From contig JAFLSS010000002.1 in the NCBI GenBank assembly GCA_022510805.1, positions 21,675-85,674 of the forward strand: 64,000 nt of DNA, given 5' to 3'. The translations under genes were made by a program, and so were the position numbers. The notes beneath the pieces are model-generated. The model worked only from the letters and a program-made list of their open reading frames with translations. It was not told where the DNA came from and made no database searches. Below, one piece after another: positions 1 to 64,000 of the stretch. The stretch is from Akkermansiaceae bacterium. Its GTDB lineage: Bacteria; Verrucomicrobiota; Verrucomicrobiia; Verrucomicrobiales; Akkermansiaceae. Each line of letters starts with the position of its first letter. Within the stretch, counting starts at the first letter, position 1.

Positions 1-464
1 CACGCTTGCTGCAGGCCGGGGTGCCACGCCGCCGTGGGCAGGTGCAGGATGCCGTGACAAGCAGTTCCTGCGGGCGGAGGAGAGGGGAACTCGCCCACGT
101 CAAGGAAGAGGGAAATGCCCTCCAGCTCCAGAACTCGGTGATTTTCAAGCGGGAGCACCTCGCCCCCCTTCAGCAGAAACGGGCGGGGAAGAGAGGCGGC
201 AGCCCCGGGGGCAGCGGCATAGCTCGCGAGGATCAGCGGCTTGCTCAGCTCTGCTGCCAGCGCGCGGAGAGCGGCTTGAGATTGCAGCAAAAAGGCGCTG
301 CGGCGGGAGAGACCACCCGGCAGCGCGCCATCAATCGCCTGAGCAGAAGCAACCAGCAGATCCGCCTCTGCATCCGTGCAGGCGCGCGCCCCCTGTACCA
401 CCAGGCGCAAATTGGTCGAAAAATCGCCCGCCGTAGCTATGTTCTGGATCAGCCCAATCTTCAT
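1..464 (-). CDS. NAD synthase-like nitrilase domain, partial (3' end outside window)
   Basis: Reading leftward from an ATG at 464 gives 154 codons with no stop, running off the window. The start MKIGLIQNIATAGDF and the spacing of later segments match the N-terminal glutaminase (nitrilase) domain of glutamine-dependent NAD synthases. The catalytic residues of that fold appear to be missing. The usual 'FPEL' Glu segment reads VASAQ, no Lys-Leu-Pro-Asn-Tyr motif is present, and the 'CEDLW' Cys segment reads LFLDVGE. A complete NadE with all three residues lies at 36084-38009, so this would be a diverged second copy. Whether a synthetase domain follows cannot be seen. It is divergent from leuA. 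The assignment rests on motif layout only. Confidence 0.55.
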   Translation of the reverse strand, partial: MKIGLIQNIATAGDFSTNLRLVVQGARACTDAEADLLVASAQAIDGALPGGLSRRSAFLLQSQAALRALAAELSKPLILASYAAAPGAAASLPRPFLLKGGEVLPLENHRVLELEGISLFLDVGEFPSPPPAGTACHGILHLPTAAWHPGLQQA

Positions 465-523
465 AAAAAAGGATTTTGGCCGGAACATAGCATAAATTAG
501 AACAAGATGCAAGACAAAGAGGC

Positions 524-552
524 TTGATTTCGGGCGCTCATGGGTGTAGAAT
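524..552 (+). promoter_or_regulatory. sigma-70-type promoter of leuA
   Basis: TTGATT (524-529) and TAGAAT (547-552) are separated by 17 bp. Transcription would start near 559, about 22 nt before the leuA ATG at 581. Confidence 0.6.
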
Positions 553-580
553 ATCCGCCCCAAGAAAGGATATTCCTGAA

Positions 581-2149
<1,569 letters not shown>

Positions 2150-2152
2150 GCA

Positions 2153-2791
2153 ATGAGTTCTTCCATCCGCATCATCGTCGGGCTAGGCAACCCCGGCGCC
2201 ACCTATGCCGCCACGCGACACAATGTCGGCTTCATGGCGCTGGATGCGCTGGCCCGGCAGTGGTCGGCGGTGTGGAAGTCGGACCGGGGGCGCAAGTGTG
2301 AGCTGGCTTCCGGGCCGGGGGTGCTGCTGGTCAAGCCGCAGACATACATGAACGACTCCGGCTCTTGTGTGGGGCCGCTGATGCGCTATTTCAAGTTCAC
2401 CCCGGAGCAGGTGCTGGTGGTCTATGATGACACCGCCCTGCCCGTGGGCGGGCTGCGCCTGCGCGCCGGCGGTAGCGATGGCGGCCACAACGGCATGAAA
2501 TCCCTCATCGCCCACCTGGGAAGCGACCACTTCCCGCGCCTGCGCATCGGCATCGGCAGCCACGGCCAGAAATCGCTGGTGGGGCATGTGCTGGGGCATT
2601 TTGCGCCGGAGGAGAAGCCCCTCATCGAGGAGGGCGTGCAACATGCGGCCAAGGCGGTGCAGCTCCTGCTCCGGGAGGGCTTTGAGGCTGCGGCCAACCG
2701 CTACAACCTGCGCAAAAAGAAAGAGCCCAAACCCGCCCCGCCCGCGCCGGAGCAGCCGCCGGCTCCCGCAGCCGATTCTTCGGAAGAATAG
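2153..2791 (+). CDS. pth: Peptidyl-tRNA hydrolase
   Basis: Releases tRNA from peptidyl-tRNAs dropped by stalled ribosomes. The 212-aa protein has the N-terminal GLGNPG motif, RHNVGF with the catalytic His, the PQTYMNDSG substrate loop, and the SDGGHNGMKS and GIGSHGQ motifs. The fold ends near residue 185. A Pro/Glu-rich tail of about 25 residues follows and is not part of the catalytic domain. The start lies 3 nt after the leuA stop without a clear Shine-Dalgarno sequence, which suggests translational coupling. Confidence 0.93.
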   Translation: MSSSIRIIVGLGNPGATYAATRHNVGFMALDALARQWSAVWKSDRGRKCELASGPGVLLVKPQTYMNDSGSCVGPLMRYFKFTPEQVLVVYDDTALPVGGLRLRAGGSDGGHNGMKSLIAHLGSDHFPRLRIGIGSHGQKSLVGHVLGHFAPEEKPLIEEGVQHAAKAVQLLLREGFEAAANRYNLRKKKEPKPAPPAPEQPPAPAADSSEE

Positions 2792-2804
2792 GGCATAACC
2801 GAGC

Positions 2805-2833
2805 TTGCTATGGTGGCCGAGTTGTGATATGAT
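2805..2833 (+). promoter_or_regulatory. promoter immediately upstream of the DsbD-like gene
   Basis: TTGCTA (2805-2810), a 17-bp spacer and TATGAT (2828-2833). The -10 box ends 7 nt before the ATG at 2841, so the transcript would be leaderless or nearly so. Confidence 0.45.
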
Positions 2834-2840
2834 GCTCGGC

Positions 2841-4940
2841 ATGAAAGCGATGTGGTTCAAGCTCGTGGCGCTGCTGCTGGTCGGCATGGCGCAAATGATG
2901 GCGCAAGAGACTCAGCTGGAGGTCAAAAGCGAGTCCAGCGTCAACTCCTACGAAGTGGGCAAGCCCTTTTATGTGGCGCTGCAAGGCAAGGCGCCGGAGT
3001 CGTGGCACGCCTATTACCGCAACCCGGCAACCGTGGGGCAGCCCATGAGCGCCACCCTGCTGGCGCCTGCCGGGTTCAGCGTGGAGGGGCCATTCTGGCA
3101 GGTGCCGGAGCTGCATAAGAGCGGCGTGACCGTGGCCTATGTCTATAATAAGCCGGTGGTGGTGTGGCGCGTCACCCCGCAGCCCGGTGCCCCGGCCAAG
3201 GCGCATTTTGTCCTCTCTGCCCGGGCGCAGCTTTGCAATGACCTCGGCTGCATGCCTGATAAAACTGTGAGCACTGAGCTGGATCTGGAGCAGGGGACGG
3301 CGGAGCCGAATCCTGAGTGGAGCCGCGCCGAGTCTCAGGTGGAGTCCCTGGGTGATACCGCGCTGCAGGAGGTGCATGCTCAGCGCATGCCGGGCGGGGT
3401 GACGCTGCGCTTCCAAGCCCCGGCCGAGGTGAAAACGGCTTATTTCTTCTCTGATGACAATAGTGTGGATCCTTCTGCTGAGCAGGTGCTCACGGTGAAA
3501 GACGGCGTCTGTGAGCTCACGCTTCTCTCCAATGACGGCAAGAACTCCCTCTTCCCCGCACCGGAGGCGCAGCCCGGCGCCAAAAAGCGCCTGGTGGGCA
3601 TGCTCTCCCTCGGCGAGGCCGGGCACGCGCGGGTGGATGTGCCGGTGGAAAGCGCCGGCGCCGGGATGCCTGCCGGGCTGTGGGAGGCCATGGTGGGGCT
3701 CTTTCTGGGGGGCTTGCTGCTCAACCTGATGCCCTGCGTCTTCCCGGTGCTGGGGCTCAAGATCATGAGTTTCGTATCGCTGGGGGGCGGGAGCCGCCGG
3801 CGCGTGGTGGGGCATTCGCTTGCCTTTGTCGTGGGGATTCTGGTGTCCTTCTGGATACTGGGAGTGCTGCTGGTGGCGGCCTCCAATGCCGACGTGCTGG
3901 CGCAGGCTCCTGTGGGGGACTGGCTGGGTATCCTCTGGGGAGATGACGGCGCGGCCAACCGCAGCTGGGCAGCGTGGATGGAGAACCAATGGGTTGTGTA
4001 CGGCATTCTGCTGCTGCTGATTGTGCTTGGGTTGTGGATGTTCGGCATCTTTGAGCTCGGCGCGCGCGCCACGGGGCTGGGCGCCGGGCTGCAGAGCAAG
4101 GGCGGCTACGCCGGCTCGTTCTTCCAGGGCTTGTTTGTCACCGTGGTGGCCACTCCCTGCAGCGCGCCCTACCTGGGTGCGGCCATGCCCACGGCCATGT
4201 CCTTCCCCGCGGTGTGGATGCTGGTGGCCCTCACGGCCATGGCCCTGGGCTTCTCCTTGCCCTACCTCGTGCTGGGCATCTTCCCGGGGCTGGTGCGCTT
4301 CCTGCCGAAGCCCGGCGCGTGGATGGAGTCTCTCAAGCAGGGGCTCTCTTTCTGCCTATTTGCCGCCGCTGCGTGGATGCTGGATGTCTACCTCTCCTTT
4401 GTCACCGCCTCCGGCCGGGCGGATGAAACGATGTGGGTGCTCATCGCGCTGGTGATCTTTATCTCCGCATTCTGGGTTTTCGGGCGCTGGTGCCCGCTCT
4501 ACCGCAGCCGGACGAGCCGCGTGGTGGGTGGCATTGTGGCGCTGGCGCTGCTGGTTGGCGGCGTGTGGTATTCCATGCCGCAGGCTGTGCGGGAGGATGC
4601 CCCGGAGTGGGAGGCCTGGACACCGGAGGCCATGGAGGAGGCGCTGGATGATGGGATTCCTGTGTATGTGGATTTCACCGCCAAATGGTGTGCCACATGT
4701 CAGTCCAACAAGAAGTTTGCCTACACGGATGAGGTGTATAAGATCTTCAAGGCGAATGATGTGAAGCTCTTCCGGGCAGACAAGACGCACCCCAATGAGA
4801 AGATTGATGCAGAGCTGCGCCGCCTCAAGCGCAGCGCCGTGCCGACCAATGCGCTCTACCTCCCGGATAAGGAGCCCATCGTCACGCGTGAGCTGCTTAC
4901 TCCGGCGTATCTGCTCGAGTTCCTCAAAGAGCATCTGTGA
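2841..4940 (+). CDS. DsbD/ScsB-like protein-disulfide reductase (thioredoxin-fused)
   Basis: Predicted to move electrons from cytoplasmic thioredoxin across the inner membrane to periplasmic thiols. The order is a signal peptide (MKAMWFKLVALLL), a periplasmic DsbD-type N-terminal domain with a LGCMPDK cysteine segment (to ~270), eight or so membrane helices with the CcdA-like motifs NLMPCVFPVLG and ATPCSAPYLG, and a C-terminal thioredoxin domain with WCATC near residue 616. About 699 aa. In-frame upstream starts at 2805 and 2832 overlap the promoter, so the ATG at 2841 is preferred. A strong hairpin follows at 4981-5014. Whether it supports cytochrome c maturation or general thiol repair is not visible. 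Confidence 0.87.
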   Translation: MKAMWFKLVALLLVGMAQMMAQETQLEVKSESSVNSYEVGKPFYVALQGKAPESWHAYYRNPATVGQPMSATLLAPAGFSVEGPFWQVPELHKSGVTVAYVYNKPVVVWRVTPQPGAPAKAHFVLSARAQLCNDLGCMPDKTVSTELDLEQGTAEPNPEWSRAESQVESLGDTALQEVHAQRMPGGVTLRFQAPAEVKTAYFFSDDNSVDPSAEQVLTVKDGVCELTLLSNDGKNSLFPAPEAQPGAKKRLVGMLSLGEAGHARVDVPVESAGAGMPAGLWEAMVGLFLGGLLLNLMPCVFPVLGLKIMSFVSLGGGSRRRVVGHSLAFVVGILVSFWILGVLLVAASNADVLAQAPVGDWLGILWGDDGAANRSWAAWMENQWVVYGILLLLIVLGLWMFGIFELGARATGLGAGLQSKGGYAGSFFQGLFVTVVATPCSAPYLGAAMPTAMSFPAVWMLVALTAMALGFSLPYLVLGIFPGLVRFLPKPGAWMESLKQGLSFCLFAAAAWMLDVYLSFVTASGRADETMWVLIALVIFISAFWVFGRWCPLYRSRTSRVVGGIVALALLVGGVWYSMPQAVREDAPEWEAWTPEAMEEALDDGIPVYVDFTAKWCATCQSNKKFAYTDEVYKIFKANDVKLFRADKTHPNEKIDAELRRLKRSAVPTNALYLPDKEPIVTRELLTPAYLLEFLKEHL

Positions 4941-4980
4941 TGCCGCGCCCCGTGCGCGTGGCCTTGTGCATTCTCACGCC

Positions 4981-5014
4981 GCCCCTTTTTCGCCTGTGCT
5001 GGCGGGGAAGGGGC
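4981..5014. terminator. bidirectional terminator hairpin
   Basis: GCCCCTT (4981-4987) pairs with AAGGGGC (5008-5014), with an inner CGCC/GGCG pairing. It lies between the convergent DsbD-like gene (ends 4940) and the minus-strand ankyrin-like gene (ends 5038). T-rich sequence follows on both sides. Confidence 0.5.
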
Positions 5015-5037
5015 GTTCTTTGTGCTGCGCGCGCGCG

Positions 5038-6648
5038 TTACTCTGAGCTCTGTGAGGAGGGGGCAGCGCTGCCGATGATTTGGAGGAAGCGCTCCCGGAG
5101 CTCGGGGCTTTGCGGGAGGAGGGTGAGTTCTCCCTCCCGGAGGTGCAGGCCGCCTTGCAGAAGCTCCTCAAGCACCTGCAGGTACTTGAACCCCTCCGCC
5201 TGCTGCTCCGGGTCCAGCTCCGCAGGATCCGCCTGAGCATAAGGGGCAAAGCCCGCCTTCCAGCTCTCGAGGACGGAGGGCGCGCCGGCTTCTTGCCGGT
5301 TCGGATCTGCTCCGGCTTGCAAGAGCCAGAGCGTTTTTTCCGGGGCATCGGGGGTGCTGCTGCGGACAAGTTGGGCCAGCAGGCGCGTGGCGGCTTCACT
5401 GCTGGGGAAGCTCAGCCTGCCGTGGGTGTGGAGGAGGCGCAGCGGCGGGAGGCTGCCCGGGGTGGTGATGACGCCTGCCGCGAGGTCGAGCAGCGGGGTA
5501 TCCGCTGTGCCGTGTCCCTGAAGGCGCAGCCACTGCTCCGCCGCGTTGGGAGTGAGCGGCTCCGGCAGAGACTCCTCCTGCACGGGGCGCGGCTGCTGAG
5601 GCGTGGTTTGGAGGGAGCGCACCCAGCGCTCTTTGTCCTCCGCGTCCTCATACTCGCAGTCGGTTGCCGCGCAGAGCAGGAAGGTGAGCAGCTCCTCATC
5701 GCCGGTGTCGAGGTAGCCCTGCTCGGCCAAACTCTGTGCGAGCGGCAGAGAGCCATCATATGCCAGCAGAGAGGCCACATCCCGCTTGGCGCGTGCGCTC
5801 TGCGGGCGGGCGCCATGCTGCAGCGCCCACTGCAAAGAGCGCCCGGGTATAATCACCCCGGATGCCGCGGCTCCCTCCTCCTCATCCGCGGTCTCAAGCG
5901 CCTCGGCGTCTAGCGCATCCGCCTCTGCCGCAAGCTGCAAGGCCAGATCCGGCTGAGTCGAGATGACAGCGCCATGGGAGACAAGAAAATCAAGCAGCGC
6001 GAGCCGCTCGGCCTGCGGCGGCGGGGCATCAGCCTCCCACGAGCTGCGCGCACCCAGCACACAGCCCCAGAGGGGCAGCGGCTGAGGCGTCAGCAGGCAG
6101 TAGGCATTGGGGTCGCACCCGCGGCGCACGAGCTCGCGGGTGAGCTCCAACTGCTGCGCCAGATACGCGAAATGAGCGGCATGAGCTCCGCCGGGCTCCA
6201 CAGCATCCACCTTACCTGTGCCGGCCACGCGGCGCATCATGAGGTGCAGCTTGCGTATCTCGGATCCCGCGGTGAGCTCGGCCTTGTAACCATATATCCC
6301 GGTGAAAACGATGGCGCGGCACGACAGAGCAAAAGTCTTGAAGGGGGAGTCGCTGAGGTAGGCTTCCGTAAACAGCGACACGCAGTAGTCCCCGAGGCTT
6401 TGTTCCTTGTTCGGCCCCGTCTGGTATGAGTAGAGGTAGTCCTCGGAAATGTAGTCATTCACCTGCCGGAGCTGCTCAAACTGCTGCGGCGTCCAGCTCG
6501 GGTGGTGAGTCTGGCCGAGGTCGCTCTTGCTGATGGGCACGAGATTGAGGACACTACACGCCACGCCCGCCAGCACAAGGATGACAAAGACAATCAGCAG
6601 GACTTTGGGCAAGAGACTCTTGGGCGGTGTGGAGGCAGGGGGATTCAT
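5038..6648 (-). CDS. Membrane-anchored ankyrin-like protein
   Basis: A 536-aa protein with a short cytoplasmic N-terminus, one transmembrane helix (KVLLIVFVILVLAGVAC, residues ~15-31) and a large C-terminal domain. It contains degenerate ankyrin-like helical pairs, such as TRELVRRGCDPNAY, ALLDFLVSHGAV and TLWLLQAGADPN. It is clearly paralogous to the 49909-51090 protein: both share a PQAERL...LL..HGA block, an IPG.....L.HG block and a GYLD block in the same order. It starts 43 nt after the peptide-ABC ATPase gene on the same strand, so it may be the last gene of that operon. No enzymatic motif is seen; a protein-binding role is inferred from the fold only. Confidence 0.7.
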   Translation of the reverse strand: MNPPASTPPKSLLPKVLLIVFVILVLAGVACSVLNLVPISKSDLGQTHHPSWTPQQFEQLRQVNDYISEDYLYSYQTGPNKEQSLGDYCVSLFTEAYLSDSPFKTFALSCRAIVFTGIYGYKAELTAGSEIRKLHLMMRRVAGTGKVDAVEPGGAHAAHFAYLAQQLELTRELVRRGCDPNAYCLLTPQPLPLWGCVLGARSSWEADAPPPQAERLALLDFLVSHGAVISTQPDLALQLAAEADALDAEALETADEEEGAAASGVIIPGRSLQWALQHGARPQSARAKRDVASLLAYDGSLPLAQSLAEQGYLDTGDEELLTFLLCAATDCEYEDAEDKERWVRSLQTTPQQPRPVQEESLPEPLTPNAAEQWLRLQGHGTADTPLLDLAAGVITTPGSLPPLRLLHTHGRLSFPSSEAATRLLAQLVRSSTPDAPEKTLWLLQAGADPNRQEAGAPSVLESWKAGFAPYAQADPAELDPEQQAEGFKYLQVLEELLQGGLHLREGELTLLPQSPELRERFLQIIGSAAPSSQSSE

Positions 6649-6691
6649 GGCGAGGGGGTTCCTTTATCGGGAGAGGCTGGAGTGTGGTTGC

Positions 6692-7684
6692 TTATGGGGC
6701 ATCAGCGGTGCACAGCGGGCAGGCTTCCACAAAGTGCGAGTTGCCGATGTGGACGAACGAGGGGCGCTCCAGGAGGGTGGAGCCGCTGCGGCCCAAGCGC
6801 TGGCAGAAGCGGCAGCCGGGTGCATATTCATGCGGCGCGGCCACCACGCCGGGGATGGTGGGCAGGTGGGTCTTGCGCGTGTATTCCGGGCGCGGCATGG
6901 CTGCGAGCAGGGCGCGTGTGTAGGCGTGGCTGGGGTGGGCAAAAAGCTCTTCCACGGGGGCGGCTTCCACCATGCGCCCGGCGTACATGACCCACACGAT
7001 GTCACAATTCTGCGCGATGACGCCCAGATCATGCGTGATGAGCAGGGAGGCCGCGCCGAGCTCGCTGCGTAGTTCCCGCAGGAGGGAAAGCACTTGGTGC
7101 TGCACGGTGACGTCGAGCGCGGTGGTGGGTTCATCGGCAATGATGAGCTCCGGTCGGCAAGCGAGAGCGATGGCGATGAGCGCGCGCTGCCGCATGCCGC
7201 CTGAGAGGGCGTGCGGGTAGTCGCTCACGCGCTCACGAGGGGCGGCAAAGTGCACAAACTCCAGCAGGCGAATCGCTTCCTCCCAGGCCTCTTCAGCGCT
7301 GATCTTGCAGTGCAGCATGAGCACCTCTGAGATCTGGTCACCAATGCGTTGCACAGGATTGAGCGCCTGCATGGGCTCTTGGAAAATGGTGCCGATGCAC
7401 CCGCCGCGGATCTCCCGCAGGCGCTCGGGCGCCATGGTGAGGAGGTCCTCCCCCTTGAAGTTCACACACCCGGAGAGAATGCGCCCGCGGGGCCGGGGCA
7501 GCAGGCGCACGAGGCTCATGGCCGTGGCGCTTTTGCCGCAGCCGCTCTCCCCGACAATGCCCACACACTTGCCGTGTGGGATGTCGAAGCTGACATCCTC
7601 CACCACGGGGAAGAGGCCGTGCTCGGTGTGAAACGCGGTGGTGAGGCCGCGTATTTCCATGAGGTTGGATGGGCTGATTTCCAT
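6692..7684 (-). CDS. Peptide ABC transporter ATPase (OppD/DppD-like)
   Basis: Powers uptake of peptides through the YejB/YejE-like permeases encoded upstream. The 330-aa protein has Walker A GESGCGKS (residues 45-52), signature LSGGMRQRA, Walker B LIIADEP and the H-loop LLITHDLG. The C-terminal oligopeptide extension carries four cysteines (CRFC and CPLC), as in ATPases that hold an iron-sulfur cluster there. The ATG abuts the TAA of the binding-protein gene with no gap. Only one ATPase is encoded. The OppF partner, or the second half of a YejF-type double ATPase, is absent from this locus. Confidence 0.9.
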   Translation of the reverse strand: MEISPSNLMEIRGLTTAFHTEHGLFPVVEDVSFDIPHGKCVGIVGESGCGKSATAMSLVRLLPRPRGRILSGCVNFKGEDLLTMAPERLREIRGGCIGTIFQEPMQALNPVQRIGDQISEVLMLHCKISAEEAWEEAIRLLEFVHFAAPRERVSDYPHALSGGMRQRALIAIALACRPELIIADEPTTALDVTVQHQVLSLLRELRSELGAASLLITHDLGVIAQNCDIVWVMYAGRMVEAAPVEELFAHPSHAYTRALLAAMPRPEYTRKTHLPTIPGVVAAPHEYAPGCRFCQRLGRSGSTLLERPSFVHIGNSHFVEACPLCTADAP

Positions 7685-9919
7685 TTAAGACTGAGGGGGC
7701 AAGGGGATGTTGCGTTCGACTTCGGGGAAAGAGCGGCCGCTGCTGCGGGCGCGCAGCGTCTCGCGCTTCATCTGCTCGTCGATCCAGTACAAGTGGCTGT
7801 CCAGCGGGTCGTAATAGTGGGGCGGGCAGAAGCGGGTCTCCGGCGTGTCAGGCCAGCGCAGCCAGCGCCACTGGGCAAAGCGCCAGTAGCCGGAGGACCA
7901 GCCGGGCACCCAGGCCGCCGTGTCGGCAATGCGCTGCTGCACAAGGTGCTGCGCCGCGATGGCCTCTTGCTCGGTGGTGGCGGAGCGGGCGGCGAGGATG
8001 GCGCGGTCGAGCTCCGGCGAAGCGGTGGAGGTGATATTGCTCGTGCCGGCCATGGGCGAGCCGTCGGCCCGGAAGGCATACTGTGAGAGGAAGAACTGGG
8101 AGGCATCCGGCACGGGCGGGGTGAAGCCCCAGGAGAAGATGCAGACGCTGTGCTGCTTGTTCTTGACTTTGAGGTAGAAGACGGTGTCGTCCATCTGCTC
8201 GAAGCGCAGGTCCAGCCCGCAGCGGGCGGCGTCCTCGCGCAAGAGATTCATGGCCGCCGCGTAGGAGGAGTCAATGCGTGAGCTCACCACCACCTGCAGG
8301 CGTGTGCCATCCGGCCGGTGCAAGATGCCATCTGCCCCCTCCTCGGTGAAGCCCGCCGCGGCAAAATAGGCCCGCGCTTTGTCGGGATCATAGGGGAGCG
8401 CGCGGATGTGCGGATTGGTGAAGGCGCCGAAGCCGGAGAAATAGGAGGAGCCGCGCCTGTAGTCCCCGCGGAAGAGGGTGTTGATGACGGCTTGGATATG
8501 AAGCGCGTGGTGAAAGCCGAGCCGGGCGTCGAGCGAGTCGAATGGCGCGCGGGCGCAGTTGATATGGAAGCCGAAGCAGTTGCGCGGCCAGAGGTTGTTG
8601 AAGTGGATGCGCTGGATGTAGCCGCGGTGGACAGGCTCGATCTCCAGCCCCTCATACCAGAAATCCGCATCCCGCGCCGAGAGGGCATCGAGCTCGCCGA
8701 TGCGGAACAGCTCGCGGATCTTGGTGTCCTCTGCGATAAAGGTGTAGACAATGTGGTTCACATTGCAGGAATACTTTGTGTATTTGCGCTTGGCAGCCCA
8801 CCAGTTTTTGACGCGGGTGAGCATGATCTGCCGCCCCATGATCAGCCCCTCCGGGTCCACGGCGTAGCCGCCGGTGGTGGGCACGGGGCGCCAGAGGTAG
8901 CGCGTGGGGTAATCCGGCCCGAACTCGGCGTAGAAGCGGGTGCAGGCGGCCGGCAGGGCGGCGGCGTAGTAGGCCGGGTAGGGGCGCGGCCCCGCGAGGG
9001 TGATGGCCAGGGTGCTGTCGCCGTAGATGCAGATGCGGGCGAAGTTGCTGAGGTAGAAATCGCGGTAAAAGGGCTCGACGCTGTAGGGGGAGGTGCGGAT
9101 GAAGAGGGAGGCGACAAAATCGCGCGTGGTGAGGCGGTCGCCATTGGAGAAGCGGGCTTGGGGGTCAATGTGGAAATACACCGTGCGGCCATCGGGGGAG
9201 AGGGCCCAGCGGTCTGCCGTGCCGGGGATGAGCTCTCCCGTGCCGGGATGGAGGCGCACGAGCGGCAGGTCGATATCATCATACAGGTAGCGCCGCGTGT
9301 TGTTGTTGCTGTTGGGGCCGAACACGCGCAAGGTGTTGGGGAAAGAGCGCTGAAGCGCGAGCCGCAGGGTGCCTCCCTTGAGGGCGGCGGGGTCACCGAG
9401 CTCCGGGGCATCAGCCCCATGCTGCCAGTTGAGCCCTGCCGGTATCTCGGATTCCGGGCGGTACACCAGGTAATCGCCGAGGCTGATGCGCTCGAGGAGC
9501 TGCTTATGCTCTGCCCGGGCAAACTGGAGGCGGGCTTGCGCTCCCTCTGCATCGGCACTGCCGGCCTCTGCTTCCTGAATCTGCGCATGTGCCTCAGAGA
9601 TGCACTGCTCCTGCTCCTGCAGGGCTGTGTCCAAGTAGTCGCGCACGCGCTGATTCCAGCTTGCGGTGAAACCACTGAACCCCGGCGGCATGCGCCACGC
9701 GCGGGCGTAGCCCGGCACGTCTTCTTGGCTGCCGAAGGCGAGCGGCATACTCTCCTCCGCCGGTGGCTCCCAGTCCGGCCCGGAGGAGCCGGTGCCCCTG
9801 TCCCCACAGCCGGTGAGCCAGCAGAGCCCCAGGAGCAGCAGCCCGAGCCAGCGCACGCAGAGCCGCGGCGCGAGGGCGCGGCGGCGGGTCGGAGCAGGGG
9901 CAGGGGGGCAGGCTGGCAT
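7685..9919 (-). CDS. Peptide-binding lipoprotein (SBP family 5, YejA-like)
   Basis: The extracytoplasmic receptor of the peptide importer. It is 744 aa, longer than typical family-5 binding proteins (500-600 aa). A basic N-terminus and hydrophobic helix end in LTGC (Cys38), a lipobox. The mature part starts with an extra helical region of ~100 residues rich in Glu, Gln and Ala. The family-5 fold follows, with GGTLR, a segment LVRLHPGTGELIPGTADRW, and a late WGFTPPVPDASQFF segment as in YejA homologues. Gene order and 12-nt spacing after yejE support a single operon. Confidence 0.85.
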   Translation of the reverse strand: MPACPPAPAPTRRRALAPRLCVRWLGLLLLGLCWLTGCGDRGTGSSGPDWEPPAEESMPLAFGSQEDVPGYARAWRMPPGFSGFTASWNQRVRDYLDTALQEQEQCISEAHAQIQEAEAGSADAEGAQARLQFARAEHKQLLERISLGDYLVYRPESEIPAGLNWQHGADAPELGDPAALKGGTLRLALQRSFPNTLRVFGPNSNNNTRRYLYDDIDLPLVRLHPGTGELIPGTADRWALSPDGRTVYFHIDPQARFSNGDRLTTRDFVASLFIRTSPYSVEPFYRDFYLSNFARICIYGDSTLAITLAGPRPYPAYYAAALPAACTRFYAEFGPDYPTRYLWRPVPTTGGYAVDPEGLIMGRQIMLTRVKNWWAAKRKYTKYSCNVNHIVYTFIAEDTKIRELFRIGELDALSARDADFWYEGLEIEPVHRGYIQRIHFNNLWPRNCFGFHINCARAPFDSLDARLGFHHALHIQAVINTLFRGDYRRGSSYFSGFGAFTNPHIRALPYDPDKARAYFAAAGFTEEGADGILHRPDGTRLQVVVSSRIDSSYAAAMNLLREDAARCGLDLRFEQMDDTVFYLKVKNKQHSVCIFSWGFTPPVPDASQFFLSQYAFRADGSPMAGTSNITSTASPELDRAILAARSATTEQEAIAAQHLVQQRIADTAAWVPGWSSGYWRFAQWRWLRWPDTPETRFCPPHYYDPLDSHLYWIDEQMKRETLRARSSGRSFPEVERNIPLPPQS

Positions 9920-9931
9920 GGTGGGGGGGGC

Positions 9932-11527
9932 TTAGGAATAGTGGTCAGCGCTGTGCGGGTCAATCGCCTCGCGCACGGCCTCGCCGATAAAGGTGATGAG
10001 CAGCAGCAGCCCCACCAAGGCGCCGAATGCGGCAGAGGCAATCCACGGTGAGGAGAGTTTGGAGAGGCCATCATTGAGCAGGCGGCCCCAGCTGGCGTAT
10101 TGCTCCGGCAGGCCGAAGCCCAGGTAGTCCAGCGAGGTGAGGGAGAGCACCACGACCGCTACGCTGAAGGGGATGAGGGTGACGATGATGCCGGTGAGAT
10201 TGGGCAGGATGTGGCGGAGCAGGATGTGCAGCGGCCCGGCGCCCATGACTCGTGCTGCTGCCACATAGTCGCGTGTTTTTTCTTTGAGCGTGGCCGTGCG
10301 GATGAGGTAGGTCATGGGCATCCACCCCAGGAGCGCCATGAGCAGCAGGGTCACAAACATGCCGCGCATCTCCAGCGGCACAAAATCTGCCAGGATCATG
10401 ACGATGAAGAGGAAGGGCAGCTGCGAGAGGATTTCGATGCCGCGCTGGGTCACCAGGTCGAACACGCCGCCCCAATAGCCCATGAGCATGCCGAGTGTCA
10501 GGCCGATGCCGTAGATCACGGGCAGGTAGAACAGCGCGGCTTTGATATTCACCTGCAAGCCGCCGAAAAGCAGGGCTGCGATGTCGTTCCCCCTGCTGTC
10601 GGTGCCCAGCAGGTGCCCCCCCGTGAGCGGCGGCGCCGGGTGGTAGTGGATCAGGTAATGATCCACATTGCTTTGATTCAGAAAGGCCTCCAGACTCCCC
10701 TCGCCCTCATAATGCTCACTCACGAGCTTGCCGTGGCTCCACGAGGCGCTGTAGACCTCACGGCGGTCGGGGCTCCAGCCTTGCACGAGCCCATCGGGCT
10801 CTCCCTTGCGGTAGCGGATGCGCAGGTGGATATCTCCATTGGGGTAGAGCCGGCAGGCCTGCCCGTCATACAGCGTGGCCGGCTCCCCCGCAGCATACAA
10901 TTTACCCTCTTTGGCCGGCAGCAATTCTGTGGGGAACGGGGCGGCATCTGTCGTGGGATCCCACGGAATGAGCGGCATGAGCACGATCTGAGGCCCCCCC
11001 GGGCTGCCCAGCTTTGCCTGCAACTGGCGGTAATCTGTCTCTGCCAGGGCGGCGTTGCCGCTCAGCCCGAAAACGGCGCCGGGCAGCATGTTGCGGCGAA
11101 ATGCGGGGAAGTGCCACTCCCCCGTGTCGGAGAGCACGGCGAGTGCGCGCTTGCCGACGAGGACTTGATCCATCGCCGCGAGTGAGAGGATGCCCATCAG
11201 GATCAGCAGGGAGCCATAGCCTCGCTTGAGGCTCTTGAAGTGGCGGACTCGCCGCGCGGCCTCCGGCGGCAGCTTGTGCCTGCCGCGGCGGCACAGCCCA
11301 TAGAGCCCCGCCAGCGCCAGCAGCAGCATCACCACCCAGCCGAACCACTGCACCCTGCCGTCTGCCGCCAGCGCGGGGCACCACTCTGCGCGGCATGAGA
11401 GAACCGGGAGTTCGCGGCTGGCGGTGAAGGGCCAGGAGATGGTGGGCAGGAGCCAGCCGCGCAGCTCTGCCACCCCGCCCAGCAGGGCGGTGAGAATGAG
11501 AAGCAGGGCTGGCCATTTGCGTTTCAT
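9932..11527 (-). CDS. Peptide ABC permease (YejE/OppC-like) with large periplasmic insert
   Basis: The inner-membrane permease of the importer. It is 531 aa, against about 340 for E. coli YejE. The C-terminal ~250 residues are a standard OppC/YejE permease with the EAA-type loop (AARVMGAGPLHILLRHILPN). Before it come an additional pair of N-terminal helices and a soluble insert of ~180 residues. Within the insert, residues ~220-275 read as two MORN_2-like repeats (LYPNGDIHLRIRYRKGEPDG, then SASWSHGKL). The start overlaps the yejB stop by 4 nt (ATGA), indicating translational coupling. Confidence 0.85.
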   Translation of the reverse strand: MKRKWPALLLILTALLGGVAELRGWLLPTISWPFTASRELPVLSCRAEWCPALAADGRVQWFGWVVMLLLALAGLYGLCRRGRHKLPPEAARRVRHFKSLKRGYGSLLILMGILSLAAMDQVLVGKRALAVLSDTGEWHFPAFRRNMLPGAVFGLSGNAALAETDYRQLQAKLGSPGGPQIVLMPLIPWDPTTDAAPFPTELLPAKEGKLYAAGEPATLYDGQACRLYPNGDIHLRIRYRKGEPDGLVQGWSPDRREVYSASWSHGKLVSEHYEGEGSLEAFLNQSNVDHYLIHYHPAPPLTGGHLLGTDSRGNDIAALLFGGLQVNIKAALFYLPVIYGIGLTLGMLMGYWGGVFDLVTQRGIEILSQLPFLFIVMILADFVPLEMRGMFVTLLLMALLGWMPMTYLIRTATLKEKTRDYVAAARVMGAGPLHILLRHILPNLTGIIVTLIPFSVAVVVLSLTSLDYLGFGLPEQYASWGRLLNDGLSKLSSPWIASAAFGALVGLLLLITFIGEAVREAIDPHSADHYS

Positions 11528-12846
11528 TCGAAGGTGATGCGCGGGTCGAGGTAGGCGACCCAGATATCAGAGAGGAGGTTGCCGAGGATGATCATGAACG
11601 AGCTGAGCAGCAGGGTGCCCATGATGAGCGAGTAGTCCTTGTCCATGAGGGCTTGGTAGCTGAGCATGCCGAAACCCTGAATATCGAACACGCGCTCGAT
11701 GAGGATGGAGCCGCCCACCACGGAGCAGATGACGCTGCCGAGATTGGAGGCTATGGGGATGAAGGAGTTGCGAAACGCGTGCTTCCACACGGCCCTGCGG
11801 TAGGGAACTCCCTTGGATACGGCGGTGCGCATGTAGTCCGCAGAGAGGTTCTCCAGCAGGTTGTTTTTCATCATCATGGTGGTCATGGCCAGCGCCCCCA
11901 CCACATAGCAGGTGAGCGGCAGCACGGTGTGCATGGCAAGATCCGCCAGCTGCTCGCCGAAGCGCATGGTGGAAAAGCCCGGGCTGGTGAGCCCGTAGAG
12001 CGGGAAATACTCCAGCCGCGCCCCCAAGTACACCAGCAGAATGGCCCCCAGGGCAAAGCCCGGTACTGCATAGCCGACAAAGATGAACAGGCTGCTCACG
12101 CTGTCGAAGAGGGTCTTGTGCTTCAGCGCTTTGTATACGCCGAGGGGGATGCTGAGCAGGTAGGCTATCAGCGCGCCGAGGATGCCGAAATAAAAGGAAA
12201 CAGGTAGGCGTGTCGCCATCATTTTGAGCACGGGCTCATTGTATTTGTAAGAGCGCCCCAAGCTGCCCTGCAACAAGCCGTTGAAGGCCTTGCGGCACAT
12301 CACCGCCCGCCAGCGGGTGTGTGCGGCTCGCTCGGCGATGAGCCCCGGGTCTGTGACATAATGCCGCCGCGCCCAGGCTTGCGCGCGCTCCTGGGGGGAC
12401 TCGATCCGCACGCGCCAGCGCTCGCTCTCAAACCACTCCGGCGCGTCAAATAGCGGCTCGCTGCCCTTGCGCCGCACTTCCAGCAACCGGGGCTCGCCGC
12501 CCTTGCCGCTCGTGGTGAGGTAGGCGCTGGCGCCGGGGGAGCTGAACTCTGCCTTCACCACCTCTACCTGGCTGCGCCGCAAGCCAAGCCATTGCAAATA
12601 AGCTTTCCATGTGGGTTCATGCAGGTTGAAGAGCTCCTCAAGCCGCTCCATATCCTCCTCCGCCATGCCGGCGCCTGAGGGGGCGCTGCCGGCTTTATCC
12701 CCCATCAACGCGCCGATGGCTTGCTCCTGCATGATGCGGTCTACCGGGCCGCCGGGGACGAGGCGCGTCAGGCAAAACACAATGAGCGTAACCCCTATCA
12801 AAGTGATAGGAGTCATCAACAACCGCCTGACAATATATGCCCTCAT
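11524..12846 (-). CDS. Peptide ABC permease (YejB/OppB-like)
   Basis: First gene of the peptide importer operon, 440 aa. The N-terminal helix (RRLLMTPITLIGVTLIVF) and the VPGGPVD motif are typical of OppB/YejB proteins. The C-terminal half contains the permease core with an EAA loop (MRTAVSKGVPYRRAVWKHAFRN) and the ending IWVAYLDPRITFE. A polar insert of ~110 residues lies between helices 1 and 2 and accounts for the length above E. coli YejB (about 360 aa). A promoter is visible at 12885-12913, and a purine-rich GGGAGAG lies upstream of the ATG. Confidence 0.88.
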   Translation of the reverse strand: MRAYIVRRLLMTPITLIGVTLIVFCLTRLVPGGPVDRIMQEQAIGALMGDKAGSAPSGAGMAEEDMERLEELFNLHEPTWKAYLQWLGLRRSQVEVVKAEFSSPGASAYLTTSGKGGEPRLLEVRRKGSEPLFDAPEWFESERWRVRIESPQERAQAWARRHYVTDPGLIAERAAHTRWRAVMCRKAFNGLLQGSLGRSYKYNEPVLKMMATRLPVSFYFGILGALIAYLLSIPLGVYKALKHKTLFDSVSSLFIFVGYAVPGFALGAILLVYLGARLEYFPLYGLTSPGFSTMRFGEQLADLAMHTVLPLTCYVVGALAMTTMMMKNNLLENLSADYMRTAVSKGVPYRRAVWKHAFRNSFIPIASNLGSVICSVVGGSILIERVFDIQGFGMLSYQALMDKDYSLIMGTLLLSSFMIILGNLLSDIWVAYLDPRITFE

Positions 12847-12884
12847 GTCTCTCGCACTCTCCCTATCCGGGACATACCGCGCTC

Positions 12885-12913
12885 ATTCTACCATGATATC
12901 GCGGGCGATACAA
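12885..12913 (-). promoter_or_regulatory. promoter of the peptide ABC operon
   Basis: On the minus strand TTGTAT (12908-12913) and TAGAAT (12885-12890) are 17 bp apart. Transcription would begin near 12878, about 32 nt before the yejB ATG. Confidence 0.55.
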
Positions 12914-12980
12914 GCATTATTCCGCGCCGCTCTTTTCCGGCGCGCGCGCAGCGAAAACCGGAGAGTTCGTCCGATGGGGC

Positions 12981-13009
12981 TTGACCCGCCCTGTCAAAAC
13001 AGATATAAT
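12981..13009 (+). promoter_or_regulatory. near-consensus promoter of the small membrane protein gene
   Basis: TTGACC (12981-12986), a 17-bp spacer and TATAAT (13004-13009), followed 27 nt later by the ATG at 13037. This is one of the best sigma-70-type promoters in the window. Confidence 0.7.
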
Positions 13010-13036
13010 GCCCCGGCTTTTTACTGATTCAACACT

Positions 13037-13381
13037 ATGTCGGACGATATCTACGTAGATTCCAGCGGAAATGAATACCGAAGAATAGGTGGCGGCGGCG
13101 GTGACAGCGGAGGCTGCGGGTTCCTGTTGGCCCTTATCTTTATATTTTTGGCAGTTGGTGTCGGGGCGTATTTTCTCAATGAAGAGGGAATCATCACCAA
13201 CGATCAGGCGGGCTCGCTGGTGTCCTGGACCGGTAAGGGCTGCATTTTCGTCGTGCTGGGAGTGATTGCCATCGGCATTATCTATGCCCTGCTTCAGACG
13301 CTGTGGGAACTCAAATGGGTGTTGATCGTCGCGATTGTCATCGCCAGCATTATCTTGATGGTCGCGGCCTTGTGCGCCTAA
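13037..13381 (+). CDS. Small membrane protein, unknown function
   Basis: A 114-aa protein that I do not recognise. The N-terminus is polar and glycine-rich (RRIGGGGGDSGG). Three hydrophobic segments follow: FLLALIFIFLAVGVGAYFL, a helix around residues 67-90, and VLIVAIVIASIILMVAAL at the C-terminus. It has its own strong promoter and is divergent from the peptide ABC operon. No catalytic motif is visible. Confidence 0.7.
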   Translation: MSDDIYVDSSGNEYRRIGGGGGDSGGCGFLLALIFIFLAVGVGAYFLNEEGIITNDQAGSLVSWTGKGCIFVVLGVIAIGIIYALLQTLWELKWVLIVAIVIASIILMVAALCA

Positions 13382-13522
13382 GCGCGGCTTCTCACCGAGA
13401 GGCGGATAACGAGGGGGAAAAACCCGGCCGGGAGGGCGGCACCGGGGCTGGCAGGGCATGGCGGTGTGCCCCATGCTGCGCGGGGGTGAAATTTTGTGCT
13501 GGAAATCGCGGGGCAAGTGGGG

Positions 13523-13528
13523 TATAAT
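13523..13528 (+). promoter_or_regulatory. -10 box of ilvD, 9 nt before the start codon
   Basis: TATAAT lies at 13523-13528 and the ilvD ATG is at 13538. A poor -35 (TGGAAA, 13500-13505) sits 17 bp upstream. The predicted transcript start falls at or just before the ATG, so the mRNA would be leaderless. Confidence 0.45.
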
Positions 13529-13537
13529 ACGCGTGCT

Positions 13538-15205
13538 ATGCTGTCAGATAGAACCAAAAAGGGAGTGGAGCGCGCACCGCATCGTAGCCTGATGCGCGCT
13601 ACGGGCATGTCGGATGCGGATATTGAGAAGCCTTTCATTGCTATTTGTAATTCATTTAACGAGGTCATTCCCGGCCACGTGCATCTCAACAAAGTAGCAG
13701 AATTGATCAAGGAAGAGGTGCGGAAAGCGGGCGGCACACCCATAGAGTTCAACCTCATCGGCGTGTGCGATGGGATTGCCATGGCGCACCAGGGGATGAA
13801 GTTTTCGCTCGCCAGCCGTGAGCTGATCGCTGATAGTGTGGAGACGATGCTCTCGGCGCATGCGTTTGACGCCTGTATCTGCATCCCGAACTGCGACAAG
13901 ATTGTGCCGGGGATGGTGATGGGGGCGCTGCGCTGCAATATCCCCACGATTTTCTGCTCCGGCGGCCCCATGGCCGTAGGCAAGGGCCTGCATGGTGAGG
14001 ATTTGGATCTCAACTGCGTCTTTGAGGCCGTGGCGGCCTACACCGCCGGCAAGATGAGCGCCGAGGAACTGCACCACGTGGAGTGCCACGCCTGCCCGGG
14101 CGCCGGCAGCTGCTCCGGCATGTTCACCGCCAATTCCATGAACTGCCTCTGCGAGGTGCTGGGGCTGGCCCTGCCGGGCAATGGCACCCTGCTGGCCACC
14201 TCTGAGGAGCGCAAGGAGCTCTGGCGTGCGGCGGCTCGCCGCGCGGTGGAGATGGCGAAGCAGGGCGGCCCGCTCCCCCGCGACTTGATCACGCAAGAGG
14301 GGATTGACAATGTGTTCACCTGCGATATGGCCATGGGCGGCTCCTCGAACACGGTGCTGCACACCCTCGCCTTTGCCAATGAGGCCGGCTTGGATTATGA
14401 CCTGAAGCGCATTGATGAGATTTCCCGCCGCACGCCCAATATCTGCAAAGTGGCCCCCAGCTCCCGCTACCACATGCACGATGTGCTGCGGGCAGGGGGG
14501 ATCATGACGATCTTGGCAGAGATCAACAAGATCCCCGGCGCGCTGCATACGGAGGTGCCTACGGTGTCCGGCAAGACCCTGGCAGAGCAGATCGACGGCC
14601 TCTCCACGCAGGATCCCGCCGTCATCCGCACGCTCGACAACGCCTACTCCAAGGACGGCGGCCTGGCCGTGCTGTTCGGCAACGTGGCAGAGCAGGGCGC
14701 CATCGTGAAAAAAGCAGGTGTGCTGCCGGAGATGATGGTGCACCGCGGACCGGCCGTCATCTTTGAAAGCCAAGAGGACGCCTGTGCCGGCATCCTGGCA
14801 GACCGCGTGAAACCGGGGGATGTTGTGGTCATCCGCAACGAAGGACCCAAGGGCGGCCCCGGCATGCAGGAAATGCTGGCGCCCACGAGCTACATCATGG
14901 GCAAAGGTCTCGGCAACAGCGTAGCCCTCATCACCGATGGCCGCTTCTCCGGCGCCACCCATGGCGCGTGCATCGGCCATGTCTCCCCGGAAGCGGCAGA
15001 GGGCGGCCTCATCGGCCTGCTGAAAGATGGGGATATCATCTCCATCAACATCCCCGAGCGCACCATACACGCAGAGCTGAGCGAGGAGGAGATCTCCGCC
15101 CGCCGCGCCGTGTGGCAGCCCACCATGCAGGAAATCCCCAGCCGCTGGCTCAAGCGCTACCGCAAGCTTGCCACCAATGCCAGCAAGGGCGCCGTGCTTC
15201 AATAA
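13538..15205 (+). CDS. ilvD: Dihydroxy-acid dehydratase
   Basis: Dehydrates 2,3-dihydroxy-isovalerate and -methylvalerate to the 2-keto acids for valine, leucine and isoleucine synthesis. The 555 aa length is typical. Iron-sulfur ligands are expected at Cys37 (ICNSFNE), Cys119 (NCDKIVPG, with Lys121 the likely carbamylated Mg-binding residue) and Cys192 ([14 protein letters not shown]). The start at 13538 gives the conserved N-terminus; the longer frame upstream overlaps the -10 box. It supplies the ketoisovalerate used by leuA elsewhere in the window. An MFS gene follows after 27 nt. Confidence 0.95.
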
Positions 15206-15232
15206 TTCAATAACCCCCATGTGTAACGAGAT

Positions 15233-16732
15233 ATGAGTGACAACAGCTCCACCCAGTCCCCGCCGGCCAAATCCTCCAACCCCATCTTCAACTACTTCTC
15301 TGAGTTCGGGGTTCTCAAGGAGTGCGGCAAAAACTTCTGGCTTACCAACTTCATCCAGTTCTTTGATGGTTTGTCGTACTTCACGCTCATCATCGTCTTC
15401 ACGCTCTTCCTGAAGGAATACTGCGGATTCCGGGATGCGGATGCCCCCTATTGGGTAGGCATGTACACGCTCTTTGTCTCCCTGTTTGTGTTTGCCGTGG
15501 GGTCCATCTGCGATATCATCGGCCTGAAGCGCACCTACCTGGTGGGCTTCTCGCTGCTCATCACCGGGCGTCTTGTGATGGCGCTGGGGTCAGACTTCGG
15601 CAAATTCATAATGGAACTCTCGCAGGATCAATCACGCTACATCGTGATGGCCGGCATCGGCATCATGGCTTTCGGCACGGCCTTCATGAGCCCCTGCATC
15701 ACCACCTCCATCCGCCGATTCACCACCCTGAGGGCACGTCCCACAGGGTTTAATTTTTATTACCTCTTCATGAATATCGGCGCTCTGCTGGCCGGCTTTG
15801 CCATCGTGGATCCCATCCGCGAGCAATGCTCCGGCCCGGAGGGGCTTTATTGGGTGATCAACTTCGGCACCTGCTGCAATGTGATTGCCTTCATCTTCAC
15901 CCGCTTCATCAATGAGGATTTCTACGCGGTGGAGGAGGAGAAGATCTCCCGCGGTCAGGCAGAGCAGCGCCGCCCCCTCCAACTCATCGCCGAGGTGATC
16001 CGCGAGCGGCCGTTCCAGAAGCTGCTGGTCTTCCTTTTCCTCACGCTGGGTGTGCGCCTGGTGTTCACTCTTCAATTCATGATCATGCCGCAGTACTACA
16101 CTCGCACCATCGGTGACGACTTCCAGCTCGGCTTCATGAACTCGCTCAATCCCTTTGTCATCATCTCCGGCCTCATCCTCATCATCCCCATCATCAACAA
16201 ATTCTCCACCGTGAAGTTGATGATCTCCGGCATGTCCATTTCTGCGCTCTCGCTGGTGCTCATGGCCGTGCCGCCGGAGTGGTACTTCATCATCCCGGGC
16301 ATCGAAACCATCAGCCAGGCCTACTTTGTGGCCATCTTCACTCAGATCATCGTCTTTGCCTTCGGCGAGCTGTTGTTCTCCCCCCGCTTCTCGGAGTATG
16401 TGGCGCGCGTGGCGCCCAAGGACAAAGTTGCCTCCTACATGTCCCTGGCGGGTCTGCCCATGTTCATCGCCAAGCCTATCAACGGCGTGGTGGGCGGCCT
16501 GTTGGTGTCCAAACTCTGCTACGATGGCATCGCCGCCAAGATGGACACCGGCCATATCTCCTTCTTCGATTCGCCGGAGTTCATGTGGACCATCTACCTG
16601 ATCATGGCCATCATCTCTCCGCTGGCCATCATCCTCACAAAAGACATGTTCGTCTCCGACCACCCGGAAGAGGACTCCGGGGCTGTGGGTAGTGATGACA
16701 ATACGGACAGCGCCGCCCCGCAAGAAGCATAA
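15233..16732 (+). CDS. MFS transporter, POT/peptide-transporter-like
   Basis: A 499-aa polytopic inner-membrane protein with about 12-14 predicted helices. The segments NFYYLFMNIGALL and FGELLFSPRFSEY resemble conserved regions of the proton-dependent oligopeptide transporter (POT/PTR2) family. The ExxER motif of classical POT proteins is not obvious, so a POT-like divergent MFS subgroup is the safest call. It lies between ilvD and an ankyrin gene, with gaps of 27 and 26 nt, probably in one transcript. The substrate is unknown; peptides are the first guess. Confidence 0.72.
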   Translation: MSDNSSTQSPPAKSSNPIFNYFSEFGVLKECGKNFWLTNFIQFFDGLSYFTLIIVFTLFLKEYCGFRDADAPYWVGMYTLFVSLFVFAVGSICDIIGLKRTYLVGFSLLITGRLVMALGSDFGKFIMELSQDQSRYIVMAGIGIMAFGTAFMSPCITTSIRRFTTLRARPTGFNFYYLFMNIGALLAGFAIVDPIREQCSGPEGLYWVINFGTCCNVIAFIFTRFINEDFYAVEEEKISRGQAEQRRPLQLIAEVIRERPFQKLLVFLFLTLGVRLVFTLQFMIMPQYYTRTIGDDFQLGFMNSLNPFVIISGLILIIPIINKFSTVKLMISGMSISALSLVLMAVPPEWYFIIPGIETISQAYFVAIFTQIIVFAFGELLFSPRFSEYVARVAPKDKVASYMSLAGLPMFIAKPINGVVGGLLVSKLCYDGIAAKMDTGHISFFDSPEFMWTIYLIMAIISPLAIILTKDMFVSDHPEEDSGAVGSDDNTDSAAPQEA

Positions 16733-16758
16733 CCTCTCTCCTGATATTCAGTACGACT

Positions 16759-17712
16759 ATGAATGATTCATCTTCCCAAGAGATGCCGAAAACCAACTGG
16801 GGCCCCATTATTAAGGACCTGTTCATCCTCATGTGCGTGATGGGCACTATTGGCTTCCTCTGCAAGCTCGCGATGGAGCCTTTCGAAGAAAAAAGCCCCA
16901 CGGATAGCCTCGTTTCCCTCATCCGCAAGGGTGATGTGAAGCTCCAGGATCAACAAGCTTCCGACCAGCATTTCCTCAAGGAACTTAATATCTTGAATGC
17001 AAAAGTTGACCGGGATAAAATGGGGGTGAATATCTCAGACCGCACCGGGCGCACGCCGCTCATGTGGGCTGTATATGCCAACTTCAATAATCCCCAAGAC
17101 GCCCTCAAGGTGGACGCAAAGCGCCTGTACTACGTGTTCTCCCTGCTGAAGGCCCCCAACATTGATATCCACCAGCGGGATATAGACGGCTTCACGGCCA
17201 TGCATTGGGCGGCTTGGAGCGGCCTGCACTACAATCTCACACTCCTTGCTAACGCCGGGGTGGATGTGAATGCTCGTGAGAATGCGGGCTACACGCCTCT
17301 CATGCTCGCCGCGATGCGCGGCAATGCGGACGCTGTGGCCGCGCTGCTGGCGCTGGGGGCGGATGCATCGCAGGAGCGAATCGGCCGCACCGCCGCTGAT
17401 CTGGCTCAGGAGGCGTGTGCAAGCTACGACAAGAACAGCGCTTTCTTCTACTCCCTCATCTACTCCGATGAGCGTGCTGCCAACTATGACCGCACGCTCA
17501 AACTCCTGAAGGCGGGCAAGAGCGACACGCCTGCAATGACGAATGACGAGCTGTACCAAGTCATGCTCAATGCCGTGCAGGAAAGCGAGAAGACCGGCCA
17601 AAAGGCAACTGAGCAAGCCGAAGAGAAGAAGCAGGAGCTCGAGGTAGAGAAGGCCGCTGCCGCGCCGCCTGACACGGATGCCGACCAAGCTCCCTCCGCC
17701 CAGGTTGAGTGA
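16759..17712 (+). CDS. Membrane-anchored ankyrin-repeat protein
   Basis: A 317-aa protein with an N-terminal transmembrane anchor (LFILMCVMGTIGFLCKLA, residues ~22-39) and an ankyrin region (residues ~90-220). The clearest repeats include RTGRTPLMWAVYANF, DIDGFTAMHWAAWSG and NAGYTPLMLAAMRG. A Lys/Glu/Ala-rich tail follows, ending DADQAPSAQVE. It is not closely related to the 5038 and 49909 proteins, whose repeats are more degenerate. The last codons of this gene are duplicated at 18963-18998, beyond the AbiE island. Target unknown. Confidence 0.82.
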   Translation: MNDSSSQEMPKTNWGPIIKDLFILMCVMGTIGFLCKLAMEPFEEKSPTDSLVSLIRKGDVKLQDQQASDQHFLKELNILNAKVDRDKMGVNISDRTGRTPLMWAVYANFNNPQDALKVDAKRLYYVFSLLKAPNIDIHQRDIDGFTAMHWAAWSGLHYNLTLLANAGVDVNARENAGYTPLMLAAMRGNADAVAALLALGADASQERIGRTAADLAQEACASYDKNSAFFYSLIYSDERAANYDRTLKLLKAGKSDTPAMTNDELYQVMLNAVQESEKTGQKATEQAEEKKQELEVEKAAAAPPDTDADQAPSAQVE

Positions 17713-17715
17713 GCC
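17680..17715 (+). repeat. direct repeat, left copy (3' end of ankyrin gene)
   Basis: The 36 bp covering the last codons and stop of the ankyrin gene recur at 18963-18998 with 31 of 36 bases identical. The encoded tails differ at one residue (DADQAPSAQVE against DADQAPSAHVE). Confidence 0.75.
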
Positions 17716-17763
17716 CGGCGCGTGCGCTGAGTCGCTATGTTGCTCATTCGCCGATTTCGCTGT

Positions 17764-17800
17764 CGCCCCATCATGCCGAGCATTTCGACCTGATGGGGCG
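17764..17800 (+). terminator. hairpin downstream of the ankyrin gene
   Basis: CGCCCCATCA (17764-17773) pairs perfectly with TGATGGGGCG (17791-17800) across a 17-nt loop, followed by AATTGTTT. It is a plausible terminator of the ilvD-MFS-ankyrin transcript. The loop is long and the T-run weak. Confidence 0.45.
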
Positions 17801-17806
17801 AATTGT

Positions 17807-17850
17807 TTAGCAAATATATGCTTGATTTACCCTGCAAAATTTGCTAATAT
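17807..17850 (+). promoter_or_regulatory. promoter and inverted-repeat operator of the AbiEi-like gene
   Basis: TTGATT (17822-17827), a 17-bp spacer and TAATAT (17845-17850). The 9-bp inverted repeat TTAGCAAAT (17807-17815) / ATTTGCTAA (17839-17847) brackets the -35 and overlaps the -10. AbiEi antitoxins are known to repress their own promoter through inverted repeats, so this is the expected place for an operator. Confidence 0.6.
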
Positions 17851-17859
17851 GCCTCTGTC

Positions 17860-18498
17860 ATGCCACAATCCTTGCACCAGATTTTTGGCAACAAACCGGT
17901 AAGTACCGCTTTGCTCAGAAGAGAATTGACAGATTTTCAATCACCTCGTGCACATTTGGCCCTGCTTGTTCGCAGGGGTGAGCTTACCCACCTGCGCCGT
18001 GGACTTTATCTTTGTCGAGAAACAGGACAAAGCATATCCGAAGCTCAGATAGCCAATGAACTTGTATCCCCGTCCTATATATCCTATGAGACGGCTCTCT
18101 CTTGGTTGGGCATCATCCCGGAACATGTTCACACTATTAAATCTGCCTGTCTGGGGCGTAGCCGCAGCTTTGAAAACTCAACAGGACGCTATACATACAC
18201 CCAGTTGCCCTTTGAATATTTTCAACTTGGACAATCTGTGGGATACACCTCAGATGGTGTAGCGTATCAAATTGCGTCAGCAGAAAAAGCACTTTGCGAT
18301 CTTGTGTTGGCCACCCCACATCTGCGCCTTCAGTCTCCCAAAGCAGCCCGCATCTATTTGGAAGACTTCCTTCGCGCGGATGAGGATGAACTCTCCTCTT
18401 TGAATCCGGACTTAATATACACTCTCGCCCTTGCTGCTCACAAGAAGAAAAACGACCTCTTTCACCTTGAAACCACCCTACACCGTGACTATCTTTGA
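17860..18498 (+). CDS. AbiEi-like antitoxin/transcriptional regulator of a type IV toxin-antitoxin system
   Basis: A 212-aa intact frame. The N-terminal winged-helix-like part (residues ~1-60; GELTHLRRGLYL) and the central region (SYISYETALSWLGIIPE, then SAEKALCDLV) are typical of AbiEi-family proteins. These repress their operon and counter the AbiEii nucleotidyltransferase. The base composition is clearly more AT-rich than the neighbours. The partner gene downstream is broken, so this antitoxin is probably an orphan. The GTG of the toxin remnant overlaps its 3' end by 14 nt, the normal coupled arrangement. Confidence 0.82.
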   Translation: MPQSLHQIFGNKPVSTALLRRELTDFQSPRAHLALLVRRGELTHLRRGLYLCRETGQSISEAQIANELVSPSYISYETALSWLGIIPEHVHTIKSACLGRSRSFENSTGRYTYTQLPFEYFQLGQSVGYTSDGVAYQIASAEKALCDLVLATPHLRLQSPKAARIYLEDFLRADEDELSSLNPDLIYTLALAAHKKKNDLFHLETTLHRDYL

Positions 18499-18903
18499 GA
18501 CAATGCTCGCTCAGCGCAAAGTTAGCAGTCAACAAGAGAACTATTAGCTATTAGAGAAATAGTACAACAAATCACACTTGCAGGTCTCGCAAGAAGTGGC
18601 TTTTTTGAGCGCGCCGCTTTCTATGGAGGTACATGCCTCAAGATATTTCATGGACTTCCTCGTTTTTCTGAGGATATGGATTTCTCTCTCATGTCTCAGG
18701 ATAAAGAATTTCAGCTAGAAAACTATTTTGATGGCATTCATGATATATTCCGGTCTATGGGCTTGAATATAGAACTCTCCCGAAAACAGAAAAAGCACAA
18801 TAGTGCCATTCAGTCAGCTTTTCTGAAGAGCGACACAACTCAATATGACCTGAAGTTAGAACGCGGTCGGCTCATCAAGGTGAATTCGCGCTGTGTTTGG
18901 TGA
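18485..18903 (+). pseudogene. Broken AbiEii nucleotidyltransferase toxin
   Basis: The first frame starts at GTG 18485 (or ATG 18503) and stops at TAG 18545-18547. The rest continues in another frame, open from 18526 to the TGA at 18901. Joined, it resembles the AbiEii/AbiGii N-terminus. ITLAGLARSGFFERAAFYGGTCLK and FHGLPRFSEDMDFS include the nucleotidyltransferase GGT and a D-x-D-type motif. The protein should be about 250-300 aa, but homology ends at DLKLERGRLIK and a stop follows. It therefore carries both a frameshift and a 3' truncation. Confidence 0.8.
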
Positions 18904-18962
18904 TTTTTGTGGGTACGCAACAGGAGCTGATTATTGGGGAAATCTTGTCCTTTCTAACAGAC

Positions 18963-18998
18963 GCTGACCAGGCCCCCTCCGCCCACGTGGAGTGAGCC
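18963..18998 (+). repeat. direct repeat, right copy (remnant of an ankyrin-gene 3' end)
   Basis: 31 of 36 bases match 17680-17715, and the reading frame TDADQAPSAHVE plus stop is preserved. Nothing of the preceding ankyrin coding region is recognisable. It may be all that remains of a tandem paralog replaced by the AbiE island. Confidence 0.7.
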
Positions 18999-19032
18999 GC
19001 CTAGCCATCAAATCGTAATTCGTAAATCCCTC

Positions 19033-19761
19033 TCACCTGAGCCAGGCGAGGAATTCTTTGTTACCCTCCATGCCGGTGATGGGGGAGTCTGCCACGCCCA
19101 TCCACTCGCGGTGCAGATCTTGTGTCACGAACTCGTGAATTTTGGAGATGGCGCGGTGGTGCAGCTCCGGGTCGCGCACAATGCCGCCGGGGCCGATGTC
19201 CTCCGGCCGGAGTTCAAATTGCGGCTTGATGAGGACGAGCAGGTCACCGCCTTCTTCCAAACAGGAATAGGCGGCCGGCAGGATTTTGGTGAGTGAGATA
19301 AAGGAAACATCGCTCACGATGAGCTGCACTTTCTCGCCGAGGTCATCGGGAGTCATGTAGCGGGCGTTGAATTGCTCCTTGACAATCACGCGCGGGTCGT
19401 TGCGCAGTTTCCACACAAGCTGGTTGGTGCCCACATCCACCGCGTGCACACGCGCGGCGCCGTGCTGAAGCAAGCAGTCGGTGAATCCGCCTGTCGAGGA
19501 GCCGATATCGAGGCACACTTTGTCCTGCGGACTCACCGGAAATGCTTGCAGCGCGCCCTCCAGTTTGAGCCCGCCCCGGCTGACATAGCGGGGCGGGGTT
19601 TTGACGGCGATGGGCAGGTCGCTGTCCACCTTGGTGCCCGGTTTGGTGATGACTTGTCCCTTCACCGATACCTCGCCGGCCAAGATGAGGCGCTGCGCCT
19701 GCTCTCGTGATGCGCACAAACCTGCAGCATGCACCAGTACATCCAATCTCTGCTTGGGCAT
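19033..19761 (-). CDS. tlyA: TlyA family rRNA 2'-O-methyltransferase
   Basis: A 242-aa protein with an N-terminal S4 RNA-binding domain (RLDVLVHAAGLCASREQAQRLI, residues ~5-60), then PRYVSRGGLKLE and an FtsJ-type methyltransferase domain. The SAM motif is DIGSSTGGFTDCLL (~85-98); VSDVSFISL and VLIKPQFEL follow, the usual TlyA signature. Homologues methylate ribose in 16S and/or 23S rRNA; older records call them hemolysin A. The length is typical. Confidence 0.92.
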   Translation of the reverse strand: MPKQRLDVLVHAAGLCASREQAQRLILAGEVSVKGQVITKPGTKVDSDLPIAVKTPPRYVSRGGLKLEGALQAFPVSPQDKVCLDIGSSTGGFTDCLLQHGAARVHAVDVGTNQLVWKLRNDPRVIVKEQFNARYMTPDDLGEKVQLIVSDVSFISLTKILPAAYSCLEEGGDLLVLIKPQFELRPEDIGPGGIVRDPELHHRAISKIHEFVTQDLHREWMGVADSPITGMEGNKEFLAWLR

Positions 19762-19790
19762 GGGCGGTCTGTGTGGGTGGGCTACTACTC

Positions 19791-20381
19791 TCAGCGGAGA
19801 ATCAGGGCAGAGGGCACCGGCGGCAGCTCTGTGCTGCCATCCGCCACCGCTACGGGAGCGATGGGCAGGCGGCGCCGCGGACGCGGTGCTGCGGGCTGAG
19901 GTGCAGGTGCCGGAGCCGGGGCTGCCTTGGGGGCAGGAGCCGCCTTGGGGGCCGGGGCAGGGGCAGGGATGACCTTGGGAGCGGGAGCCGGGGCCGGGAT
20001 GACCCTGGGCGCAGGAGCCGGTGCCGGAGCGGGTGCTGCGGGCAGGCGGCGCTGCGGGTGAGTCACGGGCGGCTTGGGCGCTACTGCGACAGGAGGTTGG
20101 GCGGCAGGATGATCCGGCGCCAGCGGGAGACGGCGACCACGCGCAGGGGGTGCGGGAGGCGGCGGAGGTGTCATTGCCGCAGGCTCAGCCACCGGTTTGG
20201 GCGTGGGCTTTGCCAGATGCTCCGGCGAGGTGGGGCGCTTGTAATGGGAGGACGGATTGGGATCCAGGTGGCGCGGGAGCAGGGGGGGATCCCCCAGGCG
20301 CTGCACGCGCACGCCGGAGGAGGCATCCGCATAGCTGGCCAGAGCGCTGACCGTCAAGAGAGGAAGAAGTAGATGACGCAT
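19791..20381 (-). CDS. Secreted Pro/Ala-rich repeat protein
   Basis: With the ATG at 20381 the protein is 196 aa and opens with a signal peptide (MRHLLLPLLTVSALASYADA). A start at 20411 would add ten residues ahead of it. The mature part is dominated by Pro and Ala, with imperfect repeats APAPAPKVIPAPAPAPK and three copies of an R-R-L-P motif. It has no globular domain that I recognise. Such composition fits an extended periplasmic spacer or envelope-spanning linker. It is 29 nt upstream of tlyA on the same strand. Confidence 0.6.
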   Translation of the reverse strand: MRHLLLPLLTVSALASYADASSGVRVQRLGDPPLLPRHLDPNPSSHYKRPTSPEHLAKPTPKPVAEPAAMTPPPPPAPPARGRRLPLAPDHPAAQPPVAVAPKPPVTHPQRRLPAAPAPAPAPAPRVIPAPAPAPKVIPAPAPAPKAAPAPKAAPAPAPAPQPAAPRPRRRLPIAPVAVADGSTELPPVPSALILR

Positions 20382-20429
20382 GGTTGTATGGCGGGTGGGG
20401 TGCGTTTTCATGGATGGGTTGGATGTGTT

Positions 20430-20885
20430 TTATAAAGAGGTGAGGTCTGTATAATATTGGAAAAAGGTGGTAACCGTGTAGATCAGGATAAGGAAGCTGA
20501 GCAACAGGAAGACAGGATCCTGCAGCGGGCGGCGGGCAGGGGTGTCACCCCGGCCTGTGCTCACGCTGGCCATGCTCACGCCTGCAAAGGCAAGCCATGT
20601 GAGGGCATACAGATTTTGGCACGCCGGGCTTTGCGCAAAGAGGGCTGTGTCTGCCTGTTTGCTGATAAAGTAGATGCTGTGCGGCAAGATGCTCAACACG
20701 GCGAACTCCGGGCGCAGCATCTGCGCGCGGTACAAACGCGCCCACACTATGCCCCATGTGGGCAGGATGAGCGCCGCCGCCACGACCAAGGCCCACGTGG
20801 CGCCCAGCTGCGCTTCCAGCAAGCGCCCGCAGCTCAGAAAAACGAGCAGGGGGGTGGACAGGTAGATGTAGGTGCGGCGTTCCAT
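20430..20885 (-). CDS. Small polytopic membrane protein
   Basis: A 151-aa protein with about four transmembrane helices (STPLLVFLSCGRLL, ATWALVVAAALILPTWGIVW, a third near residues 90-107, FLLLSFLILIYTVTTFF). No family is recognised. It sits between the Pro-rich secreted protein and the OsmC gene, all on the same strand, possibly co-transcribed. No charged transport motifs are visible. Confidence 0.65.
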   Translation of the reverse strand: MERRTYIYLSTPLLVFLSCGRLLEAQLGATWALVVAAALILPTWGIVWARLYRAQMLRPEFAVLSILPHSIYFISKQADTALFAQSPACQNLYALTWLAFAGVSMASVSTGRGDTPARRPLQDPVFLLLSFLILIYTVTTFFQYYTDLTSL

Positions 20886-20910
20886 GTGGTGCTTGTTTAG
20901 CGTGTGCGGA

Positions 20911-21318
20911 TTAGCCTTCCCAGTGCCAGGAGATGGGCACTTCTATACCCGGGTGGAGGCTGTGCATGGCCGGGCTGCCCAGCGCACACTGCTCAAGCGC
21001 CTCGCGGTGCGGTGTGTCTGCGGGCAGGGGGAGGTGGATCTCTATGCTGATGCGTGCAATGCGGCGCGGGGCGGCGCTCATCTCCTTGGCCACCTCCAGG
21101 CGCATGCCTGCGAGATTCAGGCCGTGCTGCTCGGCATAGATGCCCATGATGGTGCTCATGCACGCGGCCGTGGCGGCGCACATGAGATCTGTGGGCGAAA
21201 AGGATTCGCCTTTGCCGTGGTTATCTACCGGGGCGTCTGTGCTCACCACGCTGCCGGACGGCCCGTGTTCTAAGCGACAATGCAAGCCGCCTTCGTATAC
21301 AATGCTGCACTTGACCAT
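20911..21318 (-). CDS. OsmC family protein
   Basis: A 135-aa protein with the OsmC/YhfA-type fold: a beta-rich N-terminus, the motif SPTDLMCAATAACMSTIMG carrying Cys47 and Cys53, and a later Cys in LEQCALGSP. Cys53 sits where the peroxidatic Cys of OsmC-like proteins is found. Family members reduce organic hydroperoxides or have unknown thiol roles. First gene of the minus-strand run toward tlyA. Confidence 0.85.
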   Translation of the reverse strand: MVKCSIVYEGGLHCRLEHGPSGSVVSTDAPVDNHGKGESFSPTDLMCAATAACMSTIMGIYAEQHGLNLAGMRLEVAKEMSAAPRRIARISIEIHLPLPADTPHREALEQCALGSPAMHSLHPGIEVPISWHWEG

Positions 21319-21656
21319 ATGAGCGGATATTACGCTATACGCCGCCGAACGTCAAGTTTGAAGTTCGTTTTTTCGCGCTGAATGCTTTTTATTTTTCACG
21401 AGCGCGCGCATGCGTGCAGTCGCACCACGCGCGCCGCAGAGCCGCCAACTCGGCTGCAAATTGTCTTTTCTTGCCGGAAGAATAGAAATATTATGCGCCG
21501 CACATCATGCTTCTAAAACAATGAAACAGAACATAAAAGCGCAAATTTACAACTTCGCATAATACATGTAATGCAAAATTATAAATGCGGATGACGCGCT
21601 CCTGCGGAGTTTCATCTTGCTATAGCGCGCTGGTGTGGTAGAATAAAATCACCGCT
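21319..21656. other. AT-rich divergent intergenic region
   Basis: 338 bp between osmC (minus) and gldA (plus). It is more AT-rich than the surroundings, and I see no ORF, tRNA or strong hairpin. Its right end holds the gldA promoter. Confidence 0.6.
21617..21644 (+). promoter_or_regulatory. promoter of the gldA-led gene run
   Basis: TTGCTA (21617-21622), a 16-bp spacer and TAGAAT (21639-21644). The ATG follows only 12 nt after the -10, giving a leader of a few nucleotides. Confidence 0.45.
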
Positions 21657-22598
21657 ATGAGCATGGTCACCTCAGAACATTTGTACAAAACGTTTGGCAG
21701 ATTTTGCGCTGTGCGCGACGTGAGTTTCAGTGTTGAGAAAAGCGAGATTGTCGGTTTTCTCGGGCCGAATGGCGCGGGCAAGACAACTACGATGAAAATG
21801 CTCACCGGTTATTTGCCGCCCACAGCGGGCACGGCCAGCATCGCCGGATTCGATATATGCGATCATCCGCTGGAGGCTCGGCGGCACATGGGCTACATGC
21901 CGGAGAATGTGCCGCTCTATGATGACATGCGCGTGTATGAGTATCTGGCCTACCGGGCGCGGCTGAAGGGCTTGTATGGCAAATATGTGCGCGAACAGGT
22001 GGGCTATGTGATTGACCGCTGTGGCTTAGAGCCTAAGCGCAAGAACATGATCCACACACTCTCCAAGGGCTACCGGCAGCGCGTCGGCCTGGCAGATGCT
22101 CTGCTGGGCGAGCCGGAATTGCTCATTCTGGATGAGCCGACAAATGGCTTGGATCCGAATCAAATCCGCCAGATCCGCGAGCTGGTGCGCTCCCTTGCAG
22201 AGGAGCACACCGTCATCTTGTCGACCCACATTCTCAGCGAGGTGGAAATGATCTGCAACAAGGTGATTATCATAGACAACGGCGAGATCAAGGCGGCAGA
22301 TTCACCCGCCAACCTCACGCGCAACCTGCGCGCGGCCGGGCGTGTCTCGCTGGAGTACAAGGGCGAGCTGGAGCCGGTCATGAAGGCGCTTGGCGAGATC
22401 CCCGCCGTGAAAAAGATCATGTATGAGGGCACATTGCCGGGCGGCTGGCAGCGCTTGGTAGTGCGGGCTGAGCCCGGCACGGACACGCGTGAGAAAGCCG
22501 CCGCCATCATCGCGCAGCATGGGTTCCCCCTCCGGCATATATACCGCCACCAGCCCAGCCTGGAGGACGCCTTTGTCGAAATGACTCGCCACGATTAA
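21657..22598 (+). CDS. gldA: ABC transporter ATPase, GldA-like
   Basis: A 313-aa cytoplasmic ATPase with Walker A GPNGAGKTT, signature LSKGYRQRVG (the LSKGY variant common in this family), Walker B LLILDEPTNGLDP and switch His ILSTH. The C-terminal ~90 residues are the extra domain typical of GldA/NatA-type exporters (LEDAFVEMT near the end). It is followed by a GldF-like permease and a GldG-like protein. In Bacteroidota this trio is linked to gliding motility; here, without other gliding genes in view, it is better read as an exporter of unknown substrate. Confidence 0.88.
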   Translation: MSMVTSEHLYKTFGRFCAVRDVSFSVEKSEIVGFLGPNGAGKTTTMKMLTGYLPPTAGTASIAGFDICDHPLEARRHMGYMPENVPLYDDMRVYEYLAYRARLKGLYGKYVREQVGYVIDRCGLEPKRKNMIHTLSKGYRQRVGLADALLGEPELLILDEPTNGLDPNQIRQIRELVRSLAEEHTVILSTHILSEVEMICNKVIIIDNGEIKAADSPANLTRNLRAAGRVSLEYKGELEPVMKALGEIPAVKKIMYEGTLPGGWQRLVVRAEPGTDTREKAAAIIAQHGFPLRHIYRHQPSLEDAFVEMTRHD

Positions 22599-22627
22599 CC
22601 CCCCTCCTCTCTTTATCCTGTTTTCTC

Positions 22628-23449
22628 ATGAGTGAAGAAAAAAAGATCAAACGCCGCACGAGTTACTTCGCGACCCTGCGCACCCTGTATGCCAAGGAGC
22701 TCAAGAGCTACCTCTGCACGCCCTTCGGGTGGGTCATCATGGGGTGCACGATGTTTTTGCTGGGCTATTGTCTGCAGAGCGTCATTGAGATCATGACCAA
22801 GGCCGCCACGGGCGAGAGTGTCACCTATTATCTGCTCAGCAACATTCATTTCTGGTTCTATTTCATCTTCATCTTCCCGCTCATCACCATGCGCAGCTTT
22901 GCGGAGGAAGAGCGGCAAGGCACGCTGGAGGGGCTGCTCACAGCGCCGGTATCCACCATGCAGATCGTGCTGGGCAAGTATTTGGCCACCTACACATTCT
23001 ACCTCCTCCTCTGGGTGCCGCTCCTGCTCTACCCGTGGATGAGCCGCGTGGCCAACATGTACACCGAGCTGCGCTACGGCATTGTCCCCGAGGGTGAGAT
23101 CACCTACCTGCTGGCAGATTGGTATGGCCCGCTGTGCATCTTGGCGCTCAGCGGCGCGTTCTTCATCGCCCTCGGCTTGCTGTGCTCAGCCATGACGCGC
23201 AGCCAGATCATCGCCGGCATCCTCTCCACCAGCCTCATGATTTCCTATTACTTCATGGGGCGCATCACCGAGCTGTGGGGTGAGTTCCGCGCCGCCCCTG
23301 CGTTTCACTACATTTCCTGCACCGAGCAGGTGAGCTCATTCTCCCGCGGCCTGCTGGACACGCGGCCCCTCGTGCTGTACCTGAGCCTCACCATCCTCAC
23401 CCTCGCGCTGGTCAAGCGCGTGGTGGATTACCGCCGCTGGACTCGCTAA
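22628..23449 (+). CDS. gldF: ABC-2 type permease, GldF-like
   Basis: A 273-aa inner-membrane permease with about six helices. It begins with a cytoplasmic segment (TLYAKELKSYLCTPFGWVI), and its central motif ITMRSFAEEERQGTLEGLLTAP is the hallmark of ABC-2 exporters. It starts 29 nt after gldA behind a pyrimidine-rich tract with no Shine-Dalgarno sequence. It partners gldA and the GldG-like protein. Confidence 0.87.
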   Translation: MSEEKKIKRRTSYFATLRTLYAKELKSYLCTPFGWVIMGCTMFLLGYCLQSVIEIMTKAATGESVTYYLLSNIHFWFYFIFIFPLITMRSFAEEERQGTLEGLLTAPVSTMQIVLGKYLATYTFYLLLWVPLLLYPWMSRVANMYTELRYGIVPEGEITYLLADWYGPLCILALSGAFFIALGLLCSAMTRSQIIAGILSTSLMISYYFMGRITELWGEFRAAPAFHYISCTEQVSSFSRGLLDTRPLVLYLSLTILTLALVKRVVDYRRWTR

Positions 23450-23474
23450 CCCCCCCTACCCTTTCCTCCCTCTA

Positions 23475-25001
23475 ATGAGCAACAAACATACGGAAATCAA
23501 CCCTCAGGCACGCCGCCCCAAAGGCTCCCCGCTCGCGTGGGTGAACCTGCTGCTGCTGTCCATCATTGTGGTGGCGTGCAACTACATCGGCTGCAAAGAG
23601 TACTGGCGCCGGGACCTGACCGAGGATGAGCGCTACACCATCTCTGACCGCACGATCAATGTACTCACCAGTGAGCGCATCCAATCGCGCGAGACCCCGG
23701 TGCACATTATCTTCGCCTTCAGAAAATCAACTCAAAACTACCCGCGCATGTACAGCCTGCTGGAGGAATATGTGCGCTACGGCAAGGGCAAGATCGTGCT
23801 CGAGTGCTTTGACCCCATGCGCCAGCCCAACCGCGCCCGCGAAATATCCCAGATCTACGGTGTGGATTTCAAGCAGGATCTCTGCCTCATCGACGCCCGG
23901 CGTGATCCCTCAGTCTCCCTGCGCACCTTTGAGGAGGACAAGAGCGACCGCAAGCACGTGCGCATCCGCCCCGGTACTTCGTTCATTAAGTATGAAACCA
24001 TGCCGGACGAAACGCGCCGCGCGGTAGCGCTGATGATGGATGAGGTGGTGTGCGGCGCGATTGCCGAGGCGGTGGAGGGGGACATGCGCCACATGTACGT
24101 GGTGGAGGGCAAGGGCGGAGTCTCCCGAGATGACCAGACCCTGCTCGAAAACATCGGCCGCATTGTCAACCTGCTCAACATCCAGCTCTCGTGGATCAAC
24201 CTCTCCGCCGTCGACCGCGTGCCGGAGGATGCAGAGGGGCTCATCATCATCTCCCCCCGCGTGGACTTCACCGAGGATGAAATGGTCATTGTCAATGAGT
24301 TCTGGGAGCGCGAGCAAGGCCGCCGCGCGCTCTTTGTGGCGCTGGATCCCGACAACACGCAGCTCCCCCGCTTCTACCGCTTCCTGAGGTCTCAAGGCGT
24401 GCGCCCCAACAATGACCGTGTGCTCCTGCGCGACCGCAACCGCGCCTACTACGACATCTCCGCCGTCATCCCCAAAGGCCTGGAATGCACCAAGAGCTTC
24501 TGGCACAATACAACCCACCTCGAGGGGCACTCCATGTCCCTCACCCTGGAACACGGGGATGAAAACGAAGCCACCCTGCGCCGCCTGACCACCTACCCCG
24601 TGCTCATGACCACGGCAGATTATTATGGTGAGACAAATGCCACGCGCGCGCCGAAGTATGACCCGCAGGAGGACAAGCCGGGGCCGCTGTGCCTGGCCGC
24701 AGCTGTGACCAAGGGCTCGCCCAAATCACCCAATGATCTCTCCACCATGCTCGTGCTGGCCAATACAGATATACTCCGCCGTGAAAAAACGCGCGCGGAG
24801 CAGCTGGACTACCTGCACACGCTGTGGGCCTGGATGAGCAACCGCCCGGAATACGGCGGCAAAAGCTCCAACCAAGACCTCACGATGAAACTCGATCTCA
24901 ACCGCCACTCGCGCCACGTGATCGAGTACCTCACCCTCATCATCATGCCGCTCTTTGCGTTCCTGATCGCTCTGATGCTCTGGCATACCCGCCGCCATTG
25001 A
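23475..25001 (+). CDS. gldG: GldG-like ABC exporter accessory protein
   Basis: A 508-aa protein with one N-terminal transmembrane helix (WVNLLLLSIIVVACNYIG), a large extracytoplasmic region of the GldG/uncharacterised ABC-type family, and a C-terminal helix (LTLIIMPLFAFLIALML). The segment DLTEDERYTISDRTINVL after the first helix is the usual family signature. Spacings of 25 and 21 nt to its neighbours put it in the exporter operon. Confidence 0.83.
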   Translation: MSNKHTEINPQARRPKGSPLAWVNLLLLSIIVVACNYIGCKEYWRRDLTEDERYTISDRTINVLTSERIQSRETPVHIIFAFRKSTQNYPRMYSLLEEYVRYGKGKIVLECFDPMRQPNRAREISQIYGVDFKQDLCLIDARRDPSVSLRTFEEDKSDRKHVRIRPGTSFIKYETMPDETRRAVALMMDEVVCGAIAEAVEGDMRHMYVVEGKGGVSRDDQTLLENIGRIVNLLNIQLSWINLSAVDRVPEDAEGLIIISPRVDFTEDEMVIVNEFWEREQGRRALFVALDPDNTQLPRFYRFLRSQGVRPNNDRVLLRDRNRAYYDISAVIPKGLECTKSFWHNTTHLEGHSMSLTLEHGDENEATLRRLTTYPVLMTTADYYGETNATRAPKYDPQEDKPGPLCLAAAVTKGSPKSPNDLSTMLVLANTDILRREKTRAEQLDYLHTLWAWMSNRPEYGGKSSNQDLTMKLDLNRHSRHVIEYLTLIIMPLFAFLIALMLWHTRRH

Positions 25002-25022
25002 TTCGCGCCCCAGTTTCGCCAA

Positions 25023-27254
25023 ATGAGAAAATCTCTCTCTACCATCATCCTGTTTCTGCTGGCTGTGCTGAGTGCCACCGCCGCCATCTTCTTGGCGAGA
25101 GACGGCAGCTTGGCGCGGCTCACGGGCTGGTATCATTTTCGCCCGGGCATGACTCTCTTCCCGAGCGAAAACCTGAACCGCCTCAAATATGTGGACTGGA
25201 TGCGCATCCGCGACTTGCACGACACCATTGAGTGTGAGCGCGATGCAAAAGGCGCCTGGTGGATTGTCAGCCCATTCCGGGACCGCATGTCTGCGGAGGC
25301 GGCTCAGTATATCATAGCATTCACGGCGCAGGCGCGCGTGGTTGACACCCTGCCCCTCAATCGCACCACGCGTGCGAGCCTCCGCGAGTTCGGCGTGGAT
25401 ACCGTGCCGCACACCATCACGCTCAAGGTGCCCACAGGCAATGGCGAGCGCACAACCGTGGCGCGCTACACACTCGGCAGCGCCTCCCCCTGGCTGGCCG
25501 ACACCGAGAACGGCGAAGCCGTGCTGCCCACCTCCTACCTGCGCACCGATTATTACGGCCGTGACAAGCGCATCCACGTGGTGCGCGGCAATATCTTGGC
25601 CATCTTCAAAAACGGCCTCCAAGGCCTGCGCGACCCGCACCCCCTCAATATGGAGGAGGAGGCCATCCGCTCCATCACCATCTCCCGCCAGGGAGAAGCA
25701 GACATCTCCCTCACCCGGGCAAGCGCCCAGTCCCCCTGGGCCATCATCTCACCCATCTTCACCGAAGCCGAGCAGGATTACGTGAGCTCCCTCATTGCCA
25801 ACCTCCTGCGCCTCAAGGCCACACGCATCGACGCCGCAGCAGATATCGAGCTGCCCGCAGAGCCAACCATGCGCATGCAGTTTTCTCTGGAAGATGGCCA
25901 AGAGCGCACGCTCTGCATCTACGCCCCCTTTGCCGCCCCCTCGGCAGATGGGCAAAGAGTCTGCTACGCCACCGTGGATGACCGCCCCGTGGTGCTCACC
26001 CTGCCGTGGGAGCCGCGCTTGCACCGCAAGGGGGACTACGCCGAGCTGGTGAACGCCATCCTGGCGCTGCCCGTGCTGCCCTCAGCAGTGCAAGCACGCC
26101 TGCAAAGCGCCAATGAAACCACCTACCTCTCGGATCTCCGGCTGAGCCTGTCAGAGCTGCGCTCGCCGAGGCTCACCAATATCAACCCGCAGGACATCGA
26201 CCGCGTCTACATCAGCTCCCGCTTCTACCCCTACCCCGTGCGCCTGCTGCTCATCCCGGGGGAAGTCAAGTCCAAGGCGCCGGATATCTGGATGTGCTCC
26301 GCCGCCGGCCACCGCTTTGAAACAGCGGACATGGAGCTGGTCACCTCGTTCCTCAAGAACCTGAGCTCCATACCCGTGGCCGGCTTCGTGGCAGATTACC
26401 CCTTCGGCCACGACGCGCAGGAAGGTATCCGCAAATACGGGCTGAACAACCCGGACTACGTGCTCCTCCTCCGCCCCCGGGAGTGCTCTGCCCGCGCCAT
26501 CCTCTTCGGCGTGGATCTGCCGCTGGTCAAGGACCGCGCTTCCCGCACATTCTTTTTCAAGCGCTACCACGACACCGGAGAAACATACTGGGTGGCCATG
26601 GAGCAGGGCATAAACTCCATCTTCCGCCTCAGCCCCAAGATGACGAGCCGCTTCACCTTCTCCCAAGAGAGCTGGAAGAACCGCCAGCTGATGCAATTCT
26701 CCATCTCCTCGCTGCGCACGCTCACTCTGAATTATCAGCGCGCCCCCCTCGTGCTGCACTATGACTACATCGGCGAATCGTGGGAGGGCACGCTCGGCGA
26801 TGAGGACATCTCCCTGCGCATCAACCCCTACCGCACCAATTACTACTTGCGCCACCTGCAAAATATCCGCGTGAAGCAGTGGCTGGAACCGCAGGATGAA
26901 GAAGCCCTGACAGAGCTGGCCACCCCGGCCTTCAGCGTGAAGCTCGACCTGGAATCTGTCGTGTATTCCGAGCAGGAGGGCCTCATCATCAGCCAGCATG
27001 ATGACACCACAGCCCCGCGCAGCGCATCAGAGGTGAAGCCCCTGCTCGAGGGCTCCAGCGAGCTCGACCGCGCTTTCGAAAACCTAGTCTCCGATGATCG
27101 CAAGGTGGAGAAGCGCACCATCACGCTCGAAATCTCCCCCTCGCGTGTCAAATCCTCCAAGCCCTTCTTCTACGGGCGCATCCGCGAAACAGGTGAGCTG
27201 TTCATCCTCTCGTATGATGATGCCCAAAGCCTTGGCGCCAGCCTTCTCGATTAA
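25023..27254 (+). CDS. DUF4340 domain protein, exporter-associated
   Basis: A 743-aa protein with an N-terminal membrane anchor (STIILFLLAVLSATAAIFLA) and a long extracytoplasmic region. DUF4340 proteins are commonly found directly after GldG-like genes and are thought to be part of the same envelope machine. At least two beta-rich units are visible in the N-terminal half (WWIVSPFRDRMSAEAAQYII and WAIISPIFTEAEQDYVSSLI look like equivalent strands). Function unknown. Confidence 0.78.
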   Translation: MRKSLSTIILFLLAVLSATAAIFLARDGSLARLTGWYHFRPGMTLFPSENLNRLKYVDWMRIRDLHDTIECERDAKGAWWIVSPFRDRMSAEAAQYIIAFTAQARVVDTLPLNRTTRASLREFGVDTVPHTITLKVPTGNGERTTVARYTLGSASPWLADTENGEAVLPTSYLRTDYYGRDKRIHVVRGNILAIFKNGLQGLRDPHPLNMEEEAIRSITISRQGEADISLTRASAQSPWAIISPIFTEAEQDYVSSLIANLLRLKATRIDAAADIELPAEPTMRMQFSLEDGQERTLCIYAPFAAPSADGQRVCYATVDDRPVVLTLPWEPRLHRKGDYAELVNAILALPVLPSAVQARLQSANETTYLSDLRLSLSELRSPRLTNINPQDIDRVYISSRFYPYPVRLLLIPGEVKSKAPDIWMCSAAGHRFETADMELVTSFLKNLSSIPVAGFVADYPFGHDAQEGIRKYGLNNPDYVLLLRPRECSARAILFGVDLPLVKDRASRTFFFKRYHDTGETYWVAMEQGINSIFRLSPKMTSRFTFSQESWKNRQLMQFSISSLRTLTLNYQRAPLVLHYDYIGESWEGTLGDEDISLRINPYRTNYYLRHLQNIRVKQWLEPQDEEALTELATPAFSVKLDLESVVYSEQEGLIISQHDDTTAPRSASEVKPLLEGSSELDRAFENLVSDDRKVEKRTITLEISPSRVKSSKPFFYGRIRETGELFILSYDDAQSLGASLLD

Positions 27255-27263
27255 ACTAATAAA

Positions 27264-29267
27264 ATGAAACTGAAATCCCTATACTACGCATTAGCGGCTT
27301 GTGCGGCATTTGCCTCTGCTGCCGATAAGACCCCGCCCCCGCCTGCGCCCTATGGTGCCGTGCCCACCAAACAGCAGGTCGACTGGCTGCGCATGGAGTG
27401 GTACGCCTTCGTCCATTTCGGCATCAATACATACACCAACAAAGAATGGGGATACGGAGATGAGAACCCCAAGCTCTTTAACCCCACGGACTTTGATGCT
27501 GAAGCCATTGTCTCCACTTTCAAAAAAGCGGGCATGAGCGGGATGATTTACACCGCCAAGCACCACGACGGCTTCTGCCTCTGGCCCACCAAAACGACCA
27601 AGCACAACATCACCCAATCCCCGTGGAAAAATGGCAAGGGCGATGTGGTGCGGGAGTTTGCCAATGCCTGCGCCAAATACAACTTCAAGTTCGGCACCTA
27701 CCTCTCCCCGTGGGATCGCAACCACGCAGAGTACGGCCGCCCGGGGTATCTGGATGCCTACTACGCCCAGATCACCGAGCTGCTCACCAACTACGGCCCC
27801 ATCTTTGAAATATGGTTTGACGGCGCCAACGGGGGCGATGGCTACTACGGCGGCGCTAAAGAAAAGCGCAGCATCGGCAAGAGTGAGCAGTATTACAATT
27901 TCCCCAAAGTCGTGCGCATGATCCGCAAGCTTCAGCCCAACTGCATCATCTGGGGCGCCGCGCTGAATGGAGATGTCACCTGGGGCGGCTCTGAGCAAGG
28001 CTTTATTGCCGACCGCTTCCTCCCGGTGCGCAATATCATCTCGCGCAGCGACAAGGGCGCACCCGAAGTGGGCCCCTGGTACCACCGCGACTCCGGCAAG
28101 CTTCTCTCCGATGATGCGGCGGCCAAATTCAAAAACAAAGAGCTCCTGGAAAAGTGGGTCTCCCTGGAGGCTGATACCACCATCAACGCCAGCGGCTGGT
28201 TCTGGCACCCCAACTCCGCCAAGCGTGTCAAGTCCCCGCAAGTGCTGATGGACCGCTACATGCGCAGCGTGGGTGTGGGCGCCAACCTCATCCTCAACGT
28301 GGCGCCGGGCCGCAATGGCCGCTTGGATGAGGCCGATGTGCACAGCCTGCTCGTCTTCGGCGAGATGCGCCGCCGCCTGCTGGCCAAGGACTTCGCGCGG
28401 AGCGCCAAGGTGAAAGCGAGTGAGGTGCGCGCCAACTCACCGGCCTATGCCGGGGATCGGGTGACGGATGGCGACATCGAATCCTACTGGTGCCCGAATG
28501 ATGGCACCCGCACGGGCGAACTCGAGCTCACCCTGAAGGCACCCGCCACGTTTGACGTGGTGCGCCTGCGTGAGCAAATCCGCCTCGGGCGCCGTGTCAA
28601 CGCTTTCCAAGTAGACATCTGGGACGGGGATAAGTGGACCACCGTGATATCGGACGGCGCGACCATCGGCAACCAGATCATGAAGAAACTGCCGCAGCCT
28701 GTCACCACGAAGAAGGTGCGGGTGCGCATCACCGATGCCCGCGCCTGCCCCTGCATCAGTGAGGTGTCCCTGCTCCGCATGCCGGATGCAAACGAGGTGC
28801 AGATCAGCGATGTCAAGCCGGACTCGGCAGAGGGTGATGACCTGCCCCTCCTGAGCCGCAAGGGCTGGACAAGCCTCAGCGCCAAGGGCGCCGCCGCGCT
28901 GGATGACAAGCCGGAGACTTTCTGGAGCGCCAAGCGCCCGGATGACAAAGGCCATGCTTCCCTTGTGGTTGATATGGGGAAAGAGGTCATGGTGAAAGGC
29001 TTCACCTACCTTCCCCGCCAAGATGGCAAGCTCGATAACATGACAGATCGCTACCGCTTTGAGGTGAGTTCGGACGGCAAAAAATGGAAAAAGATGTACG
29101 AGGGTGAGTTCTCCAACATCGAGGCCAACCCCATCGAGCTCTACATCTATGAGGAAGGCAAGCTGGAGAAGGCTCGCTTCTTCCGACTCATCGGCCTGCA
29201 CGCCCTGCGGGGCACAGGCGCCTCTGCGGCAGAGGTGAAAATCATCGGTCACCCGGCAGGCAAATAA
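27264..29267 (+). CDS. Secreted alpha-L-fucosidase, GH29, with carbohydrate-binding C-terminus
   Basis: Hydrolyses terminal alpha-fucosyl residues, as on mucin or milk glycans. It is 667 aa with a signal peptide (MKLKSLYYALAACAAFASAA). The GH29 catalytic domain occupies residues ~35-385: WYAFVHFGINTYT at the start, TAKHHDGFCLW, and EIWFDGANG with the expected nucleophile Asp. Two F5/8 type C (discoidin-like) modules follow, around 390-515 and 520-660. It starts 9 nt after the DUF4340 gene and 6 nt before prmA, so it appears to sit inside an otherwise non-catabolic operon. Confidence 0.9.
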   Translation: MKLKSLYYALAACAAFASAADKTPPPPAPYGAVPTKQQVDWLRMEWYAFVHFGINTYTNKEWGYGDENPKLFNPTDFDAEAIVSTFKKAGMSGMIYTAKHHDGFCLWPTKTTKHNITQSPWKNGKGDVVREFANACAKYNFKFGTYLSPWDRNHAEYGRPGYLDAYYAQITELLTNYGPIFEIWFDGANGGDGYYGGAKEKRSIGKSEQYYNFPKVVRMIRKLQPNCIIWGAALNGDVTWGGSEQGFIADRFLPVRNIISRSDKGAPEVGPWYHRDSGKLLSDDAAAKFKNKELLEKWVSLEADTTINASGWFWHPNSAKRVKSPQVLMDRYMRSVGVGANLILNVAPGRNGRLDEADVHSLLVFGEMRRRLLAKDFARSAKVKASEVRANSPAYAGDRVTDGDIESYWCPNDGTRTGELELTLKAPATFDVVRLREQIRLGRRVNAFQVDIWDGDKWTTVISDGATIGNQIMKKLPQPVTTKKVRVRITDARACPCISEVSLLRMPDANEVQISDVKPDSAEGDDLPLLSRKGWTSLSAKGAAALDDKPETFWSAKRPDDKGHASLVVDMGKEVMVKGFTYLPRQDGKLDNMTDRYRFEVSSDGKKWKKMYEGEFSNIEANPIELYIYEEGKLEKARFFRLIGLHALRGTGASAAEVKIIGHPAGK

Positions 29268-29273
29268 TCCATC

Positions 29274-30125
29274 ATGTGGGCTTGGAAGAAATATATCCAT
29301 GCTGAGCAAGAAGCTGAGTGGCAAGAGCGGCTGGCAGACTTCCCCTGGGCCGTCATCACTGCTCAGCCGCAGGCAAAGCGGCTCCTCATTGAAGTATACG
29401 ATGAGGAGCCGGCCAAGCTGCTGGCCCTATACTCCGGCTTTGGCGGTAGCTGCTCCCCGGTGGAGGAAAAAGACTGGGTAGCCGCCACTGCGCCGGAAAA
29501 CACGCCCCCTCTCCTCATCCGTGATCGCCTCGTCATCGCGGCTTCGCCTGAGCAGCTCGCCGAGCTGCAGCAGCGTTACCCGCGCCGCGTGGTGCTCTGC
29601 TTCCCGGCGGAGATGGCCTTCGGCACCGGCAATCACGCCACCACTTCGACCTGCCTGCGCATGCTGTGTGATGAGGCGGCGCAGCGCCCCCGCGGCGCGT
29701 GGCGGCTCATTGATGCCGGCTGCGGCACAGGCGTGCTGGGGCTGGCCGGTGTGAGGCTCGGCGCACAGTGCGGCATCTGTTATGATTATGACCCTGTGGC
29801 GGTGGAGATTGCGGCTCGCAATTTCGAGCGCAACGGCGGCGCGGAGCAGCTGCAGCTCTTTCAGGCAGATGTCTTTGAGTGGGCGCCTCGCGAGGAGGAA
29901 AAGGCGGATGTGCTGGTGGCCAATCTCTTCGCCACAATTCTGCAGCGCGCCTTCCCCCGCCTGAAAGCCTGCCTGGCCGGGCCGCAGAGTGTGCTCATTG
30001 TCTCAGGCATCTTGCGCGAGCAGGCGGAGGACACTCTCTCGGCGGCGCGTGAAGCCGGGTTTGAGCTTGTGAAAAAAGTGGCCTCCGGCAAGTGGGTCAC
30101 CATGAAACTCATCCCTTGCGCATGA
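29274..30125 (+). CDS. prmA: Ribosomal protein L11 methyltransferase
   Basis: A 283-aa SAM-dependent methyltransferase. FGTGNHATTSTCLR is the PrmA signature, DAGCGTGVLGLAG the SAM-binding loop, and VANLFATIL the active-site NPF/NLF-type segment. The first ~100 residues correspond to the L11-binding N-terminal domain but are diverged. The stop overlaps the tsaB start (ATGA). Confidence 0.88.
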   Translation: MWAWKKYIHAEQEAEWQERLADFPWAVITAQPQAKRLLIEVYDEEPAKLLALYSGFGGSCSPVEEKDWVAATAPENTPPLLIRDRLVIAASPEQLAELQQRYPRRVVLCFPAEMAFGTGNHATTSTCLRMLCDEAAQRPRGAWRLIDAGCGTGVLGLAGVRLGAQCGICYDYDPVAVEIAARNFERNGGAEQLQLFQADVFEWAPREEEKADVLVANLFATILQRAFPRLKACLAGPQSVLIVSGILREQAEDTLSAAREAGFELVKKVASGKWVTMKLIPCA

Positions 30126-30739
30126 ATATCTTAGCCATCGAGTGCTCTTCCTCTCACGCTTCTCTCTGCCTCGCGGGGGATGCAGCCTATGCCGCAGAGT
30201 GGGATGCCGTGCGCAACCACGATGCCTTCCTCTTCCCCGCCTTGCGCGGGGCGCTCGCGCTCGCCTCTCCGCAGCTCATTCTCGTGGGCTCAGGGCCCGG
30301 CAGCTACGGCGGCGTCCGCGTGGCGCTGGCAGCAGCCGCCGGAGTGGGGCTGGTGCACCGCGCGCGCGTGGTCGCCCTCTGCTCGTGGGATGCGCTGGCT
30401 GAGGGGCGCGCCTCCATCCTCTCTGATGCCAAGCGCGGCGGCTGGGCGCTCCGCTCCCCCTCCGGCCGGCTGGAGGTGCTCGACACCCCGGAAGTGCAAG
30501 CGCGCGTGGCCGCCGGTGAGCTGATATGGTCTGTCGAGCCTGAGAGCACGCTTGCCCGGGCTGGCCTACACCTCCCCCGCACCGGCTTAGTGCCTACAGC
30601 ACAGGGGCTTGTGACAACATGGCAAAGCCTGAGCGCGGCCGAGCAAGAGGCGCGCGCCGCAGCGCCGGCAGAGCCCATCTATGTGCGCCCGCCGCACATC
30701 ACCACCCCTACCCGCAAGCCCTGGGAAATCCCGCACTAA
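30122..30739 (+). CDS. tsaB: tRNA threonylcarbamoyladenosine biosynthesis protein TsaB
   Basis: A 205-aa TsaB/YeaZ-type protein, the partner of TsaD in making t6A37 on ANN-decoding tRNAs. It starts MNILAIECSS, followed by NHDAFLFPAL and the GPGSYGGVRVALAAA segment (usually GPGSFTGLR). The N-terminal half is well conserved and the C-terminal half diverged. The ATG at 30122 overlaps the prmA stop by 4 nt; an earlier in-frame codon at 30092 lies inside prmA and does not fit the family. Confidence 0.82.
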   Translation: MNILAIECSSSHASLCLAGDAAYAAEWDAVRNHDAFLFPALRGALALASPQLILVGSGPGSYGGVRVALAAAAGVGLVHRARVVALCSWDALAEGRASILSDAKRGGWALRSPSGRLEVLDTPEVQARVAAGELIWSVEPESTLARAGLHLPRTGLVPTAQGLVTTWQSLSAAEQEARAAAPAEPIYVRPPHITTPTRKPWEIPH

Positions 30740-30754
30740 CTCCCCCTTTTCCCC

Positions 30755-31123
30755 ATGCCCACCCCTCCCGCCCCTGCACCCGCTCCGCCATTCCGGCACA
30801 GCTGCCGCCGCTGTGGCGCCTGCTGCCGGTGGGAGGGAGATGTCTGCCTCACGGAGGCAGATGTGCAGGCCATAGCCGCCTATCTCGGGCTGGAAGAGGT
30901 GGAGTTCATCAACACCTATTGCCGCCTGCAGCGCAACCGGCAGGGTCTCTCACTCATTGATGCTGAGGATGGCGCCTGCATCATGCTGCGCAGCAGCGGC
31001 TGCGCCATCCAGCAGGTCAAGCCCGCCCAGTGCAGGGACTTCCCCCTGCGCTGGAACTTCCCCGGCTGGGAAACACGCTGCCCCGGCTACGAGGCCGTAT
31101 CTGCAGAGGGAGGCACGCCATGA
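30755..31123 (+). CDS. YkgJ family cysteine cluster protein
   Basis: A 122-aa protein with the CRRCGACCRW cluster near residue 20 and later cysteines in GACIMLRSSGCAIQQVKPAQCRDFP. This is the usual YkgJ/UPF0153 pattern, thought to bind zinc or an iron-sulfur centre. The start follows a pyrimidine-rich tract (CTCCCCCTTTTCCCC) with no Shine-Dalgarno sequence. The stop overlaps the next gene by 4 nt (ATGA). Confidence 0.85.
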   Translation: MPTPPAPAPAPPFRHSCRRCGACCRWEGDVCLTEADVQAIAAYLGLEEVEFINTYCRLQRNRQGLSLIDAEDGACIMLRSSGCAIQQVKPAQCRDFPLRWNFPGWETRCPGYEAVSAEGGTP

Positions 31124-34100
31124 TATACCGATTCCGCAAATGGGTGCACACCGGCCGCCGCGCGGTGATCTTGCTGCGCGGCTTCCTCGCCTCCCTTTTT
31201 GCGCGCATGCCCAGCCGCATCGCGCCCAAGGAGGAATCCCGCCGGGCTCACGCCGGTATGGTGGTCGACCTCTTTGCCTCGATCATGTGCCGCGTGGACG
31301 GCGTGGGCCTGGAGGACATGGACACGACCATGGACATCCTCCGCTATGATTTCCCCAATGTAGAGCACAGCTGGCTGGCAGAGCGCTTTCAAAACGCGTA
31401 CCGCTCTCGCTACCCGCTGGAGGCCACACTCGCCCTCGCTGCGGCCAAACGCACTGAGGCAGAGCGCTACTCGCTGGCGCTGGAAATCCTGACCATGCTG
31501 CACCGCGTGGGCGGTGACCTCTCCAACCCCACCCTCTTTCAGCAGGTGACGAGTGGACTCGGCCTGCCGGGGGCGGCAGAAGCCATTGAGCTCCTCTTCT
31601 CCTCGCCGGAGGCTCCCACCCCGCCCCATATTGAAAGCATTTGCTTCTCCAACCGCGTCGCCAAGGGGCATGTAACCCTCTCCCCCAAAAACGCCAACCT
31701 GCAATTTCGCGCCCTGCGCTGCGCGAATCTGCTCATCATCATCAACGACTCGCGCCTAGCCCCTCTCTCCGTGCGCGAGTACACCCTGCACAAGGGGGAT
31801 GTCATCCCCCTCTCCGCCGGGCAGAGCATCACCCTCGCCGACACCAGCCTCTCCTACGCCACCATCCGCAGCCTCCTGCAGGCCCACCACGCCGGAGTCA
31901 GCTTCGTGTACAACATCATCATGGATGGCGACTCCATCTCCGTGACGCGGCAGCGCGCGCTCAACCCCCTGGTGCGCGTCTCATTCGGCGTGCATGTGGA
32001 GCTGCAAGTCCTGCGCAAGGATCTCGACTTCATCCTGGATGGCCGCCACCTCCTGCCTAATGAGCTGGTGAACACCACCTATTTCACCCCATTCTACATC
32101 CGCGGCCTGGGGCCCTACACCTTTGCAGATCTGTATGATACGGGCGAATCCGGGCACAGCTTTCAGCTCTCCCCCGGCCAGCGCAAAATGGTGGTCACCA
32201 ACCTGCCCTACATGAACAGCCCGGGCGCGCTCATGCTTTCTCCCGGCCTGGCACCCGGCGTGGTATTTGAGGTGAGCTACTCCCGCCCCACCAACCGCGG
32301 CTCACTGCACGTGCTGGAGGGGGATACCCACTCCCTCCAAGTCAACGGCTTCCCCGTGCGCGGCGACTTCCCGCTCAAGGATGGCGACCTCATCGCCCTG
32401 AGCCCGGTGCAGTTCCTCCGCTGCCGCTTCTCGGCCGGCATGCTGGATGAGGAGTCCAGCGTCATCTCCTCCCTCTGCGTGCGCGGCCTCACACGCGACT
32501 TTGTGCGCGCCGGGCGCGTGGTCGACAACATCGACTTCACGCTGCGGCGCGGCGAGATGGCCTGCATCTTGGGCCCCAGCGGCTCCGGCAAATCCACCCT
32601 GCTCAGCCTGCTCGCCGGCCACCTCACCCCCACCATGGGCACCGTGTGCTACAATGAAGAGCGCCTCACGCCTGATCACATTGAGCTCCGCCAACACATC
32701 GCCTACATCCCCCGCGAAGATATTTTGGATGAAGCTCTTACCGTGGGCGAGCACGTGTACCAGGCTTCCATTGCACGCCGCCCCCGCCTCAACCGCGCCG
32801 ACCGCACGCGCCGCGTGTTGGCCGTGCTCAACTTTGTGGGGCTCGGCCCGCTGACGCGGCGCCACGTGGGGCGCGCGGGCGAGCGCACCATCTCCGACGG
32901 CGAGCGCACGCGGCTCAACCTCGGGCTAGATCTCACCGGCACTGCCGAGGTTTTCCTCATTGATGAACCCATCAGCGGCCTCTCCTCCGGCGATGCCGAG
33001 CGAGTCATCGAAACCCTGGAGGGCATGTCCGCCGGGCGCATCCTGCTCTGCACCCTGCACCGCCCCGCGCAAAGCATCCTCAACAGGTTCCACAAAGTCA
33101 TGGTGCTCAATGCGCGGGGGCAAATGGCCTTCTGGGGGACACCCGAGGAAATGGTGCGCTATTTCCAAGATGCCGCCCGGGAAATGGGCCTGCGCGTGAG
33201 CCGGGAGGCCGTGGCGGCGGGCGGCGCAGATTATGTGTTTGAAGTGCTCGAGGCCCCCTATGACCGCCTGGGGCACCGCCACTCCAGCCCCAGCATGTGG
33301 CAAGAGCGCTTTGAGAGCCACTCCTACCGTCGCCGAGAAGAAGCCCCCGCCGCCTCCTCCTCCTCGCAGGAGGAAGAAGAAGAGCAGCACCGCCTCGGCT
33401 TGGCCTCCCACCACCGCAGCCTTCTGGAACTCTGGCGCCTCTTCTTCCTGTGGTTGCAGCGCACCTTCCTAGGCCGCGTGCGCAGCCGCATGGGACTCTA
33501 CGCCGTGCTGCTGGAAGGACCTGTGCTCGCTCTGCTGATCGGCGGCACTCTCCGCGCGGCAAGCGATACGCCTTACACATTTTACAAGGCATTGCACATC
33601 AATGAATACTTGTTCCTTTCGCTTGTGCTGGCCATGTTCTTCGGGCTCACTGACTCAGCCTGCGAGATCCTGCGCGACCGCCTCCTGCTGCGCCGGGAAA
33701 GCAACTACAAGCCCTTCATACTAGGCTACTTGGTGGCAAAGTGTCTGGTGCTCACCGGCATCGCTGCGGTGCAGTGCGCCCTCTATCTCCTGGTGGGCAA
33801 TGCCATCCTCAGCATCCACGAAATGTTCTGGACTCACTTCGGCATCATGGTGCTCACAGCCTTTGTCGGCATCTCTCTCTCGCTCATGGTGTCTGCCTTT
33901 GTGCGCACAGAGCGCACCGCTCTCAACATAGTACCCCTGCTCCTCGTGCCGCAAATCCTCCTGGCCGGTGCCCTGGTGCGTTTTGAGGAGATGAACGAGT
34001 TTACCCCCAAACTGCCGGACTTCATCCCCGAAAAAATCGAATCAGCCCTCTCCGGCCTGCGCCACCGCGTAGCATATCAGGATGAGACGACTCACAACAT

Positions 34101-34695
34101 CAGCAGCAAGCCGGTGCCGCTCATCGCAGAGTTCTGCCCCTTGCGCTATGCGTTTGAGATGATGTTTGTCGCCCAAACCTCAGACAACCTCTGGGAGGAG
34201 GAGAACAGTATCATCGACGCCCGCCGCGATGAGCTCAAACTGCATGGCAGTGGGGATGAACTGCGCTTTATTCAGCGCGCCGCCTTGCTGCTCAACACGA
34301 CTGCGAAAAACAAAAAAGAGGCGCGCCGCATCTTGCGCCGCGTGCGCAAGATTGCCCTCAGCCATGATGAGGAAGGCCTGCGGCGCTTCTCTGATGAACT
34401 GGAAGCGCGCCACACGGATGACCGCTACCAGCCGCTCGAATTCTTCTTTTCCAATCGCCGCCTCGTCGCCTTGCGCGAAGGGGTGAAAACCGCCCGCAAA
34501 GACGCCCGCCGCCAAGAGCACCGCGGCTACTTCCTCTCACCGCGCCAGGCGCCGCCTCTGGGCGGCATCGACCAAGAGACCGATGCCGGCTCAGTGTCGA
34601 CACTCTGGCGCAATGGCTTGTTCCTCTTCATCATGGGCCTGCTGCCTATCCTCCTCGCCGGCTTCCGCCTGCGCCGCATTTGCCGCGGCAAGTAA
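31120..34695 (+). CDS. Very large ABCG-like ABC transporter with N-terminal regulatory domains
   Basis: A 1191-aa fusion. Residues ~35-150 look like a TerB-type helical domain (AHAGMVVDLFASIMCRVDG). About 170-450 is beta-rich with FHA-like turns (REYTLHKGDVIPLSAGQSI; LKDGDLIALSPVQF). The ATPase follows: Walker A GPSGSGKST (~485), signature ISDGERTRLNLGLDL (~590) and Walker B VFLIDEPISGLSSGD (~612). After an acidic linker (~750), an ABC-2/ABCG membrane domain starts near 785, with a soluble loop and a final helix before the C-terminus. Substrate unknown. The start is set by the ATGA overlap with the YkgJ-type gene. It is the last gene of the run. Confidence 0.85.
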   Translation: MIYRFRKWVHTGRRAVILLRGFLASLFARMPSRIAPKEESRRAHAGMVVDLFASIMCRVDGVGLEDMDTTMDILRYDFPNVEHSWLAERFQNAYRSRYPLEATLALAAAKRTEAERYSLALEILTMLHRVGGDLSNPTLFQQVTSGLGLPGAAEAIELLFSSPEAPTPPHIESICFSNRVAKGHVTLSPKNANLQFRALRCANLLIIINDSRLAPLSVREYTLHKGDVIPLSAGQSITLADTSLSYATIRSLLQAHHAGVSFVYNIIMDGDSISVTRQRALNPLVRVSFGVHVELQVLRKDLDFILDGRHLLPNELVNTTYFTPFYIRGLGPYTFADLYDTGESGHSFQLSPGQRKMVVTNLPYMNSPGALMLSPGLAPGVVFEVSYSRPTNRGSLHVLEGDTHSLQVNGFPVRGDFPLKDGDLIALSPVQFLRCRFSAGMLDEESSVISSLCVRGLTRDFVRAGRVVDNIDFTLRRGEMACILGPSGSGKSTLLSLLAGHLTPTMGTVCYNEERLTPDHIELRQHIAYIPREDILDEALTVGEHVYQASIARRPRLNRADRTRRVLAVLNFVGLGPLTRRHVGRAGERTISDGERTRLNLGLDLTGTAEVFLIDEPISGLSSGDAERVIETLEGMSAGRILLCTLHRPAQSILNRFHKVMVLNARGQMAFWGTPEEMVRYFQDAAREMGLRVSREAVAAGGADYVFEVLEAPYDRLGHRHSSPSMWQERFESHSYRRREEAPAASSSSQEEEEEQHRLGLASHHRSLLELWRLFFLWLQRTFLGRVRSRMGLYAVLLEGPVLALLIGGTLRAASDTPYTFYKALHINEYLFLSLVLAMFFGLTDSACEILRDRLLLRRESNYKPFILGYLVAKCLVLTGIAAVQCALYLLVGNAILSIHEMFWTHFGIMVLTAFVGISLSLMVSAFVRTERTALNIVPLLLVPQILLAGALVRFEEMNEFTPKLPDFIPEKIESALSGLRHRVAYQDETTHNISSKPVPLIAEFCPLRYAFEMMFVAQTSDNLWEEENSIIDARRDELKLHGSGDELRFIQRAALLLNTTAKNKKEARRILRRVRKIALSHDEEGLRRFSDELEARHTDDRYQPLEFFFSNRRLVALREGVKTARKDARRQEHRGYFLSPRQAPPLGGIDQETDAGSVSTLWRNGLFLFIMGLLPILLAGFRLRRICRGK

Positions 34696-34720
34696 GGCCT
34701 GCGCCCCGGCCGGCAGACAA

Positions 34721-34963
34721 TCAGCGGCCCTCTGACCGGAAAGTCGCGAAGACCCGTTGCTCGAGGTCAAAAATCTCGCCGATGAATCCTCTCCGGTTTC
34801 TCAGGATGATGACGTGTCGGATCTCTCCCTTCTCGCGAGGCAGAGCATAGTAGGATACACTCCCGAGACAGGGGCGGGAGAACTCGGCTTTTTCTTTTTC
34901 TGTTAGAAAATCATATGAGTTCGCTTGTTCGTTGTTTAATAAAAGAGAGAAAGCGAGCTCCAT
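34721..34963 (-). CDS. Possible small protein or gene remnant
   Basis: An 80-aa frame starting MELAFSLLLNNEQ and ending RNRRGFIGEIFDLEQRVFATFRSEGR. The C-terminal half has plausible protein composition, but upstream the same frame meets a stop without another ATG, and no Shine-Dalgarno sequence or promoter is evident. It overlaps the plus-strand frame at 34915-35100. It could be the 3' part of a decayed gene. Confidence 0.28.
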   Translation of the reverse strand: MELAFSLLLNNEQANSYDFLTEKEKAEFSRPCLGSVSYYALPREKGEIRHVIILRNRRGFIGEIFDLEQRVFATFRSEGR

Positions 34964-35100
34964 CCATAGAGAGGAACATGCCCTTGCCCCTACGCGAAGT
35001 CTACGATGAGTCTCCCGATTTCTACGATATAGAAGTCACTCTTGACAAAGGAGGGGAGCTCTCTGCTCTCTCACTCCAGCTATTTCTGAGCAATTTCTGA
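34915..35100 (+). CDS. Possible small hypothetical protein
   Basis: A 61-aa frame whose second half (LREVYDESPDFYDIEVTLDKGGELSAL) looks protein-like. It overlaps the minus-strand frame at 34721-34963, and at most one of the two is likely to be real. No family is recognised and no start signal is seen. Confidence 0.22.
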   Translation: MSSLVRCLIKERKRAPSIERNMPLPLREVYDESPDFYDIEVTLDKGGELSALSLQLFLSNF

Positions 35101-35108
35101 TTTTGCTC

Positions 35109-35136
35109 TTGATTTTATCATCTAAAACGTTATAAT
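35109..35136 (+). promoter_or_regulatory. promoter of the 35215 gene
   Basis: TTGATT (35109-35114), a 16-bp spacer and TATAAT (35131-35136). The transcript start would be near 35143, leaving a leader of about 72 nt. Confidence 0.6.
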
Positions 35137-35148
35137 CATGCCGAAGTG

Positions 35149-35171
35149 TCGCACAATGGCTACATGTGCGA
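35149..35171 (+). promoter_or_regulatory. hairpin in the 5' leader of the 35215 gene
   Basis: TCGCACA (35149-35155) pairs with TGTGCGA (35165-35171) across a 9-nt loop, within the first 30 nt of the predicted transcript. It could be a stabilising 5' stem or, as DNA, an operator. Confidence 0.35.
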
Positions 35172-35214
35172 TATCCACTTACTTATATAAAGCTATACAC
35201 CTTAACAAAATAAT

Positions 35215-35958
35215 ATGAAAATTACGAATATGATGGCACTCTGCCTGTCGCTTTCTCTGGCGGCGGCGCCTATGTCAATAGCGGATACAAAGGAAACGCC
35301 TCAGGAGACGGAACAACAGAAGACGCCGGTCCAGGCGCCTGAGGCTGATGAGGATGAGCAAGTTGATGAAAAGGAGAGCGAGGAAGACGTTCTCGACTCG
35401 ATCATAGCCGACGCTGAAAAAGCCAAATCGAAATTGAAATTGAAATATAAATATGAGATCGTGCTGTCAGATGACTATGAATTTCCCGAAAATATCGAGA
35501 GTGAAAATGGCATGAGGTTTATTTATCGGTTTGATGATTCTGGGCACCCCGGCATCATAAGAGAGATTGACGGTGCGCAGCCGGTGAACACTATGATGGT
35601 GGAATATGCCAAAGAGGTGTATAAAGAGCTTAAGAACAAGAAAAAAGTGCAGGCGCAGCTCGAAAAAGCAGCGCTTGTAGGCTTTAAGTCAAAAAGTGGG
35701 ACGTATGTAGGCCCTCTGCAGCTCTGCCTGATGGAGGCTGAAGACACCCTTCAGTATGATAACGAAGATTTAGATAGGAAAGTTCTTTATGGCTTTTATA
35801 ATTCATTTATGAAGGATAAAATGAAGGCAGACTCAGGAGAATATGAGGGCAAATTTAAGTACCGCACTTCTATTGAGTGGAAAAAAGGGCTCCCCTACAA
35901 GGTGAAATGTACTGTAGACTTCACCCCATGCAAAAGCAAGCTTTCCGCAAAGGAGTGA
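35215..35958 (+). CDS. Secreted Lys/Glu-rich protein, unknown function
   Basis: A 247-aa protein with a signal peptide (MKITNMMALCLSLSLAAAPMSIA). A Glu/Gln/Pro-rich linker follows (~25-60), then a charged helical stretch (SIIADAEKAKSKLKLKYKYE) and a C-terminal domain with two cysteines. Codon use and base composition are AT-richer than most of the window, suggesting a different history. It has its own promoter and a strong terminator. No known domain is recognised. Confidence 0.75.
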   Translation: MKITNMMALCLSLSLAAAPMSIADTKETPQETEQQKTPVQAPEADEDEQVDEKESEEDVLDSIIADAEKAKSKLKLKYKYEIVLSDDYEFPENIESENGMRFIYRFDDSGHPGIIREIDGAQPVNTMMVEYAKEVYKELKNKKKVQAQLEKAALVGFKSKSGTYVGPLQLCLMEAEDTLQYDNEDLDRKVLYGFYNSFMKDKMKADSGEYEGKFKYRTSIEWKKGLPYKVKCTVDFTPCKSKLSAKE

Positions 35959-35986
35959 GATAATCAGTCTGCCTGACTTTCGCAAC

Positions 35987-36015
35987 AAGAGGCAGGGGTA
36001 AATCCCCTGCCTCTT
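35987..36015. terminator. strong bidirectional terminator
   Basis: AAGAGGCAGGGG (35987-35998) and CCCCTGCCTCTT (36004-36015) form a perfect 12-bp stem with a TAAAT loop, with T-runs on both strands. It lies between the convergent 35215 gene and nadE. Confidence 0.85.
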
Positions 36016-36083
36016 TGTATTGCGGAGTATTTAAATACAGCGACAAATGGGAAAGAGTCTGCGGCACTCGTTGCCTCGCAAGG

Positions 36084-38009
36084 TCAGCAGATATCGCCGC
36101 TCCAGAGTTCGCCGCATGTGTCGCTCGGCATGCGCCAGTCTCCGCGGGGTGAGAGGGCTATGGTGCCGACTTTGGGGCCATCCGGGATGCAGCTGCGCTT
36201 GAATTGCTGTGTAAAGAAGCGGCGTACAAATGTCCGAAGAGTCCGGCGCAGCTCCTCCTCGCTGTACTCCTCCCCCCAGGCGTGGGTGGCTAGGGCGAGC
36301 AGTTTGTGCGGCTCTGCTCCGTACTTGATAAAGTGGTAGAGGAAGAAGTCATGCAGATCATAAGGCCCGAGCAAATCCTCTGTTTTCTGCTCCATTTGGC
36401 CATCCGGCGAGGGGGGGAGCAGCTCGGGGCTCACCGGGGTGTCGATGATATCTTGGAGCACCGCAGCCAGCTCGGCGCCGCTCTGCGCTGCCACATGCGA
36501 GATGAGGCAGCGGATGAGCGTCTTGGGGATGGAGCAGTTGACCGCGTACATGCTCATGTGGTCGCCGTTGTACGTGGACCAGCCGAGAGCGATTTCGGAC
36601 AAATCACCCGTGCCCACAACAATGCCACCCGTCTTGTTGGCCAGGTTCATGAGCAGCGTGGTGCGCTGGCGCGCCTGCACGTTCTCATATGTATTGGTGC
36701 GCAGGGCGGGGTCGAACTCCAAATCCTTGAATTGCAGCAGACAGGCCTCCTTGATGTCCACCTCCCGCAGTGTGGCGCCCAAGAGGCGGATCATCTGCAC
36801 CGCATTGGTGTAGGTGCGATTGGTGGTGCCGAAGCCGGGCATGGTGACCGCGCAGATAATGCCGGGAGTCAGCCCGAGAAGCCGGCAGGCACGGGCGCAT
36901 ACCAGCAGGGCGAGCGAGCTGTCCAGCCCGCCGGACACGCCGATGACCAGAGACTTGGCGCCGGAGTGCTCCATTCTCTTGGCCAGCCCGGCGGCCTGTA
37001 TTTGCAAGATGTCCTCACAGCGCTCGGCCGCTTGATCCGGCGCCGGCAGGAAGGGGCGCTTGTCGAGCCGGGCGTAGCGCAGGTCACAGGCCACGGGCAG
37101 CTGCTGCAGCGGGAGGGTGCGCACGGCTGCCCACTCTGCGGGCAGGCGGTTCTCGTTGAACGAGCTTTCGCTCATGCGGGCAGCGGCGAGGCGCTGGAGG
37201 TCCACATCGGCATAGATGATGCTGCCCTCCCGCTGAAAACGCTGATTTTCAGCTGCTATGCGACCATTCTCCGCGATGAGGGAGTGCCCGCTGTACACGA
37301 CATCTTGCGAGCTTTCCCCCACGCCGGCAGAGGCCAGCACATAGGCGCACAGGCAGGTGCCGCTCTGCTGCGCCACCAGTTGGCGGCGGTAGGCGGCTTT
37401 GCCTGCCAGCTCTGTGCTGGCACAGGGGTTGAAAATGACGCGCGCGCCCTGCAGCGCAAGCCGTGAGCTCGGCGGCAGCACGGTCCACAAATCCTCACAC
37501 ACCTCCACCCCAAAGGTGAAATCCGCCCCATCGGAGAAAAGGAGATCCGTGCCGATGGGCACACTCCCAAAGCCGGGCAGCTCTACGGAGCGGGCGCGCA
37601 GGTCTGCCGCCGGGCGAAATTGCCGCCGCTCATAAAACTCCCGGTAATTGGGCAGCACACTCTTGGGCACAAGCCCCAGCACGCGCCCGCCCTGCACCAC
37701 CGCAGCGGCATTGTACAGGCCCTCCTGTACAACGAGTGGCAGGGTGGTGATGAGGACAAGCGGGAGCTGCGCGGTGGCCTGCGCCAGCTCTTGCAGCCCG
37801 CGCAGGGCGGCCTGCTGCAGCATGGGCTGGAAGAAGAGATCCCCGCAGGAATAGCCTGTGAGGCTCAGTTCCGGAAACACCACGGCATGAGCCCCCTGCT
37901 CTGCTGCGGCCTGAGCCGCAGCGATGAGCGCTTGGGTATTGGTCGCCACATCCGCCACGCGGACGGGTGGCACAGCGGCGGCGAGCCGGTAGTATCCGAG
38001 AGTTGCCAT
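36084..38009 (-). CDS. nadE: Glutamine-dependent NAD synthase
   Basis: Makes NAD from deamido-NAD, using ammonia released from glutamine. The 641-aa long form has both domains. The nitrilase triad is intact: Glu47 in VVFPEL, Lys116 in PKSVLPNY and Cys171 in EVCEDLW. The synthetase P-loop is SGGLDS near 359-364. The ATG at 38009 (MATLGYY) is preferred to a TTG at 38036, which would overlap the proS stop and add non-family residues. It lies 23 nt after proS and ends before the strong terminator at 35987. Confidence 0.93.
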   Translation of the reverse strand: MATLGYYRLAAAVPPVRVADVATNTQALIAAAQAAAEQGAHAVVFPELSLTGYSCGDLFFQPMLQQAALRGLQELAQATAQLPLVLITTLPLVVQEGLYNAAAVVQGGRVLGLVPKSVLPNYREFYERRQFRPAADLRARSVELPGFGSVPIGTDLLFSDGADFTFGVEVCEDLWTVLPPSSRLALQGARVIFNPCASTELAGKAAYRRQLVAQQSGTCLCAYVLASAGVGESSQDVVYSGHSLIAENGRIAAENQRFQREGSIIYADVDLQRLAAARMSESSFNENRLPAEWAAVRTLPLQQLPVACDLRYARLDKRPFLPAPDQAAERCEDILQIQAAGLAKRMEHSGAKSLVIGVSGGLDSSLALLVCARACRLLGLTPGIICAVTMPGFGTTNRTYTNAVQMIRLLGATLREVDIKEACLLQFKDLEFDPALRTNTYENVQARQRTTLLMNLANKTGGIVVGTGDLSEIALGWSTYNGDHMSMYAVNCSIPKTLIRCLISHVAAQSGAELAAVLQDIIDTPVSPELLPPSPDGQMEQKTEDLLGPYDLHDFFLYHFIKYGAEPHKLLALATHAWGEEYSEEELRRTLRTFVRRFFTQQFKRSCIPDGPKVGTIALSPRGDWRMPSDTCGELWSGDIC

Positions 38010-38032
38010 GGCTGCAAGAGGGGCGGGGTAAA

Positions 38033-39553
38033 TCAATAACTGCGGGCCCAGAGCACGCGTCGAGTCGTCGGACGCCCGGTGAGGATGCAGGGCGCTTCCG
38101 GCCCGGTGCCCATCTCCCCATGCGGGATGCAGCGGATGGAGATGCGCAGGCTCTTGGCGAGCTCTTCCTCCTCCTCAGGGCTGCCATCCCACGGGCAGAG
38201 CAGCCAGTCGGCTTCACCCTGATCCGCAAAGTTGGCCTTGAGCTCCTCAAGGCTGTTGCAGGGGCGGATGTGGCTGTCGCGGAACTCCTTCTGACGGCGC
38301 AGCAGATTGTCCTGAATCTCCTGCAGCAGCTCCACCGCACCGGCCACAAACTCTGCCTCCGGCACAAAGCTCTTCTCCTGAGAAGCCTGATCACGGCGGG
38401 AAATGCACAGCGAGCCTTTCTCCAGATCACGCGGGCCGATCTCGATGCGCACGGGCACGCCCTTCTTGATCCACTCCCACTTCTTGGTGCCGCCGTTCAG
38501 ATCACGCTCATCCACCTCCACACGCAGGGGCATGCCGTGGAAAGTCTGCGCGCTGAGCTTGGCTGCCAGCTCCCGGCAGTGCGCCAAGATGGCCTCCTTG
38601 GTGTCGGGCTTGGGGGTGACGGGCACGATAACGATCTGGCGGGGAGCCACGCGCGGCGGGCACACCAGGCCGTCGTCATCCGAATGCGCCATGATGAGCA
38701 TGCCGATCATGCGGGTGGAAACACCCCAGGACGTCGTCCACGCGAACTGGCGCTCATTGGTGCGCCCGGCAAAGGAAATATTCTGCGCTTTGGCAAAATT
38801 CTGGCCGAGGAAGTGCGAGGTACCGGCTTGGATGGCCTTGCGATCCTGCACCATGGCCTCCACGGTGAACGTGCGCACCGCGCCGGGGAAGCGCTCATGC
38901 TCAGTCTTTTCGCCGGGGATGGAGGGCACTGCCAGCACATCGCGCTGAAAATCTTCATACACCTTGTGCATGGTCGCTGTCTCCAGCTCCGCCTCCTCGC
39001 GAGTCTCATGGGCGGTGTGGCCCTCTTGCCAGAGGAATTCCGCCGTGCGCAGGAAGATGCGGGGGCGCATTTCCCAGCGCATCACATTGCACCATTGATT
39101 CACCTTGAAGGGCAGATCCCGGTAGGACTCCAGCCAGCGCGAGAAAGCCGCGCCGATCACCGTCTCCGAGGTGGGGCGGATGACATATTTATCCGTCAAC
39201 TCGCCGGCGGGGATCATGCGCGTCTTGCCCGTCTCGGGGTCCTTGACCGCTTCGAGTCGGTGGTGCGTCACCACCGCGCACTCCGTGGCAAAGCCCTCCG
39301 CATGCTCAGCCTCTTTTTCGAGGTAGGAGACAGGAATGAGCATGGGGAAATACGCATTCGTGTGCCCGGTGCGTTTGAACTCTGCATCCAGTTGCTGCTG
39401 AATCAACTCCCAGATCGCATAGCCCCACGGCTTAATGACCATGCAGCCGCGAACTTCCGAATTCTCCGCCATATCGGCAGCCTTAATAACTTGCTGGTAC
39501 CACTCGGGGAAATCCTCCGCCCGTGTCGGTGAAATTGCATTCTGTTGTGCCAT
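38033..39553 (-). CDS. proS: Prolyl-tRNA synthetase, short (archaeal/eukaryotic-like) type
   Basis: Charges tRNA-Pro. The 506-aa class II synthetase lacks the ~180-residue editing insertion of the E. coli type. It has a C-terminal extension ending in Arg-Ser-Tyr, as in the archaeal/eukaryotic-like ProS (ProS type 3). Visible motifs are RPTSETVIG, NQWCNVMRWEMRPRIFLRTAEFLWQEGHTAH (motif 2 region) and an RWAWTT-like segment, here FAWTTSWGVSTRMIG. It sits between an M50 protease gene (41-nt gap) and nadE (23-nt gap). Confidence 0.92.
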   Translation of the reverse strand: MAQQNAISPTRAEDFPEWYQQVIKAADMAENSEVRGCMVIKPWGYAIWELIQQQLDAEFKRTGHTNAYFPMLIPVSYLEKEAEHAEGFATECAVVTHHRLEAVKDPETGKTRMIPAGELTDKYVIRPTSETVIGAAFSRWLESYRDLPFKVNQWCNVMRWEMRPRIFLRTAEFLWQEGHTAHETREEAELETATMHKVYEDFQRDVLAVPSIPGEKTEHERFPGAVRTFTVEAMVQDRKAIQAGTSHFLGQNFAKAQNISFAGRTNERQFAWTTSWGVSTRMIGMLIMAHSDDDGLVCPPRVAPRQIVIVPVTPKPDTKEAILAHCRELAAKLSAQTFHGMPLRVEVDERDLNGGTKKWEWIKKGVPVRIEIGPRDLEKGSLCISRRDQASQEKSFVPEAEFVAGAVELLQEIQDNLLRRQKEFRDSHIRPCNSLEELKANFADQGEADWLLCPWDGSPEEEEELAKSLRISIRCIPHGEMGTGPEAPCILTGRPTTRRVLWARSY

Positions 39554-39594
39554 AACGCGATATTAGTTGTAATAAAAGAAAAGTCAACTCATTT

Positions 39595-40314
39595 TTATTC
39601 GAGATGCATCAGGAGACACCTATAATTATAATAGGCAAATGCCAGCATGAGCAGCGCCAGCGCCCAGATCCCGAGGGCAAAGAACCCCAGAGACAGCAAA
39701 CAGGTGATCACCATGCTGATGATGTGCGCCCCACACCCCTCACCCATGCGCGCATGCAGCAGCAAGCCGCCATCCATCGGAAAGATGGGAAGCAGATTCA
39801 GCGCGCTCCACCAGACAGAAATCTGAAGGATGTAGATGCCCAGCAGCATCAGCATCGGCGGGCAGTGCGCGGCATACTCCATCGGCAGTTGACCGCGCAG
39901 CATGCTCACCCACAGCCGGCTCCCCTGCTCGATATCCGGCATCACGATGATAAGCCCTATATACATGAGCAGAGGCAGCAGCAGCCCCGCCAAAGGCCCG
40001 GCCAGCAGCACTGCTGCCCCGTGCTTCTCCACCGCGCAGTCCGACTCCTCCTCGTAGCAGCTGCTCCCCAGCCAGGAAAGGCAGATCTCAATCCGGCGGC
40101 CGTACCACCGGCGCCCCACCAGCGCATGCCCCATCTCATGTGTCAGCAGGCTGACCAGCAACGCCACCACAAAAAACAGAGAACCAATGAAGTGCGGATA
40201 TCCTGAGGTGAGCGCCAGCCACCACACAAGCGCCGCCACCCAAAAAAGCAGGTGGATATGAACCGGCACTCGAAAAAGGGAAAAGCGAATCATCGTCCCC
40301 ACCATTGTACGCAT
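39595..40314 (-). CDS. Site-2 protease-like M50 family metalloprotease
   Basis: An intramembrane zinc protease of about 239 aa from the ATG at 40314, which has a GGAGA sequence just upstream. HEMGH (residues ~59-63) gives the zinc-binding and catalytic Glu, and NLLPIFPMDGG holds the third ligand. Five to six helices are predicted. It lacks PDZ and CBS domains, so it is a minimal M50 protein. Its substrate is unknown. It is first in a probable M50-proS-nadE transcript. A longer reading back to 40386 is possible but unsupported. Confidence 0.85.
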   Translation of the reverse strand: MRTMVGTMIRFSLFRVPVHIHLLFWVAALVWWLALTSGYPHFIGSLFFVVALLVSLLTHEMGHALVGRRWYGRRIEICLSWLGSSCYEEESDCAVEKHGAAVLLAGPLAGLLLPLLMYIGLIIVMPDIEQGSRLWVSMLRGQLPMEYAAHCPPMLMLLGIYILQISVWWSALNLLPIFPMDGGLLLHARMGEGCGAHIISMVITCLLSLGFFALGIWALALLMLAFAYYNYRCLLMHLE

Positions 40315-40371
40315 TCTTCTCCCCACCGCAAGCCTACAGTGAGGCATATCCGCTATCATGTCAGAGAAAAA

Positions 40372-40401
40372 TTGACAAAATTTCACATTTCCTAATAAAA
40401 T
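40372..40401 (+). promoter_or_regulatory. upstream promoter of rpmB
   Basis: TTGACA (40372-40377), an 18-bp spacer and TAAAAT (40396-40401) on the plus strand. It would act in tandem with the promoter at 40468. Confidence 0.5.
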
Positions 40402-40467
40402 GAGCCCGTTTTGCCCACATTTGAATAAAAAAATAGCAGCGATTCCCCCTCTTTTTCATAGTTTTGC

Positions 40468-40495
40468 TTGACGTAGCCGAAAAATCCGCTAAAAT
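40468..40495 (+). promoter_or_regulatory. proximal promoter of rpmB
   Basis: TTGACG (40468-40473), a 16-bp spacer and TAAAAT (40490-40495). The leader would be about 34 nt. No Shine-Dalgarno sequence precedes the ATG. Confidence 0.65.
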
Positions 40496-40535
40496 ATCGC
40501 ACCGCGAACTTCTTTTTTAACTGTATCGTAATCTT

Positions 40536-40814
40536 ATGTCCAGAATCTGCAATATCACACTCGCCATGCCCCACAAGGGCCGCCGCATTCACCGCTCCGG
40601 TCTTGCTAAGAAAAAGGGTGGTATCGGCCGCCACGTGACCAAGACAGTGAACCGCACCGTGTATCCCAACCTGCAGGAGAAGCGCATTTGGGTGCCCGAG
40701 CTCAACGGCGGTCGCGGCGGTTACATCCGCATGAAGCTTTCCTGCAAAGCGCTGCGCACCATCTCCAAGAATGGCGCCCTCAACACGCTGAAAAAGGCGG
40801 GTATCTTGTACTGA
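40536..40814 (+). CDS. rpmB: 50S ribosomal protein L28
   Basis: A 92-aa basic ribosomal protein with N-terminal SRICNIT, a central KRIWVPEL and CKALRTISKNG near the end, all typical of L28. It is slightly longer than the E. coli protein (78 aa). It is transcribed alone from two tandem promoters and closed by a terminator at 40824-40850. Confidence 0.93.
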   Translation: MSRICNITLAMPHKGRRIHRSGLAKKKGGIGRHVTKTVNRTVYPNLQEKRIWVPELNGGRGGYIRMKLSCKALRTISKNGALNTLKKAGILY

Positions 40815-40823
40815 TATCCGCCA

Positions 40824-40850
40824 CCTCCCCTACTTGGGAGGGCTTTTTTT
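40824..40850 (+). terminator. rpmB terminator
   Basis: CCTCCC (40824-40829) pairs with GGGAGG (40836-40841) across a 6-nt loop and is followed by a 7-T run. Confidence 0.85.
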
Positions 40851-40867
40851 GAACGCGTTGTTGTTTT

Positions 40868-40931
40868 CGGGTGTCTATACCCGCAGCTCATCAACCGGAA
40901 AGCCGGGGGAGTCTCTCGCTTTCGGCCGGTT
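40868..40931 (+). promoter_or_regulatory. two further hairpins ahead of the arm-domain ORF
   Basis: CGGGT (40868-40872) pairs with ACCCG (40879-40883). AACCGG (40893-40898) pairs with CCGGTT (40926-40931), with supporting AAAG/CTTT pairing, and is followed by TTTT. The second looks like an intrinsic terminator ending 24 nt before the next ATG, so it could be an attenuator or the end of a short RNA. Confidence 0.4.
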
Positions 40932-40955
40932 TTCCTCAACAGTTCCTTTATTTTC

Positions 40956-41186
40956 ATGAAGTCGTCTCAGCCTACCAAAATTGCTCTTCGGATCAATGAT
41001 GATAACCAGAACCACCACCTCTGGAACAATAGGGGCGTGTGGTGGTGTCACGTCACGGTGCACAAACCGGACGCCACGGCTGAGCGCCTGCGCTTCTCCC
41101 TGCGCACGCGTGATATACGCAAGGCCCGCACCCTGCGTGACCGCATTTTTGCAGATATTCAGCGCCACTACAGTGTAGCGGCCTGA
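40956..41186 (+). CDS. Orphan arm-type DNA-binding domain protein
   Basis: A 76-aa protein. GVWWCHVTVHKPDATAERLR followed by FSLRTRDIRKARTLRDRIFADIQ fits the small beta-sheet plus helix 'arm' domain at the N-terminus of tyrosine recombinases, where a strand triplet is followed by 'LgTrdl.eA...rd'. No catalytic recombinase domain follows. It could be a stand-alone DNA-binding protein or the stub of a lost integrase. A GC-rich hairpin follows at 41199-41216. Confidence 0.6.
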   Translation: MKSSQPTKIALRINDDNQNHHLWNNRGVWWCHVTVHKPDATAERLRFSLRTRDIRKARTLRDRIFADIQRHYSVAA

Positions 41187-41198
41187 GTGAGGAAGTGG

Positions 41199-41216
41199 GC
41201 GTGCCCTGCGGCACGC
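41199..41216 (+). terminator. hairpin after the arm-domain ORF
   Basis: GCGTGCC (41199-41205) pairs with GGCACGC (41210-41216) with a 4-nt loop. An outer GAAG/CTTC pairing extends it. A T-rich run follows some 15-20 nt later rather than immediately. Confidence 0.4.
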
Positions 41217-41267
41217 GGCTTCACCTTGCCTCTTTCTTTTTTTCAGGTGAGGTTTTTCTACCCATGA

Positions 41268-42170
41268 TCAGGATGCCGCCCCTGCCGCTCCGGTGGCGGG
41301 GGCGTATCCGAGGGGGAATCTTGCCACCCCGCTCATATCACGGAGCAGCGCTGTCCTTTCAAAACCATGCTCCTGCATGAGGCAGCGCACCGCTTCACCC
41401 TGGTCGTGCCCCACTTCCAGCATCACCAGCGCCCCGGGCGCCAGGTGAGCCGGAGCCTCCGCGATAAAGCGGCGGATGATATCCAAGCCATCAGGCCCAC
41501 CGTACAGCGCAGTCGCGGGATCATGCTGCACTTCCGGCGCCACCTTTTCCCCCGCCGGCACATAGGGCAAGTTGGCCAGCATGGCATCATAGGGAGAGGG
41601 GGGGATGATTCGCGTGTCATCCTCCTGCTCCGCCGGGCGCCAGGCAGAGAAGAGATCACTGCAATACGTTTTGACGCGGGCGCCCAGCGTAGTCGCATTT
41701 TCGAGCGCGAGATCCAGCGCCGCGGAAGATACATCTGCCAGCACCACCTCAGGGCGAAGCCGCTGCAGCTCAAGCGCAAGGGAGATACCAATCACCCCCG
41801 AGCCGCAGCCCATATCCAGCACGCGCAGCCCCTCCTTCTGCGGCAGCAGGCGCTGCGCCTGCTCCACCAGCTCCTCCGTCTCAGGGCGCGGGATAAGCGC
41901 CCGGCTGTCACTGCGGAAACTGCGGCGGAAAAACTCCACATTGCCGAGCAAGTGCTGCAGGGGAGTCCCCTGCCCCCGCCGGCGCAGGAGCTCGCGCAGC
42001 GGCGCCAGCACCTCCTCGCTCAGCGGATCCTCCGCATGCAGGTAGAGCCATGTGCGGTTGGTGCCCAGCACATGAGCCAGCAAGCTTTGCATCGAGGCGC
42101 GCGCGCCTTCGATCTGGCGCGCTTCCAAATAGGCCGTGCCGGAGCAGAGCACTTCGTGAACAGTCTTCAT
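41268..42170 (-). CDS. prmC: Peptide chain release factor N5-glutamine methyltransferase
   Basis: Methylates the GGQ glutamine of RF1/RF2. The 300-aa protein has an N-terminal helical domain, PRPETEELVE, the SAM loop DMGCGSGVIGISLAL and the active-site motif as NLPY (in LANLPYVP) instead of the classical NPPY. The NLPY form keeps the essential Asn, Pro and Tyr. Its start overlaps the prfA stop by 4 nt, the conserved prfA-prmC pairing. The last residues (TGAAGAAS) are a low-complexity tail. Confidence 0.92.
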   Translation of the reverse strand: MKTVHEVLCSGTAYLEARQIEGARASMQSLLAHVLGTNRTWLYLHAEDPLSEEVLAPLRELLRRRGQGTPLQHLLGNVEFFRRSFRSDSRALIPRPETEELVEQAQRLLPQKEGLRVLDMGCGSGVIGISLALELQRLRPEVVLADVSSAALDLALENATTLGARVKTYCSDLFSAWRPAEQEDDTRIIPPSPYDAMLANLPYVPAGEKVAPEVQHDPATALYGGPDGLDIIRRFIAEAPAHLAPGALVMLEVGHDQGEAVRCLMQEHGFERTALLRDMSGVARFPLGYAPATGAAGAAS

Positions 42171-43243
42171 TTGCTTAACTCATTCATGCGTTCTTGCATT
42201 TCCTCGCGCTGCATCAGGCCAATCAGCTCACCCAGCGCGCCGGAGGCCATCAGGATATCTAAATTGTAGGCCGTGTAGGAAATGCGGTGGTCGGTGATGC
42301 GGTTTTGCGGGAAATTATACGTGCGGATTTTTTCTTCGCGGCCGCCGGAGCCGATCAGCGAGCGGCGGTGCTCCGAATAGGAGCGGCGCGCCTCTTCCTG
42401 CTTCATCTCAAAGAGCCTGGCGCGAAGAATCCGCATGCCGGTCTCGCGGTTTTTGAGCTGCGAGCGCTCCTGCTCACAGCGCACCATGATACCTGTCGGC
42501 AAATGGAAGATCTGCACGGCTGACTCGGTGCGGTTCACATGCTGCCCCCCTGCTCCGCCGCTGCGGCAAGTCTCGATGCGCAAGTCCTCCGGGCGGATCT
42601 GCACATCCACCTCCTCCGCTTCGGGGAGCACCGCCACGGTGGCCGTGGAGGTGTGGATGCGCCCCTGCGTCTCCGTCTGCGGCACGCGCTGCACGCGGTG
42701 TACTCCGCTTTCGTATTTGAGGAAGCGGAACACCTCCTCCCCCGACACGCGGGCTGTCACTTCCTTAAAGCCGCCGATATCATTGGGACTGGCATCCAGC
42801 ACCTCAAACTGCCAGCCGCGGGATTCTGCGTAGCGTTGGTACATGCTCAGCAGATCCCCGGCAAAAAGCGCGGCTTCATCACCCCCGGTGCCGGCGCGTA
42901 TCTCCAGCAGCGCATCGCGGTCTTCCACCGCATCTCGCGGCAGCAGAGCATACTGCACTTTCTCCTCCAGCTCCCTCTCCCGCTTTTCAAGCTCAGGCAA
43001 TTCCGCGCGAGCCATTTCTGCCAATTCCGCATCATCTTCAGCCAGGAGGGAGGCATTCTCCTCCAACTGGCGGCGCACCTCACCCAGCTCAGCCCAATCA
43101 GCCATGAGCTCCTGAGTGCGGCGGTGCTCGCGCATGAGTTCACCGGCGCGCTGTCTGTCCTCAAACAACGCCGGATCCCCTATCAACTTCTCCAGTTCCG
43201 CCAGGCGCTCGCGGCGTCTCTCTATCAATGATGCGTAGTCCAC
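42167..43243 (-). CDS. prfA: Peptide chain release factor 1
   Basis: Terminates translation at UAA and UAG. The 358 aa length is normal. The GGQ loop is GGAGGQHVNRTESAVQ, and the region of the PxT stop-codon tripeptide reads RVPQTETQGRIHTST. The helical N-terminal domain is intact. It is followed by the methyltransferase that modifies it (prmC, 4-nt overlap). Confidence 0.95.
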   Translation of the reverse strand: MDYASLIERRRERLAELEKLIGDPALFEDRQRAGELMREHRRTQELMADWAELGEVRRQLEENASLLAEDDAELAEMARAELPELEKRERELEEKVQYALLPRDAVEDRDALLEIRAGTGGDEAALFAGDLLSMYQRYAESRGWQFEVLDASPNDIGGFKEVTARVSGEEVFRFLKYESGVHRVQRVPQTETQGRIHTSTATVAVLPEAEEVDVQIRPEDLRIETCRSGGAGGQHVNRTESAVQIFHLPTGIMVRCEQERSQLKNRETGMRILRARLFEMKQEEARRSYSEHRRSLIGSGGREEKIRTYNFPQNRITDHRISYTAYNLDILMASGALGELIGLMQREEMQERMNELSK

Positions 43244-43274
43244 GCCCCTATTCTACCCTCTCTCGCCCCCATAT

Positions 43275-44465
43275 TCAAGCCCCATTTCGTTTTTGGCACC
43301 GCTCTTTTTCAGGCGGGCCGCCGGCGCCTTTTTCACGCGGCAACAGAGTCCGCGCTATCGTATAATGAGGGTGGTCAAATGTGTAGCAGGCATCGAAAGC
43401 GGGCTTGATGATCCAGTTCCCCTCGCGGTCAATGTATCCGGCCTTGTCGTGCGGATCACACGCGGCGATGAGTCCATGCCGATATGACTCTGAGCTCATG
43501 ATCATGAACTGCGGCGGCGTCAGCACGCGTCCATCCTCATGCATGATGCCATACAGGCCTTTCTTTTTGTACCACCACAGCGCATCCCCGATGGGGTGGA
43601 GATCTGTATAGGAGGGAGGCAGCACGACCTCGCCCACCTTGTTGAGCAGGCCGGCCTTCATCCCCGAGAAGAACGCGATGCACCCGTGATAACAGGATGA
43701 CAATATGTAAAAGGGAGATTTCTTTTGCAGCCGGGCACAGGAGAACACGAGATGCCAATCGGCATCCACAAAATACGTGTTGTGCTGCATGTCCGTGATG
43801 AGGCGGAGCCCCTCCCGCAGTTCGCCGATCTCGCGGTAGGGGCCGCGGAGGGTGTCCTCCCGGATATCATAATGATACAGCGGCAGATTGTATACATCAT
43901 ACTCAGCGCATTTATACACAATCAACTCTGCGAGATTCCCCTCCTCGTTGTAGCGGCGGTGGTGCAGCCGCCAATCTTTCGGAAAACTCCGCAGCGTGAT
44001 CCCCCGCCGATCCAGCAAATAGAGGCTGTGGCGGTGGTTGCGCGCCGGTGTCCACTCCCCTTTGTAGGGATAGATGAAGAGTGGTAGGGGCTCAAAGAGA
44101 AAATCCATGTGCGTATCCAGCGCCACACTCGCTGTGGCGCGCATCCCGGCGGGGGTGTCTTCCGGGCTGAGGAAATTCGCTTGCCGCCCCTGTGTTTTCT
44201 TTTCGAGGACATGCCCGATGAGGGTGTGCTCGATGGGATAGGTCCAATCGAAGGAGTAGACGAGAGGACGGCCGCCGACATGTGTTGGCAAGGCGCGCGC
44301 GCGGTGGTCGCTGACACTGTAGAGTGAGCAGTGGTCCTCCTCGGGGATGAGGGCATACCCGGAGGCGCCTATGGTCGACAGGACACGGGGTGAGCTGAGA
44401 AGGATATTTCCTTTTTTATCAATGATATGATAAAGGAGATGACTCATGTTCCGGCGGCGCGGCAT
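43275..44465 (-). CDS. WG-repeat-like protein of unknown function
   Basis: A 396-aa protein without a signal peptide. The C-terminal ~150 residues contain WG/beta-propeller-like units: KAGLLNKVGEVVLPPSYTDL, KKGLYGIMHEDGRVLTPPQF and KAGYIDREGNWIIKPAFDAC. The N-terminal part has similar but weaker units (HIIDKKGNILLSSPRVL). Its ATG overlaps the stop of the NrdG-type gene by one base (TGATG), which argues for this start rather than 44448 and for co-expression with the anaerobic reductase genes. The role there is unknown. Confidence 0.72.
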   Translation of the reverse strand: MPRRRNMSHLLYHIIDKKGNILLSSPRVLSTIGASGYALIPEEDHCSLYSVSDHRARALPTHVGGRPLVYSFDWTYPIEHTLIGHVLEKKTQGRQANFLSPEDTPAGMRATASVALDTHMDFLFEPLPLFIYPYKGEWTPARNHRHSLYLLDRRGITLRSFPKDWRLHHRRYNEEGNLAELIVYKCAEYDVYNLPLYHYDIREDTLRGPYREIGELREGLRLITDMQHNTYFVDADWHLVFSCARLQKKSPFYILSSCYHGCIAFFSGMKAGLLNKVGEVVLPPSYTDLHPIGDALWWYKKKGLYGIMHEDGRVLTPPQFMIMSSESYRHGLIAACDPHDKAGYIDREGNWIIKPAFDACYTFDHPHYTIARTLLPREKGAGGPPEKERCQKRNGA

Positions 44466-45172
44466 CAGGCCTTTCCCCGGTCTTCCGGGAAATTGCGGTA
44501 GCCGATGGTGAGGGGGGACTGCTGGTCGAGCAGCGAGCGGTCATAGCGCCGGGTGGGCGATGACATATTGCCGAGCGTGTGGTCGGTTTGGAAGAAGAAT
44601 TGCAGGTAATACGTGCCGGAGTAGCCTCGTGCAGCCGCCTCGCGAATCATTTGCAGGATATCGGCCTCATCCAGCAAATCGGGATGCACCGTGGTGCGCA
44701 CCTCATGCGCGATGCCTGCTTGCTGCAGCAGGTGCAAGCTTTCCGTAAAGCGCTCAAACAGAGTGCCCCCGCCCGGCAAGCTCCAGCTGCGCCGCTCCGG
44801 CATCTTGTGATCAAGCGCCACATAATCCAGCAGGCCTTCCTGCAGCAACTCACGGAGGATATGCGGGTTGCTGCCGTTGGTGTCGATTTTGATGAGGTAA
44901 TGAAGCTCCTTGATGCGGCGGCAGAGCTCTGCCAGATCTGGCACCAAGGTGGCCTCTCCGCCGGAGAGCACCACCGCATCCAAAAAGCCAACTCGCTCAC
45001 GCAGAAAGGCCAGCTCATCCACCTCACCCCGGCTTTTGGCCAGCGCCAAATCCGGGTTGTAGCAGTATGGGCAGCGCAGGTTGCAGCCTCGGTACCAAAA
45101 GATACACGCCGCTTTCTTGGGGTAATCCAAGAAAGTCAGCGGGGTGATATCGGCTGGGTGCACCGTGATCAT
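44465..45172 (-). CDS. nrdG: Anaerobic ribonucleotide reductase activating protein (radical SAM)
   Basis: A 235-aa radical SAM enzyme that installs the glycyl radical on NrdD. The cluster motif is YRGCNLRCPYCYN. TFLDYPKKAACIFW and VVLSGGEATL (the GGE motif) are typical. The ATG at 45172 starts the conserved family region; a longer frame to 45268 adds an unlikely Arg-rich leader. It lies downstream of both nrdD parts on the same strand. This is the longer, NrdG2-like form, not the ~150-aa E. coli type. Confidence 0.87.
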   Translation of the reverse strand: MITVHPADITPLTFLDYPKKAACIFWYRGCNLRCPYCYNPDLALAKSRGEVDELAFLRERVGFLDAVVLSGGEATLVPDLAELCRRIKELHYLIKIDTNGSNPHILRELLQEGLLDYVALDHKMPERRSWSLPGGGTLFERFTESLHLLQQAGIAHEVRTTVHPDLLDEADILQMIREAAARGYSGTYYLQFFFQTDHTLGNMSSPTRRYDRSLLDQQSPLTIGYRNFPEDRGKA

Positions 45173-45331
45173 CGGTATCAGGATAATGAGAGTAAAACGG
45201 GGGGGAAAGAAGCGGCCCCCTGTGCGGAATACACAGGCGGCCGCTGTGGCGCAGCTGCGCAAACTCACTCACAAGCCAAGCCTGCAAGCTTGGCCCGGCG
45301 CGTCGGCGCATGCGCAGAGAGAAAGTCGAGA

Positions 45332-45544
45332 TTACTTGAGAATCTGGTCGCAAGAGCAGCCGCAGGGCTCAATGAAGTGCTGGCGCTCCTCGAACTCACC
45401 CTGCTTGCCGTTGTTAAAGGTCTCCACCGGGCGGTGGTAACCCATCACGCGGGTGTACACAGTGCACCTCGAACGCTTGTCTTCATTCTCAGCGAGAATC
45501 TGCGAGTCCGTCTTGCGAACCGGTTGAATAATAGTCGGATTCAT
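45332..45544 (-). CDS. Separately encoded glycyl-radical domain of class III ribonucleotide reductase
   Basis: A 70-aa protein. The segment CTVYTRVMGYHRPVETFNNG followed by KQGEFEERQHF matches the C-terminal glycyl-radical region of NrdD, where the usual form is 'RVxGY..pv..wN.GK..E...R'. The radical Gly is the one in RVMGY. The main NrdD frame upstream ends before this region. The 53-nt gap between them is AT-rich and non-coding, and this ORF has its own ATG. A Cys cluster (EPCGCSCDQ) closes it. It probably assembles with the 706-aa subunit. Confidence 0.82.
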   Translation of the reverse strand: MNPTIIQPVRKTDSQILAENEDKRSRCTVYTRVMGYHRPVETFNNGKQGEFEERQHFIEPCGCSCDQILK

Positions 45545-45597
45545 AGTATTTTAATAATGTGGGATAAAGTTTTTGAGAGAAACAGTTGAGCGGGAAA

Positions 45598-47718
45598 TCA
45601 GAAGAGCGGCAGCTCCGGTTGCTCTTCGGCGCGAACTCTGGCGATGAGTTCCTCATCGCAGATCGGGCAGTAGTCGTGGCGGCCCTTCAGGTAGCCGTGC
45701 TTGTCACACACGGAGAAGAGCGGAGTCACGGTGATGTAAGGCATCTTGAAGTTGGTCAACACCTTGCGCACAATGTCGCGGCAAGCCTCGGGTGAGGAGA
45801 TCGCCTCATTCATGTACATGTGGAACACCGTGCCGCCGGTGTAGCAGCACTGCAGCTTGTCCTGCATGTGCAGCGCCTTGAACAAGTCCTGCGTGTAGTT
45901 AGCCGGCAGCTGCGAACTGTTGGTGTAATAGCGGCGCCCGGGCGTGCCGGCTTGGATGATATCCGGGTAGCGCTTCTGGTCCTCACGGGCGAAGCGGTGG
46001 GTCGTACCCTCGGCCGGCGTGGCCTCCAGGTTGTACAGGTTACCGGTTTCCTCTTGGTAGCCGCGGATGCGCTCACGCATGAAGTGCAGCACCTCCTCCG
46101 CAAAGGCAATACCCTCAGGCTCAGCCGTGTTGAGAGTATCATTGGAGAAGTTGCGAAGCATCTCGTTGATACCATTCAAGCCGATCGTGGAGAAGTGGTT
46201 GCGCAGGTGGGGCAGGTAGCGCTTCGTGTAGGGGTAAAGGCCGCGCTCGTAGAGCGTGTTGATGAAGACGCGCTTCTTTTCCAGCGTGCTCTTGGCCAGG
46301 TCCATCAGCTCTGCCAGCTTGGCATAGAGCAAGTTCTTGTTGCCCTTGTACAGGTAGCCCAGGCGGGCCATGTTGATGGTCACCACGCCGATGGAACCGG
46401 TCATCTCAGCCGAGCCGAACAAGCCGCCGCCGCGTTTGAGAAGCTCTCGCAGGTCGAGCTGCAAGCGGCAGCACATGGAGCGCACCGCATCAGGCTTGTA
46501 GGCCTCCTCGTCGATCACTCGGTTGCCGTTCTCATCCAGCTTGTACTGAGAGCCGATGAAGTTCTGGAAATAGGAGGAGCCGATCTTGGCGGCATTCTCA
46601 AAGAGCAGAGGCACATTCTCACCCTCCCAGTCAAAGTCCTCGGTGATGTTGACCGTGGGGATCGGGAATGTGAAGGGCTGGCCCGTGCTGTCACCCTCTG
46701 TCAACACCTCATAGAACGCGCGCTGAATGACATTCATCTCAGGCTGGAAGTGCTTGTATGTCATACCCGTGAGCGAGGAAGCGCCGCGCTCCTGAGCCAG
46801 CTGCTCAAGCTTGTCATTGTGCACGCCCTCAAAGATGTGAGCCCCGCCGGAGAAAGGCGGCTGCTCGCGCAGGTCACGCGGCACAGTCCAGTCGATGGTC
46901 ACATTGGTGAAAGGACTCTGCCCCCAGCGGGAGGGCACATTGAGATTGTAAACAAAGCTACGCAGGGCTTTTTTGACCTCCTCGTAGGGGAGCTGATCAC
47001 GGAAGAGATAGGGCGAGAGGTAGGTGTCAAAGGAGCTGAAAGCCTGCGCGCCGGCCCACTCACTCTGCAGGATGCCCAGGAAATTGGCCATCTGGCCGAG
47101 CGCCTCGCGGAAGTGGCGCGGTGGGCGGCTGTTCACACGGCTGCGCACCCCGTTGAACCCCTCGTTGAGCAGGTTGCGCAGGCTCCAGCCGGCGCAGTAG
47201 CCCGTGAGGCAGTCCAGATCGTGGATATGGTAGTCGCCATTGCGGTGCGCCGCGCCCTCATCCGGGGAGTACACCTGATCCAGCCAGAAGTTGGCAATGA
47301 CCTTACCGGCCGTGTTATTCACCAAGCCGGCATTGGAGTAAGTGGTGTTGGAGTTGGCCTTGATGCGCCAGTCGATATTGCCGATGTACTCCTCGATGGC
47401 CTGCTTGCAGTCCACCCAGGTGTTGCCCTGGTACATGCCGGCGATCTGCTCGCGCTGCAGCTTGTGCAGGAAGCGGTATTTGATGAAGTTGCGAGCCGTC
47501 TCGAAAGCGCCGGCTTTCATGAGCTCGCGCTCAATGAGATCCTGCACCTTTTCTACCGGCAGGAACTCCTCGTTTTTCAACGCATCGAGCACATTGGCGT
47601 ACACGAGCGGGTTGTACTCCTCTTGCGAGGCATGAAATGCTTTTTCAATGGCCTGCTGCACTTTGTAGGCCTCAAAGCGTTCGCGCTTTCCGTTGCGCTT
47701 GATAATCTGTTGCGGCAT
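45598..47718 (-). CDS. nrdD: Anaerobic ribonucleoside-triphosphate reductase, large part lacking the glycyl-radical region
   Basis: Reduces ribonucleotides under anaerobiosis. From the ATG at 47718 the protein is 706 aa. Residues ~1-90 are an ATP-cone (QQIIKRNGKRERFEAYKVQQAI), the allosteric overall-activity domain. The barrel follows with HIHDLDCLTGYCAGWSL and NMARLGYLYKGN. The C-terminus has the zinc-type motif VCDKHGYLKGRHDYCPICDEE, then ends ELPLF. A normal NrdD would continue with the glycyl-radical loop; here that is the separate ORF at 45332-45544. A TTG or other start further upstream would add a Pro/Arg-rich leader unlike the family. Confidence 0.92.
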   Translation of the reverse strand: MPQQIIKRNGKRERFEAYKVQQAIEKAFHASQEEYNPLVYANVLDALKNEEFLPVEKVQDLIERELMKAGAFETARNFIKYRFLHKLQREQIAGMYQGNTWVDCKQAIEEYIGNIDWRIKANSNTTYSNAGLVNNTAGKVIANFWLDQVYSPDEGAAHRNGDYHIHDLDCLTGYCAGWSLRNLLNEGFNGVRSRVNSRPPRHFREALGQMANFLGILQSEWAGAQAFSSFDTYLSPYLFRDQLPYEEVKKALRSFVYNLNVPSRWGQSPFTNVTIDWTVPRDLREQPPFSGGAHIFEGVHNDKLEQLAQERGASSLTGMTYKHFQPEMNVIQRAFYEVLTEGDSTGQPFTFPIPTVNITEDFDWEGENVPLLFENAAKIGSSYFQNFIGSQYKLDENGNRVIDEEAYKPDAVRSMCCRLQLDLRELLKRGGGLFGSAEMTGSIGVVTINMARLGYLYKGNKNLLYAKLAELMDLAKSTLEKKRVFINTLYERGLYPYTKRYLPHLRNHFSTIGLNGINEMLRNFSNDTLNTAEPEGIAFAEEVLHFMRERIRGYQEETGNLYNLEATPAEGTTHRFAREDQKRYPDIIQAGTPGRRYYTNSSQLPANYTQDLFKALHMQDKLQCCYTGGTVFHMYMNEAISSPEACRDIVRKVLTNFKMPYITVTPLFSVCDKHGYLKGRHDYCPICDEELIARVRAEEQPELPLF

Positions 47719-48286
47719 AGTCGGTTGTTCTTGTGAAAAGGGTGGGTAAATCTTGTGGGAAGGGAGAGGATGGGAGGGGGATGGCCGGATACGCCTCAGA
47801 CGCGGAGGCTGGCGCACCCGGTGTGTCCGGCAAGCGCTGGTCACCCGTGCATGCGGCTTCTCAGCCGCCCCGAGTGCGCCCGGCTGCGGGATTCTCCACC
47901 CCTGCCCGGTGCTGCGGACGCTCGAAATTTAGCACATCCCCCCGACCCACGCAAGACAAAATTTGAACTGCGATTAATCTTTCCATCGCAATATGTGGCG
48001 GCGATTTTTTACACCATCCACAAGATCATGTATGATGCAATGATACCTTCTCTGAAACATTTCACCCTCTCTGATGGGCGAAAGTTCCTCAATTATGAGC
48101 CGCTTTCTCATCCTTCTCCCCCACCCGTTTGGTAGCTGTTTCCACTCCTAGATATAGGGGTGTAATCTACCCCTTCGGACGATAAAAAAAATGTAGAGTT
48201 TCGGAAAAAATGAGAAAGCGAGTGGAAAAGGGTGGCTTCGCCATTGACCTCATGTGCAGAAAACTGTATAATCGGCCAAGCTAAGC
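47719..48286. other. intergenic region between nrdD and the DUF6714-like gene
   Basis: 568 bp with no convincing gene. A palindrome TGCGAT (47969-47974) / ATCGCA (47985-47990) lies upstream of nrdD and could be a regulator site. A small hairpin (AGGGGT 48156-48161, ACCCCT 48169-48174) is also present. The promoter of the 48287 gene is at its right end. The nrdD leader is GC-rich over its first ~250 nt. Confidence 0.5.
48244..48272 (+). promoter_or_regulatory. promoter of the DUF6714-like gene
   Basis: TTGACC (48244-48249), a 17-bp spacer and TATAAT (48267-48272). The ATG at 48287 follows 14 nt after the -10, so the leader would be only about 8 nt. Confidence 0.65.
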
Positions 48287-49891
48287 ATGCCGGATTCCCC
48301 GCCAATTCCTCGTTCTCTAACTCCTGCCGAAGCCAAGGCGGAAGCATGGTGGGGCGCCTTGAGTGATGAGGACAGGGAGGAGAGTATCCTGCTGTTCCGC
48401 GAATGGTATGCCCGGCGCCTGGCCTGCTGTGCCGGGTGGCGAGATCAGGCGGCAGCGCTCTCGCCATACCGCGCCTCCCTCATCGCGCGCCTTGAAGCCG
48501 CCTTTCGCGGCGTGGTGGCGGAGCCGCATGAGCTCCTTTATCTGAGCGGCCTGGCGTGGGATGACAACCTGCCGCCCTCTGTGCAGGCCTCCCTGTGTGC
48601 CGATGAGCAGAGGGATGATTGGACCTGCATCCCGGCTGATGTGCTGTGGGCCTGTGAGCCCTGCTTGCCGCACCTTGGCCCGGCCGGGCTGCGCTTCCTG
48701 CTGCCCGCTTATCTGCGAGCCGCGCTCTGCTACCCCTCTCTTTCCTTTCTGGGGGTGCAGGAACTCTTGCTCTCGGCGGAGGAGGCGCCGCTGTCGCTGT
48801 GCAGCGCCGAGCAGCTCGCCTGCGCCAAATCGGCGCTCCGGGAATTGCTGATGGATGCTGACACCCCTGTGCCTCCCTGCGCTGAGGAGGAGTTGGAGGC
48901 GTATGACTCCGCATGGCTGTCGGGCAGTTTCCGCCGCTCGGTGCAGCGGCGCGAGCTCCTGTACCGCGACCTCCTGCAGCGCGCCTGCCCCTCCCCCCCT
49001 GCCTGTTCGCTGGAGTTGCAGCTCCGCGAGGCCTTTGCCGGAGTCACCTGCCCCCCGGAGCCGCTGCTCTACCTGAGCAGCCCGGCTGCGGATGATGGCT
49101 TGCCGGAGGAAATCCTGCGCGAGCTCTGCCGTGAGGAGATACGCGACCGCTGGTCAGATATCCCGGTGTGCTCCCTGCTGGCCGGGGCGGTGTTCCTGCC
49201 GCAGCTCAGCCCGGCCGCCCGGCTCTACCTGCTGCCGGCCTACATGGTGGCGTCTCTGCGGTATGCCTGGCCGGGGCGCGCCGCCTTGCAGGCGGCTCTG
49301 TGCCGCACCGCCCGGCAGCTGCAGCCCCTGCTTTCCCCAGCCCAGCGCGCTTGCGCCGCCGCGTATGAGTCCCTCCTCCTCCCCCCGGCTGAGGCGCCTG
49401 CCTTTGCTGCCGCGCCGCAGGAGCGCTTTTCTCTCTTCTTGCAGGACACGCAGGCCGAGCGCGACTACTACGCCGCCGTGGCAGCCCCGCGGCGGCTCCC
49501 GCTCACGCCTGAGCGTCTGGAGCTGGAGAGGCGCATCTGCCGCGCTTTTGGCACCACTCAGGCGGCAGCAAGCACCCCGCTCTGCCACGGCGTGCTCCTG
49601 CGTGGGCTGTGGCAGCTCCCGCAGTATGCGGCAGCTCTCGATGCGCAGGAAGAGAGGAGCGACTGGCAGAGCATCACGCCGGATGCACTCTACGCCGGGC
49701 GCTATGCCCTTCCCGCCCTCAGCGCGGAGGCGCGGCGCTTCCTGCTGCCGGCGCACATGCTGCACGACCTCACAGCGCCGGCGGCCGCCCGCATCCTCAG
49801 CGCAGAGCTGCTCCGCCCGGAGCTGCTGCCGGAGCTCAGCCCGGAGCAGCGCGCCTGCGTGGCTGATTTCAGACAACTTCTGCACCTCTAG
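48287..49891 (+). CDS. Protein with three tandem DUF6714-like domains
   Basis: A 534-aa Leu/Ala/Arg-rich soluble protein with no signal peptide. The same unit occurs three times, at about residues 60-195, 245-375 and 405-530. Each reads 'LE..L..AF', a 'LL' segment, then 'E...W..I....L', 'LP.L...A...LLPAY/HM', and a closing 'LL..LS..Q.AC.A'. Clear equivalents are RFLLPAYLRAAL, LYLLPAYMVASL and RFLLPAHMLHDL. This W..I...L...LP...LPAYL pattern resembles the DUF6714 family, whose function is unknown. The anchored ankyrin-like gene follows after 17 nt. Confidence 0.72.
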   Translation: MPDSPPIPRSLTPAEAKAEAWWGALSDEDREESILLFREWYARRLACCAGWRDQAAALSPYRASLIARLEAAFRGVVAEPHELLYLSGLAWDDNLPPSVQASLCADEQRDDWTCIPADVLWACEPCLPHLGPAGLRFLLPAYLRAALCYPSLSFLGVQELLLSAEEAPLSLCSAEQLACAKSALRELLMDADTPVPPCAEEELEAYDSAWLSGSFRRSVQRRELLYRDLLQRACPSPPACSLELQLREAFAGVTCPPEPLLYLSSPAADDGLPEEILRELCREEIRDRWSDIPVCSLLAGAVFLPQLSPAARLYLLPAYMVASLRYAWPGRAALQAALCRTARQLQPLLSPAQRACAAAYESLLLPPAEAPAFAAAPQERFSLFLQDTQAERDYYAAVAAPRRLPLTPERLELERRICRAFGTTQAAASTPLCHGVLLRGLWQLPQYAAALDAQEERSDWQSITPDALYAGRYALPALSAEARRFLLPAHMLHDLTAPAAARILSAELLRPELLPELSPEQRACVADFRQLLHL

Positions 49892-49908
49892 CCACCCCCC
49901 TGCTGCCC

Positions 49909-51090
49909 ATGTCGAAAGCTCGCGCCGCCCATACCACACGCAAGCGCATCCTCAGCCTCAGCCTCGCCGTCGGTGCCGTCAGCCTCGTCCTCCTGGGCCA
50001 TACCGTGTGGAGGCTCTATGGCTGGAGCTTGCCCGAGCTGCATTTTCACGAAAGCTGGCTCCCCGACCGCCGGGAGGAGCTCCAAGAACTCGGGGACCTG
50101 CTGCGCCACCGCTTGTTAGCTGACTACCGCCTCCGGGACGCCGCGCCTGGAGCCGCCAAGGCGGCGCCCTTAGGACTCGACCGGGCGGCGCATTGGATCG
50201 CCGACCTCCGGGCTGATCTGCGTGCCCGGATGGCGATGAGCCCCGCTCTCAGGCCCATCTACGGCAAGCTGCGCCGCGCTGCTGCAGACGGGCAGAGCGA
50301 TGACTTGAGCCCCATCGCCCACCTCGCGGCGCGCATGAGCAAACCGGCGCTCGTGCGTGAATTGGTGCTCCGCGGCGCGAACCCCAATGCCGTGTTCATG
50401 AGCGCTGATCGGAAATGGGAGACAATCTTCCAAGCCTCCATCATCTGCTCCCCTCCCGTGCCGGAGATGGTCGAAGAGCGCGCCCCCCAAGCGGAGCGGC
50501 TGCGCCTGCTGGTGTGGCTGCTGGAACACGGGGCGGAGGTGAATGCCAACCACGATATGACGCTGCCTCTCGCCGTCCTCGCTGACAGTCTTGATTCTCA
50601 GAGTGATGACGACACCTATATCCCCGGCGCCATCATCGAGTGCCTGCTCGACCACGGGCTGAAACTCGAGAGCGAGACAGACCGCAAGCTTGTCTGCCTC
50701 ATCCTGAGCCTCGAGGGCGCGCTGCCCACCATGCAGCGCATCCTCCGCAAGGGCTATCTGGATATAGCAGATCCGGCCGTACTCTCCGAGCTCGTGACAA
50801 ATGCGGCCACCTGCAGCGCGCCGGATGCCGCAGCCAAGACGCGCTGGGCGCTGAATCTCGGCGCTGACCCGCAGCAGGCTCTTGCAGCCTGCTGGTCTCA
50901 GCTGCAGATCAATACCAACACCGAGCAGGCCGAGGAGATGGCAAACTTTTCCGCCGCGCTCAGCGTGCTGGAGGCGCTTCTCGAGCGCGGCATCGCCCCC
51001 TCCGCAGAGGATGCGGCACACCTGCTCAGCCTACTTGACGAGCCGCAAAAAACACTTCTGCGCGAGCTGCTGCAGCGCCACGCCTCCTAA
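49909..51090 (+). CDS. Membrane-anchored ankyrin-like protein, paralog of the 5038-6648 protein
   Basis: A 393-aa protein with a basic N-terminus, one membrane helix (ILSLSLAVGAVSLVLLGHTVW, ~14-34) and an ankyrin-like region (RELVLRGANPNAVF, LVWLLEHGAEVNAN, ECLLDHGLKLES, RILRKGYLDIAD, RWALNLGADPQQAL). The order of blocks matches the 536-aa protein at 5038-6648, though overall identity is only moderate. It is probably translated together with the DUF6714-like gene; the start follows a C-rich tract with no Shine-Dalgarno sequence. Confidence 0.75.
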   Translation: MSKARAAHTTRKRILSLSLAVGAVSLVLLGHTVWRLYGWSLPELHFHESWLPDRREELQELGDLLRHRLLADYRLRDAAPGAAKAAPLGLDRAAHWIADLRADLRARMAMSPALRPIYGKLRRAAADGQSDDLSPIAHLAARMSKPALVRELVLRGANPNAVFMSADRKWETIFQASIICSPPVPEMVEERAPQAERLRLLVWLLEHGAEVNANHDMTLPLAVLADSLDSQSDDDTYIPGAIIECLLDHGLKLESETDRKLVCLILSLEGALPTMQRILRKGYLDIADPAVLSELVTNAATCSAPDAAAKTRWALNLGADPQQALAACWSQLQINTNTEQAEEMANFSAALSVLEALLERGIAPSAEDAAHLLSLLDEPQKTLLRELLQRHAS

Positions 51091-51133
51091 AAGCCGGCCA
51101 CCGCGCCCCCCCCTCGGGCAGCGCGGCGCGGGG

Positions 51134-51928
51134 TCATTCCGCCGGGGACTCTTCCTCCTGGCGGATCTTGACGCTGAACGGCAAATCCTGCGCGTACACC
51201 GCCCCGGAGAAGAGGCGCAGCTGAAGCGTTGCCCCCTCGGCCGCATCCTGCGGGCGCGCCGCAAAGCGGTACTCATACAGCCCATCCGTAATCACATGCC
51301 CGCTTTCCTGATAAGCCGCGGGGGATGTGGTGCGCAGCTGCGTCATCTCCAAAAACTCCTTCCCCTGCAAGAGGCGAATAGCGGCGATGGGCACAGGCGT
51401 GGAGAGCTGCAGCTCAAACCACGCATCCTCGCGCCTCTTGACCTGCTTGAACTTCAGCGTGACGCGAAATCCCTCCACACACAGCTCATGCGTTCTCAGC
51501 AGCGGCGGCGTCAGGACAATCTCCTTCTCCTTGCCCTCCTTCTTGAGGAAAAGACGCAGCTTGCCCTTTATCTCGGTAATGCTGCCAAGCGGGGCATCCT
51601 TGTCAAAAAAGTAATAAAACTGCTCCATCCCGCCGATAGGCGTAGAGGGGAAAAAGAGAGACTCTCGCTTTTCCACCTCCGGCGCACCCTCAAAAACAGT
51701 CGCTTCCAACTCCTGCGCATCAATCACTTTGTAGCCCTGCGGGGAGCGGACACTGAGCGTCACGCCCAGCGGGGAAAGCTCTGCCTCCGGCGCGATGGAG
51801 GCCCGAGGCTTGCCCTTGGCGCTCTGCACCTTGTAAGAAATACGCGGCCCGTCCTTGCAGGTAAAATATGACGAGCATGAAGCCAGCACCGGCAGCAAGC
51901 AGAAAGCCATCCATTTCCCGTATCTCAT
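51134..51928 (-). CDS. Lipoprotein, member of a local paralog pair
   Basis: A 264-aa predicted lipoprotein with signal and lipobox LASC (Cys18). The mature part is beta-rich and shares its plan with the 52701-53561 lipoprotein. Equivalent segments are CKDGPRISYKVQ and CGSGPKISHNVQ, SPQGYKVID and APNGYNILD, KGKLRLFLKKEG and QGKLRFFLRKQG, and THELCVEGFRVTLKFKQ and THHLCVDGYRVRLRLKQ. No known domain is recognised. It is the last of three minus-strand lipoprotein genes, possibly expressed together. Confidence 0.75.
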   Translation of the reverse strand: MRYGKWMAFCLLPVLASCSSYFTCKDGPRISYKVQSAKGKPRASIAPEAELSPLGVTLSVRSPQGYKVIDAQELEATVFEGAPEVEKRESLFFPSTPIGGMEQFYYFFDKDAPLGSITEIKGKLRLFLKKEGKEKEIVLTPPLLRTHELCVEGFRVTLKFKQVKRREDAWFELQLSTPVPIAAIRLLQGKEFLEMTQLRTTSPAAYQESGHVITDGLYEYRFAARPQDAAEGATLQLRLFSGAVYAQDLPFSVKIRQEEESPAE

Positions 51929-52028
51929 ACGCCGCTCAATATAGCTTCTTCCTCTATCTCTAGCAAGCTTAAAATAAGGCAGAGCTCAAAATATCATCAT
52001 TCCCGGCAGAGGCGCCTGAGCCCACAGC

Positions 52029-52691
52029 TCATGGCGCCGAGGTCTCAACCTCATCATAGAAAACCTCCTGCGGCTGATGCGTCATCTCAGAGAAGAGCAC
52101 AAGCGGCCCCCAGATGGGGGAGGTAGCCAGAATGATCGCGCCCCCGACCGTGTAGTTCACGACGGTGCACAGCCCATCCATACTATAGTCCACCGCCAGC
52201 TGCGGATACTTGCTCACCGGCACCTTCTTCAGGCGCGAGCTCTCTTCCTTCCAATACACCGTGCGATTCGTCGCCATGAGGTAGGGAGCTTTCACCGCCC
52301 GGGCGCCACTCGGCAAAGCCTTGATCCAAGCACCGCCGGCGCGCTCTATTTCCTTGTGCAGATCCTTGGCGGAGATGGAGGTCATGCCCTGAGGCCGCAG
52401 CATGAGCCCGGCCAACTTGGGCGTGATGCGGTGGTACGCGAGGCTCGCCTGCTTTGAGCCGGCCTCCGCCGAGGGGCAGTCAAGCGCCGCTATATACCAC
52501 TCGCTGCCGGCTTGGTAGAGCACCGGCGCCAGCAACCGCTTGCCGCTGATCCCCTGCTCGCGGTAGTCGAGCGTGTAGCTCTGCGTTTCGCGATAGGGGC
52601 GCAGCGTCCACTGTGCGCGGTCGGTGGTGCATGAGCACGGCAGCCAGACCGCCGCGCCCACCAGAAGACGGATCAATACTCGTTTTGTCAT
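52029..52691 (-). CDS. Lipoprotein of unknown function
   Basis: A 220-aa predicted lipoprotein with the basic start MTKRVLIRLL, a hydrophobic helix and CSC near residue 20. The rest is mixed, with one hydrophobic stretch near residues 180-200 (VGGAIILATSPIWGPLVLF) that could be a membrane-associated helix. It is unrelated in sequence to the two lipoproteins on either side. It begins 9 nt after the 52701 gene ends, so the two are likely co-transcribed. Confidence 0.68.
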   Translation of the reverse strand: MTKRVLIRLLVGAAVWLPCSCTTDRAQWTLRPYRETQSYTLDYREQGISGKRLLAPVLYQAGSEWYIAALDCPSAEAGSKQASLAYHRITPKLAGLMLRPQGMTSISAKDLHKEIERAGGAWIKALPSGARAVKAPYLMATNRTVYWKEESSRLKKVPVSKYPQLAVDYSMDGLCTVVNYTVGGAIILATSPIWGPLVLFSEMTHQPQEVFYDEVETSAP

Positions 52692-52700
52692 GGTATGGCG

Positions 52701-53561
52701 TTATTTCTTTTCTTTTTGAATCCGGACGCGGACAGCCTGAGTCTTGGCATACACGGGGCCGGAGCATGCCTGCAGGCGCAGCTGGGGCTCCCCGCCATCC
52801 TCCCGTGTCATCACAAAGAAATGGTAGTAGTAGTCATTGTAGATGCAGCCCTTAACATCAGAGAAATTGAGAACGGGCTCGGACTGGTGTACCCAATTGA
52901 TTTCCATGGGCTTCCCATCCTGCAGCACCTGAATGTCGGTCAGAGGCACCGGCGAGGAGATAACCCATGATGCCGCGGTTCTATATTGCTTGAGACGCAG
53001 CCGGACTCGGTAGCCATCTACACACAAATGATGCGTGCCGGAGCGCGGCGCGCCCAGCGGGTACAGATGCACCGGCCCCTGCTTTCTGAGGAAAAAGCGC
53101 AGCTTGCCCTGCATGGTGTGCACCGTGTTCTTGTCGTTCAGGGTTGGCAGGCTGACAATGCGCCATGATTGGGGAACTTCGCGCAAAGGCCCGCCCGGAA
53201 GAAAGGAGACATCGGTGGAGCGCTTGGTGCCATTCCACTCCAGCTCAATGGCGGAGGCCGGACTGATGTCCAAGATGTTATACCCGTTAGGCGCTTTCAC
53301 CTTCATCTCACAACCGAAGTCGCCATCTTGGATGGCCACGGGGGCAACACTCACCGCCGGGAGACCCTGGCCCCGCTGGACGTTGTGGGAAATCTTCGGC
53401 CCTGAGCCACAGGTGATAGAGGGAGAGCACGCTGCCAGCAGCCCCACCGCGCAGCCCATCCAAAGGGGAGTGAGCTTCCTGAGTGATGTTCTGCTGAAAC
53501 GACGATTGGGCAGAGGGGGGGATTGACGCTCCATTGTGGTGTGGTGGGGATATAGGGTCAT
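52701..53561 (-). CDS. Lipoprotein, paralog of the 51134-51928 product
   Basis: About 286 aa from the ATG at 53561, or 277 from an ATG at 53534; neither has a Shine-Dalgarno sequence. The N-terminus is basic (NRRFSRTSLRKL), followed by a helix and lipobox LLAAC. The body aligns segment by segment with the 264-aa lipoprotein downstream, including LCVDGYRVRLRLKQ and the ending SGPVYAKTQAVRVRIQKE (compare SGAVYAQDLPFSVKIRQE). It is probably a product of local duplication, with another lipoprotein gene between the copies. Confidence 0.73.
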   Translation of the reverse strand: MTLYPHHTTMERQSPPLPNRRFSRTSLRKLTPLWMGCAVGLLAACSPSITCGSGPKISHNVQRGQGLPAVSVAPVAIQDGDFGCEMKVKAPNGYNILDISPASAIELEWNGTKRSTDVSFLPGGPLREVPQSWRIVSLPTLNDKNTVHTMQGKLRFFLRKQGPVHLYPLGAPRSGTHHLCVDGYRVRLRLKQYRTAASWVISSPVPLTDIQVLQDGKPMEINWVHQSEPVLNFSDVKGCIYNDYYYHFFVMTREDGGEPQLRLQACSGPVYAKTQAVRVRIQKEKK

Positions 53562-53675
53562 GTTTTCGATAAGTTAGATACAATTTCGTAATTTTTGTTC
53601 AAATTTTTTAGTGCACTTTTCTTTTTTTGTATGGACTTGACTCAGCAGGGCGCGCTGTGTATCATCCCCTCCGAT

Positions 53676-54515
53676 ATGATCTCCCGGCACCTTCCGCTCT
53701 TGCTCTTCTGGCTTCTGCCGGCGCTGCTCCTACTGGCGCAATGGACGCTCTCCTTCGGCAAAATCGCCGTCCCGTGGTTGCTCCTCAGCATCCTCTCACT
53801 CATCATCCCCCTGCTGGCATGGGCGCTCTACAAAGGCAAGACCTCGAGGCGGCAAAGCGGGCTTGTGCTGATCCTCTTTCACCTCAGCCTGCAGCTGAAT
53901 ATCATGCTCGCCAACACAGCGGAGAACCCCACACCGGCCATCCTAGTCGGCAGCCTCGCAAGCCTCATCATACTGGGGCTATGGAGCCTCCTCTCCGTCG
54001 TACGCTCGCTTTGCTATGCCCTGTCCGCCCGCACCCGGCAGCTCCTCCGGTCGGGCAGCACACTCTGCGTGGCGGCGCTGCTTCTGTGGGCAAGCCTCAG
54101 CATCTTCACCTTCAACACCTCAGAATCCTGCGATTACCACACCATGGAGGCGCTGCAAATCATCCTGCCCTATCTTCTGGCGCCCTCCATGCTCTGCCTG
54201 CTCATCGCCACCTGCCGGTGCAGGCAGGCCGAGCTGTTCCAAATGCTGGGCAGCGCCTTACTGTGGCCCGTGTTTGTGGGGCTTGCCTCAGGGATCTGCG
54301 GGCATGAAACATATGGTGAGCACACCAGCCTATACCTGCTGTTCCTGATCGCCTGCACCTGCCTGCCCGTGGCCATCCCCTCACCCACCGCAACACGTGA
54401 GCAGGGGGTGCCGCGCAGCATCTTGCTGTATATAGCCCTCACCCCGCTCTGGCTGATGCTGCTCTCCCTGCTGATGCAGAATCTCCTGCCGTATGTGAGC
54501 CCTGCCAGAGCCTAA
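53676..54515 (+). CDS. Polytopic membrane protein, unknown function
   Basis: About 279 aa from the ATG at 53676 (MISRHLPLLLFWLL); an ATG at 53631 and one at 53595 are in frame and possible. Some eight to nine hydrophobic segments fill the protein, with short loops. No transporter or enzyme motif is visible. It is divergent from the lipoprotein genes and ends before a strong hairpin. Confidence 0.65.
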   Translation: MISRHLPLLLFWLLPALLLLAQWTLSFGKIAVPWLLLSILSLIIPLLAWALYKGKTSRRQSGLVLILFHLSLQLNIMLANTAENPTPAILVGSLASLIILGLWSLLSVVRSLCYALSARTRQLLRSGSTLCVAALLLWASLSIFTFNTSESCDYHTMEALQIILPYLLAPSMLCLLIATCRCRQAELFQMLGSALLWPVFVGLASGICGHETYGEHTSLYLLFLIACTCLPVAIPSPTATREQGVPRSILLYIALTPLWLMLLSLLMQNLLPYVSPARA

Positions 54516-54522
54516 TCAAAAC

Positions 54523-54567
54523 GGGAGTTTTCTCCGGGCGCTTCCACACACCGGAAAAAACTCCCGC
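54523..54567. terminator. bidirectional terminator
   Basis: CGGGAGTTTTCTCCGG (from 54523) pairs with CCGGAAAAAACTCCCG (to 54567), leaving a 13-nt loop and one or two mismatches. It lies between the convergent membrane protein gene and the 54595 gene. Confidence 0.7.
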
Positions 54568-54594
54568 CGTACCGGGCAGGCTTGAGCACGCGGC

Positions 54595-55050
54595 TTATTG
54601 AGCCACAGGCTCCAAGCTCACCGCCGGGCGCACGGGGAATTGCCCCTGCCCCTGCTGCACGTAGTAGTGCGTGATGGTGAGGCGCACCATATCCCCCGGC
54701 TTCAGGGACTCAATCTTTTGAGCGATCTCCGGCGCCTGACCGAGGATATCTTTTTTCACATCCACACTAGCAATGGCGCCGGGCTCCAGCTTCTCATCGC
54801 CGTATTTGCCGGGATGCTCGTAATTCTCATTCTTCACCACCTCAAACTGAGCAAGTCGCGTCGCGTGGTCGCACTTGTCCGGGCAAAGTGTCGTCATAAA
54901 GCGGCAAGGCATATCCACCGTCTGCACATATTTTGCCACCACTGTATTGGTAGCAAGCATATCTGCCTTTTCCGGGAGGGGAGCCGCGCCGGCAAATGCC
55001 GCGGCGGAAAAAGCAGCCGCCATCATTGTAAATAAGTTTTTCATCATCAT
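54595..55050 (-). CDS. Secreted protein with a three-cysteine motif
   Basis: A 151-aa protein with a signal peptide (KNLFTMMAAAFSAAAFAGAA). The mature part contains CRFMTTLCPDKCDHA, three cysteines and a His in a compact stretch, which could bind a metal or a cluster. The C-terminal half (SLKPGDMVRLTITHYYVQQG) looks like a beta-barrel/OB-type strand pair. No family is recognised. It is monocistronic, ending at a strong terminator. Confidence 0.7.
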   Translation of the reverse strand: MMMKNLFTMMAAAFSAAAFAGAAPLPEKADMLATNTVVAKYVQTVDMPCRFMTTLCPDKCDHATRLAQFEVVKNENYEHPGKYGDEKLEPGAIASVDVKKDILGQAPEIAQKIESLKPGDMVRLTITHYYVQQGQGQFPVRPAVSLEPVAQ

Positions 55051-55140
55051 GATTGATTCACTGTTGTGCGTGTCCGTTCATTCTTTTACAAAAAATTGGG
55101 GCCCACGTCTAGTTTTTTCGCACGCGAAGGCGCAAAAAAA

Positions 55141-56070
55141 CTAATCACGGCGGCGCAGCAGGCAGCAAAACCCGCCTGCCCCGCAGCCCTGCCAGGGGTA
55201 GAGCCTATAGGCCGGAAAATCTGCCAGAGCCGAGCCATACGGCCGCAGCGGCGGCACCTCCACAGCTTCCCAGCCGGGGATGCGCCGGAGGATGTACGCG
55301 ATGGCTTTTTCATTTTCCTCCGGGTCATAGGTGCAGGTGGAGTAAAGGAGGTGCCCCCCGGGCGCCACGCACTGCACAGCAGCCAGCAGGATGCCCCGCT
55401 GGCGCTTCGCATTGCCCTGCACCATGTTGGGCCCCAGGCAGCCGGGGTTCTTGATCCCCTTGCACAGCAGGGACTGCCCGCTGCACGGCGCATCCACCAG
55501 CAGCAGGTCAAAGGGCGGGCACTCCCCCGCCGCCACCGCCGCCGCCCATTGATCCGGGCGCAGGCCGGTCACCTCCGTATGCGGCAGCCCGCACTGCGCC
55601 ACATTCTGCCGGAGGATGCCGCGGCGGGCGGCATTCACCTCATTGGCGGTGTGGTGGGTGAGCTCATAGTGAGCCGCGAGAAGCATGGTCTTGCCGCCCG
55701 GTGCGGCGCAGAGGTCGAGACTGCGCTGCGGCGGCTCCGGCAACTGCCCCAGCGCCACGCTTTCCCAGCAGCTTGAGACATCCAGCGCGTAGTAGAGCCC
55801 CGCGGCGTAGTCCGGGTGCTTGGTGGGCGCCTCCTGCGCGGCCGGCACATGCACCCGCTGCGGCAGCCACGGGCGCAGGGCGCGCGGCTCACAGGCAACA
55901 GGTGGTGCATAGTCCGCCCCTGCCCGCGGGCTGAGCACCACGGCTTGCTTGGCGGCGTTGCCGGCACGCATGGCCGCCAGCAGGCGGGCGGAGTCTTCCG
56001 GGCTGAGGCGGAGGCGTGAGCAAAGGCGCGCCTCGGCCTTGCTGGGATCTGCGGGAGCTGCGGCTGTCAT
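55141..56070 (-). CDS. RsmB/NOP2/Sun (NSUN) family RNA cytosine-5 methyltransferase
   Basis: A 309-aa SAM-dependent m5C methyltransferase. LDLCAAPGGKTMLLA binds SAM, VDAPCSGQS holds the first catalytic Cys and YSTCTYDPEENE the second; both are needed in this family. The length resembles compact RsmF/YebU-like cores without an extra PUA domain. The target (rRNA or tRNA) cannot be told from sequence. It begins 44 nt after the ROK kinase gene. Confidence 0.88.
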   Translation of the reverse strand: MTAAAPADPSKAEARLCSRLRLSPEDSARLLAAMRAGNAAKQAVVLSPRAGADYAPPVACEPRALRPWLPQRVHVPAAQEAPTKHPDYAAGLYYALDVSSCWESVALGQLPEPPQRSLDLCAAPGGKTMLLAAHYELTHHTANEVNAARRGILRQNVAQCGLPHTEVTGLRPDQWAAAVAAGECPPFDLLLVDAPCSGQSLLCKGIKNPGCLGPNMVQGNAKRQRGILLAAVQCVAPGGHLLYSTCTYDPEENEKAIAYILRRIPGWEAVEVPPLRPYGSALADFPAYRLYPWQGCGAGGFCCLLRRRD

Positions 56071-56114
56071 GCGAAAAAAAGCGGGAGTCGGGACCAGGTG
56101 GGGGGAGTGTGCGC

Positions 56115-57059
56115 TCAGCGCGCGGCGGCGTCCTCGAGCGCCAAGCGGGCGGCGCCGATGAGGCCTGCCTCATTGCCGAATTGCGCCGGCAGGATCTGCA
56201 ATGACTTGAAGTGAGGCGCGTAGATCTGGGCTTTCAAATAGCGGCGCACCGGGGCAAAAAGCAACTCACCGGCCCGCGCCACACCACCGCCGATGATGAA
56301 TGCCTGCGGGTTCAGAATATAATGACAGCTCAGCATGCAGGCCGCCAGCTTGCGCGCGATGTCATCCCACAGCGCCGCCGCCACAGGGCAGCCGGCCAGC
56401 GCCGCACGCTCCAGGTGCAGCGGTGTGAGCTCATCCGGCGTCTTCACCTGCCCCTCCGCAGCATAGGCAATCTGGGCCTCCACGGCGATCTCCCGGTTGC
56501 CGATGTAGTCCTCAAGCGCGCCCCGGTTGCCATAATGCCCGATGCGCCCCCGGTAGTCGATGCCCACCTGCCCCAGCTCGCCCGCAGCGCCGAGGTGGCC
56601 GCGCAGCAGCGCTCCATTGGCCACCACACCGGAGCCCACCCCTGTGCCGAGAGTCAGGCACACAAGGTGCTGCATGCCCCTGCCCGCGCCGAGCTTCCAC
56701 TCGGCATACGCCATGCAGTTGGCATCATTATCCACAGCGGCCGGCAAGCCGGTTTCCTCTTCCAAAATGCGGCGGATGGGCACGTCATACCACCCCGGCA
56801 CATTGGTGAGGGAATCCACCGTGCCGGCGGCATGATCCACAAACCCCGGCAGCCCCATGCCCACTGCGCGGCACGCCGGATAACGCTCCATCAGCGCCCG
56901 CAGGCGCTTGCCCACCTCACTCACCACTGCCTCCGGGCTGGGGTAATCCGCCGTAGGCATCGGCTCACAGCGAGCTACCAGCTCGGTGCCCTGCACCACG
57001 GCAAACTTGATGGACGTGCCGCCCATGTCCACACCGATTGACATTTCATCCGCGCTCAT
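56115..57059 (-). CDS. ROK family sugar kinase (glucokinase-like)
   Basis: About 314 aa from the ATG at 57059. GVDMGGTSIKFAVV binds phosphate, GLPGFVD and DNDANCMAYAEWKLG (catalytic Asp) are typical, and LTLGTGVGSGVV is the second phosphate motif. The cysteine-rich zinc motif of ROK proteins (C-x-C-G-x-x-G-C-x-E) reads HYGNRGALE here, with no cysteines. A TAGAAT box 7 nt upstream of 57059 argues against the longer start at 57101. Glucose or N-acetyl-sugars are possible substrates. Confidence 0.87.
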   Translation of the reverse strand: MSADEMSIGVDMGGTSIKFAVVQGTELVARCEPMPTADYPSPEAVVSEVGKRLRALMERYPACRAVGMGLPGFVDHAAGTVDSLTNVPGWYDVPIRRILEEETGLPAAVDNDANCMAYAEWKLGAGRGMQHLVCLTLGTGVGSGVVANGALLRGHLGAAGELGQVGIDYRGRIGHYGNRGALEDYIGNREIAVEAQIAYAAEGQVKTPDELTPLHLERAALAGCPVAAALWDDIARKLAACMLSCHYILNPQAFIIGGGVARAGELLFAPVRRYLKAQIYAPHFKSLQILPAQFGNEAGLIGAARLALEDAAAR

Positions 57060-57066
57060 GCCCCCC

Positions 57067-57072
57067 ATTCTA
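57067..57072 (-). promoter_or_regulatory. -10 box directly before the ROK kinase gene
   Basis: TAGAAT on the minus strand ends 7 nt before the ATG at 57059. The -35 region (TTTCGC at 57090-57095) is poor. It predicts a leaderless or near-leaderless transcript, although a G-run also precedes the ATG. Confidence 0.35.
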
Positions 57073-57130
57073 GCAGATTTTTGCCGAGGGCGAAAGAACA
57101 AAGTCGCCGTGCGTCCTATGAGCCTGCTCC

Positions 57131-59245
57131 TCAGTGGCTGAGCTCCTCCTGCCTCTTGCCTCCGTGGGCGCGCAGAAGCTCGACCACCTCCGGCGCGGTG
57201 GCCTGGTCGAGCGCGGTCCGCGAGCCATAGGTCGCGTTGACCTCCACTCCGGCTTCAAGCAAGAGGCGGATGAGATCCACCTCCTCCGCATTGTGCACGG
57301 CGAGATACAAAAGCGGCTCGCTGCCGGGCTTGACTCGCGCGCGGGGATCCGCCCCGGCCGCCACCATGGCCTGCAGCATGGCAAGCTTGTCTTTTTTCTC
57401 GATATTGGAGGCAGAGAGAATCAGCTGCAGCATGGTGCACCCGTCCTGCGCCGGCAGGTTGGGATCCGCCCCCTTGGCCAGCAGCGCCTGCACGGTGAGC
57501 TTCGACCCGCTGCGGATGGCGAGCTGCAGCATGGGCTCCCCCTCGGGGCTGGTGCTGTTGGGATCCGCCCCCTTCTCGAGCAGTTGCTTCACAACAGAGG
57601 TGTTCTTATCCTTGACGGCCATCTCCAGCAGAGTCTCGCCGAGGTGGTTGCGGAGGCTGATATCCACCCCGTGCTCCAGCAGCTCCTGCACTTCCTTCTG
57701 GCATTGGAAGCGCAGGGCATCAAAGATGACAGGATCGCCGCTCTTGTCGAGCTCATTGGGAGAGGCGCCATACTTAAGCGCCAGGTGGATGAGCTCATGG
57801 CGCGTGTTGGGCTCGGTGATATTCAGCAGATTGGCCACGATGTGATCCCCCATCATCTCATGCGTGTGCTCCTTTCGGGAAACCAACGCCTTGAGCGCCT
57901 TTTCCTTGGTAGCCAAGTCAAAGTGCAGGCTGGTCAGAATCTTCTCCGCCTCAGAGCGGTGCATCAATTCCGTGGAGTGCATGGGATCCAGCGGCACTGC
58001 GCCCGCCTGCGCCAGCATTTCGATGATGCGGATGGCGGGCTCGGGGTTCTCCCGCATGCCCTTGTTGCTGAGCAGCAGCTTCACCGCTTCGCTCAAGGGC
58101 ATGGAGGGCGAGTGCCCGCGCACTCGGGTCAGTTTGTTGACATCTGCCCCCGCGTGGATGAGTTTCTCAATCATCTCCACATGCCCCCCGCGCACCGCAT
58201 AGCGCAGGGCCAAGCCATCGCCGGATACACTGGCCCCCCGCTTGAGCAGCATGTCCACCAGGGCCTCATGCCCCCCGTGCGCAGCCTCTGAAACAGCGCT
58301 CTCGCCGTTCCCCGGCGCGGTGTAGTTGGCATCTGCCCCGGCATCCAGCAGCAGCTTCACCGCCTCGGCATTGCCTGACCGGGCTGCATACAGCAGGGCT
58401 GTCTTGCCGGTGAGGGATACGGCATTCACCCGTGAATGCGACTCAAGCAGGATTTTGATGGTGCCTGTTTCGCCGCTGATGGCCGCTGTCATCAGCGGCG
58501 AGATGCCTGCCTTCTGATTGCATTTGGCGCCGGCTTGCAGAAGCTGTTTGACGATGAATTCCCGCCCCTCACAGGCCGCGACGGCGATGGGGGTCCAGCC
58601 GTCCCGCGCTTCATGATTCACATCTGCCCCGGCGCGGATGAGGCGAGCCACCAGCGCGCGCCGCACAGCAGGTGTGGCAGTATGCACTTTCCTGTGTTTC
58701 AAATGGCTATAGGCAAACACATTGGAGACACTTGCGTGCCGGTTGCTCACGCGGTCAGACTTCATGCAAGCCGCCATGAGCGCCGTCCATCCGCCATCAT
58801 CCTCAGCATCCACCTCCGCCCCCATATCCAGCAGCCTCTCCACAAGCTCCAGATTTCCCATCAGCGCGCTGAGCATCAACGCGCTCTCCCCCTCCTTGGT
58901 GGTAATGCTGATATCCGCCCCATGCTCCAGCAGCAGCTTGGCCATGCTCACGCGATTCCCTGCCAGTGCATACAGCAGCGGGGTGCAGCCATTGGGCAAG
59001 ATGGCATTCACATCCGCCCCGGCGAGGAGGAGCCGGCGCACCATATCCGCATTTTCACGCTGAATCGCCTGCCGCATCGCGCGCTTGCCCTCCTCACCCG
59101 CAGGATCCAGCACCGAGTTGAGCGCCCCGGACTGAAGCAATTCCTTCTGGGCAGATTCTTTGGAATCTCCACAGGCCGAGAGCACCGCAGCAAGCGCTCC
59201 GGCAACAGCGGCGAGTGAGGCATAGGGATTGGCGATTTTCACCAT
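57131..59245 (-). CDS. Long ankyrin-repeat lipoprotein
   Basis: A 704-aa protein with a lipoprotein signal (AGALAAVLSAC, Cys25) and at least 14 ankyrin repeats over the rest. Well-formed repeats include NGCTPLLYALAGNRVSMAKL, EGESALMLSALMGNLELVER, DGWTPIAVAACEGREFIVKQ and TGKTALLYAARSGNAEAVKL, each followed by a 'LLLxAGADVN' turn. A less regular stretch lies at ~390-480. It would be an envelope-attached scaffold. Unlike the other three ankyrin proteins of the window, it has a lipobox rather than a membrane anchor, and its repeats are close to consensus. Confidence 0.88.
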   Translation of the reverse strand: MVKIANPYASLAAVAGALAAVLSACGDSKESAQKELLQSGALNSVLDPAGEEGKRAMRQAIQRENADMVRRLLLAGADVNAILPNGCTPLLYALAGNRVSMAKLLLEHGADISITTKEGESALMLSALMGNLELVERLLDMGAEVDAEDDGGWTALMAACMKSDRVSNRHASVSNVFAYSHLKHRKVHTATPAVRRALVARLIRAGADVNHEARDGWTPIAVAACEGREFIVKQLLQAGAKCNQKAGISPLMTAAISGETGTIKILLESHSRVNAVSLTGKTALLYAARSGNAEAVKLLLDAGADANYTAPGNGESAVSEAAHGGHEALVDMLLKRGASVSGDGLALRYAVRGGHVEMIEKLIHAGADVNKLTRVRGHSPSMPLSEAVKLLLSNKGMRENPEPAIRIIEMLAQAGAVPLDPMHSTELMHRSEAEKILTSLHFDLATKEKALKALVSRKEHTHEMMGDHIVANLLNITEPNTRHELIHLALKYGASPNELDKSGDPVIFDALRFQCQKEVQELLEHGVDISLRNHLGETLLEMAVKDKNTSVVKQLLEKGADPNSTSPEGEPMLQLAIRSGSKLTVQALLAKGADPNLPAQDGCTMLQLILSASNIEKKDKLAMLQAMVAAGADPRARVKPGSEPLLYLAVHNAEEVDLIRLLLEAGVEVNATYGSRTALDQATAPEVVELLRAHGGKRQEELSH

Positions 59246-59339
59246 AGTTGCTGACGTTCACCATTGTTATAGCACCGCCGCGCGCACGCGTCAAGCGCTT
59301 TTACCCCATTCTTGCCATGAATGCAGCACTCTGTGTATC

Positions 59340-59368
59340 TTGACAAAACCGCGTCCTCATGCTAGGCT
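59340..59368 (+). promoter_or_regulatory. promoter of the AAA+ gene
   Basis: TTGACA (59340-59345), a 17-bp spacer and TAGGCT (59363-59368). It places the transcript start near 59375, which rules out an ATG at 59359 and supports 59398. Confidence 0.6.
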
Positions 59369-59397
59369 GCCAAACAACCCAGCAGTTATACGGAGCC

Positions 59398-61323
59398 ATG
59401 TCGTACCTCCACAAATGCAACAACTACGAAGCTTCCCTCAACAGCATCAAAGAGGAAATGCACGCCCTCTGCGATGCCGCCTATGCTGTGTTCCGGCTTG
59501 CGGGCACGCGAGTGAAGGGCAATTACCGCGACCTGCTCATGCAGGATATCATGGACTACGCGCTCTATATTGCCTATGAAAACAAGGAATTAGGCAAGAG
59601 CGAGCTGAACTCCTTTCAGAGTCTTTTCAATGATCAGTCGCTCAAGGAGGACTGGCTGCGTGCCATTTACCTGAAAGGCATCAACAAGGAAGAGTTCGCC
59701 GCCAGAGTGCCGCACTCTTTTGTCTACCTGGTGGAGGCGGAAAACAAGACGCAGCAGCAGCACTCACTGAGCTTGTTCTACACGCTTTTTTGCGACCACC
59801 TGGGCGCGCTGCTCGAAAGGGGGCCGGCGGGCTTGTCTTCACCAAAGAAAATCAAACACCGCAATGCCTATATCCGCACGCTGTGGGATTATGCTGAGCG
59901 GCATCTCGAAAGCGACCACAAGTGGGATGAAGCCCGCCTGCCGGAGCGCTTTGCCTCCCTCCGGCCGGATGTCTCCACCTTCCTCTTCCCGGAGGAAAGC
60001 AGCCTCAAATCCAAAATCCACTCCTTTTTCTGCCGCCTTGAGCAGCTGGAGAGTGAGGAGGGATTCCCCCTCAACAACGTGCGCGAGCTCGCCCGGCGCG
60101 AGACCAAAGAGCGCCTGCTGCGCCTCGCGTTTGCTGATCTGGAGGCCTCGCCTGTGGAGGCGGCGCTCATCAAGCACTATCTGAGCCTGGAGGACACCGC
60201 GGCAGACCTCATCCGCCAGGCGATTGACCTGCGCGATTCTGCCGCGCCGGATGGCTCGGCCTTCCTCAGCCAGCTCGCCGCCCGGGACGCCGAGAAAAAG
60301 GCATGGCTCGCCACCCAGTATGTCCACCTGTATGAAGAGCTGGCGCATGAGCTCATCGCCTGCGATGGCACCGATGACACCCGGGAGATTAGCCTGCTGC
60401 AGGCTCAGCTGGATCAGCTGGAAAGCATCCGCCACCGCGCCGTCAACCTCAGCCTCGGCGTGAAGGAGAGCGACTCGCTCGCCCCCGGTGAATCTCCCTT
60501 TGCCGCAGAGCTGGCAGAGCACCTCCGCGAGCTCCAAGCCCTCACCGGCATGAGCGGCGTCAAGCGTGAGGTCCTCTCCCTGATCCACATGCAGAAAATC
60601 CAAAGCTTGCGCAAGAAGCGCGGGCTCACCACAGTGCCGCTGTCCAACCACCTCGTATTCACCGGCAATCCGGGCACCGGCAAGACCACCGTGGCCAGGC
60701 TCTTGTCCAAGATTTACCACAAGATGGGACTGCTCCGCAGCGGGCATTTGGTGGAGGTGGATCGCTCCGGACTCGTGTGCGGCTATGTGGGGCAAACGGC
60801 GCTCAAAGTGCAGGAGGTGGTGCAGAAGGCGCTGGGCGGCGTGCTCTTCATTGATGAGGCCTATAGCCTTGTCAAAGAACAGGGAGTCGACTTCGGGCAA
60901 GAGGCCATCGACACGCTTCTCAAAGCCATGGAGGATCACCGGGATGACTTGATCGTCATCGTTGCCGGCTACCCCAAGCTCATGGAAAACTTTGTCAACT
61001 CCAATCCCGGGCTCGCCTCCCGCTTCAGCAAGCACATCTACTTTGAGGACTACACGCCGCCGGAGCTCGCGGAGATCTTTCGGAGCATGTGCCGCAAATC
61101 CGGCTACAGCCCCTCTGATGAAGCGGCGGAGCTCATGGCGCGCCTGCTTGAGTCCCGATACGCCGCGCGAGATGCCAACTTTGCCAACGCCCGCGAGGTG
61201 CGCAACCTCTTCGAAGCGGCGGTCACCCACCAAGCCGGGCGGCTCTACGCCAAGGTCAACCCCTCTGATGCCGAGCTCTGCAGCCTGCTGCCGGAGGATA
61301 TCCGGCCGCTGATGCCAAGCTGA
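59398..61323 (+). CDS. AAA+ ATPase of the CbxX/SpoVK type with a long N-terminal region
   Basis: A 641-aa protein. The N-terminal ~375 residues are helical, without a recognised domain. The C-terminal AAA+ module begins after [15 protein letters not shown] and has Walker [11 protein letters not shown] (~421), GYVGQTA, Walker [11 protein letters not shown] (~483), a sensor region VIVAGYP and a C-terminal lid with [11 protein letters not shown]. CbxX/CfqX/SpoVK relatives remodel protein complexes. The start has a good GGAG sequence and follows the promoter at 59340. A GC-rich terminator follows at 61378. Confidence 0.86.
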
Positions 61324-61377
61324 GAACAGACTGCCTGTCAAGAGCTTTTGCCATTTCTGCCGCCTCGCAGCCGCCGG

Positions 61378-61414
61378 GCGTGCGCCCCCTGCTCGGCCGG
61401 CGCACGCGCATTTT
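61378..61414 (+). terminator. terminator after the AAA+ gene
   Basis: GCGTGCGCC (61378-61386) pairs perfectly with GGCGCACGC (61399-61407); TTTT follows at 61411-61414. Confidence 0.6.
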
Positions 61415-61499
61415 CCTACACTTTCTCACGCTTCCGGGCACATTTGGCTTGCTTTTTGGGTGGAGTTGTGGCATATATCTGCAAGTTTACACACGCGCC

Positions 61500-64000
<2,501 letters not shown>

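Follow-up and report, generated by a model that had tools for sequence, protein, structure and literature searches.

A MORN_2-like domain in the periplasmic part of a YejE/OppC-like peptide importer permease of Verrucomicrobiales

We describe an ABC permease that carries a MORN_2-like domain between two of its transmembrane (TM) helices. An earlier note on this DNA had described the permease as YejE-like and had seen MORN_2-like repeats in its periplasmic insert; this proposal is borne out by a profile built on the insert (insert HMM), by profile-profile comparison (HHalign) and by the hairpins of the predicted structure; we regard the homology to MORN_2 proteins together with the periplasmic position as nearly certain. 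The insert was gained once, in an ancestor of most Verrucomicrobiales, and no loss was observed. The note knew of no characterised Opp or Yej permease with such repeats, and none of this kind turned up in the papers searched. As far as these papers go, a MORN_2-like domain in the permease of a peptide importer is a previously unnoticed architecture.

Results

The window (the whole stretch of 64,000 nucleotides that was analysed) contains an importer operon of order B-E-A-D, all of it on one strand:

11524..12846, minus strand, YejB/OppB-like partner permease of 440 aa, upstream of the insert-bearing permease and overlapping its start (profile matches)
9932..11527, minus strand, YejE/OppC-like ABC permease of 531 aa, carrier of the insert (BPD_transp_1, E = 2.8e-23; fold matches to OppC structures)
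7685..9919, minus strand, family-5 binding protein (YejA/OppA-like) with lipobox LTGC and a helical N-terminal extension (SBP_bac_5, E = 5e-40)
6692..7684, minus strand, OppD-like ATPase (profile matches)

The combination of a BPD_transp_1 domain, a partner permease, a family-5 binding protein and an OppD-type ATPase identifies a type I peptide importer of the OppC/DppC/YejE type, peptide transport being its putative function as judged from the sequences. The top NCBIfam match of the permease was the microcin C permease YejE model NF011596 (161 bits over residues 296-527), which stays under the curated cut-off of 439 bits for the YejE subfamily, and its closest PDB sequence was E. coli OppC. 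The binding protein gene lies within the same operon as the insert-bearing permease; the gene order is kept in related loci and reads B-E-A-D-F in more distant relatives. Named relatives were mostly Akkermansia, A. muciniphila and A. glycaniphila among them, and a literature search for a phenotype of the Akkermansia importer found none. An OppF-type ATPase is missing from the window operon and from the operons of close relatives. The best OppF copy was found on another contig (G000:C91:5378-6394) and shares 62% identity with the F that genome G004 encodes within its operon. In place of F, OppD is followed by an ORF that weakly matches ankyrin (window positions 5038-6692). Elsewhere in the window, the plus strand encodes an MFS/POT-like transporter and then an ankyrin-repeat protein (15233-17712).

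With 531 residues against the 341 positions of the E. coli YejE model NF011596, the permease is about 190 residues longer, as the earlier note had stated. The note assigned this whole excess to the insert, but alignment and the AF2 model divided it into two additions, an N-terminal extension of about 85 residues, which accounts for about half, and an insert of about 100 residues (196-295):

11273..11527, minus strand, N-terminal extension, residues 1-85, with two predicted TM helices, 2-22 and 61-79 (AF2 model, alignment)
10943..11161, minus strand, YejE's own periplasmic segment after TM1, residues 123-195, common to the insert-less sisters (alignment)
10643..10942, minus strand, whole insert, residues 196-295, missing in seven insert-less sister permeases (empty-site alignment)

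The insert is placed after TM1 and before the GTDxxGxD motif and TM2, and is bordered by MPLVPWDP..D (around residue 195) and HPAPPLTGGHLLGTD (around residue 296). The empty site is clean in the insert-less sister permeases L141, L142 and L179-L183, which come from the same order and a homologous operon. The N-terminal extension with its TM pair was absent from most insert-less relatives in the alignment; gain of the two helices together with the insert is not strict, as L179, which lacks the insert, also begins with a hydrophobic extension.

The side on which the insert lies is predicted to be periplasmic, since a basic stretch at residues 80-104 fits the cytoplasmic side (sequence and AF2 helices). 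A periplasmic domain would agree with a tether of the kind suggested by the earlier note, the importer being held in position by repeats that attach to peptidoglycan, to lipids or to some other protein of the envelope; lipid binding by MORN repeats has also long been assumed (PMC7725318). No direct support was found for such contacts. The binding protein is lipid-anchored by its own lipobox, lipoprotein binding proteins being present in insert-bearing and insert-less sister systems alike, the insert has two repeats only, and TbMORN1, which bound single phospholipids, did not bind to membranes (PMC7725318). We judge a tethering role to be quite improbable.

Within the insert, a leader is followed by two repeats and a last strand:

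10865..10930, minus strand, domain leader, residues 200-221, consensus LEERDGLLYEPGSDKPYSG (insert HMM against MORN_2 proteins)
10793..10864, minus strand, MORN_2-like repeat 1, residues 222-245, with G222, Y228, G231, Y239 and G242 (profile columns; strands 222-227 and 233-240)
10721..10792, minus strand, MORN_2-like repeat 2, residues 246-269, with G246, W251, Y259, W263 and G266 (profile columns; strands 243-251 and 257-264)
10643..10720, minus strand, last strand (267-273, starting inside repeat 2) and linker to TM2, with F282 invariant (AF2, profile columns)

The units that had first drawn attention to the region, LYPNG...YRKGEPDG and SWSHGKL, correspond to permease residues 227-246 and 262-268, both inside the interval originally given for them (10700-10880). 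Key positions of the two repeats are spaced by exactly 24 residues (G222/G246, Y239/W263, G242/G266). Offset 24 was also top-scoring in an internal-repeat autocorrelation, yet it was matched by 882 of 2000 shuffles and is thus not significant alone.

The profile search that the earlier note proposed (MORN_2, PF07661) was negative for the permease and for 66/66 orthologs (E ≤ 10), as well as for their consensus and the whole genome. This negative result is weak evidence, because single divergent copies fall below so short a model (22 positions, Pfam cut-off 29.6 bits); the genuine MORN_2 arrays of this order reach just 22-28 bits per copy. Standard family searches miss the insert for the same reason. 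We therefore turned to profile-profile comparison and, as the cut-off was not reached, call the domain MORN_2-like and not a PF07661 member. The sole match of the insert in an NCBIfam search, to an amidase, was dismissed as chance. The insert HMM was built from residues 200-276 of 66 orthologs and searched against all 261 ORFs in the neighbourhood of MORN_2 loci that had been chosen independently. It matched 13/13 MORN_2 ORFs (E from 9e-15 to 9e-5, best domain 39.7 bits) and 0/248 other ORFs at E ≤ 1, while 50 column-shuffled insert profiles reached a maximum of 10.3 bits. The alignment with MORN_2 proteins spans the leader (L-ERxG-xY-xx-pYxG), which also begins MORN_2 arrays, plus both repeats. 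HHalign of the insert against the MORN_2 protein alignment gave 97.7% with a score of 72, as against maxima of 4.2% and 20 for 30 shuffled profiles. Common descent with MORN_2 proteins is thus indicated by both comparisons. Among PDB sequences, the first match of the insert profile was the MORN part of SET7/9, at E = 1. An unrelated β-meander that resembles MORN_2 by convergence would be in keeping with the silent Pfam model and with an internal repeat that carries no significance by itself, but the HHalign match extends over the leader and both repeats, the insert HMM retrieves MORN_2 proteins exclusively and the structural neighbours are MORN/YwqK proteins. Convergence is already largely refuted and has a negligible probability in our view.

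An AF2 model of the permease, built on 66 aligned orthologs, had a mean pLDDT of 88.8 and found its best fold matches in OppC/DppC. In the insert it predicted strands at residues 222-227, 233-240, 243-251, 257-264 and 267-273 with pLDDT of about 90-97, and AlphaFold applied to the insert alone (83 residues) returned consecutive β-hairpins with a pLDDT of 96.7. The predicted structure has the consecutive hairpins expected of MORN_2 repeats; a model devoid of them, which would have spoken against the original proposal, did not occur. In a Foldseek comparison with viral models, 30 matches to the insert model reached E ≤ 0.001; of the 50 viral-model matches listed, nearly all named ones were MORN-repeat or YwqK proteins. 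Against the PDB the matches were weak (E 0.015-0.1) and comprised the β-meander domains of GtfB, SdgB and TarM and the MORN domain of SET7/9. Several of the GtfB, SdgB and TarM neighbours, in which the β-meander is an add-on domain, come from peptide-bound entries, and Yej systems are able to import muropeptides (PMC9790009). Both points would fit a MORN groove that holds the substrate, with extended peptides or muropeptides lying along the β-sheet before being passed to the binding protein or the pore. So would H234 and R236, which are conserved among Akkermansiaceae-type orthologs and share one strand face with R240 according to β alternation. In deeper members, however, H234 and R236 are not conserved, so that the basic stripe H234, R236, R240 was rejected as a clade-wide signature; the PDB matches are weak and a specificity site is already supplied by the binding protein. 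We consider substrate holding improbable.

Relatives of the permease are encoded in 73 of the 76 genomes of the order. Full-length orthologs throughout the genus carry the insert, as do most of the families sampled in Verrucomicrobiales, and A. muciniphila has it too; the repeat pattern is thus kept in orthologs, where its absence from close ones would have told against the earlier note. In a maximum-likelihood tree of 66 permease cores of the order, both with and without insert, the insert-bearing proteins (48/48) formed one clade (100/98; one change; 100% of 200 bootstrap trees), outside which fell the seven insert-less nearest-sister proteins, the A-B-E-F YejE proteins and other OppC proteins. 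In a one-contig genome of 2.65 Mb from the same genus, the permease (L191, G040:C1:2207898-2209483) is split in two frames of 434 and 207 aa, either through a sequencing error or because of a frameshift. When the phylum was searched with the profile, the only permeases with the insert were those of Verrucomicrobiales; the other matches were three MORN_2-like non-permease proteins of further families (G105, G138, G101), read as MORN_2 repeat proteins; the profile was Akkermansiaceae-weighted and favours Akkermansia relatives, and absence elsewhere does not follow from this search. Genome G050 (Verrucomicrobiales) has many MORN_2 arrays on few contigs (L111-L130), several with signal- or lipoprotein-like N-termini.

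G222, G242, G250 and F282 of the insert were invariant, and R240 was found in nearly all members. Mean pairwise identity was 40% in the insert compared to 50% in YejE's own periplasmic part and 50-68% in the rest of the protein, and features outside the MORN structural residues varied from family to family. Such low identity and drift could reflect a passive acquired domain, which would pack on YejE's own periplasmic segment and stabilise the fold with no specific partner. Its retention by every clade member across families, and the fixation of changes in the adjacent motif, argue against this explanation, to which we assign a low probability.

The motif in question, the OppC motif GTDxxGRD-x3-(S/A)R-x5-R, lies directly after the insert and before TM2:

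10553..10606, minus strand, GTDSRGNDIAALLFGGLQ, residues 308-325, OppC motif that has lost the GRD arginine and gained the GGLQ glutamine (alignment counts)

The GRD arginine was found in 0/48 insert-bearing versus 22/22 insert-less permeases, and the glutamine of GGLQ (GGxQ) was fixed in all 48 insert-bearing ones. In the larger ortholog set, R occupied position 314 in 0/66 and Q position 325 in 66/66. Loss of the arginine and fixation of the glutamine map onto the same branch as the insertion. The arginine is usual and not universal, since M. tuberculosis DppC has H at this position (GHD), and it therefore provides no criterion for exclusion.

Discussion

In E. coli DppABCDF, DppA caps both permeases, the scoop of DppB sits in the DppA cleft and the TM1-TM2 periplasmic regions differ between the two permeases (PMC12136057). 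Structurally solved MORN repeats are modules of protein-protein interaction (PMC7725318). Profiles, structure prediction and the tree show that a divergent MORN_2-type domain, in which a leader precedes two hairpin repeats of 24 residues and a last strand, entered the periplasmic TM1-TM2 region of the C-type subunit once. It adjoins the site at which the binding protein docks in type I peptide importers. We propose that it is an interface between proteins: it may widen the platform that the C-type subunit offers for docking, add to the scoop of the B-type subunit, keep the lipoprotein binding protein above the pore and help to seal the outward-facing cavity. It could also have taken over or displaced a role of the GRD arginine, whose loss falls on the same branch. 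For this best explanation as a whole, i.e. a single MORN_2 capture, a docking interface and the replacement of the arginine, we see about even chances. Docking of the co-encoded binding protein is the most economical reading of the insert's role; on this analysis it is a tentative proposal to which we would give slightly less than even chances. A bolder version, in which the C-type permease also engages the binding protein through the captured MORN_2 domain, with capture and loss of the otherwise nearly universal arginine forming one switch to a new mode of docking or gating across Verrucomicrobiales, seems unlikely.

Two features were considered for co-gain with the insert. The N-terminal extension of the binding protein is a probable helical hairpin (residues ~80-148) found only in some families of the insert clade; strict co-gain with the insert was rejected, as the extension is missing in some insert-bearing systems. 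Strict co-gain of the large periplasmic region of the B-subunit was likewise rejected, this region occurring without the insert too.

To our knowledge, hardly anything is known about the function of bacterial MORN_2 repeats. In the importer they occupy a definite position within a machinery whose cycle is known, and removing a single domain would test their role. For Verrucomicrobiales, among them the gut mucin specialist Akkermansia muciniphila, the insert is also the mark of a redesigned peptide import that spans the lineage.

Among known systems, YejE of the microcin C/peptide importer YejABEF has the same permease fold and is the best NCBIfam match, and its periplasmic segment after TM1 aligns between the permease described here and the order's own YejE proteins. 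It differs from our permease, which has an MORN_2-like insert of about 100 aa, two extra N-terminal TM helices and no GRD arginine. YejABEF is moreover encoded as A-B-E-F with a fused double ATPase, whereas the gene order here is B-E-A-D(-F) with separate ATPases; true A-B-E-F operons, with an ATPase of about 585 aa, are also found within Verrucomicrobiales (L143, L144). OppC/DppC of E. coli and M. tuberculosis (8z21, 8z1y, 8j5q, 8wd9) are the closest solved permeases (TM-score to target 0.67-0.75) but have neither the insert nor the N-terminal TM pair; E. coli OppC bears the arginine of GRD and M. tuberculosis DppC has GHD, while our permease is without this arginine. The MORN domain of SET7/9 (1h3i, 1mt6) is the best PDB sequence match to the insert, in register, and is among the top fold matches, but SET7/9 is a nuclear methyltransferase with eukaryotic MORN repeats, unlike the insert. 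MORN_2/YwqK-family proteins (PF07661) resemble the insert in both the leader (LEERxGxxYxxGSDxPYxG) and the hairpin repeats, by HMM, HHalign and Foldseek; whereas the YwqK type is free-standing, the insert consists of two divergent repeats, none over the Pfam cut-off, inside a membrane transporter.
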